From Bacteroidota bacterium (GTDB taxonomy: Bacteria; Bacteroidota; Bacteroidia; Chitinophagales; JADIYW01), in assembly GCA_963169645.1 (NCBI GenBank), contig CAUJCO010000014.1, forward strand, positions 129,001-193,000: a stretch of 64,000 nucleotides of DNA, given 5' to 3'. The notes under the pieces were generated by a model, which ran no database searches, was not told the DNA's origin, and saw only the letters and a list, made by a program, of their open reading frames with translations. Both the position numbers and the translations under genes were made by a program. Shown piece by piece: positions 1 through 64,000 of the stretch; positions within the stretch are counted from its first letter, which is position 1, and every line of letters begins with the position of its first letter.

Positions 1-281
1 AAGAATATGGCGACTATATGAAGAGCGACATAGCAGACTTAAAAAACTTGGGACCGGTAGATGCAGGTGCCATCACTGCAGGGAAATTTTTAGAACACTT
101 TACAGATTATCCTTGGGTACATTTCGATATCGCCGGTCCCGCTTATGTCGCGTCGCCTTATAATTACCGCGGAAAATGGGCAACAGCGTATGGTGTCAGA
201 TTATTGTTTAAATTTGTACAAAATCTATGCACTGATGAGCTTACAAGAACAGAAAAGAAAAGTAGGAATAACGTTGGGTGA
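1..281 (+). CDS. Leucyl aminopeptidase (M17 family), C-terminal fragment
   Basis: The gene enters from the left edge; the reading frame is open from base 3. The visible part matches the end of the M17 catalytic domain: SDIADLKNLG, then AGAITAGKFLEHF, then PWVHFDIAGPAY and finally YGVRLL. M17 enzymes are cytoplasmic two-metal hexamers that remove N-terminal residues from peptides. The family usually ends shortly after the GVRLL helix; here about 20 more residues follow, and this tail overlaps the start of pdxA by 47 bases in another frame. Family assignment is confident. Whether the tail is functional cannot be judged from this fragment. Confidence 0.9.
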   Translation, partial: EYGDYMKSDIADLKNLGPVDAGAITAGKFLEHFTDYPWVHFDIAGPAYVASPYNYRGKWATAYGVRLLFKFVQNLCTDELTRTEKKSRNNVG

Positions 282-1302
282 TGTTTCGGGTATTGGTCCT
301 GAAATTATCATGAAAACTTTCTCTGAAGAATTAATCTATAAACACTTTACACCGATTGTATTTGGCAATCCTAGAGTTTTATCTTATTATAAAAAGATGT
401 TGGATATTGAAAAATTTCAATACACCACCATAAAAAATTTCAATAATTTAAGTCACAACACGCTGAATATTTTTCCGGTTTGGGAAGAAGAATTTCAAAT
501 CACACCGGGAAATCCATCCGAAACATCCGGAACCTATGCACTTAAATCATTAGAGGCAGCTTGTGAAGCACTCAAAAACAAACATATTGACGTATTAGTA
601 ACAGCACCCATCAACAAAAATGTAATCCACTCTGATAAATTTCCGTTTGCCGGACACACCGAATATTTAATGCAATATTTTGAGGCAAAAGAAAACTTGA
701 TGTTTATGGTGGCAGAAGATATTCGAGTTGGTTTAGTAACCAATCATTCTGCAATTAAAGAGGTTGCCAACGGAATTACAAAAGAGAAAATTCTTCGTAA
801 ATTACAATTAATGAATGCTTCACTTTGTGAAGATTTTGGAATAGACAAACCACGCATTGCCGTATTAGGACTGAATCCGCACGCCGGTGATGGCGGTGTT
901 ATTGGGAAAGAAGAACAAACCATTATTTTACCGGCAGTGCAAGAAGCCAAAAACAATGGTATTATGGCATTTGGTCCGTATCCGGCAGATGGCTTTTTCG
1001 CCTCAAGTCAACATCACAAATTTGACGCTGTTTTAGCTATGTACCACGATCAAGGATTAATACCTTTTAAATATATTGCTGCGGAAGATGGCACGAATTT
1101 TACAGCAGGGTTACCTATTGTTCGCACATCGCCAGACCACGGTACCGCAGAAGATATTGCCGGGAAAGGAATTGCCGATGAAACATCGTTTAGAAAAGCA
1201 ATTTATACGGCAATTGACATCTACAATCAACGTATCCGCTATGCAGAAATGCGCGAAAATCCGTTGGTAAAACGTGCTGTACTGCATGATGAAAGAATTT
1301 AA
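235..1302 (+). CDS. pdxA: 4-hydroxythreonine-4-phosphate dehydrogenase PdxA
   Basis: PdxA oxidises 4-phosphohydroxy-L-threonine to the amino ketone that PdxJ condenses with deoxyxylulose 5-phosphate in pyridoxal phosphate synthesis. The protein has 355 residues, the family's usual size. The start at 235 is chosen because family members begin just before the GITLGDVSGIGPE segment (residues 11-23); the frame is open further upstream only inside the aminopeptidase gene. Expected metal-ligand histidines are visible: H171 in VTNH, H216 in NPHAGDGG and H271 in YHDQG. LVTAPINK (121-128) and GHTEYL (140-145) are also family signatures. It overlaps the upstream aminopeptidase by 47 bases, suggesting co-transcription. 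Confidence 0.96.
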   Translation: MSLQEQKRKVGITLGDVSGIGPEIIMKTFSEELIYKHFTPIVFGNPRVLSYYKKMLDIEKFQYTTIKNFNNLSHNTLNIFPVWEEEFQITPGNPSETSGTYALKSLEAACEALKNKHIDVLVTAPINKNVIHSDKFPFAGHTEYLMQYFEAKENLMFMVAEDIRVGLVTNHSAIKEVANGITKEKILRKLQLMNASLCEDFGIDKPRIAVLGLNPHAGDGGVIGKEEQTIILPAVQEAKNNGIMAFGPYPADGFFASSQHHKFDAVLAMYHDQGLIPFKYIAAEDGTNFTAGLPIVRTSPDHGTAEDIAGKGIADETSFRKAIYTAIDIYNQRIRYAEMRENPLVKRAVLHDERI

Positions 1303-1318
1303 TTTCTAATTTATTTTA

Positions 1319-2758
1319 ATGCAATTCAACATTACTCAAAAATATATCGCTGGTTTAATAGCACTTTTATTTTGGGTAACAATGTTGGTTATTGCGAACA
1401 CATTTTCAGGAACCGGAGATGAAGGCGATAGCATCATGCATTATTTGTATGCACGTGCTGCACTAAAGCAACCTATCTATTTTTTTGATCATTGGGCAAA
1501 GCCTGTATATGTATTGATTACTTGTCTTCCGGCACAATTTGGATTTAAAGGAATCCAAATTTTCAATATCACCATTCAGGCCGTATCAATTTTTATTAGC
1601 TTTCGAATAGCTCAATTAGTACACATCAAACAAGCTTGGATGGCTGCATTATTTTTGGCTATCTTTCCGCATCAAATTATTTATGCATTATCGGGATTGA
1701 CAGAACCCTTATTTGCATTTGCATTGGTAGCTATCCTTTTGCTCTGGCTAAAACAAAAAAAAACAATTGCATTACTCGTTTTATCTTTTCTACCATTTAT
1801 TAGAAGCGAAGGTTTAATTGTCATTGTTGTTTTTATCATTTATCTACTTCTAAAAAAAGAATACCAACGAATACCTTTATTATTTGTTGGGCATCTTGTT
1901 TATACATTATTAGGTGTGTTCATTTATAATAAATCCATTGGGTGGACACTTATTGAAAACCCATATGCTGTGGGTGCTACTGATTACGGGAAAGGGCCTT
2001 GGGATACTTTTATCGTAAATATGCGATATGCTGTTGGAATTATCTTGTATTACATTACCGGATTGGGTTTATTATTGGGCTTAGTCTTTAGTATTTTAAA
2101 ATTTATTTTAAAGAAAGAAGTCAACTTTTCTTTAGAATTTTTATTCTTAATTTATGGAATCGCATTTTCAATTTTCTTTTTTCATTCGTTTGCTTGGTAT
2201 AAAGGTTGGTTTCATTCCTTTGGCTTACTACGTGTAATGGTGGGCATATTACCATTGATAGCAATTATATGTGCTAAGTTTTTAGATGAAATTTTTCAAT
2301 ATTTACCAAACAACAAAACAACATCAATCGGATTTTTGTGCGTTATCTGCTTATTGATATTTTTTAATTTTTATAAGAAAAAATATGCCATACCAAACAA
2401 AGATATATTGAGTTTAAACGAAGACCAACAGATACAAAATGAGATGGCTGCTTATATAAACAAACAACATCGTGAATTTAAAACAATGCCAATTTATTTT
2501 GCAGCACCTTATATTAGCATTGCTTTAGATATGGATTATTTTGATCGAAAAAAACATCCGGATTTGAATGTTGATTATCCTAATCAACTGCAAAAACCGG
2601 CTTATTTAATTTGGGATGATTGGTATGCTCCGGTAGAAAACCATGTATATTTAGATGATTTAACGGCCAGAAAAGACATCAAAAAAATTAAAACATTTTC
2701 TAAAAAAGAAAATGGCTACGATAAAATACGAACGACCATACTATTTAAAATTGAATAG
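1319..2758 (+). CDS. Polytopic membrane glycosyltransferase, GT-C fold (GT39/ArnT-like)
   Basis: A 479-residue protein with roughly ten hydrophobic segments, a short cytoplasmic N-terminus and a soluble C-terminal part from about residue 365. An acidic cluster, GDEGDS (residues 33-38), follows the first membrane helix, where GT-C enzymes such as ArnT and the protein mannosyltransferases carry their catalytic Asp/Glu. Such enzymes transfer sugars from polyprenyl-phosphate donors on the outer face of the inner membrane. It starts 17 bases after pdxA and is probably co-transcribed with it. It ends exactly where the convergent AAA ATPase gene ends. Donor and acceptor cannot be told from the sequence. 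Confidence 0.7.
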   Translation: MQFNITQKYIAGLIALLFWVTMLVIANTFSGTGDEGDSIMHYLYARAALKQPIYFFDHWAKPVYVLITCLPAQFGFKGIQIFNITIQAVSIFISFRIAQLVHIKQAWMAALFLAIFPHQIIYALSGLTEPLFAFALVAILLLWLKQKKTIALLVLSFLPFIRSEGLIVIVVFIIYLLLKKEYQRIPLLFVGHLVYTLLGVFIYNKSIGWTLIENPYAVGATDYGKGPWDTFIVNMRYAVGIILYYITGLGLLLGLVFSILKFILKKEVNFSLEFLFLIYGIAFSIFFFHSFAWYKGWFHSFGLLRVMVGILPLIAIICAKFLDEIFQYLPNNKTTSIGFLCVICLLIFFNFYKKKYAIPNKDILSLNEDQQIQNEMAAYINKQHREFKTMPIYFAAPYISIALDMDYFDRKKHPDLNVDYPNQLQKPAYLIWDDWYAPVENHVYLDDLTARKDIKKIKTFSKKENGYDKIRTTILFKIE

Positions 2759-3613
2759 CTAAAATCTTCTAAAAGTATTTTGTCCGGCACGCTTTACTTT
2801 ACTGATATGATCGTAATCGTGTTCATTTTTTAAGAGTGAGCCAAAGTAAGGTGGTTGTGTTTGTATGTAGTCAATTTGTTGTAAATCTTCTTTGGTATTT
2901 TTTCCCAATTTCAACAAGCGAATCCAATCTATCAACTCAGAAGTTGAAGGTTTCTTTTTTATGCCATGAATATCTCTTAAACCGTAAAATACTTTAAGTG
3001 CTTCCTCCATCAAATCATCTTCGATAGTTGGAAAATGTACGTTGATAATATCTATCATGGTTTGGCGTTCCGGAAAACGGATGTAATGAAAAAAACATCT
3101 ACGCAAAAAGGCATCGGGCAATTCTTTTTCATTATTAGATGTGATAATTACGATTGGTCTTGTTTTTGCTTTAATTGTTTTTTGTAACTCGTAGCAATAG
3201 AATTCCATTTTATCTAACTCCAATAACAAATCATTGGGAAATTCAATATCTGCTTTATCAATTTCATCTATCAACAAAACAGCTTGTTCTTCGCTTTCAA
3301 AAGCTTGCCACATCTTACCTTTAATGATATAATGTGCAATGTCATTCACTTTATCATCACCAAATTGCGAATCGCGTAAGCGAGCCACTGCATCGTACTC
3401 ATACAAGCCTTGTTGTGCTTGTGTAGTCGATTTTATATGCCAAGTATAAATTGGTTTATTTAATGCTTTGGCTACTTCAAAAGCCAACAATGTTTTTCCG
3501 GTTCCCGGTTCGCCTTTAATGAGTAACGGTTTTTCTAAAGCAATGGCTGCATTCACGGCTATCTGCAATTCATCTGTTGCAATATAATTTTCGGTTCCTT
3601 TAAATTCGTTCAT
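2759..3613 (-). CDS. MoxR-type AAA+ ATPase
   Basis: A 284-residue AAA_5/MoxR-family ATPase. The Walker A motif is GEPGTGKT (34-41), Walker B is LLIDEID (113-119), and a probable arginine-finger/sensor region lies around DAFLRRCFF near residue 170. MoxR ATPases work as chaperones with VWA-domain partners to insert metals or mature complexes. The partner here is the CoxE-like gene immediately upstream at 3651-4838, with a 37-base gap in the same orientation. In many genomes the ATPase gene precedes the VWA gene; here the VWA gene is transcribed first. The client protein is unknown, and no CO dehydrogenase-like oxidoreductase is nearby. Confidence 0.9.
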   Translation of the reverse strand: MNEFKGTENYIATDELQIAVNAAIALEKPLLIKGEPGTGKTLLAFEVAKALNKPIYTWHIKSTTQAQQGLYEYDAVARLRDSQFGDDKVNDIAHYIIKGKMWQAFESEEQAVLLIDEIDKADIEFPNDLLLELDKMEFYCYELQKTIKAKTRPIVIITSNNEKELPDAFLRRCFFHYIRFPERQTMIDIINVHFPTIEDDLMEEALKVFYGLRDIHGIKKKPSTSELIDWIRLLKLGKNTKEDLQQIDYIQTQPPYFGSLLKNEHDYDHISKVKRAGQNTFRRF

Positions 3614-3650
3614 GTATATTATTTATGCGTTTGTAAGTTAATAAATTGGA

Positions 3651-4838
3651 TTAATGGATGGTCTTTTTACCTTTTAATGTTTTCATGGCATTTGTTAATC
3701 CGTCAATGGTTGTTGGAAACATTCTGCCTTTGAAAATTTCTTTAATGGCAGCAATCGTTGGCACACCATCCCAATAATATTCATTACTCGGATTAAGCCA
3801 AACAATATTTGGGAATTTAGTAACAAAACGTTTCAGCCAAGTAATGCCTGTTTCATCGTTATGATGCTCAACACTTCCGCCCAACGAAGATAACTCGTAG
3901 GGCGACATAGTGGCATCACCTACAAATATTACGCGATAATCTTGATTAAATTTATGCAATACATCAAACGTTGGAATGCGGTCTGTATAGCGTAAATTAT
4001 TATCTTTCCAAATACTTTCGTACACGCAATTATGAAAATAAAAAAACTCTAAATGTTTCAATTCTGATTTGGCGGCAGAAAACAATTGTTCGCATAATTC
4101 AATATAAGGATCCATTGAGCCACCCACATCAAAAAACAATACTACTTTCACTCTATTTTTTTTTGCCGGCTGCATTTCAATGTCTAAGAAACCGCCGTTT
4201 CTGCTGGTTTTCTCTATAGTTGTGTGTAAATCTAATTCATCTTCTATGCCTTCTCGCGTCAATATTCTCAAGCGTTTCAATGCCAACTTAATATTTCGAG
4301 TATTGAGTTCTACATCCGATGCATAGTTTTGAAACGCACGCTTTTCCCAAACTTTCACAGCACTTCTTCCGCCACCTTTGCCACCAATATTTACGCCTTC
4401 CGGATTAAATCCGCTATTGCCAAAAGGTGATGTTCCGCCGGTTCCTATCCATTTGTTTCCACCTTGATGTTTTTCTTTTTGTTCTTCCATTAATTGTTTC
4501 AATCGCTCCATCAATTTTTCCAAACCGCCCATTTTTTCAATCAATGCTTTTTCTTCTTCTGTAAAAAGTCGATTTATTTCTGCATTCAACCAATCATCCG
4601 GAATTTCTTTTTTTTCTAATTCACTCCATGTAATGCCGTGAAAATAATTTCCAAACAACACATCGTATCTATCTAAATATTGTTCATGTTTAATTAAGAT
4701 AGTTTTAGATAGAAAATAAAATTCTTCCACATTAAAAGCAGTTACCCGTTTGTTTAATGCTTCTAATAAATTTAGATATTCACCTATGCTTACCGGCAAA
4801 CCTTCTTCTTTTAAGCGTAAAAAGAAATCTAAAAACAT
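3651..4838 (-). CDS. CoxE-like VWA-domain protein
   Basis: A 395-residue cytoplasmic protein of the CoxE/VWA-containing type. The N-terminal helical part (1-130) contains a charged, glutamine-rich stretch and a glycine-rich linker (about 125-165). The C-terminal VWA domain has a variant metal-site motif, FFDVGGSM, at about residues 236-243, where classical MIDAS is DxSxS; DxGGSM is typical of CoxE proteins. It lies 37 bases upstream of its likely MoxR partner. Together they form the common MoxR-VWA pair that remodels or metallates an unknown target. No promoter matching TAnnTTTG was seen just upstream. Confidence 0.85.
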   Translation of the reverse strand: MFLDFFLRLKEEGLPVSIGEYLNLLEALNKRVTAFNVEEFYFLSKTILIKHEQYLDRYDVLFGNYFHGITWSELEKKEIPDDWLNAEINRLFTEEEKALIEKMGGLEKLMERLKQLMEEQKEKHQGGNKWIGTGGTSPFGNSGFNPEGVNIGGKGGGRSAVKVWEKRAFQNYASDVELNTRNIKLALKRLRILTREGIEDELDLHTTIEKTSRNGGFLDIEMQPAKKNRVKVVLFFDVGGSMDPYIELCEQLFSAAKSELKHLEFFYFHNCVYESIWKDNNLRYTDRIPTFDVLHKFNQDYRVIFVGDATMSPYELSSLGGSVEHHNDETGITWLKRFVTKFPNIVWLNPSNEYYWDGVPTIAAIKEIFKGRMFPTTIDGLTNAMKTLKGKKTIH

Positions 4839-4917
4839 GCAATAAAGTTAAAAGGAATTCGCTAATTGTAGTGTCTATTTTGTTTTTAATTGATTAACTT
4901 GTGATAAATGTTTATTA

Positions 4918-5436
4918 ATGAATACAGCACTGGCACAACGTTATCAAGAAATTGAAGTTATTAAAAACAGATTTATCCAAAAAGCGGCTGCACTATCCGA
5001 TGAGCAATTGAATAAAACACCGAGCAATGGCGGCTGGAGTGCCGGACAAGTATTATATCATTGTGGTTTTGCAGAAGATGGAATTATCCAAATTATCCAA
5101 CGAAATTTAAGTAAAAACAAAGTGCAGCTTAAAAGTGATTTCATGAGCGTGCTTAAAAATAAGCTATTAGTTCTATTATTGAAATCGCCTTTAAAATTTA
5201 AAGCTCCTAAAGTGGTTAGCTCCGTTCCGGAACATGTTCGATATGATGACATGAAAAAATATTATGAGAAAAATAGCATGGAATTTCAAAAAATACTGAA
5301 CGACTTACCGGAATCATTAGAAGATAAGTTTATTTTTAAACATCCTATTTTAGGATTGTTCAACATACATCAAACATTAAACTTCAGCAAAGAACACCTG
5401 TTGCACCATGAGCGACAATTAGATGCATTACTATGA
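4918..5436 (+). CDS. DinB/YfiT-like four-helix protein
   Basis: A 172-residue protein resembling the DinB_2 superfamily: an N-terminal helix ending in GWSAGQVLYHCGFAED (about 39-54) and a C-terminal HLLHHERQLDALL. The histidines in these two segments are the expected metal ligands. DinB-like proteins are small metal-binding helical bundles, several of which act as thiol-dependent transferases, but most are uncharacterised. Its stop overlaps the end of the convergent glycosyltransferase gene by six bases. No operon partner is visible. Confidence 0.75.
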   Translation: MNTALAQRYQEIEVIKNRFIQKAAALSDEQLNKTPSNGGWSAGQVLYHCGFAEDGIIQIIQRNLSKNKVQLKSDFMSVLKNKLLVLLLKSPLKFKAPKVVSSVPEHVRYDDMKKYYEKNSMEFQKILNDLPESLEDKFIFKHPILGLFNIHQTLNFSKEHLLHHERQLDALL

Positions 5437-6147
5437 AAAAAGATTGTAACGTATAATGCAATACAAGGCACGGAAGGCATCTTTCATGCCTATTTTTTTG
5501 CCTTCTTCATACGTTCTTCCGTAATATGAAATGCCTACTTCATAAATTCTGATCTTAGAAATCTTTGCAACTTTTGCAGTTACTTCGGGCTCAAAACCAA
5601 ATCTGTTTTCTTTTAAGTCGATACTTTGAATAATTTCTCTACGAAACATTTTATAACATGTTTCCATATCCGTTAAATTCAAGTTGGTAAACATATTGGA
5701 AATAAAGGTCAATATTTTATTGCCGATAGTGTGCCAAAAAAACAAAATACGATGCGGTCGGCCGCCCATAAAACGAGAACCATAAACTACATCTGCAAAG
5801 CCATCTAAAATAGGCTTCATCAAGATATTGAATTCTGCCGGATCGTATTCCATATCGGCATCTTGCACAATAACAAAATCACCGGTTGCACTTTGAAATC
5901 CTGTACGCAAGGCTGCTCCTTTCCCTTGGTTTACTTCGTGTTTTTTATATACGATATTTAGTGAAGGATGTAATTGTTGAAACGCCAGCACTTTTTGTTC
6001 AGTTTGGTCGACAGAACAATCATTTACTACAATAATTTCTTTTTCTACATTTTGAATTAATAGTACATCGTTTATTTTATTCAAAATATGTTGAATGGTG
6101 TTTTGTTCATTATAAGCCGGTACAATGATGGAGAGTTTCTTATTCAT
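5431..6147 (-). CDS. GT2 glycosyltransferase (DPM1/polyprenyl-phosphate sugar synthase-like)
   Basis: A 238-residue GT-A enzyme. The N-terminus KLSIIVPAYNEQNTI and the nucleotide-sugar motif VQDADMEYDP (about 92-101) are those of dolichyl- or undecaprenyl-phosphate mannose/glucose synthases. VYGSRFMGG follows, and the YEVGISYYGRTYEEGKKI segment near the C-terminus is also typical. No C-terminal membrane helices are seen, so it is likely peripheral on the inner membrane and could make the polyprenyl-linked donor used by GT-C enzymes such as the one at 1319-2758; that link is inference. It lies 32 bases downstream of the TonB receptor gene, possibly in one operon. Confidence 0.85.
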   Translation of the reverse strand: MNKKLSIIVPAYNEQNTIQHILNKINDVLLIQNVEKEIIVVNDCSVDQTEQKVLAFQQLHPSLNIVYKKHEVNQGKGAALRTGFQSATGDFVIVQDADMEYDPAEFNILMKPILDGFADVVYGSRFMGGRPHRILFFWHTIGNKILTFISNMFTNLNLTDMETCYKMFRREIIQSIDLKENRFGFEPEVTAKVAKISKIRIYEVGISYYGRTYEEGKKIGMKDAFRALYCIIRYNLFS

Positions 6148-6179
6148 TCCTTACAAAAATAAATAAATTCATTGCACTG

Positions 6180-9014
6180 TTATTTATTTTTTTTCTTTTT
6201 TATCCAACGTTCTGCATCTATTCCCTTTCTTTCCAAATCAAACAACATGGTTCCATAAACAATTGCACCAATTTTTGGCGAACCATACGCTTCAATATGT
6301 TTGTTATTGTAAATGTTAGAACCGCCTACTTGCAACGTAAACCAACGTGGAAACTCGTAAGCAACTTGCATATCCAAGGTATGATAACTCGGCACTACTC
6401 CATCACCAAACGTACTTTCCCAATTGTATTTGCTCACCCATTTAAAATTAAGTCCAAAACCCAATCCTTTCCAAATTCGTTGTGCATTCACGCCTATATT
6501 AAACTTATGATTGGGTGTATTAAATCCGGGAATAATTGGGTCTGAAAGTTTACGCGTGTCAATTCCGGAATAGGTGTAATTAAATGAACCTATCAATGAT
6601 TTCCAGATATAGTAATTAATACCAATTGAAGCACCAAAAGCATCTACTTTTTGTTTTGCATTGGTTGGCATTTGTATCAAATTGTATGCACCGGTTAAGA
6701 TGGCGTCGGAGCCGGCTTCTGTTCCTACCTGAATGTCTTTATTGCTCGGGCGATAAAAACGCAAATCACCTATAAAATGAAAATATCTATTAAAAAAAGC
6801 CGATACATCAATATACAATTTATTAAAAAATGCACCGCGATAACCTATCTCCCATGAGTTAACTTGTTCCGGTTTTATCGGATCTAATTTAATAGGTTTT
6901 AATAGTTGAGGTTCTACTGAAAAGGTGGAATCGTAATGGTTTCTAAAATCCAAAACAGATTGATAATCGTATCCGTCAGCACCGTGCAAATTTCCTAATA
7001 TTTGAATAGCACCTAAGTCCAATGAAATATATTGATTTTGTAGCGTAGGTGTTCTAAAAGCTTGCTGATAGGAAAAGCGGAATGTATGACTTTTATACGT
7101 ACCGATGATGGAAATTCTTGGAGAAAACTGTGTTTTAAAATTCTCTGCTTTATCAATGCGTGCAGAACCTACCAATTTGAGATGATCTTTAAATAAATCC
7201 ACCGAAAGTTGTGTATATGCACCTACTTCCCATGTATTTAAGTTTACAAATTTTGCTTTCAAATTCGGTGAACCATCAGGCAAAGTATCTGCTATATTAA
7301 CTAGTGTATCATAAAAAATAGAACCGTAAGAACGTGGAATAAACATACGGAAAGATGAACCCACTATCCAATTGATTTTATGTTTAAATGTATGATTGTA
7401 CATTGCCTCCACATGATGTAAAGATGATTTGTCTTGAAACTTAGAACCCGTAACTAAATTGGCATCATCTACAATGATGTTATAGGCGGAATCAAATGAG
7501 TAAGTGCCCGGTTGTAAGTACGCTTGGTTATATGCTTCTTGCAATGCGTAGTTTCTGGAAGCTTCAACTTCATCATTATGCGGATCATCTTTAAAGGAAT
7601 TGGTATAATCCGATAGTTGCGAAAAATACGATTTTATAAAATTGGAAATATATCTGCTAATACCAATCTTTGAAAGATTGATGGCACTAAACACCATATC
7701 ATACGATTTACCGGCATTTTCTTGTGTTGTGTAATATTTTACCATCAACCCTTTATAATCCAATTGTACTTTGTGTTGTTGAAATTTGATATCTTTTACA
7801 TTGTATCTGTTTGCACCTTGATACACAGCACTTCCTAATCCAAATTTATATTGATATTCAATTTGCATATCTTTTATTGGGCGAGCAAACAAGGCGATAT
7901 TTGCTTTGATACTTCGCGTTTTATTATCTGTTAAATCGGTTTCTCTGTAGCCCGGCGTTTTCACATGTACAAAACCCGGAAATGCATTTGGGAAAAAATC
8001 TAAATAGGCATTTAATGCTCTAAATTGTCGAGCAATAGCAGTATCATCACTAAATTGTAATTTCCTTACCACCGTACTAACATTCACATCTGTTTCAATA
8101 TCGCCGTATAAGTTAGCAATGGAATCATCTGCAATCCAATCTTTCGCACTAAAATATCCGCCACTTATTTTGAAACCAAAAACATCTCTGTCATATTTTT
8201 TCTTTCCAAAAGCATTAGCATAACGCACTTGTGCATCTAACATTTGTTGGTTTCCACCTTTTAATTTTACTTGTAAATTTTTATAATCAAATGGATTTTT
8301 AGTTTGCATACTTAACACACCTTGAAATGCATTTGCACCATACAATGCAGATGATGCACCGGAAATCACTTCTACGCTTTCCAAATCCAAATCGTTTGCA
8401 CCTACTAAGTTTCCTACCGGAAAATTTAAGCCGGGTGCTTGATTATCCATTCCATCAATAAACTGTACTACACGAACCGGAGCAGTGGTATTAAAACCAC
8501 GTGTATTAAACACTTGAAAACCCATACTACTTGTCGTAATATCAACTTCTTTCATCGTTCCTAATCCTTGATAAAAATTTCCGGATGCGATATATTGAAT
8601 TTGTTTAGAATTTATTTTTTGTATGGATGATGGAGATGTTTGAATACGTTCGCTTACGCGAGATGCCGAAATAACGACATCATTGCTAACTCTAATTTCT
8701 TGTGCTACTAATGCAACGTCTATTGTTTGTAATTCATTTTCTATTTTTATTTCTTGATCAGCATATCCAAGATATGAAACAACTAAAATAGCCGGCAAAG
8801 ATGTCGTTGCATTTATTTCATAGTTGCCATCGATATCGGTAATAGCTCCAAAATTAGTTCCTTTAATTTGCACATTCGCACCAATCAATCCTTCTTTGGT
8901 ATTGTTATCTTTTATCTTTCCTTTTATAGTAATCTCTTGTGCATGCACTACAACACTCCAAAGTAGGCATAAGAACATCCCGAATAATTTGTATAAATTA
9001 CTTTTAAAAAACAT
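6180..9014 (-). CDS. TonB-dependent outer membrane receptor with carboxypeptidase-like N-terminal domain
   Basis: A 944-residue outer membrane receptor. A signal peptide ends near residue 25 (VVVHAQ). A CarboxypepD_reg-like beta domain follows (about 28-105, with GANVQIKGT and DIDGNYEI), then the plug (about 120-235, with SVEVISGASSALYGANAFQG). A long beta-barrel ends in aromatic strands, though the extreme C-terminus is lysine-rich. TonB receptors import large or scarce ligands such as siderophores, cobalamin, haem, glycans or peptides using TonB-ExbBD energy. It lies 27 bases downstream of a secreted peptidase gene and may take up that enzyme's products. It does not look like SusC: no SusD neighbour is present. 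The ligand is unknown. Confidence 0.92.
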   Translation of the reverse strand: MFFKSNLYKLFGMFLCLLWSVVVHAQEITIKGKIKDNNTKEGLIGANVQIKGTNFGAITDIDGNYEINATTSLPAILVVSYLGYADQEIKIENELQTIDVALVAQEIRVSNDVVISASRVSERIQTSPSSIQKINSKQIQYIASGNFYQGLGTMKEVDITTSSMGFQVFNTRGFNTTAPVRVVQFIDGMDNQAPGLNFPVGNLVGANDLDLESVEVISGASSALYGANAFQGVLSMQTKNPFDYKNLQVKLKGGNQQMLDAQVRYANAFGKKKYDRDVFGFKISGGYFSAKDWIADDSIANLYGDIETDVNVSTVVRKLQFSDDTAIARQFRALNAYLDFFPNAFPGFVHVKTPGYRETDLTDNKTRSIKANIALFARPIKDMQIEYQYKFGLGSAVYQGANRYNVKDIKFQQHKVQLDYKGLMVKYYTTQENAGKSYDMVFSAINLSKIGISRYISNFIKSYFSQLSDYTNSFKDDPHNDEVEASRNYALQEAYNQAYLQPGTYSFDSAYNIIVDDANLVTGSKFQDKSSLHHVEAMYNHTFKHKINWIVGSSFRMFIPRSYGSIFYDTLVNIADTLPDGSPNLKAKFVNLNTWEVGAYTQLSVDLFKDHLKLVGSARIDKAENFKTQFSPRISIIGTYKSHTFRFSYQQAFRTPTLQNQYISLDLGAIQILGNLHGADGYDYQSVLDFRNHYDSTFSVEPQLLKPIKLDPIKPEQVNSWEIGYRGAFFNKLYIDVSAFFNRYFHFIGDLRFYRPSNKDIQVGTEAGSDAILTGAYNLIQMPTNAKQKVDAFGASIGINYYIWKSLIGSFNYTYSGIDTRKLSDPIIPGFNTPNHKFNIGVNAQRIWKGLGFGLNFKWVSKYNWESTFGDGVVPSYHTLDMQVAYEFPRWFTLQVGGSNIYNNKHIEAYGSPKIGAIVYGTMLFDLERKGIDAERWIKKKKNK

Positions 9015-9041
9015 GCGTTGAATTTATTGGGTTAATAATTC

Positions 9042-11978
9042 TTAGTTAATGGTAAATGACTTAGTTGATTTTTGATTTTCGTTTTTCAGGTCGATAATTT
9101 CTAATAGATATTGTCCTTTTGCAAAATTTCTAAAATCGAAATGATGATTATCTGATATTTCTTTTTGCACTAGTTTATCGCCAATCATGTTATATACATT
9201 GGCTAAATATTTTCCGGATTTATTAATGAAAACATCCAACATTCCATTGCTTGGATTCGGAAACACATTCAGTTCCCAATCCGGTTTTATGGTATTGGAT
9301 TTTATTGCTGTAATTACAGATGTACTACCAAATACAGGCAACTCAATTTGTGTCGGGTATTGATTTGAAAACGCTACGCGTTGTACTGAAATACGTGGTG
9401 CATATTCTACACCATTGTATAAGTAGGTTCTACCATCTGCCGGTTTTCTACGGAAAAATTCGCCATCCATTAATGGAACATTGGCACAAGCTTGAAAGCG
9501 AGGATAATTACTCGATGAGATTAATACTTTAATTTTATGTCCTTGAGCAAAGGTGTAAGCTATTGGATATCCTTGAAAATAATACTCATACAATTTACCG
9601 ATATCGATATTGCTAAAAGGTGCATCATCATTTTGATGACCTTCTGCAATAGAACGAGCAAACTCACGTGCACGTGCATTTACAGCACCTTCTACCACAA
9701 AGAATTCTTTGCCATCCGGAAACACATCTAATATGCGGATAAAGAAATCACAATCAGTAGGTCCGTTTGGTGTATTTCCCGGATTCGATTTTGCATATAA
9801 TTTATACTTAGGATATCCAATAATACTTAATGAATCGGATAAAACATCGGTTTCAAATTTCAACACACCTTCCCTATCCATCGTATATGGTGCAAAATTC
9901 GGATCGGCTAAATTCATTTGTCCTTGTGCATCTCTATCACCTTGTGGTGTGCGTTCCAACATATTACCGCCACCAACCGTTATAATCGGATCATCCGGAT
10001 TATGTACATACGTTCTGAAACCTTCATCCGTTGTTGGTGCCGTAAAATTTAATTTTCCATTTTGATGTAAATACATCGACTTCCATTGGATTTCGTTGGG
10101 TGGAAATACTTCCGAATTCATCCAATAATTTCCGGCATAAGAAACGGTTCCGGAATCGTTAGAAGCACCTACTACATAATAGCGATAGGTCGGAATATTT
10201 TTATACTCATATTGCGGAATGCCCACAAATGGTTCATCCGATGAAATATCTTTAATAATCGGACCAAGATTAGGCAAATCAATATTAAACGGAATTACCA
10301 AACCATTACTACCGCCAATTCTTATTTCAACCGGCACTTGTTTTAAATTTCCTTGACCTAAAATAAAATTCAATAACTCGGCAAATTGTATTTTATAATT
10401 CTGTGCCGGAAAACGTACTTCTACTTGTGGCAACTGTGGTAGCGGTGCTTGCCATAATGTTGATTTTGGAATCAATACTTTGGGTTCTACCACTTTATTG
10501 TATCCATTATAATTTAAATTATATCGGAACCAGCTTACCAATTCCGATTTTGCAATTTCTGTAATGTTAATGCTTCCGCCTTCCGTAATATCTAAGATAT
10601 CTACCTTGGTAATGTCTTTAGTATTTTTAGGATAAATGCGATCGCCTGTTTTAGTACTAGCAACCGTTTGATGTGCCCAAGGACCGATGACAATTTTTTG
10701 CAAATCCCTTCTTTGGGTGATATTATCTTGAATTAATTTATGCGTTTCAATTGAACCATCTATAAAAATATCCCACCAACCTGTTACGTGGAAAGTAGGC
10801 ACTTCCATATTGCTGTATCGAGAATATAATCCATTTCGTTGTCCTTCACCATTGGCATCTACCGGAGCTTTGGTTGCATCCATATCACTTCTTCCTATTG
10901 AATTTGGATAATAACCACACGGTGAATTTTCATAATTAATCGTTACAAAATGATCGATTGCTTGGTTGGCAGCATCAAATTTATCCAGCATGTTATAATC
11001 TTTAGCGGAGTGGATGGTATCATCAATTCCCGTATCAATATCTCTTAATTCATCTTGCAAATCTTTAATTTGCCCCCGCAACCAACCTGTAACTAATCCA
11101 TCTCTTAAACAACCATTATGGTAGCCTGTACTTTTATAAAATTCCAACGGTCCTACAATTGGAAACAAACATTTTAATCCGGGTTGATTGGGATTTATTT
11201 TATGTGCAGCAGCTGCTTGTAATTGGTTATAACCTAAAGCAGATGCCCCAAACATTCCGATAGAACCATTGTACACTAAATCGGTTGTTTCAAAAATGCC
11301 ATCGTTATTTAAATCGTATTTACGTACCAATTGGTTTTTGATAAACTCGATGGTATTGTATCCATCTTCGTGGTTATTACCGTTTCTTGGATCACTGGTA
11401 TTGGTAACATCTAAAATGTGTTTGTAATTATGATAGGGTGTTTTTTTCCAACCATCTGAATATAACGGCAAATAGGCACCTTGCGATGTATATCGTCCAC
11501 GCATATCTTGCACTGCTCCGGCATAACCTAATAATGCCATTGCTGCACCTTCTAATGCACCATCTTTATCATACGGTGTTCTTTCCAATATCATGGGCAA
11601 CTGATAAGGATTGGGATTGGGTACGCCATTTATTGAATCATAAATGAGGTATTGTGCTCCTTTTTGTAGCAAGACAGCGTAAATCGGTATTTTGATTGGT
11701 GGAAAAGGATCCGGCAATAAATTAAATGAAAGCGTATCGTTATAAACAAAACTATCTTGCAAAATAGGTAAATAAATATCCGTCATTAATTTGGTACCGT
11801 CCGGCATTGTAAATGGAACTTGTGTACACGTTGAGAAATCGGTGATATCATCTAATGTTCCATTGATTTTTTTTCCTGGAATTTCAGATGCACCTTGGAT
11901 GGGAAAATACTTTGTTTGTGCAAGTAGTGTTGAGCTGAATACAAAAAATAATACACTCAAAAAGATGGTTCCTTTCAT
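9042..11978 (-). CDS. Secreted CocE/NonD (S15-type) peptidase or acyl hydrolase with T9SS C-terminal domain
   Basis: A 978-residue exported enzyme. The signal peptide MKGTIFLSVLFFVFSSTLLAQ is followed by a large alpha/beta-hydrolase domain of the X-Pro dipeptidyl-peptidase/CocE class. The catalytic triad is visible: serine in GMFGASALGYNQ (about residue 246), aspartate in GWWDIF (about 400) and histidine in GPWAHQ (about 433). A C-terminal jelly-roll-like domain (about 640-880) is expected for the family. The last about 80 residues (NVFPNPSNGMLDVFINKSG onwards) form a T9SS type A sorting domain, so the enzyme is probably released or attached at the cell surface. It precedes the TonB receptor gene by 27 bases. 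Confidence 0.88.
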   Translation of the reverse strand: MKGTIFLSVLFFVFSSTLLAQTKYFPIQGASEIPGKKINGTLDDITDFSTCTQVPFTMPDGTKLMTDIYLPILQDSFVYNDTLSFNLLPDPFPPIKIPIYAVLLQKGAQYLIYDSINGVPNPNPYQLPMILERTPYDKDGALEGAAMALLGYAGAVQDMRGRYTSQGAYLPLYSDGWKKTPYHNYKHILDVTNTSDPRNGNNHEDGYNTIEFIKNQLVRKYDLNNDGIFETTDLVYNGSIGMFGASALGYNQLQAAAAHKINPNQPGLKCLFPIVGPLEFYKSTGYHNGCLRDGLVTGWLRGQIKDLQDELRDIDTGIDDTIHSAKDYNMLDKFDAANQAIDHFVTINYENSPCGYYPNSIGRSDMDATKAPVDANGEGQRNGLYSRYSNMEVPTFHVTGWWDIFIDGSIETHKLIQDNITQRRDLQKIVIGPWAHQTVASTKTGDRIYPKNTKDITKVDILDITEGGSINITEIAKSELVSWFRYNLNYNGYNKVVEPKVLIPKSTLWQAPLPQLPQVEVRFPAQNYKIQFAELLNFILGQGNLKQVPVEIRIGGSNGLVIPFNIDLPNLGPIIKDISSDEPFVGIPQYEYKNIPTYRYYVVGASNDSGTVSYAGNYWMNSEVFPPNEIQWKSMYLHQNGKLNFTAPTTDEGFRTYVHNPDDPIITVGGGNMLERTPQGDRDAQGQMNLADPNFAPYTMDREGVLKFETDVLSDSLSIIGYPKYKLYAKSNPGNTPNGPTDCDFFIRILDVFPDGKEFFVVEGAVNARAREFARSIAEGHQNDDAPFSNIDIGKLYEYYFQGYPIAYTFAQGHKIKVLISSSNYPRFQACANVPLMDGEFFRRKPADGRTYLYNGVEYAPRISVQRVAFSNQYPTQIELPVFGSTSVITAIKSNTIKPDWELNVFPNPSNGMLDVFINKSGKYLANVYNMIGDKLVQKEISDNHHFDFRNFAKGQYLLEIIDLKNENQKSTKSFTIN

Positions 11979-12084
11979 AAATAAATACAGTTTTCAAGAT
12001 GAATATAACGTATTATTTTTAAAAATTTAACGTTTCTTAAATAATTATATTAATAAACATATTAAAAATCGAAATAATTATACT

Positions 12085-12119
12085 CAAAAATACACCGGTT
12101 AGGGATATAAACTCACAAA
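12085..12119 (-). promoter_or_regulatory. Probable promoter for the peptidase-TonB receptor operon
   Basis: On the minus strand TATTTTTG (12085-12092) fits the Bacteroidota -7 consensus TAnnTTTG. TTTG (12116-12119) lies 23 nt upstream as the -33 element. The box is about 105 bases before the peptidase start at 11978. The spacing is at the long end of the usual range. Confidence 0.45.
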
Positions 12120-12132
12120 AAATAAGTAGTAA

Positions 12133-12170
12133 AATACCAAAGCTAAGGTATTGTTTAGATTAAATCTAAA
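12133..12170. promoter_or_regulatory. Two adjacent palindromes, operator-like, before the CbiX-like gene
   Basis: The first inverted repeat is AATACC (12133-12138) and GGTATT (12147-12152) with an 8-nt spacer. The second is TTTAGATT (12154-12161) and AATCTAAA (12163-12170), a perfect 17-bp palindrome around one central base. They lie 32-70 bases before the ATG at 12203, where a promoter should sit, with no TAnnTTTG box clearly visible. A dimeric repressor or activator site, perhaps metal-responsive, is the natural reading, but no regulator gene is adjacent. Confidence 0.5.
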
Positions 12171-12202
12171 TAAGTTCTTTGTGGTCAATTAAATATTATA
12201 AA

Positions 12203-13165
12203 ATGACTACCAATACAACATACAAATTCATCAGAAAGTACATCTTTTATTTTTTACTATTTTTAAACGTTTCCTTCTTAGCATCATGCAATAATGGAAA
12301 AACAGAAAATACAGAAGCAGCAACAAACGGAAAGAAAAAAGTAGGTGTTCTATTAGTAAATCATGGCTCACGCTCGGAAACGTGGCGTAAAGCATTAATG
12401 GATTTTGAAAAAGCCGTACAAAGCAGAATTTTAGCTGATGGGAAAATTCAAGGCACCAAAACAGCACACATGGAATATACGGAACCATCTATCGCCACAC
12501 GCTTGAAAGAGTTTGATGCGGAAGGTTATACGGATGTAATTATCGTTCCAATTTTCCTCACAGTAAGTCCGCATACTTTTGATGATATTCCAACAATTAT
12601 CGGACAAAAAGAAGACCCACAATCAAAAGAGATGTTGAAAATTGAAAAGATAGAACGCTACACACCAAAAGCAAAAACATATATTACACCCAATCTTGAT
12701 TTCACAGACATCTTGAAAAAAAATGTATTGAGAAGAGCAAAAGAATTATCGAAAGAACCGGCTAATGAAGGTATCGTGTTAATTGGTTACGGCGATGAAG
12801 CATACGAAAAAGAATGGGCTGATTTGTTTGATAAAGTAGGTGATTTTGTAAAACAAGAAATTGGTATTAGTGAACATACGTATGGTTGGTGCGGACATAT
12901 TGCACACTACGATCCGAAAAAAACTACGGAAGCAATTGATAAAGTATTGACTAAAAAACAAAAGGCTATTGTAATTCCTGTTTTAGTAGCACACGATGAA
13001 ATGTTCCAAATTAAAATTATTGGAGATGGCATTAAAGCCGTAAACAACCATACTGCAAAAGTAGCTTACAAACCGGATGCCATATTACCGGATGTAAATA
13101 TTGAACAATGGGTGATTGATATCACAACTGAATATGCTAAGAAAGTAGAAGAAAATAAAGAGTAA
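12203..13165 (+). CDS. CbiX/CbiK-like sirohydrochlorin chelatase-family lipoprotein
   Basis: A 320-residue lipoprotein. The signal peptide ends in the lipobox FLASC with C29. The ATG at 12203 is preferred over an in-frame TTG eight codons upstream because it gives a normal signal peptide. The mature part has two chelatase-like halves: VGVLLVNHGS (46-55, His53 in the position of the family's catalytic histidine) and a second half with WCGHIAH and VAHDEMF. Class II chelatases insert Co, Ni or Fe into tetrapyrroles; anchored outside the cytoplasm it could instead bind or remodel imported haem or corrinoid. It is followed one base later by a PepSY-type membrane gene and preceded by palindromes. 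Confidence 0.8.
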   Translation: MTTNTTYKFIRKYIFYFLLFLNVSFLASCNNGKTENTEAATNGKKKVGVLLVNHGSRSETWRKALMDFEKAVQSRILADGKIQGTKTAHMEYTEPSIATRLKEFDAEGYTDVIIVPIFLTVSPHTFDDIPTIIGQKEDPQSKEMLKIEKIERYTPKAKTYITPNLDFTDILKKNVLRRAKELSKEPANEGIVLIGYGDEAYEKEWADLFDKVGDFVKQEIGISEHTYGWCGHIAHYDPKKTTEAIDKVLTKKQKAIVIPVLVAHDEMFQIKIIGDGIKAVNNHTAKVAYKPDAILPDVNIEQWVIDITTEYAKKVEENKE

Positions 13166-13166
13166 T

Positions 13167-13739
13167 ATGTTGAATTGGAATATCCGAAAACTAAGGCGGC
13201 TCAACTTAGCAACACACCGTGATTTAGGATATTTTTTTTCCTCGATGATATTGGTGTATTGTATTTCAGGAATTGCTTTAAACCATGTGGACGATTGGAA
13301 TCCTGATTTTATTTTAAATAAGAAAACAATACCAATTGACAGAAGCTACACGCGCGACGAAATCGACGCAACTAAAATCCAAGCATTTGGAAAATTGGTT
13401 GGCGAAACATCGTATAAAGTATATGATTTTCCTACTAATAACCAAGTGAAAATTTATTACAACAATTCATCGTTGCATGTCAATCTTTCTACGAAAGAAG
13501 CCATCTATGAACAGGTTTCCAAACGTCCGATATTTTATCAAGTGAATGTAATTCATCGAAATAGTTTAAAAGGATGGAAATGGGCTTCCGATATTTTTGC
13601 TGTTTTATTAATTGTAATCAACATCACCGGATTGTTTATTTTAAAAGGACGGCATGGAATTTCCGGTCGTGGTAAATGGCTAATTGCAGCAGGTACGATT
13701 CCATTTATTGTTGCAATTATTATTCAAGCTTTAATTTAA
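13167..13739 (+). CDS. PepSY-associated transmembrane protein
   Basis: A 190-residue membrane protein of the PepSY_TM-like type. The N-terminal LATHRDLGYFFSSMILVYCISGIALNH segment (about 14-40) contains the HRxLG signature and the first helix. A periplasmic domain follows (about 41-135), then helices around 138-158 and 168-188. Related proteins accompany siderophore and haem uptake systems, and some act as inner-membrane iron or flavin reductases. It starts one base after the CbiX-like lipoprotein stop, so the two are almost certainly co-transcribed and may process an imported metal complex. It ends 12 bases before the convergent hypothetical gene. Confidence 0.75.
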   Translation: MLNWNIRKLRRLNLATHRDLGYFFSSMILVYCISGIALNHVDDWNPDFILNKKTIPIDRSYTRDEIDATKIQAFGKLVGETSYKVYDFPTNNQVKIYYNNSSLHVNLSTKEAIYEQVSKRPIFYQVNVIHRNSLKGWKWASDIFAVLLIVINITGLFILKGRHGISGRGKWLIAAGTIPFIVAIIIQALI

Positions 13740-13751
13740 AAAAATGAAATA

Positions 13752-14192
13752 TTAAGGAATGGGCTGTGCTGGTGCAACCCATTCTTTTATTTGTTGTTCT
13801 TTGTATTTCCTTGTTCGTTTGGAACCAATTACGGCTAACGGAATTCCGGAAGTTAAGAGAGCCACGCTCGGTGATAATCCACTCACACCAATGATGGTAT
13901 TATATAATCTACTTACCGGACGAACTAAAGAATAAACGCCCATCACACCTGCCGTTGTGAGTACTCCGGCTGTACCAATACTCGTCAACACTATTCCGGA
14001 AATTTTCATCGCTTTGGCTTTTTTAATGTCTTTTTGTAAAAGCTCATTTTGCTGAAATGAAAAATCATCTGCCATGACAAATGTCGGTTGGTTATTCTTC
14101 ATTTGAAGATTTGATGCAAAGAAATGAATATCTTGTGCTGTTGACTTTAAAATTGTACCTATCAACAATAAAAGAATGAGGCTATTTTTCAT
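13752..14192 (-). CDS. Small exported protein of unknown function
   Basis: A 146-residue protein not recognised as a known family. An N-terminal signal peptide (cleavage probably after STAQ, near residue 20) is followed by a hydrophilic stretch. Two hydrophobic, glycine-rich segments lie at about 63-90 and 98-122. The tail is charged and ends in APAQPIP. The two helices suggest a small inner-membrane protein. It is 34 bases downstream of gldD on the same strand and could share its transcript. A 12-bp AT palindrome sits just before its start. Confidence 0.55.
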   Translation of the reverse strand: MKNSLILLLLIGTILKSTAQDIHFFASNLQMKNNQPTFVMADDFSFQQNELLQKDIKKAKAMKISGIVLTSIGTAGVLTTAGVMGVYSLVRPVSRLYNTIIGVSGLSPSVALLTSGIPLAVIGSKRTRKYKEQQIKEWVAPAQPIP

Positions 14193-14226
14193 ACTGTAAA
14201 GATATATATCTAAACAGAAAATAAAA

Positions 14227-14853
14227 CTATTTCCACTGTAAAGATTCGATGATATGTTTTACATCTTCTCTAAAATAATTGACAACCGGAGCAATAGAAT
14301 CGGTATTGGGTGCAGCATAAAAATAAAGTGAACCGCGTAAAAAATGGCGACTGCTATCAGTAATATAAAACTGAACAGCACTTGCCGCATTTCCACCGAC
14401 ATCGTATAAAATGCCACTCACCTTTGGATGCTTACCTTTAATGAGTGTTTCATCAATATAATCGGCTTTTACGGTATGTTTGAAGGTGAGTTTATAACTA
14501 TCTTTTATCAACTTATCCAACGTATTTTCTGTATTAATTGCTGTATAACTTAAATATATTTTGGCTTTGTATTCCGGATAAATGATATTGAACCAACAAG
14601 GATGTTGTTGCAATTCTTGCTGGTCAGAAGAATCTTTTTGAATACGACCAAAATCAGCATATTCAAATAAAAATGGGCAAGTTGGATTATTGTATGAAAC
14701 AAATTTTCTTTCTGCCGGAAATTCAATTCGGAAATATGACTTTTTTTTGGGTGTAAAATGTTCGTTACAAGACACTAGCCATCCACTTAAAAATAAGATG
14801 AAGAGGATGCATTGAAACTGTTTTGAATCGTTAATAAAATTGGTTGTGTTCAT
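14227..14853 (-). CDS. gldD: Gliding motility lipoprotein GldD
   Basis: A 208-residue lipoprotein with lipobox LVSC (C29). The mature sequence has GldD features: PKKKSYFRIEFP early on, TCPFLFEYADFG, then CWFNIIYPEYKAKIYLSY and KLTFKHTVKADYI. GldD is required for gliding and for T9SS function in flavobacteria, though its exact role is unresolved. It is directly downstream of gldE with a 29-base gap, the order known from other Bacteroidota, and in the conserved neighbourhood with ssb and mutY. No start ambiguity was noticed. Confidence 0.93.
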   Translation of the reverse strand: MNTTNFINDSKQFQCILFILFLSGWLVSCNEHFTPKKKSYFRIEFPAERKFVSYNNPTCPFLFEYADFGRIQKDSSDQQELQQHPCWFNIIYPEYKAKIYLSYTAINTENTLDKLIKDSYKLTFKHTVKADYIDETLIKGKHPKVSGILYDVGGNAASAVQFYITDSSRHFLRGSLYFYAAPNTDSIAPVVNYFREDVKHIIESLQWK

Positions 14854-14882
14854 GTTTCAAATAAAAAATAATTTCAACAGAT

Positions 14883-16244
14883 TTAATTATCTATCGTGAT
14901 TTTAATTCGGATAACTCGGGTTCTATCGGCTTCTAAAATTACAAAGGTAAATCGTTTAAATTTAAGTTCATCACCTTCTAATGGTATGGAAGAATTTAAT
15001 TCCAAAATTAAGCCTGCCAATGAATCTGCTTCACCGCGTATATCTTCAAAAGTATCAATCGAAATTTCCAATACTTTACATACGTCATTCAAGGTTGTTT
15101 TGCCTTCAAAAATATAATTGTAATTGTCAATTTTTTTATAATCAATTTCGCTCACATCGTCAAATTCGTCTTTAATATCGCCAATTACTTCTTCCAAAAC
15201 ATCTTCTAATGTAACCAATCCGGAGCTGCCACCATATTCATCTACTACAATTGCCATGTGTACACGTCTTACTTGGAAATCTTCTAATAAATCATCAATT
15301 TTTTTGTTTTCAGGCACAAAGAATGCAGGACGAATTAATATTCTCCAATCAAAATTATCCGGTGCATCTAAATATTTCAATAAATCTTTGATGTATAAAA
15401 CACCTTCAATTTTATCGATATCATCTTTATAAACCGGCATACGTGAATAACCGGCTTCTTTAATTATTTGTAATAATTCGGTAAATGCTACATCGTAATC
15501 TACACCTAACATATCTACGCGTGAACGCATAATTTGCGAAACGGTGATGTTTCCAAATTTCACTATACCTTTTAAAATTCGTGTATCATTTCGCTCCAAA
15601 TCGCTATTTTCTTGCGCATTCGTAATATCAATGGCTTCATCGATATCTTGTGCTGAAACGCCTGCTTTTACACCTTGCAAACGATTTTCAAAAAAATTAG
15701 AAGTCGCAATTAATCCTTTTACAAATGGTGCAAAAATAATATCAAAAAAGTGCAATGTACGAATTGTATATTTTGCTACTTTATAATAGTGTTGTGTTGC
15801 ATATAATTTTGGAATTACCTCTGCAAAAAGTACAATTATAAACGTCTCAAATGATATTTTTATTATAAATAATAATGTGGCATGAGACATTAAAAATTCA
15901 TGTTTCAATACCGACTCCAAAATACCTTCAAACACCAACACTACTGCCAACGTAAACAACGTAGTAGTAAGCACGAAAGTGGCTAAAAAACGGCGTGGTT
16001 TTTTAATAAAATCTAAAATTAATTGGTCGGTTTTATCGTAGCTTTTTTCTAAGTCATTTATTTCATGTTGGTTAAATAGAAATATAGCTACTTCTACGGC
16101 ACACATCATTGCCATAAACACCAATAAAATAAAAATAAAAATAAGCTGAAAAATAATGGAAGCATTTATTGGATTAAACGCTTCGGTCCATGAAACAATA
16201 GGTTGTGAATTCAGCAAGTAATGTATGGGTATTCCGTCGTCCAA
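14883..16244 (-). CDS. gldE: Gliding motility-associated protein GldE (CNNM-CBS-CorC family)
   Basis: A 453-residue inner-membrane protein. An N-terminal CNNM/DUF21 domain with about four helices (30-200) is followed by a CBS pair (about 215-345, with DVAFTELLQIIKEAGYSRMPVY) and a C-terminal CorC/HlyC domain (about 365-450). CNNM/CorC relatives are magnesium-related transporters. GldE is linked to GldD and suppresses some gldD defects in Flavobacterium johnsoniae. The start appears to be TTG at 16244, since the protein then begins before the first membrane helix as in homologues and no in-frame ATG lies upstream. ssb lies 22 bases upstream. Confidence 0.9.
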   Translation of the reverse strand: MDDGIPIHYLLNSQPIVSWTEAFNPINASIIFQLIFIFILLVFMAMMCAVEVAIFLFNQHEINDLEKSYDKTDQLILDFIKKPRRFLATFVLTTTLFTLAVVLVFEGILESVLKHEFLMSHATLLFIIKISFETFIIVLFAEVIPKLYATQHYYKVAKYTIRTLHFFDIIFAPFVKGLIATSNFFENRLQGVKAGVSAQDIDEAIDITNAQENSDLERNDTRILKGIVKFGNITVSQIMRSRVDMLGVDYDVAFTELLQIIKEAGYSRMPVYKDDIDKIEGVLYIKDLLKYLDAPDNFDWRILIRPAFFVPENKKIDDLLEDFQVRRVHMAIVVDEYGGSSGLVTLEDVLEEVIGDIKDEFDDVSEIDYKKIDNYNYIFEGKTTLNDVCKVLEISIDTFEDIRGEADSLAGLILELNSSIPLEGDELKFKRFTFVILEADRTRVIRIKITIDN

Positions 16245-16266
16245 GTTGGTAATTTTTTGCTATCAA

Positions 16267-16704
16267 TCAGAAAGGTAAATCATCGTTCAAACCGGAATCA
16301 TCAAGTATATCAGTTACTTTCGTATCTTGCTCTATTTTGACTTCTGGATTGGGTTGTGTACCTGTTCCGCCTTGTTCTCTTTTATCTAATAATTGGAAAT
16401 TCTCAACTACTATCTCTGTGGTATATCTTTTGTGATTTTCTTTATCTTCCCAAGAACGTGTTCTGAGTTTTCCTTCCACAAATATAGTATTTCCTTTCTT
16501 TAAAATACGCTCTGCTCTTTCAGCAACACCACGCCACATCACAATATTATGCCATTCTGTTTGCTCTGTGTATGTTCCATCTTGATTTTTATAGGATTCG
16601 TTGGTGGCTAATGGAAAATTACAAACAGTAGTGGTGGCATTAATTTTACGCACTTCCGGATCTTTGCCCAATCTTCCAATCAGTATTACTTTATTTACAC
16701 TCAT
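16267..16704 (-). CDS. ssb: Single-stranded DNA-binding protein
   Basis: A 145-residue SSB. The OB fold begins MSVNKVILIGRLGKDPEVR and contains WHNIVMWRGVAERAERILKKG. A low-complexity linker follows, and the acidic tail DDLPF recruits repair and replication partners. It coats single-stranded DNA during replication, recombination and repair. It stands between mutY and gldE in a minus-strand cluster common in Bacteroidota. Confidence 0.96.
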   Translation of the reverse strand: MSVNKVILIGRLGKDPEVRKINATTTVCNFPLATNESYKNQDGTYTEQTEWHNIVMWRGVAERAERILKKGNTIFVEGKLRTRSWEDKENHKRYTTEIVVENFQLLDKREQGGTGTQPNPEVKIEQDTKVTDILDDSGLNDDLPF

Positions 16705-16757
16705 ATTGTCTTGTTTTCGTAGAAATTTATGGTTACGTTGTTTAAAAAATGCTATAT

Positions 16758-17801
16758 CTAAGATAAAAAAATAAATCTATCTTGCAAATAGGAACGGATT
16801 ATTTTTGGAAATGCATATTGGTTTATGTCCGTCATATTTATTTTGATATACTTTTTTTCTAAATTAGGTAGATTTTTCCATTTTAGTTCATAAAAATTTG
16901 CGTATATATTCTGGTGCGATAAAATTTGTTTCGAAATCAGAACAGGTTGTACGCTTTTTATACCAATTTCTTGCATCCAAATCTTTATTTCATCTTGGCT
17001 GTCTTCCGATTTTGTTTCTACCAATGGAAACTCGTGTAGCCCTTTCCAAATATCATTTCCATCTCGTTGTTGTATATAAATAGAGACGGTATCAAACAAT
17101 ATAAAATAATGAAAGAATCGGTTTGTTTTTACAATCTTTTTTGATTTTACCGGCAAACTATTTATTTCATTTTTTAAATACGCTTTACAATTGGAAACAA
17201 ACGGACAAGTAGAACATAAGGGTTGCTGCGGTTTGCACACCAATGCACCAAAATCCATAATAGCTTGGTTATAAATGTGTGGTTGTAGCTTATCTAATAA
17301 TTCATGAGCTAATTGCTCAATCTGTTGTTTGCCTTTTGCAGTATCAATAGGTATATGTATACCAAACACACGTGTGAGCACTCGATATACATTTCCATCT
17401 ACCACAGCATGCGGTAATTGAAATGCAAAAGAAGCAATAGCGGCGGCAGTATATTTTCCAATACCTTTTAATTGCAGCATTTCTTCGTGTGAGCAGGGAA
17501 ACTTACCATTGTGATTTTCCATTACTTGGCGGGCAGCCGTATGTAAATTGCGTGCTCGTGAATAATAGCCCAACCCTTCCCACAATTTTAAAACATCATC
17601 TAAAGGAGCATTGGCTAGCTGCTTTACGGTTGGATAATTTTTAATAAATGCCAAATAATACGGCATGCCCTGCTCTACTCGAGTTTGCTGCAAAATAATT
17701 TCTGAAATCCAGATTTTATACGCATCATTTGTCTTTTTCCAAGGTAATTTTCGCGTAGTCGGATTATACCACTCTAATAATATATTGGAAAACCAAATCA
17801 T
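16758..17801 (-). CDS. mutY: A/G-specific adenine DNA glycosylase MutY
   Basis: A 347-residue base-excision repair enzyme removing adenine mispaired with 8-oxoguanine. The N-terminal endonuclease III fold has LQQTRVEQG, the helix-hairpin-helix LKGIGKYTAAAIASFAF and the catalytic aspartate region VVDGNVYRVLTR. The iron-sulfur cluster loop has C-x6-C-x2-C-x5-C spacing (CKPQQPLCSTCPFVSNC). The C-terminal NUDIX-like domain with IWKGLHEFPL recognises 8-oxoguanine. It is 53 bases upstream of ssb. Length and motifs are complete. Confidence 0.96.
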   Translation of the reverse strand: MIWFSNILLEWYNPTTRKLPWKKTNDAYKIWISEIILQQTRVEQGMPYYLAFIKNYPTVKQLANAPLDDVLKLWEGLGYYSRARNLHTAARQVMENHNGKFPCSHEEMLQLKGIGKYTAAAIASFAFQLPHAVVDGNVYRVLTRVFGIHIPIDTAKGKQQIEQLAHELLDKLQPHIYNQAIMDFGALVCKPQQPLCSTCPFVSNCKAYLKNEINSLPVKSKKIVKTNRFFHYFILFDTVSIYIQQRDGNDIWKGLHEFPLVETKSEDSQDEIKIWMQEIGIKSVQPVLISKQILSHQNIYANFYELKWKNLPNLEKKYIKINMTDINQYAFPKIIRSYLQDRFIFLS

Positions 17802-17937
17802 GGAACTGCAAAATAATTAAAATCAATGGAATGGAACCATAAATAACATGGTATATTAAAAAAACTCTAATTTCGTGTATATTAGTAAGTTAGTTAGGAT
17901 TTATTTCGCATTTTTGTAATTCATTTAAATATTTATC

Positions 17938-18246
17938 ATGAGAAAAGCAGATATTATCACCACGATTTCTGAAAAAACAGGCGTACCAAAGGTAGATGTA
18001 TTAGTAGCAATGGAGGCTTTCTTTAAAGAAGTAAAAGATACTTTATCTGAAGGCGAAAATTTATATGTACGTGGTTTTGGAAGCTTTATTGTGAAAACGC
18101 GTAAAGCTAAAATTGGTAGAAATATCAAAAAAAATATTGCAATAGAAATTCCTGAACATCAAATACCGGCTTTTAAACCTTCAAAAGTATTCGTTGAGCA
18201 AATTAAAGAATCCAGTGCAAAACGCTTGAAAGAAAAAGAAGCTTAA
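17938..18246 (+). CDS. HU family DNA-binding protein
   Basis: A 102-residue HU/IHF-like protein. The N-terminal helices (RKADIITTISEKTGVP) are followed by the beta-arm with VRGFGSFIVKTRKAKIGRN, and the arm proline lies near IPAFKPSK. HU dimers bend DNA and compact the nucleoid. The tail is lysine-rich. It is divergent from mutY and is followed after 10 bases by a TPR gene, so it appears to head an operon of HU, TPR protein, a ribosomal mini-protein and perhaps RNase G. Confidence 0.93.
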   Translation: MRKADIITTISEKTGVPKVDVLVAMEAFFKEVKDTLSEGENLYVRGFGSFIVKTRKAKIGRNIKKNIAIEIPEHQIPAFKPSKVFVEQIKESSAKRLKEKEA

Positions 18247-18256
18247 TTTTTTTATT

Positions 18257-19096
18257 GTGCAGAAAGGACAAATAGCATTAGGTGCATTCGCTGTAATTTT
18301 AGTAGCTGCTCTTTATTTTGGTGGTAAAACAGCTAACAAAAAAGAAAAATCTGTTGTGCATACCGAACACGGTGGCATCTCTTTCGACGAATATGAGCAA
18401 CAACAAATTGCCAAATTAGCAGATGCGGAAAAACAACAAGCCAAATCATTAGCAGAAGCTACAAAGAATGCACCGGAGCAAGCCATTGATGCTAAAAAGA
18501 AAGCATACGCCAACTTAGTAGATTTTTGGAAAAATAACAGCAATCCGGCATTAGCGGCCTATTACATATACCAAGCCGCCAAATTAGAAGAAACAAAAAC
18601 AGCCTTAGTAGATGCCGGCGATGCATTAGTAACCGCATATAAATCCACGGAAGACTCTGTAATTTTAAATAATTTGATTACCTTTGCACTCCAATCGTAC
18701 GAGAAAGCTGTTGAAAAAGACAGTAACGATTGGGATCTCAAAATAAAATTGGCAGATGCGTATGTGAATGGTTCGCAGGAGCCGATGAAGGGAATTGGAA
18801 TACTGAGAGATTTAGAAAGTAAACATCCCGAAAATATAAAAGTATTAATGTCCATGAGCAGAATGTCGATTCAGTCTGGACAATACGACAAAGCAAAAGA
18901 GCGACTCAATAAAATATTGAAGTTAGAGCCTCAAAATACAGAAGCCATGTATTTTTTGGCAATAACCGAAGCACAATTAGGACATAATGATGAAGCTATC
19001 CGCTTGTTTGAAATGTGTAAAATATTGGTCAACAATGCAGATTTTAATAAAGAAATAGACGAAATCGTCAATAGTTTAAAAAATAAAAAAATATAA
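18257..19096 (+). CDS. TPR protein with N-terminal membrane anchor
   Basis: A 279-residue protein with one N-terminal hydrophobic segment (about 5-22), a charged helical stretch rich in E, K, Q and A (35-80), and tetratricopeptide-like repeats from about residue 85 to 270 (for example NWDLKIKLADAYVNG and NTEAMYFLAITEAQLGHNDEAI). The start is GTG at 18257, since no in-frame ATG precedes the membrane segment. It begins 10 bases after the HU gene and ends two bases before the mini-protein gene, so co-transcription is likely. TPRs mediate protein contacts; the partner is unknown. Confidence 0.75.
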   Translation: MQKGQIALGAFAVILVAALYFGGKTANKKEKSVVHTEHGGISFDEYEQQQIAKLADAEKQQAKSLAEATKNAPEQAIDAKKKAYANLVDFWKNNSNPALAAYYIYQAAKLEETKTALVDAGDALVTAYKSTEDSVILNNLITFALQSYEKAVEKDSNDWDLKIKLADAYVNGSQEPMKGIGILRDLESKHPENIKVLMSMSRMSIQSGQYDKAKERLNKILKLEPQNTEAMYFLAITEAQLGHNDEAIRLFEMCKILVNNADFNKEIDEIVNSLKNKKI

Positions 19097-19098
19097 TT

Positions 19099-19188
19099 AT
19101 GCCTTGCGGAAAGAAAAGAAAGCGTCATAAAATTGCGACGCACAAACGTAAAAAAAGACTAAGAAAAAACCGTCATAAGAAGAAATAA
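19099..19188 (+). CDS. AURKAIP1/COX24 (mS38/bS22)-like ribosomal mini-protein
   Basis: A 29-residue, strongly basic protein starting MPCGKKRKRHKIATHKRKKR and ending in RHKKK. The pattern KRKRHKIATHKRKKR matches the AURKAIP1/COX24 domain, known as mS38 in the mitochondrial small ribosomal subunit and as small homologues in bacterial ribosomes such as bS22 of mycobacteria. It probably binds 16S rRNA near the decoding region. It is easily missed because of its size. It lies two bases after the TPR gene and 74 bases before RNase G. Confidence 0.85.
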   Translation: MPCGKKRKRHKIATHKRKKRLRKNRHKKK

Positions 19189-19205
19189 TTCGTTTTACAT
19201 AATAA

Positions 19206-19240
19206 GCACAAGTAGTTTGCTTCTTACACACTGCTTGTGT
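19206..19240 (+). terminator. Stem-loop between the mini-protein gene and RNase G
   Basis: GCACAAGTAG (19206-19215) can pair fully with CTGCTTGTGT (19231-19240) if two G-U pairs are allowed, with a 15-nt loop. There is no clean T-run after it, so it could be an attenuator or RNA-processing site before the RNase G start at 19263 rather than a strong terminator. Confidence 0.35.
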
Positions 19241-19262
19241 ATTATTATTTAATACAAAACAC

Positions 19263-20801
19263 ATGATAAAAGAATTAGTAATACATGCTAATTCCAAAGG
19301 TGTTGAAATTGCTCTTCTTGAAAACAAAAAATTAGTCGAATACCATCTCGACTCATACGATAAAGAAGGATTTGCTGCCGGCGACATTTATTTAGGCCGA
19401 GTAAAGAAAATTAATCCTGGATTAAATGCAGCCTTTATAGATATCGGTCATGAGAAAGATGCCTTTATACATTATTCTGATTTAAGTCCATACATTCGTT
19501 CTGTACGCAAGTTCAGTTCGGAAGCTTTTAAGGGCGAGCAATCACACTTATTGGATACATTTGAAATAGAACCACCCATTCGAAAAGACGGACTAATGTC
19601 TGATGTTTTTGAAAAAGGAGATATTCTTATATTTCAAATCTCTAAGGAAGCCATCTCGACCAAAGGGCCGCGATTAACCTGTGAAATCTCTCTTCCCGGA
19701 CGTTATGTAGTATTGGTTCCATTCACAGATTCAATTGGTATCTCCAAAAAAATTGCCCAACCGGAAGAACGGGAACGCCTTTTAAAAATTATGCAAACCA
19801 TCAAGCCAAAAAACTTTGGCTGTGTGGTGCGTACCAATGCAGAAGGTGTAGGTAAAGAAGAATTAGAATTTGATATTCAAAATTTGCTGAATAAGTGGAA
19901 AACGATGACGCAAAATGCGAAATATCAAAATCCGCCAAAATTGCTACTAAAGGAAATGAACAAAACGTTTTCGATAGTTCGCGATTTAATGAATGATAGT
20001 TTTTCAAAAATTATTACAGATAATCCTGTTTTGCACGGCGATTTAAAAGCCTATATTAAAGAATATGCACCGGAACATGTTTCTATCCTATCTAAGCATG
20101 AAGAGGCAACACCTCTATTTGAGAAATATGATGTAAGCCGACAAGTAAAATCTGCATTTGGGAAAACCGTAACACTAAAAAGTAGTGCTTATTTAATTAT
20201 TGAACACACCGAAGCCTTGCACGTAATAGACGTAAATAGTGGCCCAAAAGTGAAAAAAGGAATTGAACAAGATACACATGCTTTTGAAATAAATGTAGAA
20301 GCTGCCAACGAGATAGCACGTCAATTACGTTTGCGAAATATTGGCGGCATTATCGTCGTGGATTTTATTGATATGAAATCCGGAGAATATAAGCACAAAT
20401 TATTCGAAGCAATGCAGGAAGCCATGCGTTCTGATAAAGCAAAACACGTGATTTTACCGGTGAGCAAATTTGGATTAATGGAAATTACGCGACAACGCAT
20501 GAAAGAGGTACTCAGCATTGACACACGTGAACCATTATTGAACAATAACAAATATAAAATAGACCAACCGCTACAAATTGTAGAAAATATACAAAACGAT
20601 TTGATACAACTGAAAACACATCCGGAGAAAAATTTCTTATTGTACGTGCATCCATTTGTTTATGCGTTTATGAAAAAAGATACGTTTTCATTCCGAATGC
20701 GTTGGTATTCAAAAATTGGAAAAATTGTTCGGTTAATTCAAGATTCTTCTTTGCATTTGGTGGAATACAAGTTGGTTACAAAAGACGGAAATCCTGTCTA
20801 A
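19263..20801 (+). CDS. rng: Ribonuclease E/G family protein (RNase G)
   Basis: A 512-residue endoribonuclease that processes rRNA precursors and initiates mRNA decay. The S1-like RNA-binding domain occupies about 38-125 (GDIYLGRVKKINPGLNAAFIDIG). Catalytic-domain aspartates are present in HVIDVNSGPKVKKG and IGGIIVVDFIDM. The ITRQRMKEVLSIDTREPL segment is typical, but the CPxC zinc-link motif that follows in E. coli RNase E and G is absent; no CxxC occurs in the protein. There is no long C-terminal scaffold. Its position after the ribosomal mini-protein fits a role in RNA metabolism. Confidence 0.94.
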   Translation: MIKELVIHANSKGVEIALLENKKLVEYHLDSYDKEGFAAGDIYLGRVKKINPGLNAAFIDIGHEKDAFIHYSDLSPYIRSVRKFSSEAFKGEQSHLLDTFEIEPPIRKDGLMSDVFEKGDILIFQISKEAISTKGPRLTCEISLPGRYVVLVPFTDSIGISKKIAQPEERERLLKIMQTIKPKNFGCVVRTNAEGVGKEELEFDIQNLLNKWKTMTQNAKYQNPPKLLLKEMNKTFSIVRDLMNDSFSKIITDNPVLHGDLKAYIKEYAPEHVSILSKHEEATPLFEKYDVSRQVKSAFGKTVTLKSSAYLIIEHTEALHVIDVNSGPKVKKGIEQDTHAFEINVEAANEIARQLRLRNIGGIIVVDFIDMKSGEYKHKLFEAMQEAMRSDKAKHVILPVSKFGLMEITRQRMKEVLSIDTREPLLNNNKYKIDQPLQIVENIQNDLIQLKTHPEKNFLLYVHPFVYAFMKKDTFSFRMRWYSKIGKIVRLIQDSSLHLVEYKLVTKDGNPV

Positions 20802-20860
20802 TTATTACGAACAAGGTTTGCGTAGTGTGGTTTAGTTTAATAACCCGTTTTTTTTTATTT

Positions 20861-21150
20861 AATGGTTTGTTGAATTGAACATTTTGTCACTTTTTTACTT
20901 AGTCAAAAAAAGTAACCAAAAAAAGACAAGGCAAAAATATCGCTCCACGCTTTGAGCTACGCTTGGCTGGCGATTTTTGCCGTGCCACGCTTCTTTGCTT
21001 TGTGCTTGTCTCAACTTTTTTTTATTCTGATAACATCAAAATTTAAATTGCACTACAAGTTGGAATAAGCATGTTATTTAATAATTTGTCCAATTGAACA
21101 TTATGTCACTTTTTTTCTTAGTCAAAAAAAAGACAATTACTTAGTAATTG
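20861..21150. repeat. Intergenic element with direct repeats and nested inverted repeats
   Basis: The 469-base gap between rng and frr holds no convincing gene. A direct repeat of about 40 bp occurs at 20873-20912 and 21092-21132, beginning AATTGAACATT and containing TTAGTCAAAAAAA, with only a few differences. Between the copies is a nested inverted repeat: GACAAG (20925-20930) with CTTGTC (21007-21012), and inside it GGCAAAAATATCGC (20930-20943) against GCGATTTTTGCC (20970-20981). After the second copy, CAATTAC (21134-21140) and GTAATTG (21144-21150) form a hairpin with a 3-nt loop. This resembles a small degenerate mobile or REP-like element. Confidence 0.55.
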
Positions 21151-21270
21151 AGAAAATGGAATTGCAAACCAAGCGTAACGTTTTCGGCTACTTTTACAGA
21201 TGTATCCAAATATACACCACTTGTGGTAACATCAGAAAATATGGAAGAAATATACTGTAGAAGTAAGCAA

Positions 21271-21834
21271 TTATATTGTCATAATTTCTTCTTCTTTATG
21301 TTGTAACATTTTATCTACTTTGCCATTGTATTCATTTGTCAACTGTTGGATGGATTCTTCAACATCTTTGCCTATATCTTCACTCAAGCCTTCTTTCACT
21401 AAATCTTTCACCATTTCGTTACCATCTTTACGGGCATTTCGCACAACAATACGTGTTTGTTCGCCATAATTTTTTGCTTGTTTTACCAACTCACGGCGAC
21501 GTTCTTCTGTCATTGGTGGCACAGACAAACGGATATTTTCACCGTCGTTTTGTGGTGTAATACCAATATTGCTTTGGAAAATAGCTCTTTCAATATCACT
21601 GATTATCTTTTTCTCAAACGGAACAATAACCAATGTGCGAGCATCTAATAATTTTATGTTGGCCACCTGATTTATAGGTGTTGGAACTCCATAATATTCT
21701 ATTGTAATTCCGAGCAACATATCCGGACTTGCTTTTCCGGCACGTACTTTTCTTAACTCATCTTCTAAATGTTTTAATGCCTTAAACATGGCATCTTTCG
21801 TCTCATCTAAAACCAATTGTACTTCCTCTTCCAT
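21271..21834 (-). CDS. frr: Ribosome recycling factor
   Basis: A 187-residue RRF that with EF-G splits post-termination ribosomes. Characteristic segments: RAGKASPDMLLGITIEYYG near the start, NIGITPQNDGENIRLSVPPMTEERRRELVK in the middle and VRNARKDGNEMVKDL. Length is normal. In most Bacteroidota frr directly follows pyrH; here they are separated by a 687-codon gene on the other strand, and frr has its own promoter. Confidence 0.97.
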   Translation of the reverse strand: MEEEVQLVLDETKDAMFKALKHLEDELRKVRAGKASPDMLLGITIEYYGVPTPINQVANIKLLDARTLVIVPFEKKIISDIERAIFQSNIGITPQNDGENIRLSVPPMTEERRRELVKQAKNYGEQTRIVVRNARKDGNEMVKDLVKEGLSEDIGKDVEESIQQLTNEYNGKVDKMLQHKEEEIMTI

Positions 21835-21850
21835 AAAAAAAATTTCAGGA

Positions 21851-21882
21851 CAAATATAGAGTAAAAGTTGGCAGTTGACAAA
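21851..21882 (-). promoter_or_regulatory. Promoter of frr
   Basis: On the minus strand TTTG (21879-21882) is followed after 20 nt by TATATTTG (21851-21858), a textbook Bacteroidota -33/-7 pair. The box ends 16 bases before the frr start codon, implying a leader of about ten bases. Confidence 0.7.
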
Positions 21883-21954
21883 TGGTATTTATCAAAAAAA
21901 TAAAAATAGATTTACAACTATGCATTTATGGATAATTCGTTTTAAATTTAATAT

Positions 21955-24018
21955 ATGAGCAAGTTTATAAGTTTCCTCTACTGTTTGATTTGGTATGTTG
22001 CATGTTTACAAGCACAAACTGTGAACTTGGTAAATTGCATTAATGAAGATGGCGTAGATATGCTAAAGATGATAGAATCAGTAGATGCAAATCATTACTT
22101 GCTCACATATAAGAACTATACTACGAATAATTATTATTTGCAAAAACTAAATGCAGATGGAAATAGTGATTGGAAATTAATGGTGCCTAATGCTGAAAAA
22201 AGTATATATCCATACTTGTTACCTACTTTTAGCATGAGCTTTCTGGAGCTATATGCATCGGAAATTCCGCATAAAATATACACCAGAAATAACAAGGAAG
22301 CGTACATACATTTCACTTATTTTGATTCTTCATATATAGAAGATAATAAAAGAAAGTATGCACATAATTTACTGCTATTTGGAGTAGTAAATACAGACTT
22401 AGGAATATATACTACACCACTTTTTACGATTGACACTTTAATGTCATTTCAAGATGACACATTAAATCGCGTTTCAGAAATTATAGTAAACAAACTTACT
22501 GACAGCACATATCAAATGGCTGTTTCTTACTTTATTTTAAAGAGATATCCTGGTGTAGGTTATTTTTACTATACTAGAAATTATTTTAATTTTTACACCA
22601 TTCATGCACCATCAAAAAAGGTATTACATAAAATAAGTTTAGAAGGTAACGGAAATTTATTTGAACATAATAATCGTTTTTATGTAGTAAAAACTGATTG
22701 GATAATTTATAACGGCATCCATCAAAATTTATATTGTATAAACCAAGAATGTAGTATTGACACGATTGTATATATAGGAGATGAAACGTATAGTTATGGT
22801 ATGCATGTTAAACAAAATGATGTAGACAAAATCTCATTAATCCTAAATAAAAATTCACCCTATAAGAATTATTCTATTTATAGAGATATTGACTTACAAT
22901 CCTATCATCAAACAGATTATCCGGTAAATGAAAACATAGCTGATACCGCATTTGATTCATACAGTGAATTTTTGATTTATAATGATTTTTCAGAACAAAT
23001 TAATAGCTATTTTCCGTTTACTTATCCTAATCATTTAAGTATTGTAAATTTGGATAATAGCGTTAACACATCTAATAAAAAGAATTTTTTACATTCCTAT
23101 TCTAAATCAGATTACAACAATCCATCACAAAACATTCTTAAAAATTATCTTTCAAAAATAAATACCGATTCATATCAAATTGAATTCGAGAAAGACATTT
23201 CGAATTACTCATTTAGCTATGAAGATTATTATTTAAAAATCAATGATGGTATTCTTCCTAACCAAGCCATTTTATTATTAGATGATACTATTTTTGTTGA
23301 TACCATTGATGCAGCTACCTACAATTATAAATACACCAATCATTTATCTTTAGAAAAATTAGACTCTAATTATATAACAAAATGGAAAATTGACCTGCCG
23401 GATTCTATCTTAGTGCAAGATAGTTTGTTTTACACATTTAGCAACCCGAATCAAAGTGGAGCTAAAAGTATAGTGTTGCATCCTATACAATATAATAACC
23501 AATTTATTATTACAGCCACCTATATTAGGTACAGCAATCAGATGCTTCTAATTCCACTTCAAAAAAACTTTTTAGTAGATATAGAAACCGGTGCTTTAAA
23601 AGATATGCAATTGCCGTTATTTATTGAACAAAGTTCTATAATACCACAATTCTTTTGTGCAGCAGATAACAAACTCAGCATTATAGCTGCAACATCTTGT
23701 TCTGACAGTATGGATATTGGTATTTTTCAATATCAAGAAATAGTGGATAACATATCTAACAAGCATACTACGCAACTATCCTTTACCGTATTTCCCAATC
23801 CGGCAAATACAAATATTACGGTTGACGTATCGCAATGGAATATGCAAAAAATACAATATACTTTGTTTGATATTACAGGCAAACAATTAAAAAATGGGTA
23901 CATCGAAAACCAACATAACTTACAAATAGATGTAGCTATGTTGACTTCCGGAATGTATTTTTTGTACCTCAATGATGGCGAGCATAAAGGCAGTGAAAAA
24001 TTCCAGATTGTGCGTTAG
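21955..24018 (+). CDS. Secreted protein of unknown function with T9SS sorting domain
   Basis: A 687-residue exported protein. The signal peptide MSKFISFLYCLIWYVACLQAQ is followed by a long tyrosine-, asparagine- and serine-rich region with no recognised domain. It reads like a beta-propeller or repeated beta-sheet protein that tracks elements such as YLQKLNADGNSDWKL, common in Bacteroidota surface proteins. The last about 75 residues (FTVFPNPANTNITVDV to the end) are a T9SS type A sorting domain. It lies between pyrH and frr on the opposite strand, and its stop is one base from the pyrH stop. Function unknown; export through SprA-type T9SS is likely. Confidence 0.8.
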   Translation: MSKFISFLYCLIWYVACLQAQTVNLVNCINEDGVDMLKMIESVDANHYLLTYKNYTTNNYYLQKLNADGNSDWKLMVPNAEKSIYPYLLPTFSMSFLELYASEIPHKIYTRNNKEAYIHFTYFDSSYIEDNKRKYAHNLLLFGVVNTDLGIYTTPLFTIDTLMSFQDDTLNRVSEIIVNKLTDSTYQMAVSYFILKRYPGVGYFYYTRNYFNFYTIHAPSKKVLHKISLEGNGNLFEHNNRFYVVKTDWIIYNGIHQNLYCINQECSIDTIVYIGDETYSYGMHVKQNDVDKISLILNKNSPYKNYSIYRDIDLQSYHQTDYPVNENIADTAFDSYSEFLIYNDFSEQINSYFPFTYPNHLSIVNLDNSVNTSNKKNFLHSYSKSDYNNPSQNILKNYLSKINTDSYQIEFEKDISNYSFSYEDYYLKINDGILPNQAILLLDDTIFVDTIDAATYNYKYTNHLSLEKLDSNYITKWKIDLPDSILVQDSLFYTFSNPNQSGAKSIVLHPIQYNNQFIITATYIRYSNQMLLIPLQKNFLVDIETGALKDMQLPLFIEQSSIIPQFFCAADNKLSIIAATSCSDSMDIGIFQYQEIVDNISNKHTTQLSFTVFPNPANTNITVDVSQWNMQKIQYTLFDITGKQLKNGYIENQHNLQIDVAMLTSGMYFLYLNDGEHKGSEKFQIVR

Positions 24019-24019
24019 C

Positions 24020-24730
24020 TTAGCTCACTAAAGTACCAATCTTCTCGCCTTTCAAAATGCGAAGGATATTGCCTCTTTCGCGAATATTAAACACGATTAT
24101 CGGCATTTTATTTTCTTTACAAAGTGCAAAAGCTGTTTGGTCCATGATGCGTAAATTTTTTATCATCACTTCATCAAAAGAGATGGTTTCAAATTTAGTA
24201 GCATTCGGGTCTTTTTTAGGATCAGAAGTATAAATACCATCAACACTTGTACCTTTTAAAATTACATCTGCTTCAATTTCGTTAGCACGCAAAGCAGCGG
24301 CTGTATCTGTAGTAAAATAAGGGTTTCCGGTGCCGGCAGCCATTATCACACAACGTTCTTTTTCCAGATGTCGAGTGGCGCGTCTGCGGATATATGGCTC
24401 ACACACTTGTTGTATGCTTAATGCAGATAACAAACGAGTGTGTATGCCTTTTGACTCTAAAGCACCTTGCAGTGCCATACCATTTATTAATGTAGCTAAC
24501 ATGCCCATATAATCACCTTGCGCGCGCTCTATACCGATGTTTCCGGCTTGTAAGCCTCGGAAAATGTTGCCACCGCCAACCACGATACCGACTTGGTATC
24601 CGGCTCGAATAACATCGGCAATTTCATCGGCGAAGATGGAAAGCGTATCTGCTTTAATACCGAATTGTTGGTCGCCCATTAAGGCCTCACCACTTAACTT
24701 TAATAAGATACGTTTGATTGGTTGGTTCAT
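24020..24730 (-). CDS. pyrH: Uridylate kinase PyrH
   Basis: A 236-residue amino-acid kinase-fold enzyme converting UMP to UDP. Visible motifs: [13 protein letters not shown] at the start, [27 protein letters not shown] and the ATP-site region [23 protein letters not shown]. It is essential for pyrimidine nucleotide supply. It is 17 bases downstream of a tiny lipoprotein gene on the same strand and, unusually, is not adjacent to frr. Confidence 0.97.
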
Positions 24731-24747
24731 GATTTATTATTGAGTAG

Positions 24748-24921
24748 TTAGATTATAATTACTTGTTTAATGCCTATTGCATCCTGTTTTGAAATGAATC
24801 GTTTGAAAAAAAGTGATTCATCATCCGTTAAAAAATACGTATAATTCTGACAATCATTATTTTTCTTACAGGAAAAAAGAAAAACAGTAATTAAGCATAG
24901 AAATGTGATGAATTGTATCAT
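24748..24921 (-). CDS. Tiny lipoprotein (57 residues)
   Basis: The reading frame starts at ATG 24921 and encodes MIQFITFLCLITVFLFSCKK and 37 further residues, ending ...GIKQVIII. The N-terminus is a well-formed lipoprotein signal with lipobox LFSC (C18) followed by lysines. The mature part, about 40 residues, has NNDCQNYTYFLTDDESLFF and no recognised family. It is 17 bases before pyrH and starts 29 bases after the terminator-like hairpin that follows tsf. The hydrophobic signal plus lipobox make a chance frame unlikely. Confidence 0.65.
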   Translation of the reverse strand: MIQFITFLCLITVFLFSCKKNNDCQNYTYFLTDDESLFFKRFISKQDAIGIKQVIII

Positions 24922-24950
24922 TTAAAAACATTTCTAAAAATAAGCAAAAA

Positions 24951-24978
24951 AAAAGAGAGAATAAAAATTCTCTCTTTT
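24951..24978 (-). terminator. Rho-independent-type terminator after tsf
   Basis: A perfect 12-bp inverted repeat, AAAAGAGAGAAT (24951-24962) and ATTCTCTCTTTT (24967-24978), has a 4-nt loop. On the minus strand the hairpin is followed by a T-run (24945-24954 read in reverse). It lies five bases beyond the tsf stop and should end the ribosomal-protein operon. Confidence 0.8.
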
Positions 24979-24983
24979 AAATA

Positions 24984-25823
24984 TTACGATAAGGTTACGC
25001 GCTTAAACGACACTACCGTTAAATCTTTTTCGGCAGTTTTTAAATATTGTTCTACTGTTTTGCTACCATCTTTCACGAAAGGTTGAGGCAATAACGTATT
25101 TTCTTTCAACATAGTATTCACTGCACCTTCTGCAATTTTATCTAAGATATTTTCCGGTTTTCCGGCAGCGATTGCTTTTTCACGAGCAATGGCTCTTTCT
25201 CTGTCTTTAATTTCATCCGATACACCGGAAGCATCGATTGCTACCGGATTCATTGCTGCGATTTGCATAGCAACATCTTTTCCGGCTGTAGTGATTTCAT
25301 CATTTAATGCTTTGTTTAATTGCACTAAAACACCCATTCTGTAACCCATGTGGATGTATGAAACAACACCTTCACCTTCCAATACTTCGTATTTTTTCAC
25401 TTCAATTTTTTCACCAATTTTAGCAACAGTATCCAACAATTTATCTTTGATGGTAACGCCGTCTAACTGTGCGTTGTTTAATTCTTCTACTGTTTTTATT
25501 CTTCCTGCCAAAGCTACATCTGCAATTGACTTAGCTAAGTTGATGAAATCTTCATTTTTCGCAACGAAGTCAGTTTCTGAGCTCAAGTTTACCGCACAAC
25601 CGAATTTTCCGTCTTCGCTTGTTAGTGCAACTACTACACCTTCGTTTGCTTCTCTATCCGAACGGTTAGCGGCAATTTTTGCACCTTTTTTTCTTAAATA
25701 GTCGATGGCTGCTTCAAAATCACCGTTGGTTTCTGTCAATGCTTTTTTGCAATCCATGATACCGGCACCGGTTTCTTGTCTTAATTTATTTACTTCTGCT
25801 GCTGTTATAGTTACAGTTGACAT
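24984..25823 (-). CDS. tsf: Elongation factor Ts
   Basis: A 279-residue nucleotide exchange factor for EF-Tu. The N-terminal UBA-like domain has VNKLRQETGAGIMDCKKAL (about 13-31) and the conserved DFVAKNEDF region follows. HMGYRMGVLVQL marks the core domain. It follows rpsB by 89 bases in the usual gene order and is followed by a strong terminator hairpin. Confidence 0.97.
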   Translation of the reverse strand: MSTVTITAAEVNKLRQETGAGIMDCKKALTETNGDFEAAIDYLRKKGAKIAANRSDREANEGVVVALTSEDGKFGCAVNLSSETDFVAKNEDFINLAKSIADVALAGRIKTVEELNNAQLDGVTIKDKLLDTVAKIGEKIEVKKYEVLEGEGVVSYIHMGYRMGVLVQLNKALNDEITTAGKDVAMQIAAMNPVAIDASGVSDEIKDRERAIAREKAIAAGKPENILDKIAEGAVNTMLKENTLLPQPFVKDGSKTVEQYLKTAEKDLTVVSFKRVTLS

Positions 25824-25912
25824 GTTTAATTTAATTTTTTGAGTTTATGAATTAGTGAATTAAAGAATAAGCTAAATTATTCAACTTATTCCTTATCACA
25901 TATTTCTAAAGA

Positions 25913-26680
25913 TTATTCTGCTGTTTCAGTAGCTGTTTTTACTTCTGATTCAGATTCTGCTTTTGCATCCGCCTCTTCTTTATCTTTTTTGCGTTCTGCC
26001 AAACCTTCTTTAATAGCTTCTACTAAATAGTTTGTAATTAATTGGATAGATTTGGTTGCATCATCATTAGCAGGAATTGCGAAATCTACTTTTGTAGGGT
26101 CGCTATTTGTATCTACGATACCAATTGTTTTGATACCTAAATTTTTTGCTTCAGCTAAAGCGATGTGTTCGTGCGAAATATCTACCAAAAATAAAGCAGC
26201 CGGTATACGAGGCAAGTTTTCGATACCACCTAATACTTTATCTAATTTTTGTTGTTGACGGCCTAACATCAATCTTTCTTTTTTAGTGATGTTGTTTAAA
26301 GCACCATCGCCCAACATTTTTTCGATATTTTGTTTTTTCTTGATAGACTTACGAATGGTAACAAAGTTTGTTAACATACCACCTAACCAACGCTCGGTTA
26401 CGTACGGCATATTTACTTGTTTTGCTGCTTCCGTGATGATTTCTTTTGCTTGTTTTTTAGTAGCCACAAACAATACTTTTCTACCGGATTTAGAGATAGA
26501 ACGAAGTGCAGCTGCAGCTTCTTCTAATTTCTCTTGTGTTTTATTCAAATCTATGATGTGAATTCCTTTACGTTCCATAAAAATATATGGTAACATTTTT
26601 GGATTCCATTTTTTCTTTAAGTGACCGAAGTGAACTCCGGCATCCAACATTTCTTGCTGAGATAATTTAGAAATTGCCAT
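25913..26680 (-). CDS. rpsB: 30S ribosomal protein S2
   Basis: A 255-residue S2 protein: LDAGVHFGHLKKKWNPKMLPYIF near the start, RWLGGMLTNF in the middle and VDTNSDPTKVDFAIPANDDATKSI later. The C-terminus is an acidic tail rich in E, A, K and T. Its place between rpsI and tsf is standard. Confidence 0.97.
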   Translation of the reverse strand: MAISKLSQQEMLDAGVHFGHLKKKWNPKMLPYIFMERKGIHIIDLNKTQEKLEEAAAALRSISKSGRKVLFVATKKQAKEIITEAAKQVNMPYVTERWLGGMLTNFVTIRKSIKKKQNIEKMLGDGALNNITKKERLMLGRQQQKLDKVLGGIENLPRIPAALFLVDISHEHIALAEAKNLGIKTIGIVDTNSDPTKVDFAIPANDDATKSIQLITNYLVEAIKEGLAERKKDKEEADAKAESESEVKTATETAE

Positions 26681-26704
26681 ATTTTTATTATATATTTTTG
26701 AAGA

Positions 26705-27097
26705 TTAACGTTTACTGAATTGGAAGCTTTTACGTGCTTTTTTCTTACCAAATTTCTTACGCTCTACCATTCTTGATTCACGTGTCATTAAGTTTTCAGC
26801 TTTTAATGCCGGCTTCACAGCTTCGTCATTTTTCACTAAAGCACGAGCAATACCTAAAGAAATTGCTTCTGCTTGTCCTTTAATACCACCACCTTTTACG
26901 TTTACACTGATGTCAAACTTAGCCGCTGCATCCAATACATTTAAAGGTTTGATAGCACGGTCAATAAGTTGTTTTAAATTGATGTATTCTTTGATGTCTT
27001 TACCATTGATAGTAATAGCACCGTTGCCGCTTTTTAAGTAAACGCGAGCCACCGCAGTTTTACGACGACCTAATCCGTTGATTGTTTCTTTTGCCAT
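26705..27097 (-). CDS. rpsI: 30S ribosomal protein S9
   Basis: A 130-residue S9 protein beginning with INGLGRRKTAVARVYLKSG. VKGGGIKGQAEAISLGIARAL is the family core, and the basic tail FGKKKARKSFQFSKR reaches toward the P-site tRNA. It is eight bases downstream of rplM, the usual pairing. Confidence 0.97.
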   Translation of the reverse strand: MAKETINGLGRRKTAVARVYLKSGNGAITINGKDIKEYINLKQLIDRAIKPLNVLDAAAKFDISVNVKGGGIKGQAEAISLGIARALVKNDEAVKPALKAENLMTRESRMVERKKFGKKKARKSFQFSKR

Positions 27098-27105
27098 TTA
27101 TCTTT

Positions 27106-27552
27106 TTATTTGAATTTTAATACTTCCGGTTTTTGAGCAGTGTGTGTATGTTCTGTTCCTGCAAATACGTGTAATTTTTTAAACATTTGTCTGCCTAAAC
27201 GTGTGCGAGGCAACATGTGGCTGATTGCATTTTCCAATACAAACTCCGGTTTTTTAGCCAAAGCTTCTTTTGGTGTCATAAAACGTTGACCACCCGGATA
27301 TCCTGTATGACGGATATATACTTTGTCCGTTAATTTTTTTCCGGTTAAGGCAATTTTCTCTGCATTAACAATAATTACATGATCACCTGTGTCGATGTTG
27401 GGTGTGTAAGATGGTTTGTTTTTACCTTGCAAAATTTTTGCAATTTCAGATGAGATGCGACCTAATGTTTGGTTTTCAGCATCTACAAGATACCACTTAC
27501 GCACGGTTTCTTTCGGCGTAACAGTTTTGGTTTTGTACGATAATGTATTCAC
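27106..27552 (-). CDS. rplM: 50S ribosomal protein L13
   Basis: A 148-residue L13 protein: [52 protein letters not shown] and [16 protein letters not shown]. It is the first gene of the minus-strand run rplM-rpsI-rpsB-tsf, and a clear promoter lies upstream. Confidence 0.97.
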
Positions 27553-27614
27553 TTTATTGAAATTTATTTCTTGGTTTTAAATAAAATAGTCCGAATATTT
27601 TTTAATTCGGGTTG

Positions 27615-27645
27615 CAAAGATACTTTTTCTGCATTGATAATGCAA
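27615..27645 (-). promoter_or_regulatory. Promoter of the rplM-rpsI-rpsB-tsf operon
   Basis: On the minus strand TTG (27643-27645) is followed after 20 nt by TATCTTTG (27615-27622), matching the Bacteroidota consensus. The box is 62 bases before the rplM start, leaving room for a leader of about 55 bases in which L13 autoregulation could act; the latter is inference. Confidence 0.7.
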
Positions 27646-27780
27646 GAAAACTCCATAATATTTTATACTGATTTAACACAACTCATTGAAAATGAGCTTT
27701 TGGATGGACAAAGTTTTTTAATAGAATAGGTATTTTATGCAATTTATGATAGGCAAGAACTGTTTTGAAAGATTCCTTGT

Positions 27781-27788
27781 TATATTTG
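27781..27788 (+). promoter_or_regulatory. Likely -7 box of the toxin-antitoxin operon
   Basis: TATATTTG fits TAnnTTTG exactly and ends 20 bases before the antitoxin ATG at 27809. No good TTG or TTTG was found at the usual distance upstream. Confidence 0.45.
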
Positions 27789-27808
27789 TATATTAATCTG
27801 CATTGTAC

Positions 27809-28015
27809 ATGAAACAAGTCATTTTAGATATTCCTGATAATAAATTGCCATTTTTTATGGAATTGGTAAAAAATTTAGATTTTGTAAAAAATGTCGATAC
27901 TATTGAAGATCCTTCAAAACAACAAATACTTTCAGAATTGAAAACTACTCTTACGCAACTTAAAAAGGGAAAACTTAAAACTACATCTGCAAAAGATTTT
28001 TTGAATGAACTTTAG
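27809..28015 (+). CDS. Putative antitoxin of a RelE-type module
   Basis: A 68-residue protein (MKQVILDIPDNKLPFFMELV at the N-terminus). The ATG at 27809 is preferred over an in-frame TTG two codons earlier. A beta-strand-like start is followed by helices and a lysine-rich C-terminus ending SAKDFLNEL. No classical DNA-binding motif is recognisable. The assignment rests on size and on an 11-base overlap with the RelE-type toxin gene, the layout typical of type II modules, which couples translation of the pair. Confidence 0.7.
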   Translation: MKQVILDIPDNKLPFFMELVKNLDFVKNVDTIEDPSKQQILSELKTTLTQLKKGKLKTTSAKDFLNEL

Positions 28016-28331
28016 AGTAGAACTTGCTGAATCGTTTGTAAAACATGCTAAACGATTGCTCAAAAAGTATCCGTCTTTAAAGAATGATATTGCTCAATTA
28101 ATTATTTCTTTGGAAAGCAATCCTAAACAAGGAACAGAGTTAGGAAATAATTGCTACAAAATTCGTTTCGCTATTAAAAGTAAGAAAAAAGGTAAAAGTG
28201 GCGGAGCACGTGTAATTTCGTATGTGGCAATAATTGAAAAAAGAGTTATCCTACTTACTATTTATGATAAATCAGAGAAGGAAAATATTTCTGATGAAGA
28301 GTTATTTAATTTAATTAAAGCTGTTTTTTAG
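28005..28331 (+). CDS. RelE/ParE-family toxin
   Basis: A 108-residue basic protein. The segment NCYKIRFAIKSKKKGKSGG followed by ARVISYVAI, and TIYDKSEKENISDEEL, match RelE-like toxins of the PF06296 type. Such toxins cleave mRNA on ribosomes when the antitoxin is degraded. The gene overlaps the antitoxin by 11 bases. This pair has no CCGG sites, unlike most nearby genes, which fits acquisition by transfer. It lies between the rplM promoter and an intergenic stem-loop. Confidence 0.82.
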   Translation: MNFRVELAESFVKHAKRLLKKYPSLKNDIAQLIISLESNPKQGTELGNNCYKIRFAIKSKKKGKSGGARVISYVAIIEKRVILLTIYDKSEKENISDEELFNLIKAVF

Positions 28332-28484
28332 TAATGAATTAAATGAATAATTCTGTTGTTGGTTTACTACTGTACTTTGCCAAGCCGCATATCAACAGCG
28401 AGGATTGTGTATTGTAAATCATCTTCATTTTCGGTCTGTTGTCGAAAGGATACAAGACTCGTCGAGAGTATAATGAAATAAGAA

Positions 28485-28527
28485 ATTGGCAACCTGTTAG
28501 AGTCTTTGTTTCTAACAGAGTGCCAAT
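28485..28527. repeat. Long stem-loop in the gap after the toxin gene
   Basis: ATTGGCA (28485-28491) pairs with TGCCAAT (28521-28527) and TGTTAGA (28495-28501) with TCTAACA (28511-28517), separated by a symmetrical 3-nt internal loop and closed by a 9-nt loop. No T-run follows on either strand. Just after it, AGGTATCTT is repeated in tandem (28533-28550). It lies between convergent genes and may be a bidirectional terminator or palindromic intergenic repeat. Confidence 0.5.
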
Positions 28528-28557
28528 AATAAAGGTATCTTAGGTATCTTATTAAAA

Positions 28558-29247
28558 TTAATCTCTTCTCCTTGCCCCTAAAAAGATGGAAAGGTAGTAT
28601 AACAACGTAACCAACGAACCTAATGCCGCTACCACATAGGTAGATGCTGCCCATTTCAAGGCGTTTTTAGCTTTTTCATGCTCTTCGCCTACTAATATCT
28701 GTGTACTATCTAACCATTTTAAAGCTCTTGCTGAAGCGTCAAACTCAACCGGCAACGTGATGAAGCTAAATAAGGTTGTCATGGCAAACATAATAATACC
28801 AATCAATAAAATCCACGGTGATTTTGTAAATGCCAATACACCCAAACCGGCCAAAATAATCCACTGAACATATTGCGAACTTACTTGTACAACCGGCACT
28901 AATTTAGAACGCATGGTTAACCATGAATAGGCTGTATTGTGTTGCACGGCATGACCGCACTCGTGTGCTGCTACAGCTGCTGCCGCTACGTTGGCTTGTG
29001 CGTACACCCAATCACTCAAGTTTACTGTTTTATCTAATGGATTATAATGATCCGTTAATGCACCGGGAACTGAAATTACATTTACATCAAAAATACCATT
29101 GTCGCGTAGCATTTTTTCTGCTACTTCTTTTCCGGTTAAGCGAATCGGCATTTGGGAATATTCTTTAAATCTTCTTTGCAAGGTGTTACTTACATACCAG
29201 CTAATTCCTCCAATCAATAATGAAATTATTAAAATTTCTCCACTCAT
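28558..29247 (-). CDS. Membrane zinc metallopeptidase (Zn_peptidase_2 type)
   Basis: A 229-residue membrane protein. An N-terminal helix (about 3-19) is followed by a soluble segment with the zinc-binding AAHECGHAVQ motif (H95, E96, H99), then three hydrophobic segments (about 117-158 and 200-222). ITLPVEFDASARA probably supplies a third ligand (the E in PVEFDASARA). The family includes uncharacterised bacterial neutral metallopeptidases (YugP-like). Role unknown, probably inner-membrane protein turnover. A -7 box lies just upstream. Confidence 0.87.
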   Translation of the reverse strand: MSGEILIISLLIGGISWYVSNTLQRRFKEYSQMPIRLTGKEVAEKMLRDNGIFDVNVISVPGALTDHYNPLDKTVNLSDWVYAQANVAAAAVAAHECGHAVQHNTAYSWLTMRSKLVPVVQVSSQYVQWIILAGLGVLAFTKSPWILLIGIIMFAMTTLFSFITLPVEFDASARALKWLDSTQILVGEEHEKAKNALKWAASTYVVAALGSLVTLLYYLSIFLGARRRD

Positions 29248-29269
29248 AATTTGTTTTTTTTATGTGTAA

Positions 29270-29277
29270 CAAATATA
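29270..29277 (-). promoter_or_regulatory. Likely -7 box of the metallopeptidase gene
   Basis: On the minus strand TATATTTG fits TAnnTTTG and lies 22 bases before the start codon at 29247. No convincing -33 element was seen. Confidence 0.4.
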
Positions 29278-29397
29278 CAGTAAAAATAGTTCCGAATAGA
29301 GATATTGGATTTCAGACTTCAAATTTCAAATTTCTGTTCAGTCATTAAAATTTCAAATAGCAAGTCTCATATCTCACTACTTACTACAAAAATAAAA

Positions 29398-31197
29398 CTA
29401 ACTGTCGCCTCGTAATTTGCGGTATCTTTTTCTAGCTTCAATTGCGAAGGTGCTATCCTTAAATTCCAAGATTATTTTCTCGTAATATTGCATAGCCTTT
29501 TCCTCATCATTCAAGTAATTTTGATATAAATCACCCAAATAAAACAAGGCATTATCTGCTAATATATCTGTAGAAAAATCAGATACAATTTGTTGTAAGT
29601 ACGACGTCGCTTTTTCGTAGTGCTGTCGGTCTTTTTCTATTTTATATTTTAAATATAGAATATCATCCGTAAGAGCAGTGCCAAAGTAATTATTGGTTAT
29701 AAAATCCAACGTATCTTCAGCAGCATCTAACTTATGTTGAAAGCGGAGCAAATCTGCTTTTGCAAACAAGATTAAAGCGAAATCTGTATCATCTGTATTT
29801 AGGTTATCTAATATAAAAACAGATAAATCTATGGCATCGTTAGAAATAAACTCTGTGGTATTTGCTTTAATAATTTTTAGTTGACTTTGGGCCCAAGCAA
29901 ATTCACCTTTATAATATGCTAAGCGGGCATTTCTGTATTTTGCTTCTTCGCCAATTGGATTGCCTTTTTGTTCTTTTTCAACTTGCGTATAAAGCAATAA
30001 ACTTTCCCAAGGTTCATCTGCAATAATATAATAATCACCTAAGTTGAGTTTTGCTTTTGCCAATAGCTCGGAAGGTGTTCTAAAACTTTCTGTTATAGGC
30101 AACAACAAAGCAATGGCTGTATCTATTTCATGAATATACAAAGCTTCTAATTGGGCTAATTCTATTTGTGCATTTATGGCATTGTAATCTTCTTTATCAT
30201 ACGAAGCAATAAATTTTTGATAGGTTTCTTTTAAGGAAAGTAATTGCTCTCTTGTATAATTCGGTGTGTTTACAATTTTATCTCTTTTTACGTTTATCAT
30301 TTCGAGATTTGCAGTAACGTACCAAGGAAATTGTGCTCCTTTATTGATAACATATTGATAGCCTTTGATAGCTGCATCGTAATCTTTTTGTGCGGTAGCG
30401 GTTCGTGCTATACGCAATACGTTCTCGCCATTTTCATTGCGTAATAAGTCGAGTGATTTGGCTTGTAAAATAGCTCCGTCAAAATCATTGCGTTGCATAT
30501 ACAACCAAACTAATAACTCTTGATAAACAGGTGTATTTTTGTGTGCTTGTGTACGCTGAAGCAATGCTTTTTCTAAGGCATCTTTCTGTTTTTCATCGGT
30601 CAATGCTTTTTGCAAACCTACTTCTATTGTTGTTAAATCATGCGTAATGAGTGCTTCATCTAGATACGCTTGTAACATGCCGTTAAAATCATTTTTCAAC
30701 AACATCAATCCTGCAATTTCTAAATTAAAAGCTTGTTTATCTTTTAATATATCCTTTCCTTTCTGATATACTTTTTCAGCATAATCCAATTGTTTGTATT
30801 GAATTAATTTTTGAGCGATGGTTTGTATATCGTATTGATTGGGCTTTAGTTCTTTTAAAATTTTTGCATACAGTTTTTCGGCATCAGCTTCCTGTTGTTG
30901 CTTCATATACACATCTGCCAAATCCAATAAATAAATAGGATTTTTATCTTGTGTTTTATACATGGATTTTATCAATTCCGCTGCTTGGTCGTAATGTTGT
31001 AATTGCAATAATACCTGAAGGTATTCCGAATAATATGTAGTAGGTTGTTGTTTGTATAAAGTTTGATAATATTCAGCAGCTTTGGCATATTCTCCATTTT
31101 GTAAAAACTGACGTGCTAAAAACAAATCATAATTATCGGATTGTGCGTGTAACAAAATCGACATCCAACAAAAAAATATAAAAAAGATTTTTTTCAA
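29398..31197 (-). CDS. Exported tetratricopeptide-repeat protein
   Basis: A 599-residue protein with a signal peptide (MKKIFFIFFCWMSILLHAQ) and TPR-like helical repeats over nearly its whole length, for example NGEYAKAAEYYQTLYKQQPTTYYSEY near the start and ADNALFYLGDLYQNYLNDEEKAMQYYEKII near the end. Such proteins scaffold periplasmic or surface complexes; the partner is unknown. The next minus-strand gene downstream, in the direction of transcription, is the metallopeptidase after about 150 bases. Confidence 0.82.
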   Translation of the reverse strand: MKKIFFIFFCWMSILLHAQSDNYDLFLARQFLQNGEYAKAAEYYQTLYKQQPTTYYSEYLQVLLQLQHYDQAAELIKSMYKTQDKNPIYLLDLADVYMKQQQEADAEKLYAKILKELKPNQYDIQTIAQKLIQYKQLDYAEKVYQKGKDILKDKQAFNLEIAGLMLLKNDFNGMLQAYLDEALITHDLTTIEVGLQKALTDEKQKDALEKALLQRTQAHKNTPVYQELLVWLYMQRNDFDGAILQAKSLDLLRNENGENVLRIARTATAQKDYDAAIKGYQYVINKGAQFPWYVTANLEMINVKRDKIVNTPNYTREQLLSLKETYQKFIASYDKEDYNAINAQIELAQLEALYIHEIDTAIALLLPITESFRTPSELLAKAKLNLGDYYIIADEPWESLLLYTQVEKEQKGNPIGEEAKYRNARLAYYKGEFAWAQSQLKIIKANTTEFISNDAIDLSVFILDNLNTDDTDFALILFAKADLLRFQHKLDAAEDTLDFITNNYFGTALTDDILYLKYKIEKDRQHYEKATSYLQQIVSDFSTDILADNALFYLGDLYQNYLNDEEKAMQYYEKIILEFKDSTFAIEARKRYRKLRGDS

Positions 31198-31265
31198 ACT
31201 ATAATCCTATTTAATAATACAATACTCGTGGAGTAAACATATCAAAAATAGTGCGAAAATGAAAG

Positions 31266-31646
31266 CTAAAATCTCTTATTACTAAAATATCGTATTGCAA
31301 TCCACGCCAATAGCACACCTACCACATTGGCTACTATATCATACATATCAAAACTACGGTTTTGTATAAGTGTAGAACTTTGAATAAATTCGATTAAAAC
31401 GCCTTGTGCTACACAAAGCGCCGTTGCTATGATATAGATAGATATTGATTTCTTTTTGGGGAAGAAGCAAATCAAAAAGAATAAAACAAAATAGAGAAAT
31501 GCATGTACGCACTTATCAAAATAGATTCGGTCGAGCCAGTCTTCTTTTGGAAATGCACTGCCCGGCAGAAAGCACAGAAAAAAAATAATTCCTGACCATA
31601 AAAGTGCAGGAATTATTCTGTATTTATCGTTGATGGATGGTTGCAC
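31266..31646 (-). CDS. VanZ-like membrane protein
   Basis: A 126-residue protein with four hydrophobic segments and the VanZ pattern: DKCVHAFLYFVLFFLICF, then IEFIQSSTLIQNRSFDMYDIVANVVGVLLAW. VanZ-like proteins are small polytopic membrane proteins, one of which gives low teicoplanin resistance, but most have unknown roles. It follows gcvH by 33 bases, part of the arrangement ruvA, sprA, gcvH, vanZ-like that I believe recurs in Bacteroidota. Confidence 0.85.
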   Translation of the reverse strand: MQPSINDKYRIIPALLWSGIIFFLCFLPGSAFPKEDWLDRIYFDKCVHAFLYFVLFFLICFFPKKKSISIYIIATALCVAQGVLIEFIQSSTLIQNRSFDMYDIVANVVGVLLAWIAIRYFSNKRF

Positions 31647-31679
31647 GTTATTTAGGAGTGCATTTTACTACCGTGTAAA

Positions 31680-32057
31680 TTATCCGATTAATGATTGGTA
31701 TGCTGCAGCATCCAATAATTCGTCTAACTCAGCCGGACTAGACATTTTTACTTTAATCATCCAACCGTCATCGTATGGATTGCTATTTACTAATGCCGGT
31801 GTATCTTTTAATGCTTCATTAAACTCTACTACTTCTCCGGAAACAGGCATAAATAAATCAGAAACTGTTTTCACCGCTTCTACCGTGCCAAATATTTCGT
31901 CTTTAGCAATAGTATCACCTACACAATCAATATCTACATAAATGATATCACCTAATTCACCTTGTGCAAATGCCGAAATACCGATAACTGCTATATCACC
32001 TTCTACACGTACCCATTCGTGTTCTTTAGAATACTTTAATTCGCTTGGAATATTCAT
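31680..32057 (-). CDS. gcvH: Glycine cleavage system H protein
   Basis: A 125-residue lipoyl carrier. The lipoylation site is K63 in [33 protein letters not shown] at the start and [21 protein letters not shown] near the end are typical. It shuttles aminomethyl groups between the P, T and L proteins of glycine cleavage; those genes are not in the window. It lies 81 bases downstream of sprA. Confidence 0.96.
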
Positions 32058-32138
32058 GTTGTATATTTTTTACGAAAATACACATTTTTATATCATTTGA
32101 AAAATGAAAACACAATTTATCAATAGGATAAAATACGA

Positions 32139-35100
32139 TTAGGGTGTTAATGAGAAACGGAAAGTGATACCACCGCGGTGTGTTTTTTGCGGATACGATG
32201 CCAACGTTGCCGGAATTGTTTTGCGGAAATCGTAGAACACGCGTACATTGAGTTTGTTATTTACGATATAATCGATGGTAGCTGCTAAGGAAACGGTTTT
32301 TTGACCGCGCGTTGGCTCGGCAATATTTTGGTCTAATCGATAATTCACCGTTTTATCATCTCGATAAGAGAAATCTGCTCGCAAATTAATATCGTTTTGC
32401 AAGGTGATTTTTTTGCCTTTAATTTTGAACGGCAATTTAAATTTCGCAATCTTATATCCTAATGCAGCAACGTATTCCGTTGTTCTGGTTTCTGTCAATC
32501 TATAATCTAATAAACTTAAACCGAGTGTGCGTGATTTTTTAAATTCGAAGTTGGTTATCAAACTATTTTTCCAAGAAATTTCGATACCGATTAACGGCGA
32601 AAGTTGCTCGGTGATGGTTACTTGCGGAATAGAGTAGTAAGAATAATAATTTCCGGATAAGGAATCGATGCGTTCCGGAACGTAATACAATTCTTCATTG
32701 TAATAGCCCGGCTGTCCGATGTAATTTAAGTTGGTTACATAAGAGCCAATGCTAAACGTAGAGTTGTAGCCGTGTGTAATATTGAACGAGGTAAATAATT
32801 TTTTGCCCCATTTGGTTTTAGCAAATCCGTTGTACGTTAATCGCCAGTTAGGCAATGGAATTGTACGCAATGGATTCAATCGCACTTTATCCGGATCTTT
32901 TCCGGTATAGGCTGCAATTAATGAAGGCACCAATACATCTTGCGAGAATGGACCGTATCCTTCTTTAAAGTTTGGCAAGCTAATGCTATCATTAATATAA
33001 ATACTATCCGACATTGGATTTCTGTCGCCAAATTTTTGAGAATAGGTTTCTCTTAATTCTTGGAATTTATAAAATGCATTGCTGAAATTATTTTCATCTA
33101 CTTTACTGAAAATGGTTTTCAACATCAAGAACGACATCGACATATTTCCATTCACTTGTGGTGTTAGATGTTGGTATGGACCACCGGCAGTTGTTTTCTT
33201 AAAGAATTCGGAATACGTTTCACCTTGTGTTTTTTGCATAGATATTTCAATGCGTAAATCGCGATAAGGCTCTAACGTTACGCGTAAATTAAATGCTTTT
33301 TGACGTGTTTGGATAAATTGATAATTCATCAACGTATCAGATGTAATAAGATTTCTGGCGGCTAATTTATTCAACCAATTTGAATCGCGTTGAGCACCAA
33401 ATAAGAAAGCACCGCCCGGAGCACGTTGTTTAAAATCTTGTCCGAAAAGTAATGGTGTTGCTGTTAAGCCGGGCAAGATTGTTGTTCCTTTTACATCGTA
33501 ACTGATAGATGCACGTTGCAACATTAAGAGTGGACGAATGGCATATTCCAATTTTGGATTTTCCGGAACGAGTAGTTGTCGTTTTTCCAATTTCAACTGC
33601 CGTAAATCGTTCTTCAATTGTTTTTTATCGTTCACTAATTTTTTAATATCTGCTTTAGTTTTTGAGGTATCATTCTCAGCAACTTCAATCTCTTTAATTT
33701 TCTTTTCAATCTCTTCAGATTTCTTTATTATTTTCTCATGTACCTTATTTTCATTTTCCTTGTATTTTGCATACGAGTCTGCATATTCTTGTTTTGTTTT
33801 CTTAGGATTGGTTAAGGTGTATGGTTTTAAGAATTTTGATTTTTGGAATAAGCTTTTAAAATTTACATCACCGGTGATTTGATAATTTTGTCCGTTTTTA
33901 ACCGTATTACCTAAACTACTTAACTCTAAAGAAGATGCTAAGTAAGAATAATCTGCACTATATCTAGTTTTTACACTTATCCAATCGAAAGCCGGAAAAT
34001 GTTGGAATGGCAAATTATACGAAGCATTGAAAATGTGGTCATAGCCAATATTTCTGCCAAACTTCCAAAAATTACGTCGCACGGAATCGCGTTTTTCTTT
34101 TGTGTCAATCGCACCTGCCGGCTCATCAATTCTGGCTTTATTGTTTGCCGTGAAATCAATACTGATAGATTTTGTTAAATTGTATTTAATACTCCAATAT
34201 CTATCCCAAGTAAAATATTTATCGTATGTCGCCGGAATAATTAATCCATCTCCACCAATATCTCTGATTTTTTGTACACCATATTGCCGGTTAATATCGG
34301 TTCTAAATGCTACACTATTGGGTTTTAAATTAATGTTGAATTCCTTAATAGGTTTAAGATGAATGCTGTTATTTTTTAATTTTTTGAATGGCTGCCATAC
34401 TAAAGGTTTCGGAGAAAAATTCCAACCTAACGAGCCTCTATGTCTGGTTACCGTTTCGCTTTCAATAATTGGATTTCTGCGGTCTGTTTGAGTAAATGCA
34501 TACGATAGATTGAAATTTTCTACATCGTACACGCGTGGTTCTTTTTGTGGATTGGTGCGCTCTTTATGCAAATTCGTAACGTTAAAACTTTTGATCGTCG
34601 TAACATCTTGTGCCACACGTTTTACGGAATCTACCAATTCTTTTTTACGATCTTTGGATAAATTGCCATCCGCATTAATGACATCAAATTTATCTTCTAA
34701 TTCCACATCTAACTCGTATGGATCATACTGTGGTGTGCTGATAGATTGTGAGAATTGTGCATACACCGGAATTTGCAAACCGGCTTTCTCCGGAATTAAA
34801 TTTCCTAATTGTAAGTTGGTGGCAATATCGTATTGATAATAATTATCTCTATACCGTTGATTAAGGCGTTGTTCTAAATCACCATATCCGATTGTGTGCA
34901 TATTTCCGGAGAAAACTACATTTCCTAAATTACCTAACTGCATATCTACTCTTCCCAATGCAGCCCAACCTACACGTTCATCAAAGCCGGAAAGCCGGAG
35001 TTCATTTACCCAAACTTCACCACATTTCGACAAGCCATCATCTTTATCGTCATTTTCACCAATAATGCGTTTTGGATTTCGAATACCAATCATAAATACG

Positions 35101-38100
35101 GAGGCAACACCTAAATCCGGATTACCTTTTATACTAATTTTATCGCCATTTGCCAATGTAACATCGTATGGCAAAATTAAAGAGGCACTACTTTGGTTGC
35201 GTTTTTGTTTTACAGCAGTTAAGCTATCCAGCAATACATTCATTTGATTGGAATCCGGCCAAATCAGTCGTTTATCCATTTCACTTTCCGGATTGTAATT
35301 ACCGGCAGGTGTTACTTTCAAAGGTATTTCGTATTCGTAATAGTTATCCGTAAAGTCGGAACCAATACGCATAAAAACTGTCAAATCGTTATCTTTAATT
35401 GGAAACAAAGAACCTTTATCACCCGGGAAGTTTTCGGCATGCGTAAATAATTTCAAGCGTTTATAATTACGCAAATCTAAATTGGTGGTTTTAAATACTG
35501 CACGAGCATCACCATCTTTTAACTCGCATACTTGCAAGCTCATCGATTGTTCGTTTTGCAAGGCATTATTATATCCGCTAATATTTTGTTCTCTGTCGAT
35601 ACCCGGTGGAATAGCATACGGAATAGGCGTACGCGTTGCGTTTTCTTCTACACTGACCGCTGTTACATTAAATTCCGTTCCGGAAGTTTCGTCGCCCGGC
35701 AATTGTTCACCCGGATTGGATAAGGACAAATCGTATTTTCTCCATTGATTTCTTACTAATCCAAACTCCGCTAAACGTAGTGTAACGCTATCTGTAAAGT
35801 CGGATAAAATCATACGGATAAAACGAATCGATCTAAAATCTGCGATATTACCTACACGTGCTTCAAATTCTTTTACCGGAATTTTTACTTGGTACCAATA
35901 TGCAGAATCATTTCCATTTATTTGAAAACCTTGTTTGCTGGCAATATAAGGTGAATTAGCTAAGAAGTTATCATCGAAAGCAATTCGATATTGGAAATAT
36001 TCTTCTGTCTCGTTTAAGGTATTATCGTTGTTTAAATCTTCGTTGTCCGGTTGTGTTTTAGAGTTACCGTTCACACTATTATTTCCACTAATATTATTTG
36101 ATGAGTTACCTTGTGTATTCGAAAAATCTTTATAACGAGTTATCACACCCACTTCACCACCAAAACGATCATCTCTATTAAAAACATAATCATCACCTGA
36201 TGGGTCATTATTCATTTTATCTAAAGCAGCTGAGTTACTTACTATAGATGCATAGTTACTTAAATAGTTAGCAAAGAAAGCACGTTCGCCATCGTTATCT
36301 AAACCATCCAACCCAACATCTTGTTTTTTAATCACATCCGGATCAGCATCAAAGCTATTGGTTAATGCATTTTGGATGGTAGGTGTGACACCCCAAGATG
36401 ATGTATCTACGGTAGTACCGCCATTAGGTCGTGGCAGGCCATTTTCGTATTGTTTTTTGGAATCTTTTAAAATATCTTCCGACAAGCTTCCTAATTGAAT
36501 GTAAAGATTACCTTTTCTATCAGCACCGGAAAATTTAAATGGATCGAGTACCCAAAATTGTACAAATTCTATATTAGCTGCTTCAAAGTCGCTGGTACTT
36601 TCAATAGTACGCATAATACCGCCCCAACGTGTTTCCGGATTATTGAGTAAACCTAAATTATTAATCCCTTTTGAATAAACGGTTGGTGTGGTTTCATAAT
36701 TGAAAGGTCCTTTTTCTTTAGGAAAATAAGATAAATCGAGTGTGTATAACGGTGGATTGGTGATGGTAGAATTTTGTCTGTTTTTAAAAACATCATTTTC
36801 GTAAAATTGACGTGTATAAATATTATTTTTTGTTTCTTGCTGCACGGTGCTGTTTAATGGATTACTATTAGAAGTACCCAAGAAAACAGGATCTATAGAA
36901 TACCAAGCTAATTTGGCTCTATTAAAACCATATACTAAACTATCACTTACGCGAGCTTCCGGAAATTTCTCGGCACCAAAAATATTAGGCATTCCTTTTG
37001 GTGCAGATGCTAAAGACCAAGTAAGAAAGCTTCCTTTTAAATCAAACATGGTGCTGGCTCCTTCAAAATCATCTACATATACGGTTCCGGCATCGTCGAT
37101 GTTGATTGCTTTGGAGTGTCCCGGGATAAATACTGCAGCTTCTCCGGAAGCAGAAATCTTAGAAGGTGCTTTTGTATCTTGTGCTGTAATCTTATTAAAG
37201 ATGCGTGTCAACCCTTTGGATTCGGTAGCATAATTGAAATCGATACCAATTACATTATTTTTTACCGGATCATCATTTAAGTTTACTTTTTGTGTAAATG
37301 GTTTCTCTGCCAATCTAAGATGAGTAAATCCAATATTAATATTTTTATTAACGGCATAATCTAATCTTGTTCCAAACAATGTTTTATTGACTACACCAAA
37401 CAACACATTATTTTCAAATTTTATATCGATAGGAACACCGGAATTTAAAACACCTTGGTTGATGATTACTACTTCACCAATTCCATAGTTTACGGTAAAG
37501 TCGACATTTTCGGTTAATTGCGTTCCGCCCGCAGTTACGGTAACAGAGCCTTGTGGCAAATTAAATGCACCGGGCAAACGGAAAGTACTATTGTCTGTTC
37601 CGCGATAGGTTCCTTTTAAACTAAACCGATTAAATTCCGGAAATTGCTGTGCTGCATATTTTGTAGTATCATACAAATAGCGATACGCATATTTTGCGGC
37701 AACAGTTGGATCGCCAATTTTGGAAGCTAAATAAGAACCAAATGGCTCTAAGACCGGAAAATAAATTTTACCGATTTTAGGTGTGATGGTTATGTTTGGA
37801 ATAAAATCAAACTTTCCATCATTTTGCGGATCTAATTGATTATTTAAATTATCGAGGTTCAATACTTTTAATAATTGCTGACCTGCAACAGCGTTCGGCG
37901 CAGGTGTTTCCGGCAAATATCTTTTTTGTCCGCCACCCGGATCTTGATAATAAATATCTAAGAAAAATTGATCGGGATTTACATTATACGCACCTAAAGA
38001 ATAAACGTTTTTCATCATCAAATCCCAAATTGGTTCTACGGTACGCACGGATGTTGCTTTCAACATTTTCAATGCTATAATTTGGTCTTTCGTTTTGGTT

Positions 38101-39539
38101 GTATCTGCTAATGGTGGCAAATCTGAGGCAAATTCACCTAACTGATACACTTTTCCGTTTACTGTATATTGTATGGCAACACCCAAAACTTCATCCGGAC
38201 GAAGTTGTTGGTTTAAGGAAATATAGCCTAATTGTGCGTTAAAGGAATATTCTGTTGTGGCTAATTTTCTGGCACTTACTTTTTCAAAATCATCTACAGC
38301 TTGTAAACCGTGTCTTTCTAAGAAACTAATGGTACGAGATGGATCGCGGAAATCAAGTGCGTCTGAGCTTCTTGTTAAAATATTATATAAATTATTGGAG
38401 TTGCTTTCCGGATAAGGATTGGTATTCCCATTTAATAATGTTGGATTAAATACTTTATTAATCTCTCCTAAATCTTGGAAAGCTACCATTTCGCGAACAT
38501 CTACTGTTTGTCGCGTTTTATTGGTAATCCAAACTTCTATTTTATTGATATTCGTTTGTGCACTTACAAAAGGCAGTTTACTCAAACTTTGTTCGTACAT
38601 ATCTCTAAAGTATTGAGCAATAAAGAAGTGTCGGTTATCTTCATACTCATCCGCTTTTATATTAAAGCTTTTAGTTTGAGCTCCATTTTCTATGCGTACA
38701 GATTCTGTTTTAGATTTTTGTTGAGAAAGGATATTGGTGATGGTTAATCGGCCAAAACGCAATTGCGTTTTGATACCGAATAAATTCTGTGGTCCTTTTA
38801 TCAAGGCACTTCTTAAAGGCAAGCTAATATTTCCGAATTCAACACCTTGTATGATGTCATCTTCTTTTCCTTTGTAAGCTAATTTCAATTGGTTTTCAAA
38901 TGCGAAACCAGATTTTGTATTATAATTGATTCCTAATTTTATTTTATCTCCGATAGAAGCTTGCAATCCTAATTGGATATTCATATCGAAATCAAAATTG
39001 ATATTGCGGCGTTGATTTTGTAACAACACCGGATTATCTGTTCGTTGAGAGTTTACACCAATGGTTACATCTACATTACCTTGTGGTTTTATTTCTATTT
39101 TAGTGCCACCTAAAAAGCGGTTGGTTAATTCCGGACCTTGATATAAAAAAGGTTGTTTGCTTTTGCGTTCTGCTAAGTCAATAGCTCTGGAACGTTGTTG
39201 AAAATAAGATTGCTCTGCTTCTTTGTTGGTGTATTGTAAATATTCGTCATAAGTCATGTATGTTGGCGTTTTATAATAATCATCGCCAATTTTTTCATAC
39301 ACAATATATTTATTGGTTTTAGGATCGTATTCTACATTTTTTTGAATGATAGACGGATCTTTTAAATCTATGGTAGCTGCCGACTTTGTAGTAACAAAGC
39401 TGGTATTTCTATCCTGAATCGGATATTTTAATTTTAATTGTGCCGAATCTGTCGTTTGTGAAAAGAGCAAACTGTTGCCGAAAGCAAAGGCAACGAACAA
39501 CAAAATACCGATAGAAGTGTTATGTATAGTTCTTCTCAC
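32139..39539 (-). CDS. sprA: SprA, T9SS outer-membrane translocon and gliding protein
   Basis: A 2466-residue protein, the right size for SprA/Sov. It has a signal peptide and the SprA N-terminal region (YDPKTNKYIVYEKIGDDYYKTPTYMTYDEY at about 70-100). The rest is long beta-barrel sequence ending in a C-terminal strand RGGITFRFSLTP. SprA forms the very large single-chain barrel through which T9SS cargo leaves the cell. A lysine/glutamate-rich coiled-coil stretch occurs at about residues 1915-1990 (33565-33790). Neighbours ruvA and gcvH match other Bacteroidota. Cargo with T9SS domains is encoded at 9042, 21955 and 42188. Confidence 0.95.
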   Translation of the reverse strand: MRRTIHNTSIGILLFVAFAFGNSLLFSQTTDSAQLKLKYPIQDRNTSFVTTKSAATIDLKDPSIIQKNVEYDPKTNKYIVYEKIGDDYYKTPTYMTYDEYLQYTNKEAEQSYFQQRSRAIDLAERKSKQPFLYQGPELTNRFLGGTKIEIKPQGNVDVTIGVNSQRTDNPVLLQNQRRNINFDFDMNIQLGLQASIGDKIKLGINYNTKSGFAFENQLKLAYKGKEDDIIQGVEFGNISLPLRSALIKGPQNLFGIKTQLRFGRLTITNILSQQKSKTESVRIENGAQTKSFNIKADEYEDNRHFFIAQYFRDMYEQSLSKLPFVSAQTNINKIEVWITNKTRQTVDVREMVAFQDLGEINKVFNPTLLNGNTNPYPESNSNNLYNILTRSSDALDFRDPSRTISFLERHGLQAVDDFEKVSARKLATTEYSFNAQLGYISLNQQLRPDEVLGVAIQYTVNGKVYQLGEFASDLPPLADTTKTKDQIIALKMLKATSVRTVEPIWDLMMKNVYSLGAYNVNPDQFFLDIYYQDPGGGQKRYLPETPAPNAVAGQQLLKVLNLDNLNNQLDPQNDGKFDFIPNITITPKIGKIYFPVLEPFGSYLASKIGDPTVAAKYAYRYLYDTTKYAAQQFPEFNRFSLKGTYRGTDNSTFRLPGAFNLPQGSVTVTAGGTQLTENVDFTVNYGIGEVVIINQGVLNSGVPIDIKFENNVLFGVVNKTLFGTRLDYAVNKNINIGFTHLRLAEKPFTQKVNLNDDPVKNNVIGIDFNYATESKGLTRIFNKITAQDTKAPSKISASGEAAVFIPGHSKAINIDDAGTVYVDDFEGASTMFDLKGSFLTWSLASAPKGMPNIFGAEKFPEARVSDSLVYGFNRAKLAWYSIDPVFLGTSNSNPLNSTVQQETKNNIYTRQFYENDVFKNRQNSTITNPPLYTLDLSYFPKEKGPFNYETTPTVYSKGINNLGLLNNPETRWGGIMRTIESTSDFEAANIEFVQFWVLDPFKFSGADRKGNLYIQLGSLSEDILKDSKKQYENGLPRPNGGTTVDTSSWGVTPTIQNALTNSFDADPDVIKKQDVGLDGLDNDGERAFFANYLSNYASIVSNSAALDKMNNDPSGDDYVFNRDDRFGGEVGVITRYKDFSNTQGNSSNNISGNNSVNGNSKTQPDNEDLNNDNTLNETEEYFQYRIAFDDNFLANSPYIASKQGFQINGNDSAYWYQVKIPVKEFEARVGNIADFRSIRFIRMILSDFTDSVTLRLAEFGLVRNQWRKYDLSLSNPGEQLPGDETSGTEFNVTAVSVEENATRTPIPYAIPPGIDREQNISGYNNALQNEQSMSLQVCELKDGDARAVFKTTNLDLRNYKRLKLFTHAENFPGDKGSLFPIKDNDLTVFMRIGSDFTDNYYEYEIPLKVTPAGNYNPESEMDKRLIWPDSNQMNVLLDSLTAVKQKRNQSSASLILPYDVTLANGDKISIKGNPDLGVASVFMIGIRNPKRIIGENDDKDDGLSKCGEVWVNELRLSGFDERVGWAALGRVDMQLGNLGNVVFSGNMHTIGYGDLEQRLNQRYRDNYYQYDIATNLQLGNLIPEKAGLQIPVYAQFSQSISTPQYDPYELDVELEDKFDVINADGNLSKDRKKELVDSVKRVAQDVTTIKSFNVTNLHKERTNPQKEPRVYDVENFNLSYAFTQTDRRNPIIESETVTRHRGSLGWNFSPKPLVWQPFKKLKNNSIHLKPIKEFNINLKPNSVAFRTDINRQYGVQKIRDIGGDGLIIPATYDKYFTWDRYWSIKYNLTKSISIDFTANNKARIDEPAGAIDTKEKRDSVRRNFWKFGRNIGYDHIFNASYNLPFQHFPAFDWISVKTRYSADYSYLASSLELSSLGNTVKNGQNYQITGDVNFKSLFQKSKFLKPYTLTNPKKTKQEYADSYAKYKENENKVHEKIIKKSEEIEKKIKEIEVAENDTSKTKADIKKLVNDKKQLKNDLRQLKLEKRQLLVPENPKLEYAIRPLLMLQRASISYDVKGTTILPGLTATPLLFGQDFKQRAPGGAFLFGAQRDSNWLNKLAARNLITSDTLMNYQFIQTRQKAFNLRVTLEPYRDLRIEISMQKTQGETYSEFFKKTTAGGPYQHLTPQVNGNMSMSFLMLKTIFSKVDENNFSNAFYKFQELRETYSQKFGDRNPMSDSIYINDSISLPNFKEGYGPFSQDVLVPSLIAAYTGKDPDKVRLNPLRTIPLPNWRLTYNGFAKTKWGKKLFTSFNITHGYNSTFSIGSYVTNLNYIGQPGYYNEELYYVPERIDSLSGNYYSYYSIPQVTITEQLSPLIGIEISWKNSLITNFEFKKSRTLGLSLLDYRLTETRTTEYVAALGYKIAKFKLPFKIKGKKITLQNDINLRADFSYRDDKTVNYRLDQNIAEPTRGQKTVSLAATIDYIVNNKLNVRVFYDFRKTIPATLASYPQKTHRGGITFRFSLTP

Positions 39540-39554
39540 TAACTGTTTATGCTA

Positions 39555-39590
39555 CAAATTTATAAATTTTTCAAGCTTAATTTTATCAAA
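39555..39590 (-). promoter_or_regulatory. Possible sprA promoter inside the end of ruvA
   Basis: On the minus strand TAAATTTG (39555-39562) fits TAnnTTTG and ends 15 bases before the sprA start. TTTG (39587-39590) lies 24 nt upstream, slightly beyond the usual spacing. It overlaps the ruvA stop. Confidence 0.4.
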
Positions 39591-40156
39591 TCTTCCACTG
39601 TCTGCACATTTCCATTATCTTTCCATACTTTGGTAATGGCTTTTTCCGCTTGTGGTTTTTGAAAACCCAACATGGTTAAAGCCGCCAATGCTTCATCACT
39701 CATTACGGATGAATGACTCTGCAATAACGTTGCTTCCATTCCTTCCGAAGAGGGTGATTTTTTTAATTTATCTTTCAATTCCAAAATAAGACGTTGGGCT
39801 GATTTTGGTCCAATGCCTTTGATTGATTGTATTAAACGCACATCTTCCTGAATTATTGCCTTCTGAAATTCTTGCACCGTTAAAGATGAAAGCACCAAAC
39901 GAGCGGTATTGGGTCCAACACCGGAAACAGCGATTAAATGCAAAAACATATCTTTCTCTTCTTCGCTGATAAAACCATATAAAATATGTGCATCTTCTCG
40001 AACCACTAAATGGGTGAACAATTTTACAGTAGAATTTTGTTCTAATTGGGAAAATGTGTGTAACGTAATGTTGACAAAAAATGCGATTCCATTGCAATCT
40101 AAATATACATGCGTTGGCGTTTTGAGCGTAATTTTTCCATTCAAATAGGCGTACAT
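39560..40156 (-). CDS. ruvA: Holliday junction DNA helicase subunit RuvA
   Basis: A 198-residue protein. The start MYAYLNGKIT at 40156 is chosen because the OB domain begins there in the family; an in-frame ATG 13 codons upstream would add an unrelated tail. Two helix-hairpin-helix motifs are visible: LIAVSGVGPNTARLVLS and SIKGIGPKSAQRLILELK. The C-terminal domain that contacts RuvB has DEALAALTMLGF. RuvA binds four-way junctions and guides RuvB. It is 20 bases upstream of sprA. Confidence 0.95.
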   Translation of the reverse strand: MYAYLNGKITLKTPTHVYLDCNGIAFFVNITLHTFSQLEQNSTVKLFTHLVVREDAHILYGFISEEEKDMFLHLIAVSGVGPNTARLVLSSLTVQEFQKAIIQEDVRLIQSIKGIGPKSAQRLILELKDKLKKSPSSEGMEATLLQSHSSVMSDEALAALTMLGFQKPQAEKAITKVWKDNGNVQTVEDLIKLSLKNL

Positions 40157-40281
40157 AGTTTTTGGTTGTGGTGTGTTTTTTAGATTACAGCACAAAATAC
40201 CAAAAATTCATTAAAATCAAATTTTTAATATTGACTTTTAACCTTTTAGCTTCGGTGAAAGAACGGAGAAAAAAAACAAGC

Positions 40282-41955
40282 TTATTTACATTTAATTTTT
40301 CGAACTTTTAGCTTATCGCCCTTGTGTAAAATGGGATTCTTCTTAAAACCATTCCATTTTAAGATATCTTGTACGGTTACATCATCATATTTTTGTGCGA
40401 TACCATAAAGGGTTTCTCCGCTTTTTACTACGTGTGTTTGAAAACAATCTTTTTTATTATAAATTTTAATCGGGTTTATCTTATCTACAAAAGGTTCTTT
40501 CGATTTTAGTTCTTTCGATTTTGTGGCAACGGATGCTTCTTCATACGTAGTAATTTTACTACTTAGTTCATCTTTTATATTTTTACTTAAATAATTAAAC
40601 CGAACAAATTTCTTTAAATCATTTTTGTGTACATACACCAATAATTCATCGTTTACTTTTATCGTATTATCCGGCAACTGATTCCAATCTCTAATTTCTT
40701 TTACGGTGCAATGAAACCAAGAGGCAATGTTTCCGAGATTATCTCCTTTTTTTACGGTATAAGCTATTGTTTTATAATTAGCGTCATCCACTTTTGAAAT
40801 CGTAGCTGTAATCGATTGGGCTGTTACCTTTTTAGGTTCATCTTCCGCTGTTGGAATATCTTTCCAAGCATCTTTATTTGTAGTGGTTTTAGAAGTAGGT
40901 TTGGTATTAGTCGCTGTAGTTTTGGTTAGGGCATTTACGATAGGCGATTCTAACAATTGTTCTTCTTGTTCGCACAATGCTTTTTGATACAACGAATCTT
41001 GCAAACTCTGATACGCAGTAATTTTTGAAACCGGAATATTTAGAATGAAATCTTGTGGAATAGAGGTGGTGAGTAAAGATGGATTTTCATCAATAATAAC
41101 TTGCCTTGGAATTTCCAATACTTTTTCTAAATCCAACACCGTAATTTTATGGCGTACATTCACGCGGTGTGTATGTTCTGCTTCCATTTCTAACGGAGCG
41201 ACTCCGTATCTATCGGCATATTTCATGGCATATACAATAGCAATAAATGATGGCACATACGCTCTGGTTTCTGCCGGAAGATACGGACGGATATCCCAAA
41301 AATTAGTAGAACCACCAGCCTTTTTGATGGCTTTGTTGACATTACCGGCACCGCAATTATACGATGCAATTGCCATTTGCCAATCGCCATATAAGTTATA
41401 CGACTCCAGCAAATAGCGAGCTGCGGCATCGCACGCTAAATATGGGTCTCTGCGTTCATCGATGCGTTTATTAATGGTTAGATTATACCGCAATGCGGTG
41501 CTATACATAAATTGCCACGGGCCACTGGCACCGGCTTTAGATAGTGCAAATGGATTAAGCGCCGACTCTACTACTGCCAAATATTTCATCTCATCCGGAA
41601 TGCCGTATTTGGCTAAAATAGGTTCAAAAATAGGGAAGAATTTTTGGGCTCTTGCCAACATTTTGGCAATATGTGTTTTTCGTTTTTCATTAGTATTATA
41701 CGAGATGTATTTTTGTACATGGTCATTATAATCTAAAGAAATTGTTTTTTGTATTTTTTTTAGACGAACGGCAATTTGTGCACTCAAAACCACCGGATCC
41801 GGATCATCTTTAAACAATTGTTCTTCTGTCGGGATTTCCAACTCACTTTGATTATCTTTGAATTGTGATGGTGGTGCAGATTGAGCCAGCACTTGCCCAT
41901 TTAACCAACAAAAAAAGAAAAAAATATACCACGAAGTCTGCCTTCCAAATCTCAT
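40282..41955 (-). CDS. Lytic transglycosylase with two LysM domains (MltD-like)
   Basis: A 557-residue exported peptidoglycan enzyme. The signal peptide (about 1-25) is followed by a helical region and the SLT domain: LAVVESALNP with catalytic E130, then GASGPWQFM and a later ASYNCGAGNV. LysM1 is at about 399-440 (TVKKGDNLGNIASWFHC) and LysM2 at about 508-555 (HVVKSGETLYGIAQKY); a threonine/lysine-rich linker precedes LysM1. Such enzymes cleave glycan strands to 1,6-anhydroMurNAc products. The compositional island begins immediately upstream of it. Confidence 0.93.
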   Translation of the reverse strand: MRFGRQTSWYIFFFFCWLNGQVLAQSAPPSQFKDNQSELEIPTEEQLFKDDPDPVVLSAQIAVRLKKIQKTISLDYNDHVQKYISYNTNEKRKTHIAKMLARAQKFFPIFEPILAKYGIPDEMKYLAVVESALNPFALSKAGASGPWQFMYSTALRYNLTINKRIDERRDPYLACDAAARYLLESYNLYGDWQMAIASYNCGAGNVNKAIKKAGGSTNFWDIRPYLPAETRAYVPSFIAIVYAMKYADRYGVAPLEMEAEHTHRVNVRHKITVLDLEKVLEIPRQVIIDENPSLLTTSIPQDFILNIPVSKITAYQSLQDSLYQKALCEQEEQLLESPIVNALTKTTATNTKPTSKTTTNKDAWKDIPTAEDEPKKVTAQSITATISKVDDANYKTIAYTVKKGDNLGNIASWFHCTVKEIRDWNQLPDNTIKVNDELLVYVHKNDLKKFVRFNYLSKNIKDELSSKITTYEEASVATKSKELKSKEPFVDKINPIKIYNKKDCFQTHVVKSGETLYGIAQKYDDVTVQDILKWNGFKKNPILHKGDKLKVRKIKCK

Positions 41956-42187
41956 TTTTGCAAGATACGGAAAATGAAAAATTTAAAATCTTAAAATTCT
42001 ACTTTTTAATAGTTTTTTAGATTTTATTAATGAATATTTTTCTTTGATAAAATGTAAAAATATAAAACTTTATTATACAATATGTTATTTATGCAAAGGA
42101 AGTTTATAAAATATAGTAAAATTTATTTAACTAATAGACTAATAACAATTAAATATTTATATTTACATTTACAAAAATATAATTATT

Positions 42188-44380
42188 ATGAAAAATTTAA
42201 CAATCCTATTAATTAGTTTTTGGGCATTAAATAATTTGAACGCTCAAAGTTTTAGTCTTGGTAATTCTACTATACCTATGCAAATAAACAATGAAGGATT
42301 AAAATCAATTGATAATTCAATTTCAGGTGCAATAGGACAATTACATAATATTGGAACAACCATTCCAAACCCTTTATTACCAGCTATTGATTCTTTCACA
42401 GATTTAAATATACAAACATTAAGGTTTCCTACTACAGATTTTAATCTTTATCATTTTGGGATTAATAAAAAAGGGTATGGTTTTAATTATGATGAAGTTT
42501 ATTGGAACAAAAAATCAATTGATGGAACAAGTTCATCTGATAGAGCACAAAAAACACAAAATTTAATAAGCAAAGATGAAAGCTATTCAGCAAATATTAT
42601 TGAGTTATTCATAGAAACAGTTCATCAAACTGAAGAAAATAATAATTGTACTGTAAATGTAATTTACACACTAAATATATGGCAACATTTTAGGAATACT
42701 GGAGGTAATTTTAATTTTCATTATGATCTTTCTGGTAGAGATGTAATAACAAGTGGCTTAACTTCATTAAGTATTTTACCTGGCAATCCATTATTTAATA
42801 GTATGATGCAAGAAAATATAGATGCTATTCAATATTTAAAGAATAATGGAGTAAATGTAGTTGGTGTTGAGTACGATAATGAACCATATGATTGGCCATT
42901 AATAAGCAATCAAGACACTTTCAAATTAAATCAAACAAAAATAAATAATTATATTTCAGTAATTCAGACATATGATTCTATGATTAAAAGTATATAGCCA
43001 AATATGAAATCCTCCATACCATTTGCACATTATGGTGGCCCAAATGGAAATTTATATAATAGTTCTGTTTGGTCAAAAAATTTTTATGATGCATTTTCAA
43101 TTCATCATTATTCAAATCCTCAAAGTACGAATAAATTGTTTGGTATAGACTGTATAAAAATTGATTTACCTCCTAATGCTCCATTTTCACAAATCTTGGA
43201 TTTTATTAATAACGATATAAATGGTACTGGTAATAATGCAAATTGTGGCAAACAATTATCATCTCGATTATCTACACTTGATTCAAAAAATAAAGAATAT
43301 TGGATTTTAGAGTGGAATACAAGTGATAAAATTAATATAAATAATTCAATATTACATGCTGAATATTATTATAAGATGCTCTTTTCCGAATTTATTCCTA
43401 ATAATAGAATTAAAAATTGTATTTATTGGGCAGCTTCGATGGTAGATAATGGACCAGTTTTTAATCAAAGTTATCCACATTGGGGTGGGATGATGAGACA
43501 TAAAATTACTAATGCTAATGATTGGTTTATAAACAAACAGGCAACCTATTACCCTGCCCTATATTTTAATAAAATTTTTAAAGATAATATGAAATTAATC
43601 GATAATTATAATTGGAATAATTGGAGTGATTTTGGTCAAATACCGTCATTTATAAGAACTAATTTTAATTCTTTGAATAAAAATAAATTTTTTATAAGAC
43701 CATTCATTAAAACTTTGACAAACCCATTAACACACATAATTAATATGTATATTTATTTTTCAAATATGTCCTCTGAAACAGTCACAGTAGATTATTCTAA
43801 TTTCTATATCAATACTCCTTTTTATTCATGTAGTGGTAATCAAGGGGCGACAAATTATACTTTTAAAGCAACACCAGGTGGCATTGTAGAAAATTACTAT
43901 GACGTTGCTACAATTAATTATATTAAAACTAATTCAACTAACTGGGGAATTGGGCAAGAACCAGAAAGATGGTTTAACTATTCATTTACATCTAAACAAC
44001 ATCAAGGATGGTATGATTTTGATAGTTCAAATATTATTCCGCCTTATTCAGTAGGTATGATCAATTTAACTTTATCAACAAGCGAGTGCAATGGAAGTAC
44101 AAGTATAATTAATAAAGCTATAGACAAACAAGAGAAAAATATTTATAATAAATTTTTATTATATCCAAATCCAACTAAAGAGATTATAAATTTTGAGTTT
44201 AGTGATAATGGAACTAAAAAAATTGAAATTTATGATATTCAAGGAAAAGTAATTAAAAATATTATTACAAATGATAATTCTTACTATTTAAATATGTCTG
44301 GATGCTCAAAAGGAGTGTATATTTATACTATTCTATATGAGGATGGAAAAATTGAGAAATCTAAATTTATATTAGAGTAA
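42188..44380 (+). pseudogene. Clan GH-A-like glycosidase with T9SS domain, interrupted by an in-frame TAG
   Basis: One reading frame of 730 codons is broken only by TAG at 42995-42997. The first part (269 residues) has a signal peptide (MKNLTILLISFWALNNLNAQ) and the acid/base-type motif VGVEYDNEP (E232). The second resumes in the same frame three codons later and contains the likely nucleophile in WILEWNTSD (codon 375), WAASMVDNG and a C-terminal T9SS domain (FLLYPNPTKEIINFEFSDNG to the end). The stop lies between the two catalytic glutamates, so neither part should work alone. A single AAG to TAG change would explain it. Substrate unknown; GH51/GH39/GH30-like folds are possible. Sequencing error cannot be excluded. 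Confidence 0.75.
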
Positions 44381-44400
44381 TAAAATGATTTCTTTATTAG

Positions 44401-44426
44401 TTAAGAGTAATGTGCATTACTTTTAA
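44401..44426 (+). terminator. Hairpin after the broken glycosidase gene
   Basis: TTAAGAGTAATG (44401-44412) pairs with CATTACTTTTAA (44415-44426), one pair being G-U. The formal loop is 2 nt, so the inner pairs would open. A short T-run lies inside the 3' arm. It is 20 bases after the gene's stop and is a plausible weak terminator. Confidence 0.4.
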
Positions 44427-44599
44427 TACTTTCTGTTGCTTTTAAAGCTGAAAAATAATTAATATTGACGAAGAAACATGCTTTGATATATTTAAAAATT
44501 TTTATTGGTTTATTTTATCGTTTATTATTCAATTATTTCTATTTTTTTATAGCTTTGGTTCTATTGCAATAATGTACAAATACAATTAGTAGATTTTTT

Positions 44600-46273
44600 A
44601 TGAAAAATAAATTATTTCTGACTGCAATAGTAATGGGATGTGTTTTATCAATTAGTTATCTATATAATTTTAATTTTACAGGTATTGATGATGCAAATAT
44701 ATATTTTGTATATATGAAGCACCTTGCCAATAGGAATGGTTTAGTATATAATATCGGTGGTGAAAAGGTGGAAGGATTTACTTCTATTTTGTGGACATTG
44801 ATAGGAGCATCTATCTTCAAATTTACCAATAATATTGAGATAGGACTGCTTATTTTGAATCTGTTTATACTTGCATTTTCATTATTTATTTCTATTAAAA
44901 TAATTCAAACTTTTAATGTTGGAAAATTTGAAATAAAAAAGTATATTTTCTTTTTTATTGGGCTTTTATATATTTTTCCGGGTTTTTATGATTGGACAGT
45001 TTTTTCTCTATTAGAAACAGGATTATGGACATTTGAACTAATTTTAATGTCATTTTTATTGATACTTCCTTATATTAATCCAACAATTTATTTCAACAAA
45101 TCTTCAAAATGGATGCTATTTTTATTACCACTACTATTAATTACTAGACCTGAAAGTTTATTATTATGCTTAATTTTTATTTTTATCCGCTTTGTTCAGC
45201 TTTTAATTGAAAAAGAAAAGTTTAGTGTTGCATTTATTCATGTATTGCCAATGATTATATGTTATTTTTTAACTCTAATAATTTTAACTACATGGCGGAT
45301 ATATTATTTTGGTTATCCTTTACCTAATACTTATTATGTAAAAATTTCGAATGATGTTTTCAGTAATATAAATGAAGGATTTATTTATTTCTTTAAATTT
45401 ATTATTCGTTATAATCCATTCATTTTTTTATTTTTTATTTCTATTGTAGCTTGTTTTAGATATTTTTTAAATAACAAAAAAGTAAATAATAGATTAAAAG
45501 CGATTTTTGTATTGGCAATTATTTCCATTGTTGGTTTAGGTATTCCATTTTATACTGGAGGTGATCATTTTAGAATGGCTAGATTTTATCAACCTTATGT
45601 TCCAATTATTTATGTTTGCTTTATACTAATTATAGAGGAGATAAGTGAAAAATATAATTTCTTGCAGAAAATCTTTTCGTCTTATTTTCGAATATGTTTT
45701 TGTCTAATATTCCTTTCACTACTACCTACTAAAAATATTTATTCTCTATTCTTTAATAAGAAACATACTATAGCCATAGAATTTGAAATTGCGAAAGCAG
45801 GTAGAAAGATAGGAAATGAACTAAACTATTTTTTTAACAATACAACAAAACCATCAATTGCTATTATAACGGCAGGAGGAATAGCCTATACATATAATGG
45901 TTATGTTAATGATGTACTTGGGTTAAATAATGTGGAAGTAGCACATTCAACTTCAAATAGACCAAAAAATATTTTAAACGGACATAGAGCATTTAATAAA
46001 AATGTATTCTTAAAACAAAAGCCTGATTTATTCCTTTTTGAATTTACAAAAGATACAAGTAATTATATTCCAATTACAAAAAGAGAAAATTTTGATAGTA
46101 GTTTTGGTGGAAAAGTAATCAAACATATATATAAAGATTCTACTTTTTTAAATGAATATTCGAACGTTTATATAAAAAATAAAGAATCCAATAAAATCTT
46201 AATTGCATTTGCAAGTAATACCTTCCTTAATAATCTAGATAAAAATAAGTACGAAATTACTTTAGTAAATTGA
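44600..46273 (+). CDS. Polytopic glycosyltransferase of the GT-C class (AftB-like)
   Basis: A 557-residue membrane protein with about ten hydrophobic segments (to about residue 375) and a soluble C-terminal part. After the first helix come GIDDANIYFVYMKHLA (D30, D31) and GLVYNIGGEKVEGFTSILWTL, the arrangement seen in actinobacterial arabinofuranosyltransferase AftB and related GT-C enzymes, where the aspartates are catalytic. GGDHFRMARFYQPYVP in the middle is also shared with such proteins. It probably decorates a surface glycan from a polyprenyl donor. It shares the low-CCGG composition of the broken glycosidase. TAGCTTTG at 44550-44557 may be its -7 box. Confidence 0.75.
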   Translation: MKNKLFLTAIVMGCVLSISYLYNFNFTGIDDANIYFVYMKHLANRNGLVYNIGGEKVEGFTSILWTLIGASIFKFTNNIEIGLLILNLFILAFSLFISIKIIQTFNVGKFEIKKYIFFFIGLLYIFPGFYDWTVFSLLETGLWTFELILMSFLLILPYINPTIYFNKSSKWMLFLLPLLLITRPESLLLCLIFIFIRFVQLLIEKEKFSVAFIHVLPMIICYFLTLIILTTWRIYYFGYPLPNTYYVKISNDVFSNINEGFIYFFKFIIRYNPFIFLFFISIVACFRYFLNNKKVNNRLKAIFVLAIISIVGLGIPFYTGGDHFRMARFYQPYVPIIYVCFILIIEEISEKYNFLQKIFSSYFRICFCLIFLSLLPTKNIYSLFFNKKHTIAIEFEIAKAGRKIGNELNYFFNNTTKPSIAIITAGGIAYTYNGYVNDVLGLNNVEVAHSTSNRPKNILNGHRAFNKNVFLKQKPDLFLFEFTKDTSNYIPITKRENFDSSFGGKVIKHIYKDSTFLNEYSNVYIKNKESNKILIAFASNTFLNNLDKNKYEITLVN

Positions 46274-46287
46274 AAGTTCAATATAAT

Positions 46288-47709
46288 TTATATTATGTGT
46301 AAATCATTAGCAAACGCTAATAATTTTTCTTCTTGCCATCTTCCTGCCATTAATTGCATGCCAATAGGTAGTCCATTTTGTGATTGATATAATGGCAATG
46401 AAATACCCGGAACGCCGGCAATATTGGCTTGTACGGTGAAAATATCACCTAAAAAAGAGGCAATAGAATCTTGCACGGCTCCAATTTTATACGCAGGTGT
46501 AGGTGCCGTTGGGCAAAGTATAAAATCGTACTCTTCTAAAGTTTTATGGGTTTTTTCGGCAACAATGCGTCGTACTTTTTGAGCTTTGGAATAATACGCA
46601 TCATAGTAGCCGGCACTCAACACAAATGCACCGCTCATAATTCTGCGTTGTACTTCCTTGCCAAAACCTTGTGACCGCGATAATTTATATGTCGATTCTA
46701 AATCCGTTGCTTCTTTAGCACGATAGCCATATTTTACACCATCGTAGCGGGAAAGATTGCTCGATGCCTCTGCTGTTGTAAGCACATAATATGCCGGAAC
46801 AATATAATCTAATTCGGCAAATTCAATAGCCTCTACGGTATGGCCTTCTTGTTTTAAACGGTCAATAAATTGCCAGCAAGCCGCACGAACTTCGGTATCT
46901 ACACCTTCGTGTTCTAAAGCATTGTTGTAATACGCAATTTTGTATTTTTGATTGGAATGTAAACTGCTGGTATATGCAGGAACAATTTTTGGCGAACAAG
47001 TTGCATCGTATGCATCGGCACCGGCAATTACTTCTAAAATAAGAGCAGCATCTTCAACCGAATGTGTAAACGGTCCAATTTGATCAAAAGAGGAACCATA
47101 CGCCATTAAACCATAACGAGAAACACGGCCGTATGTTGGTTTCAGCCCGACAATTCCACAAAAGGAAGCCGGTTGCCGAATGGAACCGCCTGTATCAGAA
47201 CCAAGTGCTGCTATACATAAATTAGCTGCCACTGCTACTGCAGAACCACCGGAAGAACCACCGGAAACACGCGTTGTATCGTGTGGGTTGAGCACCGGAC
47301 CGTAGTAAGAATTCTCATTACTGCCACCCATCGCAAATTCATCGCAATTTGTAGTGCCCACAATAATGGCATCTTCTTGCAATAATTTTTCTACTACTGT
47401 GGCTGAATATGGAGAAATAAAACCCTCTAATATTTTGGAAGCACCGGTTGCCGGATGATTGGCATAAACGATATTATCTTTTATAGCAATCGTTAAACCG
47501 AATAATTTTCCTAAAGTTTGTTTGTTTTGAAGTTTTGCATCTAAATTATGAGCTTGTTGTAGCGCACTTTCCTCGAAGACATGGACAAATGCATTGAGGT
47601 GTGCATGCGCGTTTATTGTTTGTAAGGTATGTTGGATATATGCAGTAACTGTAAACTTTTGACTATATAAATCTGCTTGCAGCGTCTTGAGAGATCTGTA
47701 TATTTCCAC
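46288..47709 (-). CDS. gatA: Aspartyl/glutamyl-tRNA amidotransferase subunit A
   Basis: A 473-residue amidase-family enzyme that supplies ammonia to transamidate mischarged Glu-tRNA(Gln) or Asp-tRNA(Asn). The Ser-cisSer-Lys triad is visible: K77 in TIAIKDN, S152 in SGGSSGGSA and S176 in GSDTGGSIRQPA. GVKYGYRA and GFGKEVQRRIMSG are also typical. gatB and gatC are not in the window. tatA lies 16 bases upstream. The island begins at its stop codon; the C-terminus appears complete for a Bacteroidota GatA. Confidence 0.95.
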   Translation of the reverse strand: MEIYRSLKTLQADLYSQKFTVTAYIQHTLQTINAHAHLNAFVHVFEESALQQAHNLDAKLQNKQTLGKLFGLTIAIKDNIVYANHPATGASKILEGFISPYSATVVEKLLQEDAIIVGTTNCDEFAMGGSNENSYYGPVLNPHDTTRVSGGSSGGSAVAVAANLCIAALGSDTGGSIRQPASFCGIVGLKPTYGRVSRYGLMAYGSSFDQIGPFTHSVEDAALILEVIAGADAYDATCSPKIVPAYTSSLHSNQKYKIAYYNNALEHEGVDTEVRAACWQFIDRLKQEGHTVEAIEFAELDYIVPAYYVLTTAEASSNLSRYDGVKYGYRAKEATDLESTYKLSRSQGFGKEVQRRIMSGAFVLSAGYYDAYYSKAQKVRRIVAEKTHKTLEEYDFILCPTAPTPAYKIGAVQDSIASFLGDIFTVQANIAGVPGISLPLYQSQNGLPIGMQLMAGRWQEEKLLAFANDLHII

Positions 47710-47725
47710 CTATAAAAGTATTAGA

Positions 47726-47932
47726 TTATTTATTTTCAGGTAATTGTTGTTTCTTAGCTTCGTCTTCTTTTAAGCCTTTGTCAAACTCATCTTGCAAGTT
47801 TGATTTTGCAGCATTAAATTCACGAACACCTTTACCAATACCACGCATTAATTCCGGAATTTTTTTACCGCCAAAAAGCAATACAACTACTGCTAAAATA
47901 AACCATAATTCTGTTCCATGTAATCCAAACAT
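47726..47932 (-). CDS. tatA: Twin-arginine translocase TatA/TatE-type subunit
   Basis: A 68-residue protein with one N-terminal membrane helix (about 6-21), the hinge [20 protein letters not shown] and a charged helical tail, the usual TatA/E layout. It forms the pore for folded proteins exported by Tat. It sits 16 bases upstream of gatA. A TAATTTTG -7 box on the minus strand (47950-47957) lies 17 bases before its start, without a clear -33 element. Confidence 0.92.
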
Positions 47933-48026
47933 AGCTATTATATTTACTACAAAATTAGTATTTTTTCAGATTAATAGTTGACTTTAGCGTAACTCGTTTG
48001 TTATTAATACTTAAATAAATCAACTT

Positions 48027-48413
48027 TCAATCTTCCATCTCTTTAAATTTATCAATCTCTCTTCGGTCTTTTTTGGTTGGCCTACCACTGCCTTTGTCGC
48101 GCACTTCGTAGAAAACAGCCGGAAATTTTAGTTTGTTTTTTTCTGTTTCCGGCGTTAAATCTTCATAGCACGTTGCGGCTATAGGAGCTCCTACTCTCTT
48201 TTCTATAAGCTGTAGCACTTTTATGGTCCATTTTTCACCTTGTTTATTGAGATGAATAGTTTGACCAATTTTTAACATATAAGATGGCTTCACCGACGTA
48301 CCATCTATTTTAATTTTTCCGGCATCACATGCTTCGGTTGCTAAGGTGCGCGTTTTGTATAAACGAACGGACCAAAGCCACTTATCAATACGTATTTTTT
48401 GGATTTCAGACAT
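48027..48413 (-). CDS. Hsp15-like S4-domain RNA-binding protein
   Basis: A 128-residue protein. The start MSEIQKIRIDKWLW at 48413 is chosen because S4 proteins of this family begin here; the frame extends 31 codons upstream without family similarity. The S4 motif runs IRIDKWLWSVRLYKTRTLA to GKIKIDG (about 6-40). The C-terminal part has PTKKDRREIDKF. Hsp15 binds stalled 50S subunits carrying nascent-chain tRNA. It is 94 bases downstream of the tatA region and probably a single gene. Confidence 0.88.
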   Translation of the reverse strand: MSEIQKIRIDKWLWSVRLYKTRTLATEACDAGKIKIDGTSVKPSYMLKIGQTIHLNKQGEKWTIKVLQLIEKRVGAPIAATCYEDLTPETEKNKLKFPAVFYEVRDKGSGRPTKKDRREIDKFKEMED

Positions 48414-48430
48414 TTTTGGCAATATATTTG
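48398..48430 (+). promoter_or_regulatory. Promoter of the 48479 gene
   Basis: TTTG (48398-48401) is followed after 21 nt by TATATTTG (48423-48430), a good Bacteroidota promoter. It overlaps the start of the divergent Hsp15-like gene. The box ends 48 bases before the ATG at 48479. Confidence 0.6.
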
Positions 48431-48478
48431 TAATTCTTTTTACAATTCGTGTAATTTTAAACAAAATTTTTGGTTCAG

Positions 48479-48928
48479 ATGAAGTATTTTTTAGTATTAT
48501 TTTCAATTGTTAGTCTACATATTGGTGGCATTATGGCAAAACCACCGAAGGTTTCTAAAACAAAACCGAAACCGAACGAATGGGTGGTTCCGTATAAAGC
48601 TTCTGTATCCAAAATTATTTATGGCAATTGGTTATGGATAGAAACCGATTGTTGTGGTGTACGACACGGGCTGAGCAATCCGAATAGTACAAATGATAGT
48701 ATTGTTTTAAATTTGAATGTAGATAATTCCTTTTTAGAAACACATACCAAACCAAGTACTTTACCACGAAACGGAAACTTTATTTTATTTAAAGAAAATA
48801 ATATGGACATGGTTCAATTTAACGATGAACGACCTGCTAAATATTCCATTTCTGACAACAACGATACATTAATTCTAAGTTGGAAACATTTAGAATTACA
48901 AACAGAGAAATATCTTCGCAAAAAATAA
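48479..48928 (+). CDS. Exported lipocalin-like protein of unknown function
   Basis: A 149-residue protein with a signal peptide (MKYFLVLFSIVSLHIGGIMA) and a lysine/proline-rich linker. A small beta-rich domain begins YGNWLWIETDCCGVRHGL and continues with FILFKENNMDMVQF and NDTLILSW. The alternating strands and the G-x-W start resemble lipocalin-like domains common in Bacteroidota, but this is only a resemblance. The ATG at 48479 is preferred over an in-frame TTG three codons earlier. Its stop abuts the convergent cysteine desulfurase gene. Confidence 0.6.
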   Translation: MKYFLVLFSIVSLHIGGIMAKPPKVSKTKPKPNEWVVPYKASVSKIIYGNWLWIETDCCGVRHGLSNPNSTNDSIVLNLNVDNSFLETHTKPSTLPRNGNFILFKENNMDMVQFNDERPAKYSISDNNDTLILSWKHLELQTEKYLRKK

Positions 48929-50050
48929 TTAAGTAAGTTGATAAACTTCTTCTATCAATTGAATTGTTTCGTCTAATTCTTTTTTGGTCGTATATTTTCC
49001 GATACTAAATCGTATAGATTTTTCGGCTTGCTCTTTACTGAGCTGCATAGCAGTGAGCACGTGTGATGGCAAATTTTGTGCAGATGTACATGCAGAACCT
49101 GTTGCAACAGAAAGTTTATTTTTGGTATGTCGAATAAAATCGACTGCTTTAAATGGAAAAGTGATATTCGATGTATTGGGCAATCTGTTTGCTGCAGCAC
49201 CATTTATCCGAATTTTATCGCCTAATAATTCTATCAATCGCTGCTCCAGATAGATGTGATTTTCAGCTAATGCATTCTCTATTTTAATTTCGGAACAAGC
49301 TTTGCCTAAGCCCACAATAGAAGGCACATTAAGTGTGCCGCTTCTCCAACCACGTTCATGGCCACCGCCATGCAATATGGGTTCCAATTGCACCCGTGGA
49401 TTTTTTCTGCTTACATACAACGCACCAATTCCTTTGGGTCCATAAAATTTATGTGCCGACAAGCACAACATATCAATTCCTAAACTACGAACCTCCATGG
49501 GAATTTTGCCTACAGCTTGTGTGGCATCACAAAAGAAAATCGAATTTTTCCGATGAACAATTGAAGCAATATCAGCAATCGGATGTAGCACACCGGTTTC
49601 ATTATTCGCAAACATGATAGCTACTAAAATCGTTTTTTCCGTAATGGCTGTTTCTAATTCTTGTAAGTTGATTTGCCCGTGTTCATCAACAGGAAGGTAC
49701 GTAACACTTGCTCCTTTTTTTTCTAAATAAGCACAGGTATCCAATACGGCTTTATGTTCTGTTTTAACAGTAACGATATGATTCCCTTTTGATTGATATA
49801 ATGCAAAAACACCTTTAATAGCTAAGTTGATAGCTTCTGTACTTCCGGAAGTAAAGATAACTTCTTGTGTTTCGCAGTGCAACGTTTGAGCTACTTGTGC
49901 ACGCGCAATTTCGACCGCATCTTTGGCTTGCATGCCCGGCAAGTGCGTACTGCTGGCGGCATTGCCAAATTTCTCCGAGAAATAAGGCAACATAGCGGCT
50001 AACACGTTGGCATCTACCGGTGTGGTGGCATTGTAATCAAGATATATCAC
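48929..50050 (-). CDS. Cysteine desulfurase (IscS/NifS family)
   Basis: A 373-residue PLP enzyme that takes sulfur from cysteine for Fe-S clusters and tRNA thiolation. The PLP lysine is K201 in SAHKFYGPKG, and the catalytic cysteine is C321 in GSACTSAQNLPSHVL. MIYLDYNATTPVD at the start and HGGGHERGWRSGTLN are class I signatures. No iscU or sufBCD is nearby, so the branch it supplies is unknown. Length is close to the family's. Confidence 0.93.
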   Translation of the reverse strand: MIYLDYNATTPVDANVLAAMLPYFSEKFGNAASSTHLPGMQAKDAVEIARAQVAQTLHCETQEVIFTSGSTEAINLAIKGVFALYQSKGNHIVTVKTEHKAVLDTCAYLEKKGASVTYLPVDEHGQINLQELETAITEKTILVAIMFANNETGVLHPIADIASIVHRKNSIFFCDATQAVGKIPMEVRSLGIDMLCLSAHKFYGPKGIGALYVSRKNPRVQLEPILHGGGHERGWRSGTLNVPSIVGLGKACSEIKIENALAENHIYLEQRLIELLGDKIRINGAAANRLPNTSNITFPFKAVDFIRHTKNKLSVATGSACTSAQNLPSHVLTAMQLSKEQAEKSIRFSIGKYTTKKELDETIQLIEEVYQLT

Positions 50051-50172
50051 TGTATAAAAATAGGCAATTCCAATAAAATAGTTGGAGAATGACGTTACAT
50101 CAAATGAAATAAATTTTTGTTATCATTTTAGATGTATTTGGAATATCGTTGCATAAATTCTAATTTGTTTCT

Positions 50173-50577
50173 ATGAAAAAGATAGACCATATCGGAATTG
50201 CAGTAAAAGATTTAGAAGCGTCTAACAAGATTTTTACAGCTTTATTTAATCGAAAGCCATTTCATCAAGAGGTAGTAGAAAGTGAAAAATTAGATGTTTC
50301 CTTTTTTGAATTAGGCGACACTAAAGTAGAGTTAATGCAGGCACAATCTCCGGAAAGTAAAGTGCATAAATACTTAGAGAAAAAAGGCGAAGGCATACAT
50401 CACGTTTGTTTTGAAGTTGATGATATTGTGACTGAAATGGAGCGTTTGAAATCTGAAGGGTTTCAACCTTTAACTGAAAAACCGTACAAAGGTGCATTGA
50501 ATAAATTAGTTTGTTTTTTTCATCCTAAAACAACCAATGGCATTTTAATAGAACTCTGCCAAAAAACAGCCTATTAA
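50173..50577 (+). CDS. mce: Methylmalonyl-CoA epimerase
   Basis: A 134-residue vicinal-oxygen-chelate enzyme interconverting (R)- and (S)-methylmalonyl-CoA in propionate metabolism. Metal ligands are visible as H6 in KIDHIGIAV, a histidine in GEGIHHVCFEVDD and a glutamate in GILIELCQ. Length and order fit the family. The mutase genes are not in the window. Confidence 0.92.
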   Translation: MKKIDHIGIAVKDLEASNKIFTALFNRKPFHQEVVESEKLDVSFFELGDTKVELMQAQSPESKVHKYLEKKGEGIHHVCFEVDDIVTEMERLKSEGFQPLTEKPYKGALNKLVCFFHPKTTNGILIELCQKTAY

Positions 50578-50711
50578 TTTTTAGTATAAAAAATGAAATG
50601 CTTTTTCGCTTTTAGAAGGAATGGCATTCAACACCTGAAAGTAATGCAACGAATATTACAGTGTATTATGTACAACATATTACGAGCTTTGTAAAGCGAA
50701 GGATACTTTAT

Positions 50712-53057
50712 TTAGCGGGTACTTTCAACTAATTTTCCTTCACTTTTAATCAATAATATGTTGTTTTTATACACATTGCTCATTTTTTCGTATTTCGGTG
50801 CAATCACTGTATTTCCTTTATAATCCAACAACGATAATTTATCGTTTGATAAAGCTTTTGTGTATCCATTTTTACACTCGCCATGCGAATCATACACAAA
50901 AGGAGTCAATTCTTTTTGGGCTGTTATCAATCCCCATTTCCCATCTTTTTTTGCCCATGCAACACCATCTTTCAAAATGGAAATATCTTGATACTTAAAA
51001 TCAATTATTGTTTTTCCATTGGCATCCACTATTCCGTATTTATCGCTTTTTTTTACAGAATAAAAACCATTTTCCGGATCATAAGCACCATTATACACTT
51101 CGTTATTTATTTTTTTGCCGGTTGTGTTGATGATGTAATATATATCACCCTCTTTCACCATCGATTTTCCATTCTCAAAGTTCGAAGCTAAATCATATTT
51201 GTATGGAATCACTAATTTTCCTGTCGTATCAATAAAACCAATCTTAGTACCGTTTTTTACTATACATCTATTTTCCGAAAAATTTGTTACTCCATCATAG
51301 AGATTGTTATCAATTTTTTTACCGGATTTGTCTATAAAATAATATCTGCCGGAATAATAATCTTTGATGTATGCTCTACCGTTATGAAAAGCACCGCCGT
51401 CAGAGGCGTTTTGAATTTTGAAAGAATTTCCTTTCTTATCAAAATACAATACATTAAAACCGTACACTGTCTTTCCTTTTGCTAATCCTTCGCTAAATGG
51501 ACCTTCAAACGTATTATCACTTCCAATATTTTTGATAGTTGCAAAATTTTGGTCTAATAGCAACGGTGCCGAATAAGCTGTTTCTTTTACAGCAGTAATG
51601 CCATCTGAAAAATTCAAAGCCGATTCATACTTTTTCGGATTTAATTTTTTCCCTGTATAATCAAGAAAATCTAACGTATATTTTTTAGCTAAGAAAATGC
51701 CATTTTCATCAAACTCACCAACATCTGTATAATCTAACAGTTGCTTGTTTTTAGTAGAAATGTTGTATAAATACACGCTTTTCCCATATTTTAATATTAT
51801 GGAATCATCTTCGTTTTTAAACTCTGTTCCGTAAGATGCTACATTTTCTTGAACAATTGATTTTACTAAGGTGCCGGAAGCATTAAATATTTCTACCTTG
51901 TCCGGAAATAACAAGGCCAATTTATTTTTTTTACCGAACACAACATTAATTGCGCCCCGTTCAGGAATAATGACTTGCAACGATTTATTTATTATTGTGA
52001 ATTTATTATCCTTCTTTAAATAGGTAATTCCAAAATCCGTAAATGAATAAATATAATCGTATGGCTCTTTCGTTATTGTTTTAGCATTTTTATCTATCAA
52101 TTCATATTTTAAATCCTTGGTTGTTTGATAGTATTCTGTACCGGCTTTCTTAGATATATCGGTATAAACAAACGGCAAAACAGTTACTCCGTTATGATCG
52201 ATAATGCCGTATTTGGTACTTGTGATGTAGGTTATTTTAGATATTTCTTTTACGATGAAAAAATCATCCGTAATCGTAATATTATCATATTTTAATGGCA
52301 CAATTACTTTGCCTGTTTTATCTATAATTCCGCCTTGGTCAGAGCCCATACTATAGTTTCTAGTTGTAAAAACAAGTGCAAAGTTTCCAACAAAATCATT
52401 TCCTCGCAAATATGATGGCGGAATAACCCATTTCATATTTTTATCAATGTATCCATATTTGGTAGAATCTAATAGAGAAACACATGCCAAGCCTTGCGAA
52501 AATTTAGATGGACTGCGATAAATTGCCGGAATTTTAATCTTATTTTTTTTGTCAATAAATCCGTATCCTTTATCCTTACTAAAGCAGATATAATCTTCCG
52601 ATGGATTCGCTAAATGTTTATACTCCAACGGGATAATTAATTTCCCATTTTTATCTGCTGCACCAAATAATATACTTCCATCTTTAAACTTCTTGGACAA
52701 AACTGCCAATCCATCTGCGAATTGTTTAATTTCATTATATTCATTTGGCAAAATATGATTTTTAGATTTGACGTTATACATTCCCCACAAACCTAAGGTA
52801 TCTTTTATATAAAAGATATTTTCTTCCGAAGAAGCCCAAACATATTGATATTTCATAGGAAGTATCCATTCATTTTTTGCTTCGTTATATAATCCGTATC
52901 GAGTATGTGTTTTATAATTTATGCCGGCACCATCTGTGAACGAATAATACACACAAGCAATTGAATTTTGATAGCGAGAACTGACGGTAAAATCATTGGC
53001 TGCCCAAGCATTACATATAATCAAGGAAAAGAAGAAGGATAAAAAGATCGATTTCAT
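50712..53057 (-). CDS. Exported WG-repeat protein
   Basis: A 781-residue protein with a signal peptide (MKSIFLSFFFSLIICNAWA) and many WG beta-repeats spread from about residue 40 to the end, for example YGFIDKKNKIKIPAIY, YGYIDKNMKWVIPPSY, IGFIDTTGKLVIPYKY and YGIVDANGKTIIDFKY. Each repeat follows the pattern G-x-I/L-D-x-x-G-K-x-I-I-P-x-K/x-Y. WG repeats are thought to form beta structures for binding; no function is established. No T9SS domain is present. No promoter was found just upstream. Confidence 0.9.
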   Translation of the reverse strand: MKSIFLSFFFSLIICNAWAANDFTVSSRYQNSIACVYYSFTDGAGINYKTHTRYGLYNEAKNEWILPMKYQYVWASSEENIFYIKDTLGLWGMYNVKSKNHILPNEYNEIKQFADGLAVLSKKFKDGSILFGAADKNGKLIIPLEYKHLANPSEDYICFSKDKGYGFIDKKNKIKIPAIYRSPSKFSQGLACVSLLDSTKYGYIDKNMKWVIPPSYLRGNDFVGNFALVFTTRNYSMGSDQGGIIDKTGKVIVPLKYDNITITDDFFIVKEISKITYITSTKYGIIDHNGVTVLPFVYTDISKKAGTEYYQTTKDLKYELIDKNAKTITKEPYDYIYSFTDFGITYLKKDNKFTIINKSLQVIIPERGAINVVFGKKNKLALLFPDKVEIFNASGTLVKSIVQENVASYGTEFKNEDDSIILKYGKSVYLYNISTKNKQLLDYTDVGEFDENGIFLAKKYTLDFLDYTGKKLNPKKYESALNFSDGITAVKETAYSAPLLLDQNFATIKNIGSDNTFEGPFSEGLAKGKTVYGFNVLYFDKKGNSFKIQNASDGGAFHNGRAYIKDYYSGRYYFIDKSGKKIDNNLYDGVTNFSENRCIVKNGTKIGFIDTTGKLVIPYKYDLASNFENGKSMVKEGDIYYIINTTGKKINNEVYNGAYDPENGFYSVKKSDKYGIVDANGKTIIDFKYQDISILKDGVAWAKKDGKWGLITAQKELTPFVYDSHGECKNGYTKALSNDKLSLLDYKGNTVIAPKYEKMSNVYKNNILLIKSEGKLVESTR

Positions 53058-53216
53058 AAATTATGGATATTTAAAATGATGTATCAAAATAAATACCAAT
53101 TATGACATACACAATACGTAGTTTATGGTATTTTGAGCTTTTTACTTTAAAAAAATGAAATTATATGCCTTAACTGCTGTTTTCACCTGCATACACATCT
53201 AAAAATATTTTTACTT

Positions 53217-53249
53217 TTTGTGTTCAACTTAATTCTATTATTATCTTTG
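53217..53249 (+). promoter_or_regulatory. Promoter of glyS with near-leaderless start
   Basis: TTTG (53217-53220) is followed after 21 nt by TATCTTTG (53242-53249). The box ends six bases before the ATG at 53256, so transcription should begin at or very near the start codon. This also argues against the in-frame GTG at 53220 as the start. Confidence 0.7.
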
Positions 53250-53255
53250 CACATT

Positions 53256-54779
53256 ATGGCAGAAATAGATTTACAGAAAATTGTATCGCATTGTAAAGAA
53301 TACGGATTTATTTTTCCGTCGAGCGAAATTTATGACAACTTAGGTGCTGTGTATGATTACGGTCCGTTTGGTGCTGAGTTGAAAAACCATATCAAAGAAT
53401 ATTGGTGGAAAAGTATGGTGCAGATGAACGAGAATATTGTTGGCATTGATGCGGCTATTTTTATGCATCCTACCACATGGAAAGCCAGCGGGCACGTTGA
53501 TTCTTTTTCCGACCCATTAATCGACAATAAAGATTCTAAAAAAAGATACCGTGCGGATGTTTTGTTAGAAGAAAAAATTGACAAACTCAAAGAAAAAGGC
53601 GAAAAAGAATTAGCCAAGAAAAACCTATTACAAGACAGCGAAGAAGAAAAAGCTAAAGCATCCCGCGATTATGCAAAAGGTGTTACTTTGGAAAATGCAT
53701 ACAAACAAGCAGCTGAAGCATCCGACTTTAAACGTTATAAAGAACTTATAGAAGAATACGAAATTGTATGCGAAGTTTCAGGAACAAAGAATTGGACAGA
53801 TGTGCGTCAATTCAATTTGATGTTCAACACACAATTAGGTTCAGTAAGCGAAGAATCGAACACCATTTATTTGCGTCCGGAAACAGCACAAGGTATTTTT
53901 GTCAATTTCCTGAATGTGCAGAAAACGGCAAGGATGAAAATTCCATTCGGTATTGCACAAATTGGAAAAGCATTCAGAAACGAGATAGTAGCCCGACAAT
54001 TTATTTTCCGTATGCGCGAATTTGAACAAATGGAAATGCAATTTTTTGTGCGTCCCGGAACACAAAAAGAATGGTTCGACAAATGGAAGCAAACAAGATT
54101 AAAATGGCATTTAGCCTTAGGAACATCGCCGGAAAAATTGCGTTTTCACGTACACGAAAAATTAGCACATTATGCTGATGCTGCCGAAGATATTCAATTT
54201 AGATTTCCAATCGGATTTAAAGAATTGGAAGGTATTCACTCCAGAACTGATTTCGACTTATCGGAACATCAAAAATATTCCGGAAAAAAACTACAATATT
54301 TCGATTCCGAATTAAACCAAAATTATGTGCCATTCGTTATAGAAACATCCATTGGTTTGGACAGAATGTTCTTACGAATTTTGAGCGATGCATTAAAAGA
54401 AGAAACCTTGGAAAACGGCGAAACTCGAACCGTTTTAAATATTCCACCGGCATTAGCTCCCATAAAAGTGGCGGTGTTGCCTTTAGTAAAAAAAGATGGT
54501 TTGCCCGAAAAAGCAAGAGAAATTATCGACACATTAAAATTTGTAGGCAGAACTTTTTACGAGGAAAAAGATTCTATCGGCAAACGTTATAGAAGAATGG
54601 ATGCCATTGGTACACCTTATTGCATCACCGTTGATCATCAAACTTTAGAAGACAATACCGTTACAATTCGCGAGCGAGACACGATGCAACAAGACCGCAT
54701 TGCTATTTCAGAAATAGAAAAAATTGTTGGCTCAAAAGTTGATATGAATAATTTGCTACGCAAAGCATTAGCAGAATAA
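53256..54779 (+). CDS. glyS: Glycyl-tRNA synthetase (dimeric type)
   Basis: A 507-residue class II synthetase. The start at 53256 gives MAEIDLQKIVSHCKEYGF, matching the family. Motif 2 is IAQIGKAFRNEI followed by FRMREFEQMEMQFFV, and motif 3 is IGLDRMFLRIL. RPETAQGIFVNF and the C-terminal anticodon-binding domain beginning near PIKVAVLPLV are present. It is the alpha2 enzyme rather than the bacterial alpha2beta2 form. The symbol follows common Bacteroidota usage. Confidence 0.95.
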   Translation: MAEIDLQKIVSHCKEYGFIFPSSEIYDNLGAVYDYGPFGAELKNHIKEYWWKSMVQMNENIVGIDAAIFMHPTTWKASGHVDSFSDPLIDNKDSKKRYRADVLLEEKIDKLKEKGEKELAKKNLLQDSEEEKAKASRDYAKGVTLENAYKQAAEASDFKRYKELIEEYEIVCEVSGTKNWTDVRQFNLMFNTQLGSVSEESNTIYLRPETAQGIFVNFLNVQKTARMKIPFGIAQIGKAFRNEIVARQFIFRMREFEQMEMQFFVRPGTQKEWFDKWKQTRLKWHLALGTSPEKLRFHVHEKLAHYADAAEDIQFRFPIGFKELEGIHSRTDFDLSEHQKYSGKKLQYFDSELNQNYVPFVIETSIGLDRMFLRILSDALKEETLENGETRTVLNIPPALAPIKVAVLPLVKKDGLPEKAREIIDTLKFVGRTFYEEKDSIGKRYRRMDAIGTPYCITVDHQTLEDNTVTIRERDTMQQDRIAISEIEKIVGSKVDMNNLLRKALAE

Positions 54780-54783
54780 ACGA

Positions 54784-55248
54784 ATCAACATAAAAAAATT
54801 TGCAAGCATATGGTTGTTTAGTTGCTGGATGACAGTAACCTGTTTTGCCGGAAATCCTTATGTGCAAGGCAATTGGAAAGGTCGTTTGCTATCGAACTAT
54901 TTAGATGTGTACAACAAAAATGGGTTGCCCGTTAATTTGTATTTAATGGATGATAAATCGGATGGAAATTTGGTTGGAGAAATGACAATTCACTACCAAT
55001 ATCAAGAAGATGTGTACCGTGCAAAATATAAAGTGAGTGGGAAAATAAATTACAATACATTTCAATTTAATATTACACAAACCGAACTCGTATTTAGCGA
55101 TCTATTGCCAAAAGGGTTGGAATGGTGTATGGGCAAAGCCGATAACCTACAAATTTATCGTAGCTCCAAAGTAAAGAAACTCTATATAGACGGACAATTT
55201 GAAACCAATTGCAATGAAAAATATAGAATGGTTTTATTTAAAAAATAG
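54784..55248 (+). CDS. Exported small protein of unknown function, probably with a non-ATG start
   Basis: The frame opens after glyS and reads INIKKFASIWLFSCWMTVTCFA, then GNPYVQGNWKG, a perfect signal peptide if translation starts at ATC 54784 or ATA 54790. The nearest conventional choices are TTG 54814 or ATG 54829, which lose the lysines needed for export. About 154 residues from 54784; the mature part has GNWKGRLLSNYLDVYNKNG, YLMDDKSDGNLVGEMTIHY and FETNCNEKYRMVLFKK, and no recognised family. It follows glyS by four bases and may be translationally coupled. The start is uncertain. Confidence 0.5.
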   Translation: MNIKKFASIWLFSCWMTVTCFAGNPYVQGNWKGRLLSNYLDVYNKNGLPVNLYLMDDKSDGNLVGEMTIHYQYQEDVYRAKYKVSGKINYNTFQFNITQTELVFSDLLPKGLEWCMGKADNLQIYRSSKVKKLYIDGQFETNCNEKYRMVLFKK

Positions 55249-55295
55249 ATTTTAAATTAACTGTTTTATTTTGTAGTTTTATGTAAACCATTTAC

Positions 55296-56186
55296 ATGAA
55301 ATACATTTTTCCATTCTTAGCATTTATTATGATGATTGGCTGCAATACAGATGAAAAATCACCGTATAGAAATATGCCGGACGAAGGTGAACTAAAACTA
55401 CTCACCTACAATGTTGCCGGATTGCCACAAGGTATCAATGCCGACCAATTTCCGGAAAAACACATGCATTTAATTAGTCCGTTATTAAATGCCTACGATA
55501 TTGTGAATGTTCAAGAAGATTTTGCTTATCACGATTCTTTGTATAAATACATAACTCTTCCATACAAAAGCAAATACGTTGCAGATGTTTCGTTAGGTGA
55601 TGGATTAAATACGGTTTCCACTATTCCGATTTTAGATTTTCGACGCATCAAATGGAATCAATGTTATGGCACGGATTGCTTAACACCTAAAGGATTTTCT
55701 TTTTGCAGATTGCGATTTAGTGATGACGCAATGGTTGATTTATACAATGTACATTGCAACGCCGGAAGCAATACCAACGATTTAGCGGCACGACGAGATA
55801 ACATACAACAACTCTGTGATTACATGCAAAACAACTCCAATGGAAATGCCATTATTTTAATGGGTGATTTTAATTGTAGATATACACGCACCGGTGATAA
55901 TATCCGCAAAATAGACTCTTTAGGATTAAAAAATGTTTGGATAGAACTTCTTAGAGATGGTGTAGCACCTCTACAAAATGATATTTCATTAATGGATTGT
56001 GCTCCAAATGCAACCAATGCAACGTGTGAAGTAGTGGACAAAATTTATTACAGAAGTAGCGACAAAATAGCCTTTACAGCACTTTCATACCAACTGGATG
56101 ATGCAAAATTTTACGACAGCGACACCATGCAATTGTCTGACCATCGACCGATGTTTGCTAATTTAAAATACCGAATCATTCGCTAA
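55296..56186 (+). CDS. Endonuclease/exonuclease/phosphatase-family lipoprotein
   Basis: A 296-residue lipoprotein with lipobox MIGC (C16). The DNase I-like fold is seen in LKLLTYNVAGLPQG (about 33-46), VNVQEDF, YNVHCNAGS, MGDFNCRYTRTGDN and the terminal LSDHRPMFANL. Catalytic Asp/His pairs are present in GDFN and SDHRPM. Family members include nucleases, sphingomyelinases and inositol-polyphosphate phosphatases; a surface or periplasmic hydrolase is likely, with unknown substrate. It overlaps the end of the convergent MurU-like gene by 11 bases. Confidence 0.85.
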   Translation: MKYIFPFLAFIMMIGCNTDEKSPYRNMPDEGELKLLTYNVAGLPQGINADQFPEKHMHLISPLLNAYDIVNVQEDFAYHDSLYKYITLPYKSKYVADVSLGDGLNTVSTIPILDFRRIKWNQCYGTDCLTPKGFSFCRLRFSDDAMVDLYNVHCNAGSNTNDLAARRDNIQQLCDYMQNNSNGNAIILMGDFNCRYTRTGDNIRKIDSLGLKNVWIELLRDGVAPLQNDISLMDCAPNATNATCEVVDKIYYRSSDKIAFTALSYQLDDAKFYDSDTMQLSDHRPMFANLKYRIIR

Positions 56187-56976
56187 GTAAAGTTTGATAA
56201 AGTTCATTTGCTTTTTGGAGTTGTTCGGGTGAACCGATGTCAACCCAAACATCGTTTGTATGCTCGTATGCAACAATAGAATTTTGTGCACAAATATCAA
56301 TATACCATTCTACTAATGAGAAAATTCCTGTTCGTGTTTTATAGTTAAATATTTCCGGAGAAAGCATTTGATAACCGCTAAATGCCATTGGAATTGCCTG
56401 TTTAATTACCGCGTATTTTTCTTCCTTAAAAATGGAATTGTTGGCATCAAAATAATGTGCCGTACTATCTAAAAATACGGACGGAAACTTCACTGTTTCG
56501 TCTTTTAAATTTTGCCATCCTTGCAATGTATGTGCTGCATCAAACAACAACACACGCGATGATTTTCTTTTGCGAACTGCCAACGTAGCAATGCTTTCTT
56601 TATTTATATGAAATTGATAAAAATCTGTCAAATTGATATTGGTAAACACATCTGCATTACAAACTAAAAAAGGTTGCCCATCGTCAAAAAAAGCTTGTGC
56701 TTTTAGCAAGCCACCGCCTGTTTCTAAAATGCCGGCTCGCTCATCCGAAATTTCTATACGAATACCAAAGTTATTATGCTGTTCTAAAAATGACAGAATC
56801 TGTTCACCGAGATAATGAATATTAATAATAAGCTCATTAAAACCATGTTGTTTTAGATGTTCAATGGTATGTTGCAACATGGGTTTGCCACCAACCCGAA
56901 CCAATGCTTTTGGACATGTGTTGGTAAGTGGTTTTAAACGAGTGCCGAAACCGGCAGCAAAAATCATGGCTTTCAT
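56176..56976 (-). CDS. MurU-like sugar-1-phosphate nucleotidyltransferase
   Basis: A 266-residue GT-A-fold nucleotidyltransferase. The signature is AMIFAAGFGTRLKPLTNTCPKALVRVGGKPML (about 3-34), and VCNADVFTNINLTDFY supplies metal-binding aspartate. It ends without an acyltransferase domain, unlike GlmU. Context favours MurU: a kinase of the AmgK type lies upstream on the same strand. MurU turns MurNAc-1-phosphate into UDP-MurNAc, bypassing the fosfomycin-sensitive step; it could also act on glucose- or mannose-1-phosphate. Confidence 0.8.
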   Translation of the reverse strand: MKAMIFAAGFGTRLKPLTNTCPKALVRVGGKPMLQHTIEHLKQHGFNELIINIHYLGEQILSFLEQHNNFGIRIEISDERAGILETGGGLLKAQAFFDDGQPFLVCNADVFTNINLTDFYQFHINKESIATLAVRKRKSSRVLLFDAAHTLQGWQNLKDETVKFPSVFLDSTAHYFDANNSIFKEEKYAVIKQAIPMAFSGYQMLSPEIFNYKTRTGIFSLVEWYIDICAQNSIVAYEHTNDVWVDIGSPEQLQKANELYQTLLSE

Positions 56977-57255
56977 GCATATAAATTTCGGATGAAAGAT
57001 ACTGCTTTAGAATGTTAGTTTCTTTGGATTTTAATGGTTATTCCAAAAAAAAGTAATTAGTTCAATCACACTTTTAAAATTAGCATATCCAAACACTATG
57101 GAAAATTTTATTGTAGTTTGTAGTAACAGCAGCTTAAAAAAAACGCTTTCACATTTATATCATCTAATCTTGTTTTGTGGATGCTTTCGAAAAGATATTC
57201 AAAGTGGAATAAGACAAAAAATAGTATCCAACAAAATGAAACTATAAATCCAATA

Positions 57256-58683
57256 TTAAATAAATTGACCTTGCGATTCTCTTTCAATGTGCTTTATTGA
57301 GGCCTGCAAATTATACTTCTGCTGAACATATTTTGCTGTTTGTTCCGCACAATACACACTGCGATGTTGACCGCCTGTACATCCAAAATTTATTTGCAAA
57401 TGCTCAAAATCACGTTCCAAATAATTTTGGATATTGATGTCAATCGTTTTATACACCGATTCTAGAAACTCTTTCACTTGACTTTGCGTTTCTAGAAAAT
57501 CAATCACGGGTTTATCTTTTCCGGTTAATGTTTTATAGGGCTCGTATCTTCCGGGATTATGCAAGCCTCTACAATCAAAAACAAAACCGCCGCCATTGCC
57601 GGAATTATCAACCGGAATGCCTCTTTTATACGAAAAACTGTTGATGTCAATTTTCAGTTTTTTGTTAGATGCATCTAACTTTTCCACTTTAAAAATATCG
57701 GAAACGATAAGTTGCTGCAATACATTGGTAAGCTCCGGAAGTTTAATTTTTAAGGTGATATTTTCCAAAAACCATTTCACATTTTCCAGCGCCGGCAAAA
57801 TACTTTCTATAAAATGCGGACGACGCTCTATCAAACCTCTAAAGCCATAAGCACCTAACACTTGCAACATACGTATCAACACAAAACCATAATATCGTGC
57901 CTTAAAATCATCTTTATCAATGCTAATTAAAGAGGCTACTTTTTTGACATAAAAATCGAATAACTCATCTTTCAATTCGTGTGGAATGCGTGCACCTGCC
58001 TGCCATAACAACGAAGCTACATCGTATTGCAAGGCACCTTTGCGACCACCTTGATAATCGATAAAATAGGGTTTGTTTTCAAATATCATTACATTTCTTG
58101 ATTGGCAATCGCGAAACATAAAATACTGATTGGGTTCTTGCAATAAATAATCGCTCAATGCATGGAAATCTTTATTTAAAGCCACCTCGCTAAAATGTAC
58201 TCTTGCAATACGAGCAAAATAATATTTAAAAGAATTTAAATCCCAAAACATAGAACTCCTATTGAACTCCTGAATCGGATAACAACTTTTGAAATCAAAA
58301 TGCTCCGCACCTCTAATTTGTAAATACGCCAATTGCTGTAAAACCTCTTTCAAATAGGCAACAACCTGTTCGGAAATGCCTTGTTGTTTAATAATAGAAT
58401 ACAACGCAATATCGCCTAAATCTTGTTGTAAATAATAGGTTTTATCCTCGCTTATGCAATAGACTTGTGGAACGGCAATTAATTTTTGTTGAAAATGTTT
58501 GGTATGATGCACAAAGGTTTCATTCTCTTTGGTATCTTTTCCATACGTACCAATTGCGGCATGTTGTTTGCTTTGTAATCTAAAATAAATCCTATCTGAG
58601 CCGGCTTGTGGCAATTGGATGATTGTATCGCAAGTTTCGTTAAAATATGATTGGAATAATTGTCGTAATACTTCTTCGTGCAT
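57256..58683 (-). CDS. AmgK-like amino-sugar kinase fused to a RapZ C-terminal domain
   Basis: A 475-residue fusion. The N-terminal part (1-330) is an aminoglycoside-phosphotransferase-like kinase: TYYLQQDLGDIALY, FRDCQSRNVM (D192, N197 in place of HxDxxxxN) and IDYQGGRKGALQYDVASLL (D209), a pattern typical of AmgK, which makes MurNAc or GlcNAc 1-phosphate. The C-terminal part (about 343-470) is the RapZ C-terminal domain: VFDCRGLHNPGRYEPYK and INFGCTGGQHRSVYCAE (C435, H440). That domain binds glucosamine-6-phosphate in E. coli RapZ. The N-terminal RapZ Walker domain is absent. The MurU-like gene follows after 279 bases. Confidence 0.85.
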   Translation of the reverse strand: MHEEVLRQLFQSYFNETCDTIIQLPQAGSDRIYFRLQSKQHAAIGTYGKDTKENETFVHHTKHFQQKLIAVPQVYCISEDKTYYLQQDLGDIALYSIIKQQGISEQVVAYLKEVLQQLAYLQIRGAEHFDFKSCYPIQEFNRSSMFWDLNSFKYYFARIARVHFSEVALNKDFHALSDYLLQEPNQYFMFRDCQSRNVMIFENKPYFIDYQGGRKGALQYDVASLLWQAGARIPHELKDELFDFYVKKVASLISIDKDDFKARYYGFVLIRMLQVLGAYGFRGLIERRPHFIESILPALENVKWFLENITLKIKLPELTNVLQQLIVSDIFKVEKLDASNKKLKIDINSFSYKRGIPVDNSGNGGGFVFDCRGLHNPGRYEPYKTLTGKDKPVIDFLETQSQVKEFLESVYKTIDINIQNYLERDFEHLQINFGCTGGQHRSVYCAEQTAKYVQQKYNLQASIKHIERESQGQFI

Positions 58684-58687
58684 AAAA

Positions 58688-58717
58688 CAAAGGTATTAAG
58701 AATATTTTATTTATCAA
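58688..58717 (-). promoter_or_regulatory. Promoter of the kinase-RapZ gene, near-leaderless
   Basis: On the minus strand TTG (58715-58717) is followed after 19 nt by TACCTTTG (58688-58695). The box ends four bases before the start codon at 58683, so the transcript should start at the ATG or inside it. Confidence 0.65.
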
Positions 58718-58722
58718 GAGGC

Positions 58723-58750
58723 TTGCAGAGGTGGATTTATAGTACTTTTG
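58723..58750 (+). promoter_or_regulatory. Promoter of the 58762 lipoprotein gene
   Basis: TTG (58723-58725) is followed after 17 nt by TACTTTTG (58743-58750). The box ends 11 bases before the ATG at 58762, implying a leader of a few bases. It lies back-to-back with the kinase promoter; the two -33 elements are only five bases apart. Confidence 0.65.
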
Positions 58751-58761
58751 TTGAACGATAT

Positions 58762-59754
58762 ATGAAAAAGTGGACTTGTATTTTTTTGTTTTGTTTTGGG
58801 CTGATGGCTTGTCAGCAACACAAAGATATTGCCTTTTATTATTGGGAAACCAACTACCGCATCACTCCTTTTGAGCAACGATATTTAGACAGTTTAGATG
58901 TGCAAAAATTGTATGTTCGTTTTTTTGATGTAATGATACAAAATGGGAATGCAGTTCCGGTAGGTACCTTACAGGTACAAGAAAAAAATATTCAACACCA
59001 AATTATTCCGGTGGTATTTATTACCAACGAAACATTTCAAACATTAAACAAAAAAGAAATAGAAAAATTAGCAGAAAACATACGGAGAAAAATAGCATTG
59101 ATTTATCCGACAATTACCGATAAAGAAATGAAAGAAATACAATTTGATTGCGATTGGACTGTTAGCACAAAGCACAATTATTTCTATTTTTTAGAAAAAA
59201 TGAAACAACGATATTCCGATGGAAAAATTTCTGCCACCATTCGTTTGCATCAAATAAAAGACAAAGCACAAACAGGCGTTCCGCCTATAAACACCGGTGT
59301 TTTGATGTATTACGCCACCACCAATCCACTGGAACTAAAAAAAAGAAATTCCATTTTAGATAATGCCATCGCACAAAACTATATTCAAAACATAGATAGT
59401 TATCCGTTAGAATTAGCTGTAGCTTTGCCCATTTATAGCTGGGCAATTGTAGAAAATCCATTGGGTGAAAAACGGTTAATTAACGACATACGTGCAACCG
59501 AATTAAGTGACACCAACTTATATCAAAAGTTAGAACCAAATTTCTACTTGGTGAAGCAAGATCATTATATCAAAGGAAACTATCTGTATGAAGATTTTAC
59601 CATAAAAACAGAAAGCATTACTACAGATGCATTAATAACTGCTCAAAAAAATATTTCAAGAAAATTAAAAAATAAATGGAAAAATATACTTTATTTTCAA
59701 ATAGATTCTACAAATTTGACACATTATTCTGTTCAAGATTTAAAAGCCATTTAA
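58762..59754 (+). CDS. Lipoprotein with TIM-barrel-like features, function unknown
   Basis: A 330-residue lipoprotein: lipobox LMAC (C17). The start at 58762 is chosen for this signal and the promoter just before it. The mature part begins KDIAFYYWETNYRI and contains QKLYVRFFDV, IQFDCDWTVS (126-135) and NTGVLMYYATTNPLEL. Strand-like segments followed by helices and the QFDCDW motif resemble DUF3142-type or GH25-like TIM barrels; this is inference. Two bases separate it from the downstream 806-residue gene, so the pair forms an operon. Confidence 0.6.
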   Translation: MKKWTCIFLFCFGLMACQQHKDIAFYYWETNYRITPFEQRYLDSLDVQKLYVRFFDVMIQNGNAVPVGTLQVQEKNIQHQIIPVVFITNETFQTLNKKEIEKLAENIRRKIALIYPTITDKEMKEIQFDCDWTVSTKHNYFYFLEKMKQRYSDGKISATIRLHQIKDKAQTGVPPINTGVLMYYATTNPLELKKRNSILDNAIAQNYIQNIDSYPLELAVALPIYSWAIVENPLGEKRLINDIRATELSDTNLYQKLEPNFYLVKQDHYIKGNYLYEDFTIKTESITTDALITAQKNISRKLKNKWKNILYFQIDSTNLTHYSVQDLKAI

Positions 59755-59756
59755 AC

Positions 59757-62177
59757 ATGAAAAAATATTTTCTATCTTTTTTATTTATTGCAACGCAGTA
59801 CATTCCGAGCATAGCGTGTGCATGGTATTCTGAAGATGCGTCCTATTATAATTTATTCAATCAAGAGATGGTGTCGGATAAATCCTTAACGCCTTTTTAC
59901 TTAACGTATGATGTTACATTTTATGGTGATGCCGGATTTGACGGCGAAGGCATAGAGAAAGATAGCACTGATTATAATATTGCCGAATGGAAAAAATTCT
60001 TTAACAATCAAGTCAGCATAAAAGATTTGAAGTATTTGGTGTATCAATCTAAAGCGGAAGAATTAACAGCCATTCTTAACAAAAAGACGCTGCAAGGTGC
60101 GAGTTTAAAACTAAGCAAATCTATTTATTTAAGTGAAAAAGGATTGGAAGCATTACAGTATTTAGTATTTGCCAAAAAATGTGAAGAATTTGCGAATGCA
60201 ACAGAAGAAAACGCCGATGATAGTTGGTATTATGGCTCCATTAGAAAAAAGATGACTAAGCCACAATTTATGGCAACAGCTAAAGATGGAAATACCTTGT
60301 ATGCTACCACCAAAGATGTGGACATCAAATTACGCATTGCTTACCAGTTAGTTCGTCTATCGCATTACGGTGGATTTAATGACGATGCAGTACGCTATTT
60401 CAATACGTATGTTGTTCCATTAAAACAAAAATCGTTGTTGTATTACTATGCTTTGGAACAAAAAGCCGGTGCACTTTATAACCAAAAAAAATATGCAGAA
60501 GCCGGTGCAAATTTCGCTACTGTTTTCCATCACACGATGGATAGAAAAATTCAGTGCTATGCCAGCTTTCGCATTTCCAATCAAATGAATTTTGACAAAT
60601 CCATTGCGTTATGCAAAACAGCAGATGAGAAAGCAGCCTTGTATGTATTGCGTGGTTTTAATAAATTTTCCAACGGATTATCAGAGATGAAAAACATTTA
60701 TGCTGTTGCTCCAAACAGTGCTTATTTAGAATTGATGGCATGTCGCACTTTACTGCAAATGGAACATACTGCATTTATAATTCCGAATGAATACCAACCC
60801 AGTTCCACATTTCCGTTGATGGATGCGAAAGGAAAATTATTTTTACAAAAAGTAATCGTATTTACAGAGAGTTTAGTGAAAAACAGCAACATCAAACGAA
60901 AAGATTTTTGGCAAGCTTATTTAGCACATTTGTATTTATTAAATGCGGATTATGTTAAAGCAAAAAACTTGTCAGACAAAATACAATCCAACGATGCACA
61001 AGTAAAGGCTCAAGCCCAAAGAACTTCATTTTGTGCGTATATCGGAAGTTTGAAAACAATAGATGCCGTTGCTGAAAACAAAATATACACTCATTATTTA
61101 AGCAATAAAGACGAACAAGAAACAGCATTTGTATATGAGATTGTAGCCCATAATTATAAGCTACAAAAAGAATACGCAAAAGCATTTTTATGCCACAATG
61201 ATTTTTCAGGTTTATATACTTCACTAAACATCGATATTATTAATAGTTTGATAGATTTTTATAAGAAAGAAAACAAAACACCTTTTGAAAAACAACTTGC
61301 ATTAAAACATGATAAAAGCAAAAATCCATTGCAAGAATTATACGATTTAAAAGGAACGTATTATTTGAAAAAAGATGATTTAAATACCGCATTAACTTGG
61401 TATAAGAAAGTAGATGCTAACCTTGGATTTTTGAAACAACACGAATACACCTACGATGAAAAAGGCAATGAAAATAGTATAGAAAAAGATGGCATGTACA
61501 ATGGCTACAGCAACATCCATGCAGGCATTTTTAGTTGTGCAGTGCAAACTTATTTTGATCAAACTTTACAGCAATCATTTACAGACAAAACGTATCAATC
61601 CTTTAATTTCATACCTGCATCCATGAACAAACAAGAACTTGTAGAAGTTTTAATACAGTTGAAAACTATTGCTAACGGCAACGGCGAAGCAGCCGCAAAA
61701 GCTAATTTTGTTTTAGGCAATTTTTATTACAACACCTCCAATTGGGGATATTATCGCAACTTCTTTTACTATGAGCCGGACAATTACTATTTGTCGTATT
61801 TATATACCTATAGCACAAAACCTATTGTTTTAAAAAGTGCTTACAATTACAATAGCGGCACCGGCATTATCAATACCAATAGAATACAAAAACCGTATGA
61901 TTATTTCTTATTGGCAGAAAGTAAATCCGGCGACAATGAACTGAAAGCAAAGGCCGTTTTTCAAGCTGCTAAATGTGAATTGGATTTATATTTTGAAAAA
62001 TGTGAAGACAGCAATTACGGAGCTTGTTGGACGTATGATAATTACAAACCATTGTACAGCACCGCTACGCGACCATTGTTCAAAAAATTAAAAGATAAAT
62101 ACAGTACTACTTCCTACTACAACGAAGTAAAAACCAATTGCAATTATTTTAAATACTATTTAAAATTTAGATTGTAG
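59757..62177 (+). CDS. Large exported repeat protein paired with the upstream lipoprotein, function unknown
   Basis: An 806-residue protein. The start at 59757 gives signal peptide MKKYFLSFLFIATQYIPSIACA; the frame's earlier ATG lies inside the upstream gene. The mature part has helical, TPR-like sequence over much of its length, for example KAGALYNQKKYAEAGANFATV and LKAKAVFQAAKCELDLYF, and is rich in tyrosine, lysine and asparagine. No T9SS domain was seen at its end (YYLKFRL). It is not recognised as a named family. Its last 11 bases overlap the convergent gene. Co-transcription with the lipoprotein suggests one surface complex. Confidence 0.65.
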   Translation: MKKYFLSFLFIATQYIPSIACAWYSEDASYYNLFNQEMVSDKSLTPFYLTYDVTFYGDAGFDGEGIEKDSTDYNIAEWKKFFNNQVSIKDLKYLVYQSKAEELTAILNKKTLQGASLKLSKSIYLSEKGLEALQYLVFAKKCEEFANATEENADDSWYYGSIRKKMTKPQFMATAKDGNTLYATTKDVDIKLRIAYQLVRLSHYGGFNDDAVRYFNTYVVPLKQKSLLYYYALEQKAGALYNQKKYAEAGANFATVFHHTMDRKIQCYASFRISNQMNFDKSIALCKTADEKAALYVLRGFNKFSNGLSEMKNIYAVAPNSAYLELMACRTLLQMEHTAFIIPNEYQPSSTFPLMDAKGKLFLQKVIVFTESLVKNSNIKRKDFWQAYLAHLYLLNADYVKAKNLSDKIQSNDAQVKAQAQRTSFCAYIGSLKTIDAVAENKIYTHYLSNKDEQETAFVYEIVAHNYKLQKEYAKAFLCHNDFSGLYTSLNIDIINSLIDFYKKENKTPFEKQLALKHDKSKNPLQELYDLKGTYYLKKDDLNTALTWYKKVDANLGFLKQHEYTYDEKGNENSIEKDGMYNGYSNIHAGIFSCAVQTYFDQTLQQSFTDKTYQSFNFIPASMNKQELVEVLIQLKTIANGNGEAAAKANFVLGNFYYNTSNWGYYRNFFYYEPDNYYLSYLYTYSTKPIVLKSAYNYNSGTGIINTNRIQKPYDYFLLAESKSGDNELKAKAVFQAAKCELDLYFEKCEDSNYGACWTYDNYKPLYSTATRPLFKKLKDKYSTTSYYNEVKTNCNYFKYYLKFRL

Positions 62178-63075
62178 AAGATTCGTTTTCCGCATCGGAT
62201 TGTGTGGAATTTTCCGGTGGTAATGTTGTTGATGCTGTTGAATTAATTTTCACATCATCAGTAGTAAGTATTGGATTTTCAATTACGGTTTCATCTTGTT
62301 TTACAGCAGGCAATTCCACTTCGGGTGGTGTAATTTCTTGGTCAGTTTGTTGCGTTTGTCGCAGCTCTTTGGGTATATAATTTTCTTTATGTCTGCGTTT
62401 TAAAATGGCCTCTTTCCGATTAGAGCGACGTTCCGTCCGTTTCAACTCTCGTTCTTGTTTATTCTGTTCTTTTTCAATTTTACGCTCTTCATCGCGCTGT
62501 TTTTTTTCAGCTTCTTTTATCAAGCGTTGTTCCGCATTTTCATTTTCTTTTATCAAGCGTTGTGCTGCACGTTCCTTGTCCTTTTGTGCTTGCAATGCTT
62601 TTTCTTCTTCTGTTTTTTCTCTAATGATTTTTACTTTGGATGGTTGAATTTCAAAATCATCATTCACCGGCAACTCGATGGTAAACCAAAGTATTTTAAT
62701 GGTAGCTATACCCACACTTTTAATACGTATTGGATGCGACAATAAATTACTTAATGCTTGAAACAGCGAAGTGATAATGCTGATTTCTGATTGGGTGGTA
62801 AGAATCGCTTCTGATTTTCCTTTAATTTTTATCGGTGTGTCGTATGCCATTTTTCCTACTTTAATTCCATCAATATTGAGCAATTCCGTGCGAATAGATA
62901 AGATGGTAAATGGAAGAAAAAATGTATTGCGAATTCGAATATCCGTTTCGGACAAAACGGACAACAAGCCGATTTGTTTTGTGCGTGCCTCCACAATCTC
63001 TACGGAATTATAGTTCGTAGCATTCGCAATAATATATCGCTTAATAAAGTCTGTAATTCGTTGTATCAATCGCAT
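62167..63075 (-). CDS. Protein with LEA-like beta domain and charged coiled coil, function unknown
   Basis: A 302-residue protein from ATG 63075 (an in-frame TTG two codons upstream is less likely). The N-terminal half (about 10-150) reads as beta-sandwich sequence with ILSIRTELLNIDGIKVGKMAY and IRIKSVGIATIKILW, somewhat like LEA type 2 domains. Residues about 155-230 form a very charged K/E/R coiled coil with repeated AAQRLIKENENAEQRLIKEA. The C-terminus is proline-, threonine- and serine-rich. No signal peptide is obvious. No family is named with confidence. Confidence 0.5.
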   Translation of the reverse strand: MRLIQRITDFIKRYIIANATNYNSVEIVEARTKQIGLLSVLSETDIRIRNTFFLPFTILSIRTELLNIDGIKVGKMAYDTPIKIKGKSEAILTTQSEISIITSLFQALSNLLSHPIRIKSVGIATIKILWFTIELPVNDDFEIQPSKVKIIREKTEEEKALQAQKDKERAAQRLIKENENAEQRLIKEAEKKQRDEERKIEKEQNKQERELKRTERRSNRKEAILKRRHKENYIPKELRQTQQTDQEITPPEVELPAVKQDETVIENPILTTDDVKINSTASTTLPPENSTQSDAENESSTI

Positions 63076-63199
63076 GTGCAATATTTAAAGTGTTGTTAAA
63101 ATATGCATTGTCAATTGTTTATCTACTATACATAGATTAACTTTAATACACAGTACATAGAATTAAAAGTAAAATTACAATAATTTTAAAATATAATAA

Positions 63200-64000
63200 A
63201 TGGAACACTTAAGCACGGTTATTGCCATCCCCATTTTCTTGATATTAATTTTGATAGAGTTTTTTGCAACGCGAAAAAAACATCCGGAATACTATAGACT
63301 AAATGATGCGATAACCAACCTCAATATTGGCGTTGGGCATTTATTGTTTAAATTGCTGACAACCGGCATTATGTTGGGTATGTATGTTTGGGTGATGCAA
63401 CATTTTGCTCTTGTACAAATTAAAGGTGTGGCAGCCTATATTGTAACGGTTATTTTGTTTGATTTTTGTTTTTATTGGGCACATCGTTACGGACATGAAA
63501 TAAATTTATTTTGGGGAGCACATGTTGTCCATCATCAAAGTGAAGAATACAATCTTACAGTAGCATTGCGTCAATCTTGGATACATAGTTTTTTAGCCTT
63601 TATTTTCTTCCTACCAATTGCCTTTTTAGGTATTGATGTGTTGACGTTGGGAATTTGTGCCAGCATCAATTCATTTTTTCAATTTTGGATACATACCAAA
63701 GCCATCAACAGAATGCCTAAATGGTTTGAATATATTTTTAATACACCATCACATCACCGAGTACATCACGGTGTAAACCCGTTGTATATCGATAAAAATC
63801 ACGGTGGTATGTTTATTATTTGGGATAGATTATTTGGAACATTTCAAGAAGAAATGGAAGAGCCAATGTATGGCATCACTACCGCATTAAAAAGTTGGAA
63901 TCCGGCGTGGGCAAATATTTCGTATTATGTTTCACTCTTCCAACAAGCAAAATTATTTTCTATTAAAGACAAACTAAAATTATTGTTTGCCAAACCGGGC
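63200..64000 (+). CDS. Sterol desaturase/fatty acid hydroxylase family protein, 3' end outside the window
   Basis: The frame is open from ATG 63200 to the right edge (267 codons). It is a membrane di-iron enzyme with the histidine clusters HRYGH, HVVHHQSEEYN and SHHRVHHG and at least four hydrophobic segments. The motif HHQSEEYNLTVALRQSW resembles the bacterial proteins related to alkylglycerol monooxygenase. Family members use O2 to hydroxylate or desaturate lipids; the substrate here is unknown. The stop codon is beyond base 64000, so it is partial only because of the window. Confidence 0.85.
   Translation, partial: MEHLSTVIAIPIFLILILIEFFATRKKHPEYYRLNDAITNLNIGVGHLLFKLLTTGIMLGMYVWVMQHFALVQIKGVAAYIVTVILFDFCFYWAHRYGHEINLFWGAHVVHHQSEEYNLTVALRQSWIHSFLAFIFFLPIAFLGIDVLTLGICASINSFFQFWIHTKAINRMPKWFEYIFNTPSHHRVHHGVNPLYIDKNHGGMFIIWDRLFGTFQEEMEEPMYGITTALKSWNPAWANISYYVSLFQQAKLFSIKDKLKLLFAKPG

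Follow-up and report, generated by a model that had tools for sequence, protein, structure and literature searches.

Exported CbiX-type chelatases paired with PepSY membrane proteins: a candidate module for the reductive release of haem iron

We propose that two adjacent genes in a 64,000-nucleotide stretch of a Bacteroidota genome (hereafter the window) make up an iron-acquisition module, controlled by Fur, in which haem is reductively stripped of its iron in the periplasm, a reading to which we give slightly better than even chances. The first gene encodes a CbiX-type class II chelatase lipoprotein, a proposed haem dechelatase, and the second a PepSY_TM_like_2 membrane protein, a proposed transmembrane electron donor. 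The gene pair, the chelatase fold, its conserved metal site, the export signal, the haem-gene and Fur-box-like context of the relatives and the replacement of PepSY within one clade were all computed directly.

The chelatase gene (12203 to 13165, forward strand) starts with ATG and encodes 320 amino acids; a mechanical open-reading-frame call opens at TTG 12179, and the ATG at 12203 was adopted. The first-pass annotation had described a CbiX-like protein with a lipobox cysteine, C29, one base from a PepSY gene, and translation and Pfam searches confirmed each of these points. Its limits for the unit, 12133 to 13739, were correct at the right edge, while the left edge takes in DNA upstream of the gene. 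Pfam CbiX (PF01903) matched the protein with 51.4 bits (cut-off 22, E 1.5e-13), and translation places a signal peptide with lipobox, ending in VSFLASC29, at residues 1–29 (12203 to 12289, forward strand). The AlphaFold2 model (mean pLDDT 87.3) was matched by VIA-align to SirB with Z 19.3 over 244 residues (rmsd 3.3, 18% identity), and it matched coproporphyrin ferrochelatase with Z 16.6. When the two halves of the chelatase were aligned one against the other as an internal repeat, there was no statistical support (probability 1.3%).

To describe conservation, contigs were scanned with a ten-sequence alignment, which confirmed 87 relatives, the best 80 of which were retained. Alignments place the metal site at H54 (12362 to 12364; SirB His10, CfbA His9), E91 (12473 to 12475; SirB Glu43, CfbA Glu42) and H124 (12572 to 12574; SirB His76, CfbA His75), all on the forward strand. 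The active-site residues, whose loss had been named as grounds for giving up the chelatase assignment, are kept in 80/80 relatives, with conservation partly by construction for H124, which sits inside one of the two relative-search patterns, H54 and E91 lying outside both. The three SirB residues are equivalent to the CfbA metal ligands, and the glutamate is absent from some CfbA, as described for these enzymes in PMC11301274. An alignment of 71 rows (A4) comprised the window protein, the proteins of 67 of the 80 loci and three second copies; since it omits 13 loci, the key-residue counts were redone on all 80. CbiX was matched at E 0.001 or better in 71/71 rows, and the C-terminal half carries a set that is invariant in all 71, namely Y196, W229-C230-G231-H232 and Y236 (12788 to 12910, forward strand), together with Q269. 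Among the 80 loci, H124, Y196 and C230 depart only in L067 and L069, in CbiX-like proteins that are longer and separate; H232 departs in these and in L098, where it falls at a frame break. From the two-lobed fold of the model, the C-terminal set would lie opposite the metal site, and Y196, W229-C230-G231-H232 and Y236 possibly constitute a second haem-facing site.

Exactly one base separates the chelatase stop, which ends at 13165, from the ATG of the PepSY gene (13167 to 13739, forward strand); its stop ends at 13739 and its product has 190 residues. The protein matched PF16357 (PepSY_TM_like_2) with 52.7 bits (cut-off 27, E 7.1e-14) and stayed below the cut-off for PF03929 (PepSY_TM; 27.9 bits against 28.8). 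Its predicted structure has three helices in all (6–39, 137–156 and 165–189), with a single PepSY-type domain at about 48–120, between the first two. H40 and H130 occur in 74/74 PepSY relatives and H17 in 73/74; these counts cover all 74 proteins, 63 of which were aligned with the window PepSY (A5). Judged from the model and from charges, H40 and H130 would stand at the outer and H17 at the inner end of the membrane, which would give the window PepSY conserved histidines at both membrane faces, as in PepSY_TM reductases. A PDB sequence search with the protein matched no chain, and a PDB fold search with the model gave no convincing match (the best being PsbP, Z 6.0 over 70 residues); FoxB was absent from the results, which carries no weight either way. 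A survey classes PepSY-like proteins (PF03929, PF16357), along with NapH-like membrane proteins, as extracytosolic electron-transfer systems, and describes PepSY-like proteins, PF16357 by name, as membrane proteins of three helices, connecting them with Fur and the reduction of iron (PMC8238504).

Our analysis revealed that the pairing goes far beyond chance and is a conserved module. Co-occurrence elsewhere, on which the first-pass annotation had made its reading depend, was found: by tblastn, a PepSY gene lies directly downstream of the chelatase, on the same strand, in 74 of the best 80 relatives of 87. Among the remaining six, L089 and L103 stop at a contig end, and L099, L100, L101 and L105 have no PepSY. 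The 80 loci carry ten phylum-level labels (Bacteroidota, Chlorobiota, Nitrospirota, Verrucomicrobiota, Planctomycetota, Myxococcota/Deltaproteobacteria, Eisenbacteria, Hydrogenedentota, Dadabacteria and Calditrichota); they are mostly metagenome bins, several from one project, and lone outlying labels may be binning errors. Cultured carriers of related loci include Runella limosa DSM 17973, R. defluvii DSM 17976 and Haloferula luteola YC6886, and the pair itself is present in R. limosa and H. luteola. A scan of 345 genomes from the phylum gave chelatase matches at E 0.001 in 18, of which 10, including the window's own genome, matched strongly (about E 1e-113 or better). These 10 are exactly the 10 genomes that encode a PepSY protein of at least 53% identity, located beside the chelatase. 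Weaker PepSY relatives, of at most 42% identity, were found in 46 further genomes of the 345. We read 20 such low-identity PepSY loci (L132–L151), many of which, judged by eye, adjoin small DUF4920-type proteins; Pfam was run on one of them, L134, and on one other locus, L077. PepSY alone was rejected as a marker of the module, many of the low-identity loci read having DUF4920-type proteins beside them instead; only the close PepSY clade thus shows the pairing.

In the four loci that lack PepSY, an FMN_bind membrane protein takes its place, directly downstream of the chelatase. Fer4_5 iron-sulphur motifs were found in three of these four partners; the fourth, in L101, is split, and its first part was scanned. 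In the tree, the chelatases with FMN_bind partners form one clade (support 100/100), which points to a single replacement event. At position 266, exactly these four rows of the 71 carry proline, and 67 carry glutamate. Since an FMN_bind protein stands in for PepSY, the constant need appears to be electrons, and electron delivery appears to be the property common to both types of partner. In two Chlorobiaceae-type genomes (L022 and L023; Pfam was run on L022) a flavodoxin gene lies inside the cluster, and its product may serve as the cytoplasmic electron donor.

With regard to location, export is the feature common to the relatives, and it suits an inner-membrane partner. Rule-based calling of the lipobox in the 80 relatives gave 63 lipoproteins, 15 proteins that are not and 2 unread; after correction by eye (L061 and L069 had been called wrongly, and the cysteine is in fact present in L060, L097 and L098) there are about 64 lipoproteins and about 14 proteins without the cysteine. 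The cysteine-less forms are mostly from Nitrospira, where they are the majority, and have ordinary signal peptides. Acidic residues after the lipoprotein cysteine mark surface export in Bacteroidota. Three or more such residues within six after the cysteine were found in 0/63 rule-called chelatase lipoproteins and in 8/35 HmuY-like lipoproteins. Surface display of the chelatase lipoprotein, as the earlier description of it as surface-anchored implied, is therefore unsupported, given this count and the cysteine-less forms (about 14/80, mostly Nitrospira).

Within the window, the chelatase–PepSY pair is an isolated two-gene unit. Upstream, on the opposite strand, lies an S15/CocE-type peptidase with a type IX secretion tail (9042 to 11978), and one gene beyond it a TonB receptor (6180 to 9014); downstream, also on the opposite strand, are a 146-amino-acid protein without a family match and then GldD. 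Neither an HmuY nor a haem receptor adjoins the window's own pair. The link drawn earlier to a divergent TonB receptor is unsupported, because the divergent neighbour is the peptidase, with the receptor one gene further out, and because the best match of this receptor to receptors of related loci reached just 27% over 276 residues. A role for it was set aside on both grounds. The window genome's sole HmuY is on another contig (C7), where it follows a DUF6607 gene and then a receptor akin to that of L052 (32.5% over 698 amino acids).

The neighbourhood survey that had been suggested as a check gave, in addition to the PepSY gene adjacent in 74/80 loci, an HmuY-like cluster within 8.5 kb of the chelatase in 41/80 and a TonB-receptor BLAST cluster within 8.5 kb in 54/80 (Pfam was run on one receptor), the last two counts being minimum values because genes in GC-rich loci were called crudely. 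As a rough chance yardstick, one HmuY per 2.7 Mb, the density of the window's genome, means that a 17-kb stretch would catch one in about 0.6% of cases. When one HmuY-like protein per locus was taken, 36/41 matched Pfam HmuY at E 0.001 and 22/41 carried a type IX secretion tail. In 30/80 loci, counted by eye from maps, the gene immediately before the chelatase is HmuY-like, and a common gene order among the relatives is HmuY, CbiX, PepSY, receptor, HmuY. The earlier idea that the pair takes metal from imported tetrapyrroles survives in its tetrapyrrole and iron part, which the HmuY, TonB-receptor and Fur-box context strengthens, and is unsupported in its receptor part.

Thirty-two bp before the chelatase ATG there is a Fur-box-like perfect palindrome with 8-bp arms round one base (12154 to 12170, no strand). 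It differs from the consensus TTTAGAATNATTCTAAA at 2 of 16 positions; a match as good as this arose in 0.5% of 200 dinucleotide shuffles made from the same upstream region (p 0.005), and the exact sequence of the palindrome is single-copy in the whole genome. Near-matches to the palindrome (2 mismatches or fewer) are not enriched in the genome, with 13 against 14 for a reversed control pattern, and the whole window at 3 mismatches or fewer has 3 matches against 3.06 expected. Operon fronts were compared in 74 regions, comprising 73 loci and the window, 7 loci being too short. Sites within 2 mismatches of TTTAGAATNATTCTAAA were detected at 20/74 fronts, a count that is partly post hoc, as the consensus was picked after the window palindrome and the first matches had been seen. 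Such sites occur in 2/58 comparison regions, located before the chelatase inside operons, and these two (L053 and L068) may be true fronts, the operon walk being generous. By shuffling, p was 0.02 or less at 21/74 fronts; 54/74 fronts, GC-rich loci such as Nitrospira included, have no such site (3 or more mismatches). The palindrome resembles the Fur box of Riemerella anatipestifer, ATTTAGAATTATTCTAAAT, whose Fur bound box-bearing promoter fragments by EMSA, with hmuR among the promoters chosen, as reported in PMC5609570; this published box came to light after the consensus had been chosen. The DUF6607–receptor–HmuY operon of the window's genome has a site about 45 bp upstream with 2 mismatches to the consensus (counted by hand) and three to the window palindrome. 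These sequence matches suggest that the chelatase–PepSY pair may be under Fur control.

The host genome (2.7 Mb, 14 contigs) encodes a ferrochelatase, FeoB, a CobA-type methyltransferase and a Met8-type sirohaem synthase domain (TIGR01470, 114.6 bits, cut-off 62.3), and the window chelatase is its only CbiX. Judged from these genes, the host can probably finish haem and sirohaem without the window chelatase and import Fe(II). A search confined to the haem oxygenase family PF01126 found no member of it in the genome.

Chelatases insert divalent metals, and the removal of iron from ferric haem requires an electron. There is no NADH outside the cytoplasm, which would explain why the exported chelatase has a constant membrane partner; the electron need and this constancy together argue for a periplasmic reductive haem dechelatase. 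That the substrate in this host is haem, that the reaction runs in reverse, that electrons flow as described and that Fur exerts control is what we infer. Haem would be captured by HmuY-type proteins, brought in through a TonB-dependent receptor and bound by the CbiX-type lipoprotein, which would face the periplasm. From the inner membrane, the PepSY protein would pass electrons outward, probably by way of haem b held by H17, H40 and H130, and reduce the bound ferric haem. The H54/E91/H124 site would then run backwards relative to its biosynthetic relatives, accepting Fe(II) from the tetrapyrrole; FeoB would take up the released Fe(II), and the porphyrin would be left over or exported. There are precedents: HmuS takes iron out of haem in an NADH-dependent manner (PMC12583661), and the PepSY_TM proteins known so far reduce ferrisiderophores in the periplasm (PMC13038864). 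Several observations count against the scheme: the window's pair has no haem genes beside it, no HmuY-like gene was found near 39/80 loci, 54/74 operon fronts have no Fur-box-like site and near-matches to the palindrome are not enriched in the genome, the FMN_bind replacement is a single event, and the window PepSY differs from characterised reductases in its domain and helix numbers and matched no PDB entry convincingly.

Other explanations were weighed against this one. The lipoprotein could be a haem chaperone that passes haem on intact, with PepSY merely reducing or docking and the iron staying in place. The conserved Y196, C230 and H232 are plausible haem ligands and the HmuY and receptor context fits, but a pure carrier need not retain the metal site found in 80/80 relatives, nor would it need the presumed electron carrier that adjoins in 78/78 loci with room for one; we regard the chaperone as unlikely, though it deserves to be taken seriously. 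It is less probable still that the chelatase works in metal exchange, either swapping porphyrin iron for another metal (Mn, Co) in the manner of FetB or inserting metal outside the cell into scavenged free porphyrin. P. gingivalis FetB folds similarly (9b86, Z 15.5), and in a review the formation of Mn-protoporphyrin is ascribed to it (PMC13402209). However, the Fur-box-like sites and the HmuY and receptor context indicate iron supply, and the window protein matches CbiX, not CbiK.

We consider it equally improbable that the pair reduces and demetallates a different substrate, such as a ferrisiderophore, cobalamin or another metallated tetrapyrrole. Characterised PepSY_TM reductases do use ferrisiderophores (PMC13038864), and no HmuY-like gene was found near 39/80 loci, a count that crude gene calling in GC-rich loci may inflate; on the other side, the protein has a chelatase fold whose metal site is of the tetrapyrrole type, and 41/80 neighbourhoods contain HmuY, whose family binds haem. 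A misplaced biosynthetic chelatase for sirohaem or B12 is very hard to credit and was rejected as the main reading: the protein belongs to the CbiX family, a CobA-type methyltransferase is present and the genome has no second CbiX, but the protein is exported with a signal peptide and lipobox, the Met8-type domain could complete sirohaem, and the context is one of PepSY, HmuY and Fur-box-like sites.

If reductive haem dechelation is correct, the pair would represent a new haem-iron route, in which an extracytoplasmic class II chelatase runs in reverse with a PepSY or FMN_bind–Fer4_5 electron partner under some ten phylum labels, with the nitrite oxidiser Nitrospira among the carriers; we put this wider claim forward tentatively, at somewhat less than an even chance. 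Release of haem iron by bacteria that lack haem oxygenase was only recently demonstrated, for the class I protein HmuS (PMC12583661). A compact class II system with its own electron supply, outside the cytoplasm, would be a second route, and haem would not need to enter the cell. It would account for the recurrence of signal-peptide-bearing CbiX 'sirohydrochlorin chelatases' beside HmuY and TonB receptors, correct likely B12 and sirohaem misannotations, and open haem iron as a resource to Nitrospira, green sulphur bacteria and free-living Bacteroidota. In a literature search that covered a minority of subscription papers and no bioRxiv-only preprints, no paper containing both CbiX and PepSY and no description of the pair was found. 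Removal of haem iron is already in print as a possibility for the CbiK-like IhtB (PMC10913741).

We compared the pair with known systems. SirB and CfbA, which are biosynthetic enzymes without a signal peptide, have the same H-E-H metal site and fold. The second half of SirB carries Arg134 and Leu200 (PMC11301274), whereas the window's family has its own conserved set there. The periplasmic CbiK of Desulfovibrio vulgaris is, by its PDB title, an exported class II chelatase, and its structure resembles the window model (2xvz, Z 16.0 over 234 residues, rmsd 3.4). It differs in being of the CbiK type and, by the same title, a cobalt chelatase. We know of no PepSY partner or HmuY context for it. 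On the membrane side, FoxB and the PepSY_TM reductases share with the window PepSY a PepSY domain, membrane helices and conserved histidines, and act in periplasmic iron release (PMC13038864). FoxB has two PepSY domains and characterised reductases have at least four helices (PMC13038864), whereas the window PepSY has one domain and three helices in the model and, unlike FoxB-type reductases, is partnered with a chelatase. A pepSY gene, which may or may not be of the window's PepSY type, is marked in Porphyromonas haem-uptake clusters in a figure legend of PMC12106395; a term search of that paper gave no mention of a chelatase partner.

The nearest known systems are HmuS, of class I, and FetB/IhtB, of the CbiK type. 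HmuS (BtuS) of Bacteroides likewise removes haem iron, anaerobically and with a reductant, in a setting of HmuY, HmuR and FeoB, and is a 1469-residue class I CobN-type membrane protein that uses NADH (PMC12583661). The window chelatase, by comparison, is a class II lipoprotein of 320 residues whose membrane partner is a protein of its own, and Pfam and NCBIfam detected no CobN-type family in it. IhtB/FetB of P. gingivalis is a lipoprotein with the fold of a class II chelatase; its role is in haem uptake, where the removal of haem iron has been proposed for it (PMC10913741, PMC13402209), and the FetB structure 9b86 matched the window model over 228 residues (rmsd 3.5). IhtB is CbiK-like, stands in an operon with ABC-transporter parts (IhtA–E) and is reported not to be Fur-regulated (PMC10913741). 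The window chelatase has no CbiK (PF06180) match at E 0.1, and 8/71 rows of the alignment have one at E 0.001; an Iht-type operon with the ABC parts IhtC–E is absent, the window neighbours being the peptidase, the protein without a family and GldD. Compared with IhtB, the window chelatase is of the CbiX type and belongs to a family with a PepSY or FMN_bind membrane partner, whose relatives occur in an HmuY and Fur-box-like context.

Among the chelatase relatives, glutamate at position 266 is replaced by proline in exactly the four proteins partnered by an FMN-binding membrane protein in place of PepSY (loci L099, L100, L101 and L105); these four constitute one clade, and hence a single event. 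The substitution may indicate where the chelatase touches its electron donor.

An extra chelatase copy is found after PepSY in green sulphur bacteria (L083, L085 and L092, also L081, L091 and L019-L024). This second copy is 43-49% identical and retains the metal site H54/E91/H124, while positions 122, 198 and 265 are altered; two of these genomes (L022, L023) additionally contain a flavodoxin-like gene. Seven loci of Nitrospira type (L071:3239-5233 and six others) encode a second, longer CbiX-like protein, with a median of 582 aa, and the single one scanned gave weak matches to CbiX and ferrochelatase. TonB-receptor or TonB genes share the neighbourhood of these longer genes.

In the window, the gene divergent from the chelatase-PepSY pair (9042-11978) encodes a peptidase of S15/CocE type bearing a type IX secretion tail. 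At seven other loci (L050:11504-11833 and six more) a small protein gene lies downstream of PepSY, identified as DUF6686 in the single one scanned, and is often followed by a receptor gene. Small exported proteins, judged by eye to be of DUF4920 type, often adjoin the more distant PepSY relatives (L132-L151), which suggests another PepSY partnership.

Away from the pair, contig C7 of the window's own genome carries a DUF6607 - TonB receptor - HmuY gene run (L109:9682-13337), preceded at a distance of approximately 45 bp by a Fur-box-like site. A role in haem uptake is possible for DUF6607.

Follow-up and report, generated by a model that had tools for sequence, protein, structure and literature searches.

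The window, by which we mean the whole stretch of 64,000 nucleotides analysed, comes from a Chitinophagales bacterium and carries on its forward strand a reading frame at 42188–44380 that runs over 731 codons with exactly one stop inside it, a TAG at 42995–42997 (codon 270), and with an in-frame ATG at 43004, 6 nt past the TAG. An earlier sequence-only reading had described the frame as continuous apart from this TAG, with the ATG following it, and both the translation and the ORF listing confirm it, the latter giving two pieces, 42188–42997 (269 aa) and 43004–44380 (458 aa). No other nonsense or frameshift lesion is present over these 2.2 kb of 26% GC DNA, and a search of the organism's own genome recovers the identical frame with the single TAG within. 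In 500 first-order Markov sequences matched in composition the mean number of stops per frame was 61 and the minimum 39, and the remaining two forward frames over the same interval hold 60 and 113. Since some 61 stops would be expected at equal composition, the frame is a single gene carrying one lesion and not a pair of abutting genes. The features of the locus are collected in Table 1.

Table 1. Features at the interrupted hydrolase locus and its flanks (positions in the window)
Feature	Position	Strand	Remarks
Left anchor, LysM-containing protein	40282–41955	-	lytic-transglycosylase-like by sequence; conserved
AT-rich accessory segment	42001–46280	.	about 24% GC; surroundings about 34%
N-terminal fragment, 269 aa	42188–42994	+	putative signal peptide MKNLTILLISFWALNNLNAQ; predicted barrel strands as far as helix 4; acid/base-like E232
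In-frame TAG, codon 270	42995–42997	+	between predicted helix 4 (249–269) and predicted strand 5 (274–278)
C-terminal fragment, 458 aa from the ATG	43004–44380	+	predicted barrel strands 5–8; nucleophile-like E375; no signal peptide
T9SS type A sorting domain (Por_Secre_tail)	44159–44371	+	Pfam and NCBIfam profile matches
Membrane protein, 557 aa, intact	44600–46273	+	weakly like the putative glycosyltransferases LA_3751/LA_3752
Right anchor, gatA-like amidase	46288–47709	-	conserved

The first 20 residues of the frame look, when judged by eye, like a signal peptide. At the other end, the tail scores 48–49 bits against PF18962 (Por_Secre_tail; cut-off 27, E 1.3e-12) and 53 bits against TIGR04183 (cut-off 23, E 3.5e-14), bearing out the proposal that the product is cargo of the type IX secretion system (T9SS). 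The TAG parts the two signals, which thus fall on separate polypeptides; the N-terminal part being devoid of the tail and the C-terminal part of the signal peptide, the halves are not expected to meet extracellularly, and a restarted C-terminal part, having no signal peptide, should not get to the T9SS at all. As for transcription, sigma-70-like sites occur at chance level and no terminator-like sites were found at the locus. A Bacteroidota-type -7 box was not found upstream of the hydrolase gene, and one (TAGCTTTG) precedes 44600.

Codons 232 (GAA, 42881–42883, in EYDNEP) and 375 (GAG, 43310–43312, in ILEWN) encode glutamates that are invariant across the homologues, both in an 8-sequence and in a 12-sequence alignment. 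Further invariant residues include R79, E228, N231, H306, Y308, W372, and W376. An AlphaFold2 model based on the alignment of eight sequences, with Gln in place of the TAG, is weak, with a mean pLDDT of 53.2; by ten-residue block the values are 74–87 at 201–230 and 251–280, 80 and 56 at 361–380, and 44 at 231–240. This model (mean pLDDT 53) places E232 after a strand at 223–229, E375 within a strand at 370–378, and the TAG between a helix at 249–269 and a strand at 274–278. Its best fold matches (Foldseek, VIA-align) are GH51 arabinofuranosidases, GH30 glucocerebrosidase and xylanases, and heparanase. At the level of sequence, the catalytic body falls below the cut-off of every Pfam and NCBIfam model, those of glycoside hydrolases included, and a body-only profile run against PDB sequences returned only chance-level matches. 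Taken together, the fold matches of this low-confidence model point to a clan GH-A-like barrel, as had been proposed, with E232 probably after strand 4 and E375 on strand 7. The stop would then fall before strand 5, so that it separates the two catalytic-type glutamates. That they stand on opposite sides of it was likewise anticipated from the sequence, and the codon positions (232 and 375 against 270) and the invariance of both residues agree.

Among characterized enzymes the closest resemblance is to the GH51 alpha-L-arabinofuranosidase Araf51 (PDB 2c7f), which ranks first among the fold matches (VIA Z 15.7, rmsd 4.2 over 359 residues) and has two conserved glutamates, one after strand 4 and the other on strand 7, placements that the weak model also gives to E232 and E375. 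A weak PDB profile match to GH51 (E 0.0038) was obtained in one alignment and was gone with the body-only alignment. However, identity in the structural alignments is 10–15%, all Pfam GH models stay below cut-off, and the window gene differs in its added T9SS tail and in the TAG interruption. GH30 glucocerebrosidase and xylanases, with a Z tied with that of GH51, and GH79 heparanase, which is among the Foldseek matches, have the clan fold that is predicted for the window gene, although it shows no sequence-level membership in either family.

Homologues are about 22–32% identical and come from Chitinophagales and related Bacteroidota genomes, the closest being about 30% identical; a related-locus search with the single protein as query gave no closer ones, and a search with a tighter alignment yielded seven loci. 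The full-length homologues found are all intact single ORFs, including L004 (568 aa), L005 (736 aa), L006, L008, L013, L018, L078–L084, and a distant intact paralogue in the same genome, L002 (738 aa), whose context is common to L082 and L083 and partly to L084. Among the catalytic-domain matches, the window gene is the only one with an internal stop. Homologues that exist naturally as two proteins with the same boundary, which would speak against a broken gene, were looked for and were absent among the full-length sequences; these being intact single ORFs without exception, they lend no support to a natural two-protein form. In the alignment the position of the stop is occupied by Phe in L004, L005, and L018, by Asp in L006 and L013, and by Tyr in L008, which lends nothing to the suggestion of an ancestral AAG at 42995. 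The exact pattern around the stop had no match in viral contigs. The missing GG of an FPGGT motif was considered as a mark of decay and rejected, as the intact congener copy L005 is also without it.

The surroundings of the gene vary from one genome to another. In the congeners G005, G006, G003, G002, and G007 both anchors are adjacent, and the hydrolase and the second gene are absent between them. A further congener, G004, has the glycosyltransferase-like gene at this same site without the hydrolase: on its contig C49 the gene lies beside gatA, and on contig C13 the left anchor is followed by about 240 bp and then by the first codons of the gene. G003 does carry both genes elsewhere, an intact hydrolase (736 aa) directly upstream of the second gene (559 aa) with 5 bp between them. 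The pair at the other site occupies L076 1220–5115, and the second gene alone at the present site L070 3–1601. It is evident that the hydrolase is a patchy accessory gene, dispensable in the genus. The glycosyltransferase-like protein of the window is 58% identical to that of G003 (56–58% over the congeners G003 and G004), whereas the two hydrolases are only 29% identical, and either the hydrolase evolves much faster than its neighbour or it was exchanged. Other families of the order have more distant homologues of the glycosyltransferase-like protein, at 32–36% identity (L092–L095, in G309, G374, G206, and G114). A separate difference between genomes is an extra gene of 480 aa between ruvA and the lytic-transglycosylase-like gene in G006 (L071 4001–5443) and G003 (L072 7671–9113); in the window no comparable ORF is listed there.

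The break appears to be young. About 4.8% of random substitutions create a stop in this frame, and from the lack of further nonsense we estimate that at most about 60 neutral substitutions, less than about 2.8% of sites, have accumulated since inactivation (at 95%). In the family tree the end branch of the window gene (1.32) does not exceed those of its intact relatives L004 (1.62) and L005 (1.37), and prolonged decay is thus not indicated, the branches being long and the placements unsure. A single lesion in 2.2 kb of 26% GC DNA thus means that the break is recent, or that it is an error.

Error, whether of sequencing, of assembly or of the metagenome consensus, with the real gene intact, is the main rival, since such artefacts are common in public assemblies, where published work traces many apparent internal-stop pseudogenes to assembly error (PMC11017572). 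We consider it unlikely, but by no means negligible. An error would leave just such a trace, one substitution-type lesion with the rest of the frame untouched, and the genome contains another T9SS-tail gene with a frameshift alongside a TTTTT run. On the other hand, the assembly, in 14 contigs, is contiguous, with 100% completeness and 0.01 contamination, the stop site lies outside any homopolymer, and only one other of the 43 T9SS-tail matches in the genome has a stop inside the match, so that breaks do not visibly abound in the genome, its pseudogene density being judged from these 43 matches only. The second broken gene (G000:C14:26107-27295; L097 1608–2796) has an N-terminal part at 1608–2036 with a signal-peptide-like start and a C-terminal part at 2083–2796 with the tail, in different frames; its apparent frameshift adjoins the TTTTT run and may be a real lesion or a homopolymer error.

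If the TAG is real, it could still be leaky or switchable. The ATG just beyond the stop and the fact that both halves are still open would suit some functional enzyme being made by programmed or leaky UAG read-through or by restart at 43004, and the stop is followed by a C, a context that tends to be leaky in other bacteria. However, TAG is an ordinary working stop in this genome: it terminates 8 of the 40 long ORFs in the window, RF1 is present, and the 30 tRNAs include none with a suppressor (CUA) or other stop-reading anticodon, all being sense, in a list that may be incomplete, as no Ile-GAT was seen. Read-through, raised in the sequence-only reading, is therefore not supported, and neither is recoding. 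Moreover, no homologue has a stop at that position, and restart would leave the C-terminal part without the signal peptide. We regard this possibility as very improbable, and small regulated amounts of full-length T9SS enzyme produced by low-level read-through or restart as hardly to be expected; if they did occur, the locus would hold a surface hydrolase controlled by a naturally occurring nonsense switch and paired with a glycosyltransferase-like partner. A phase-variable or population-polymorphic nonsense allele, kept as an on/off trait, deserves almost no credence. Surface glycan genes are often variable and the presence of this one is patchy within the genus, but no slippable repeat or invertible element was found at the stop, the only repeat there being TATATA, and phase variation, also suggested earlier, finds no support since slippage at TATATA would shift the frame and not restore it.

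The explanation we consider probable is that an accessory T9SS hydrolase gene of predicted clan GH-A fold was inactivated by a recent nonsense mutation, seemingly an ordinary loss of function. Of the causes put forward from the sequence, recent nonsense mutation thus stands as the likeliest, and read-through and phase variation find no support, nor does the AAG ancestor. The ancestral locus would have encoded one secreted glycoside hydrolase of 730 residues with a clan GH-A fold, its signal peptide serving for export by Sec and its C-terminal tail for the subsequent passage through the type IX secretion system. A recent point mutation, which is probably real in the organism, would have created the TAG at codon 270, and translation would now stop after half a barrel. 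The N-terminal fragment would lack the nucleophile and the T9SS tail, and a product restarted at ATG 43004 would lack the signal peptide and the acid/base residue. With each fragment missing one catalytic-type residue and one export signal, the hydrolase has probably lost its activity, and the gene, an accessory one that can be dispensed with, would now be a nonsense allele or a young pseudogene. In its lone premature stop within an otherwise intact accessory gene it resembles other bacterial internal-stop pseudogenes and shows nothing unusual, and the inactivation of a gene that congeners do without is unremarkable.

Automatic annotation would list two proteins here, one short and secreted and the other T9SS-tailed without a signal peptide, for what is really one broken gene. 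The locus also draws attention to a GH-A-like family of Chitinophagales that is still uncharacterised, and to a hydrolase and glycosyltransferase-like pair that comes and goes among the species of one genus.
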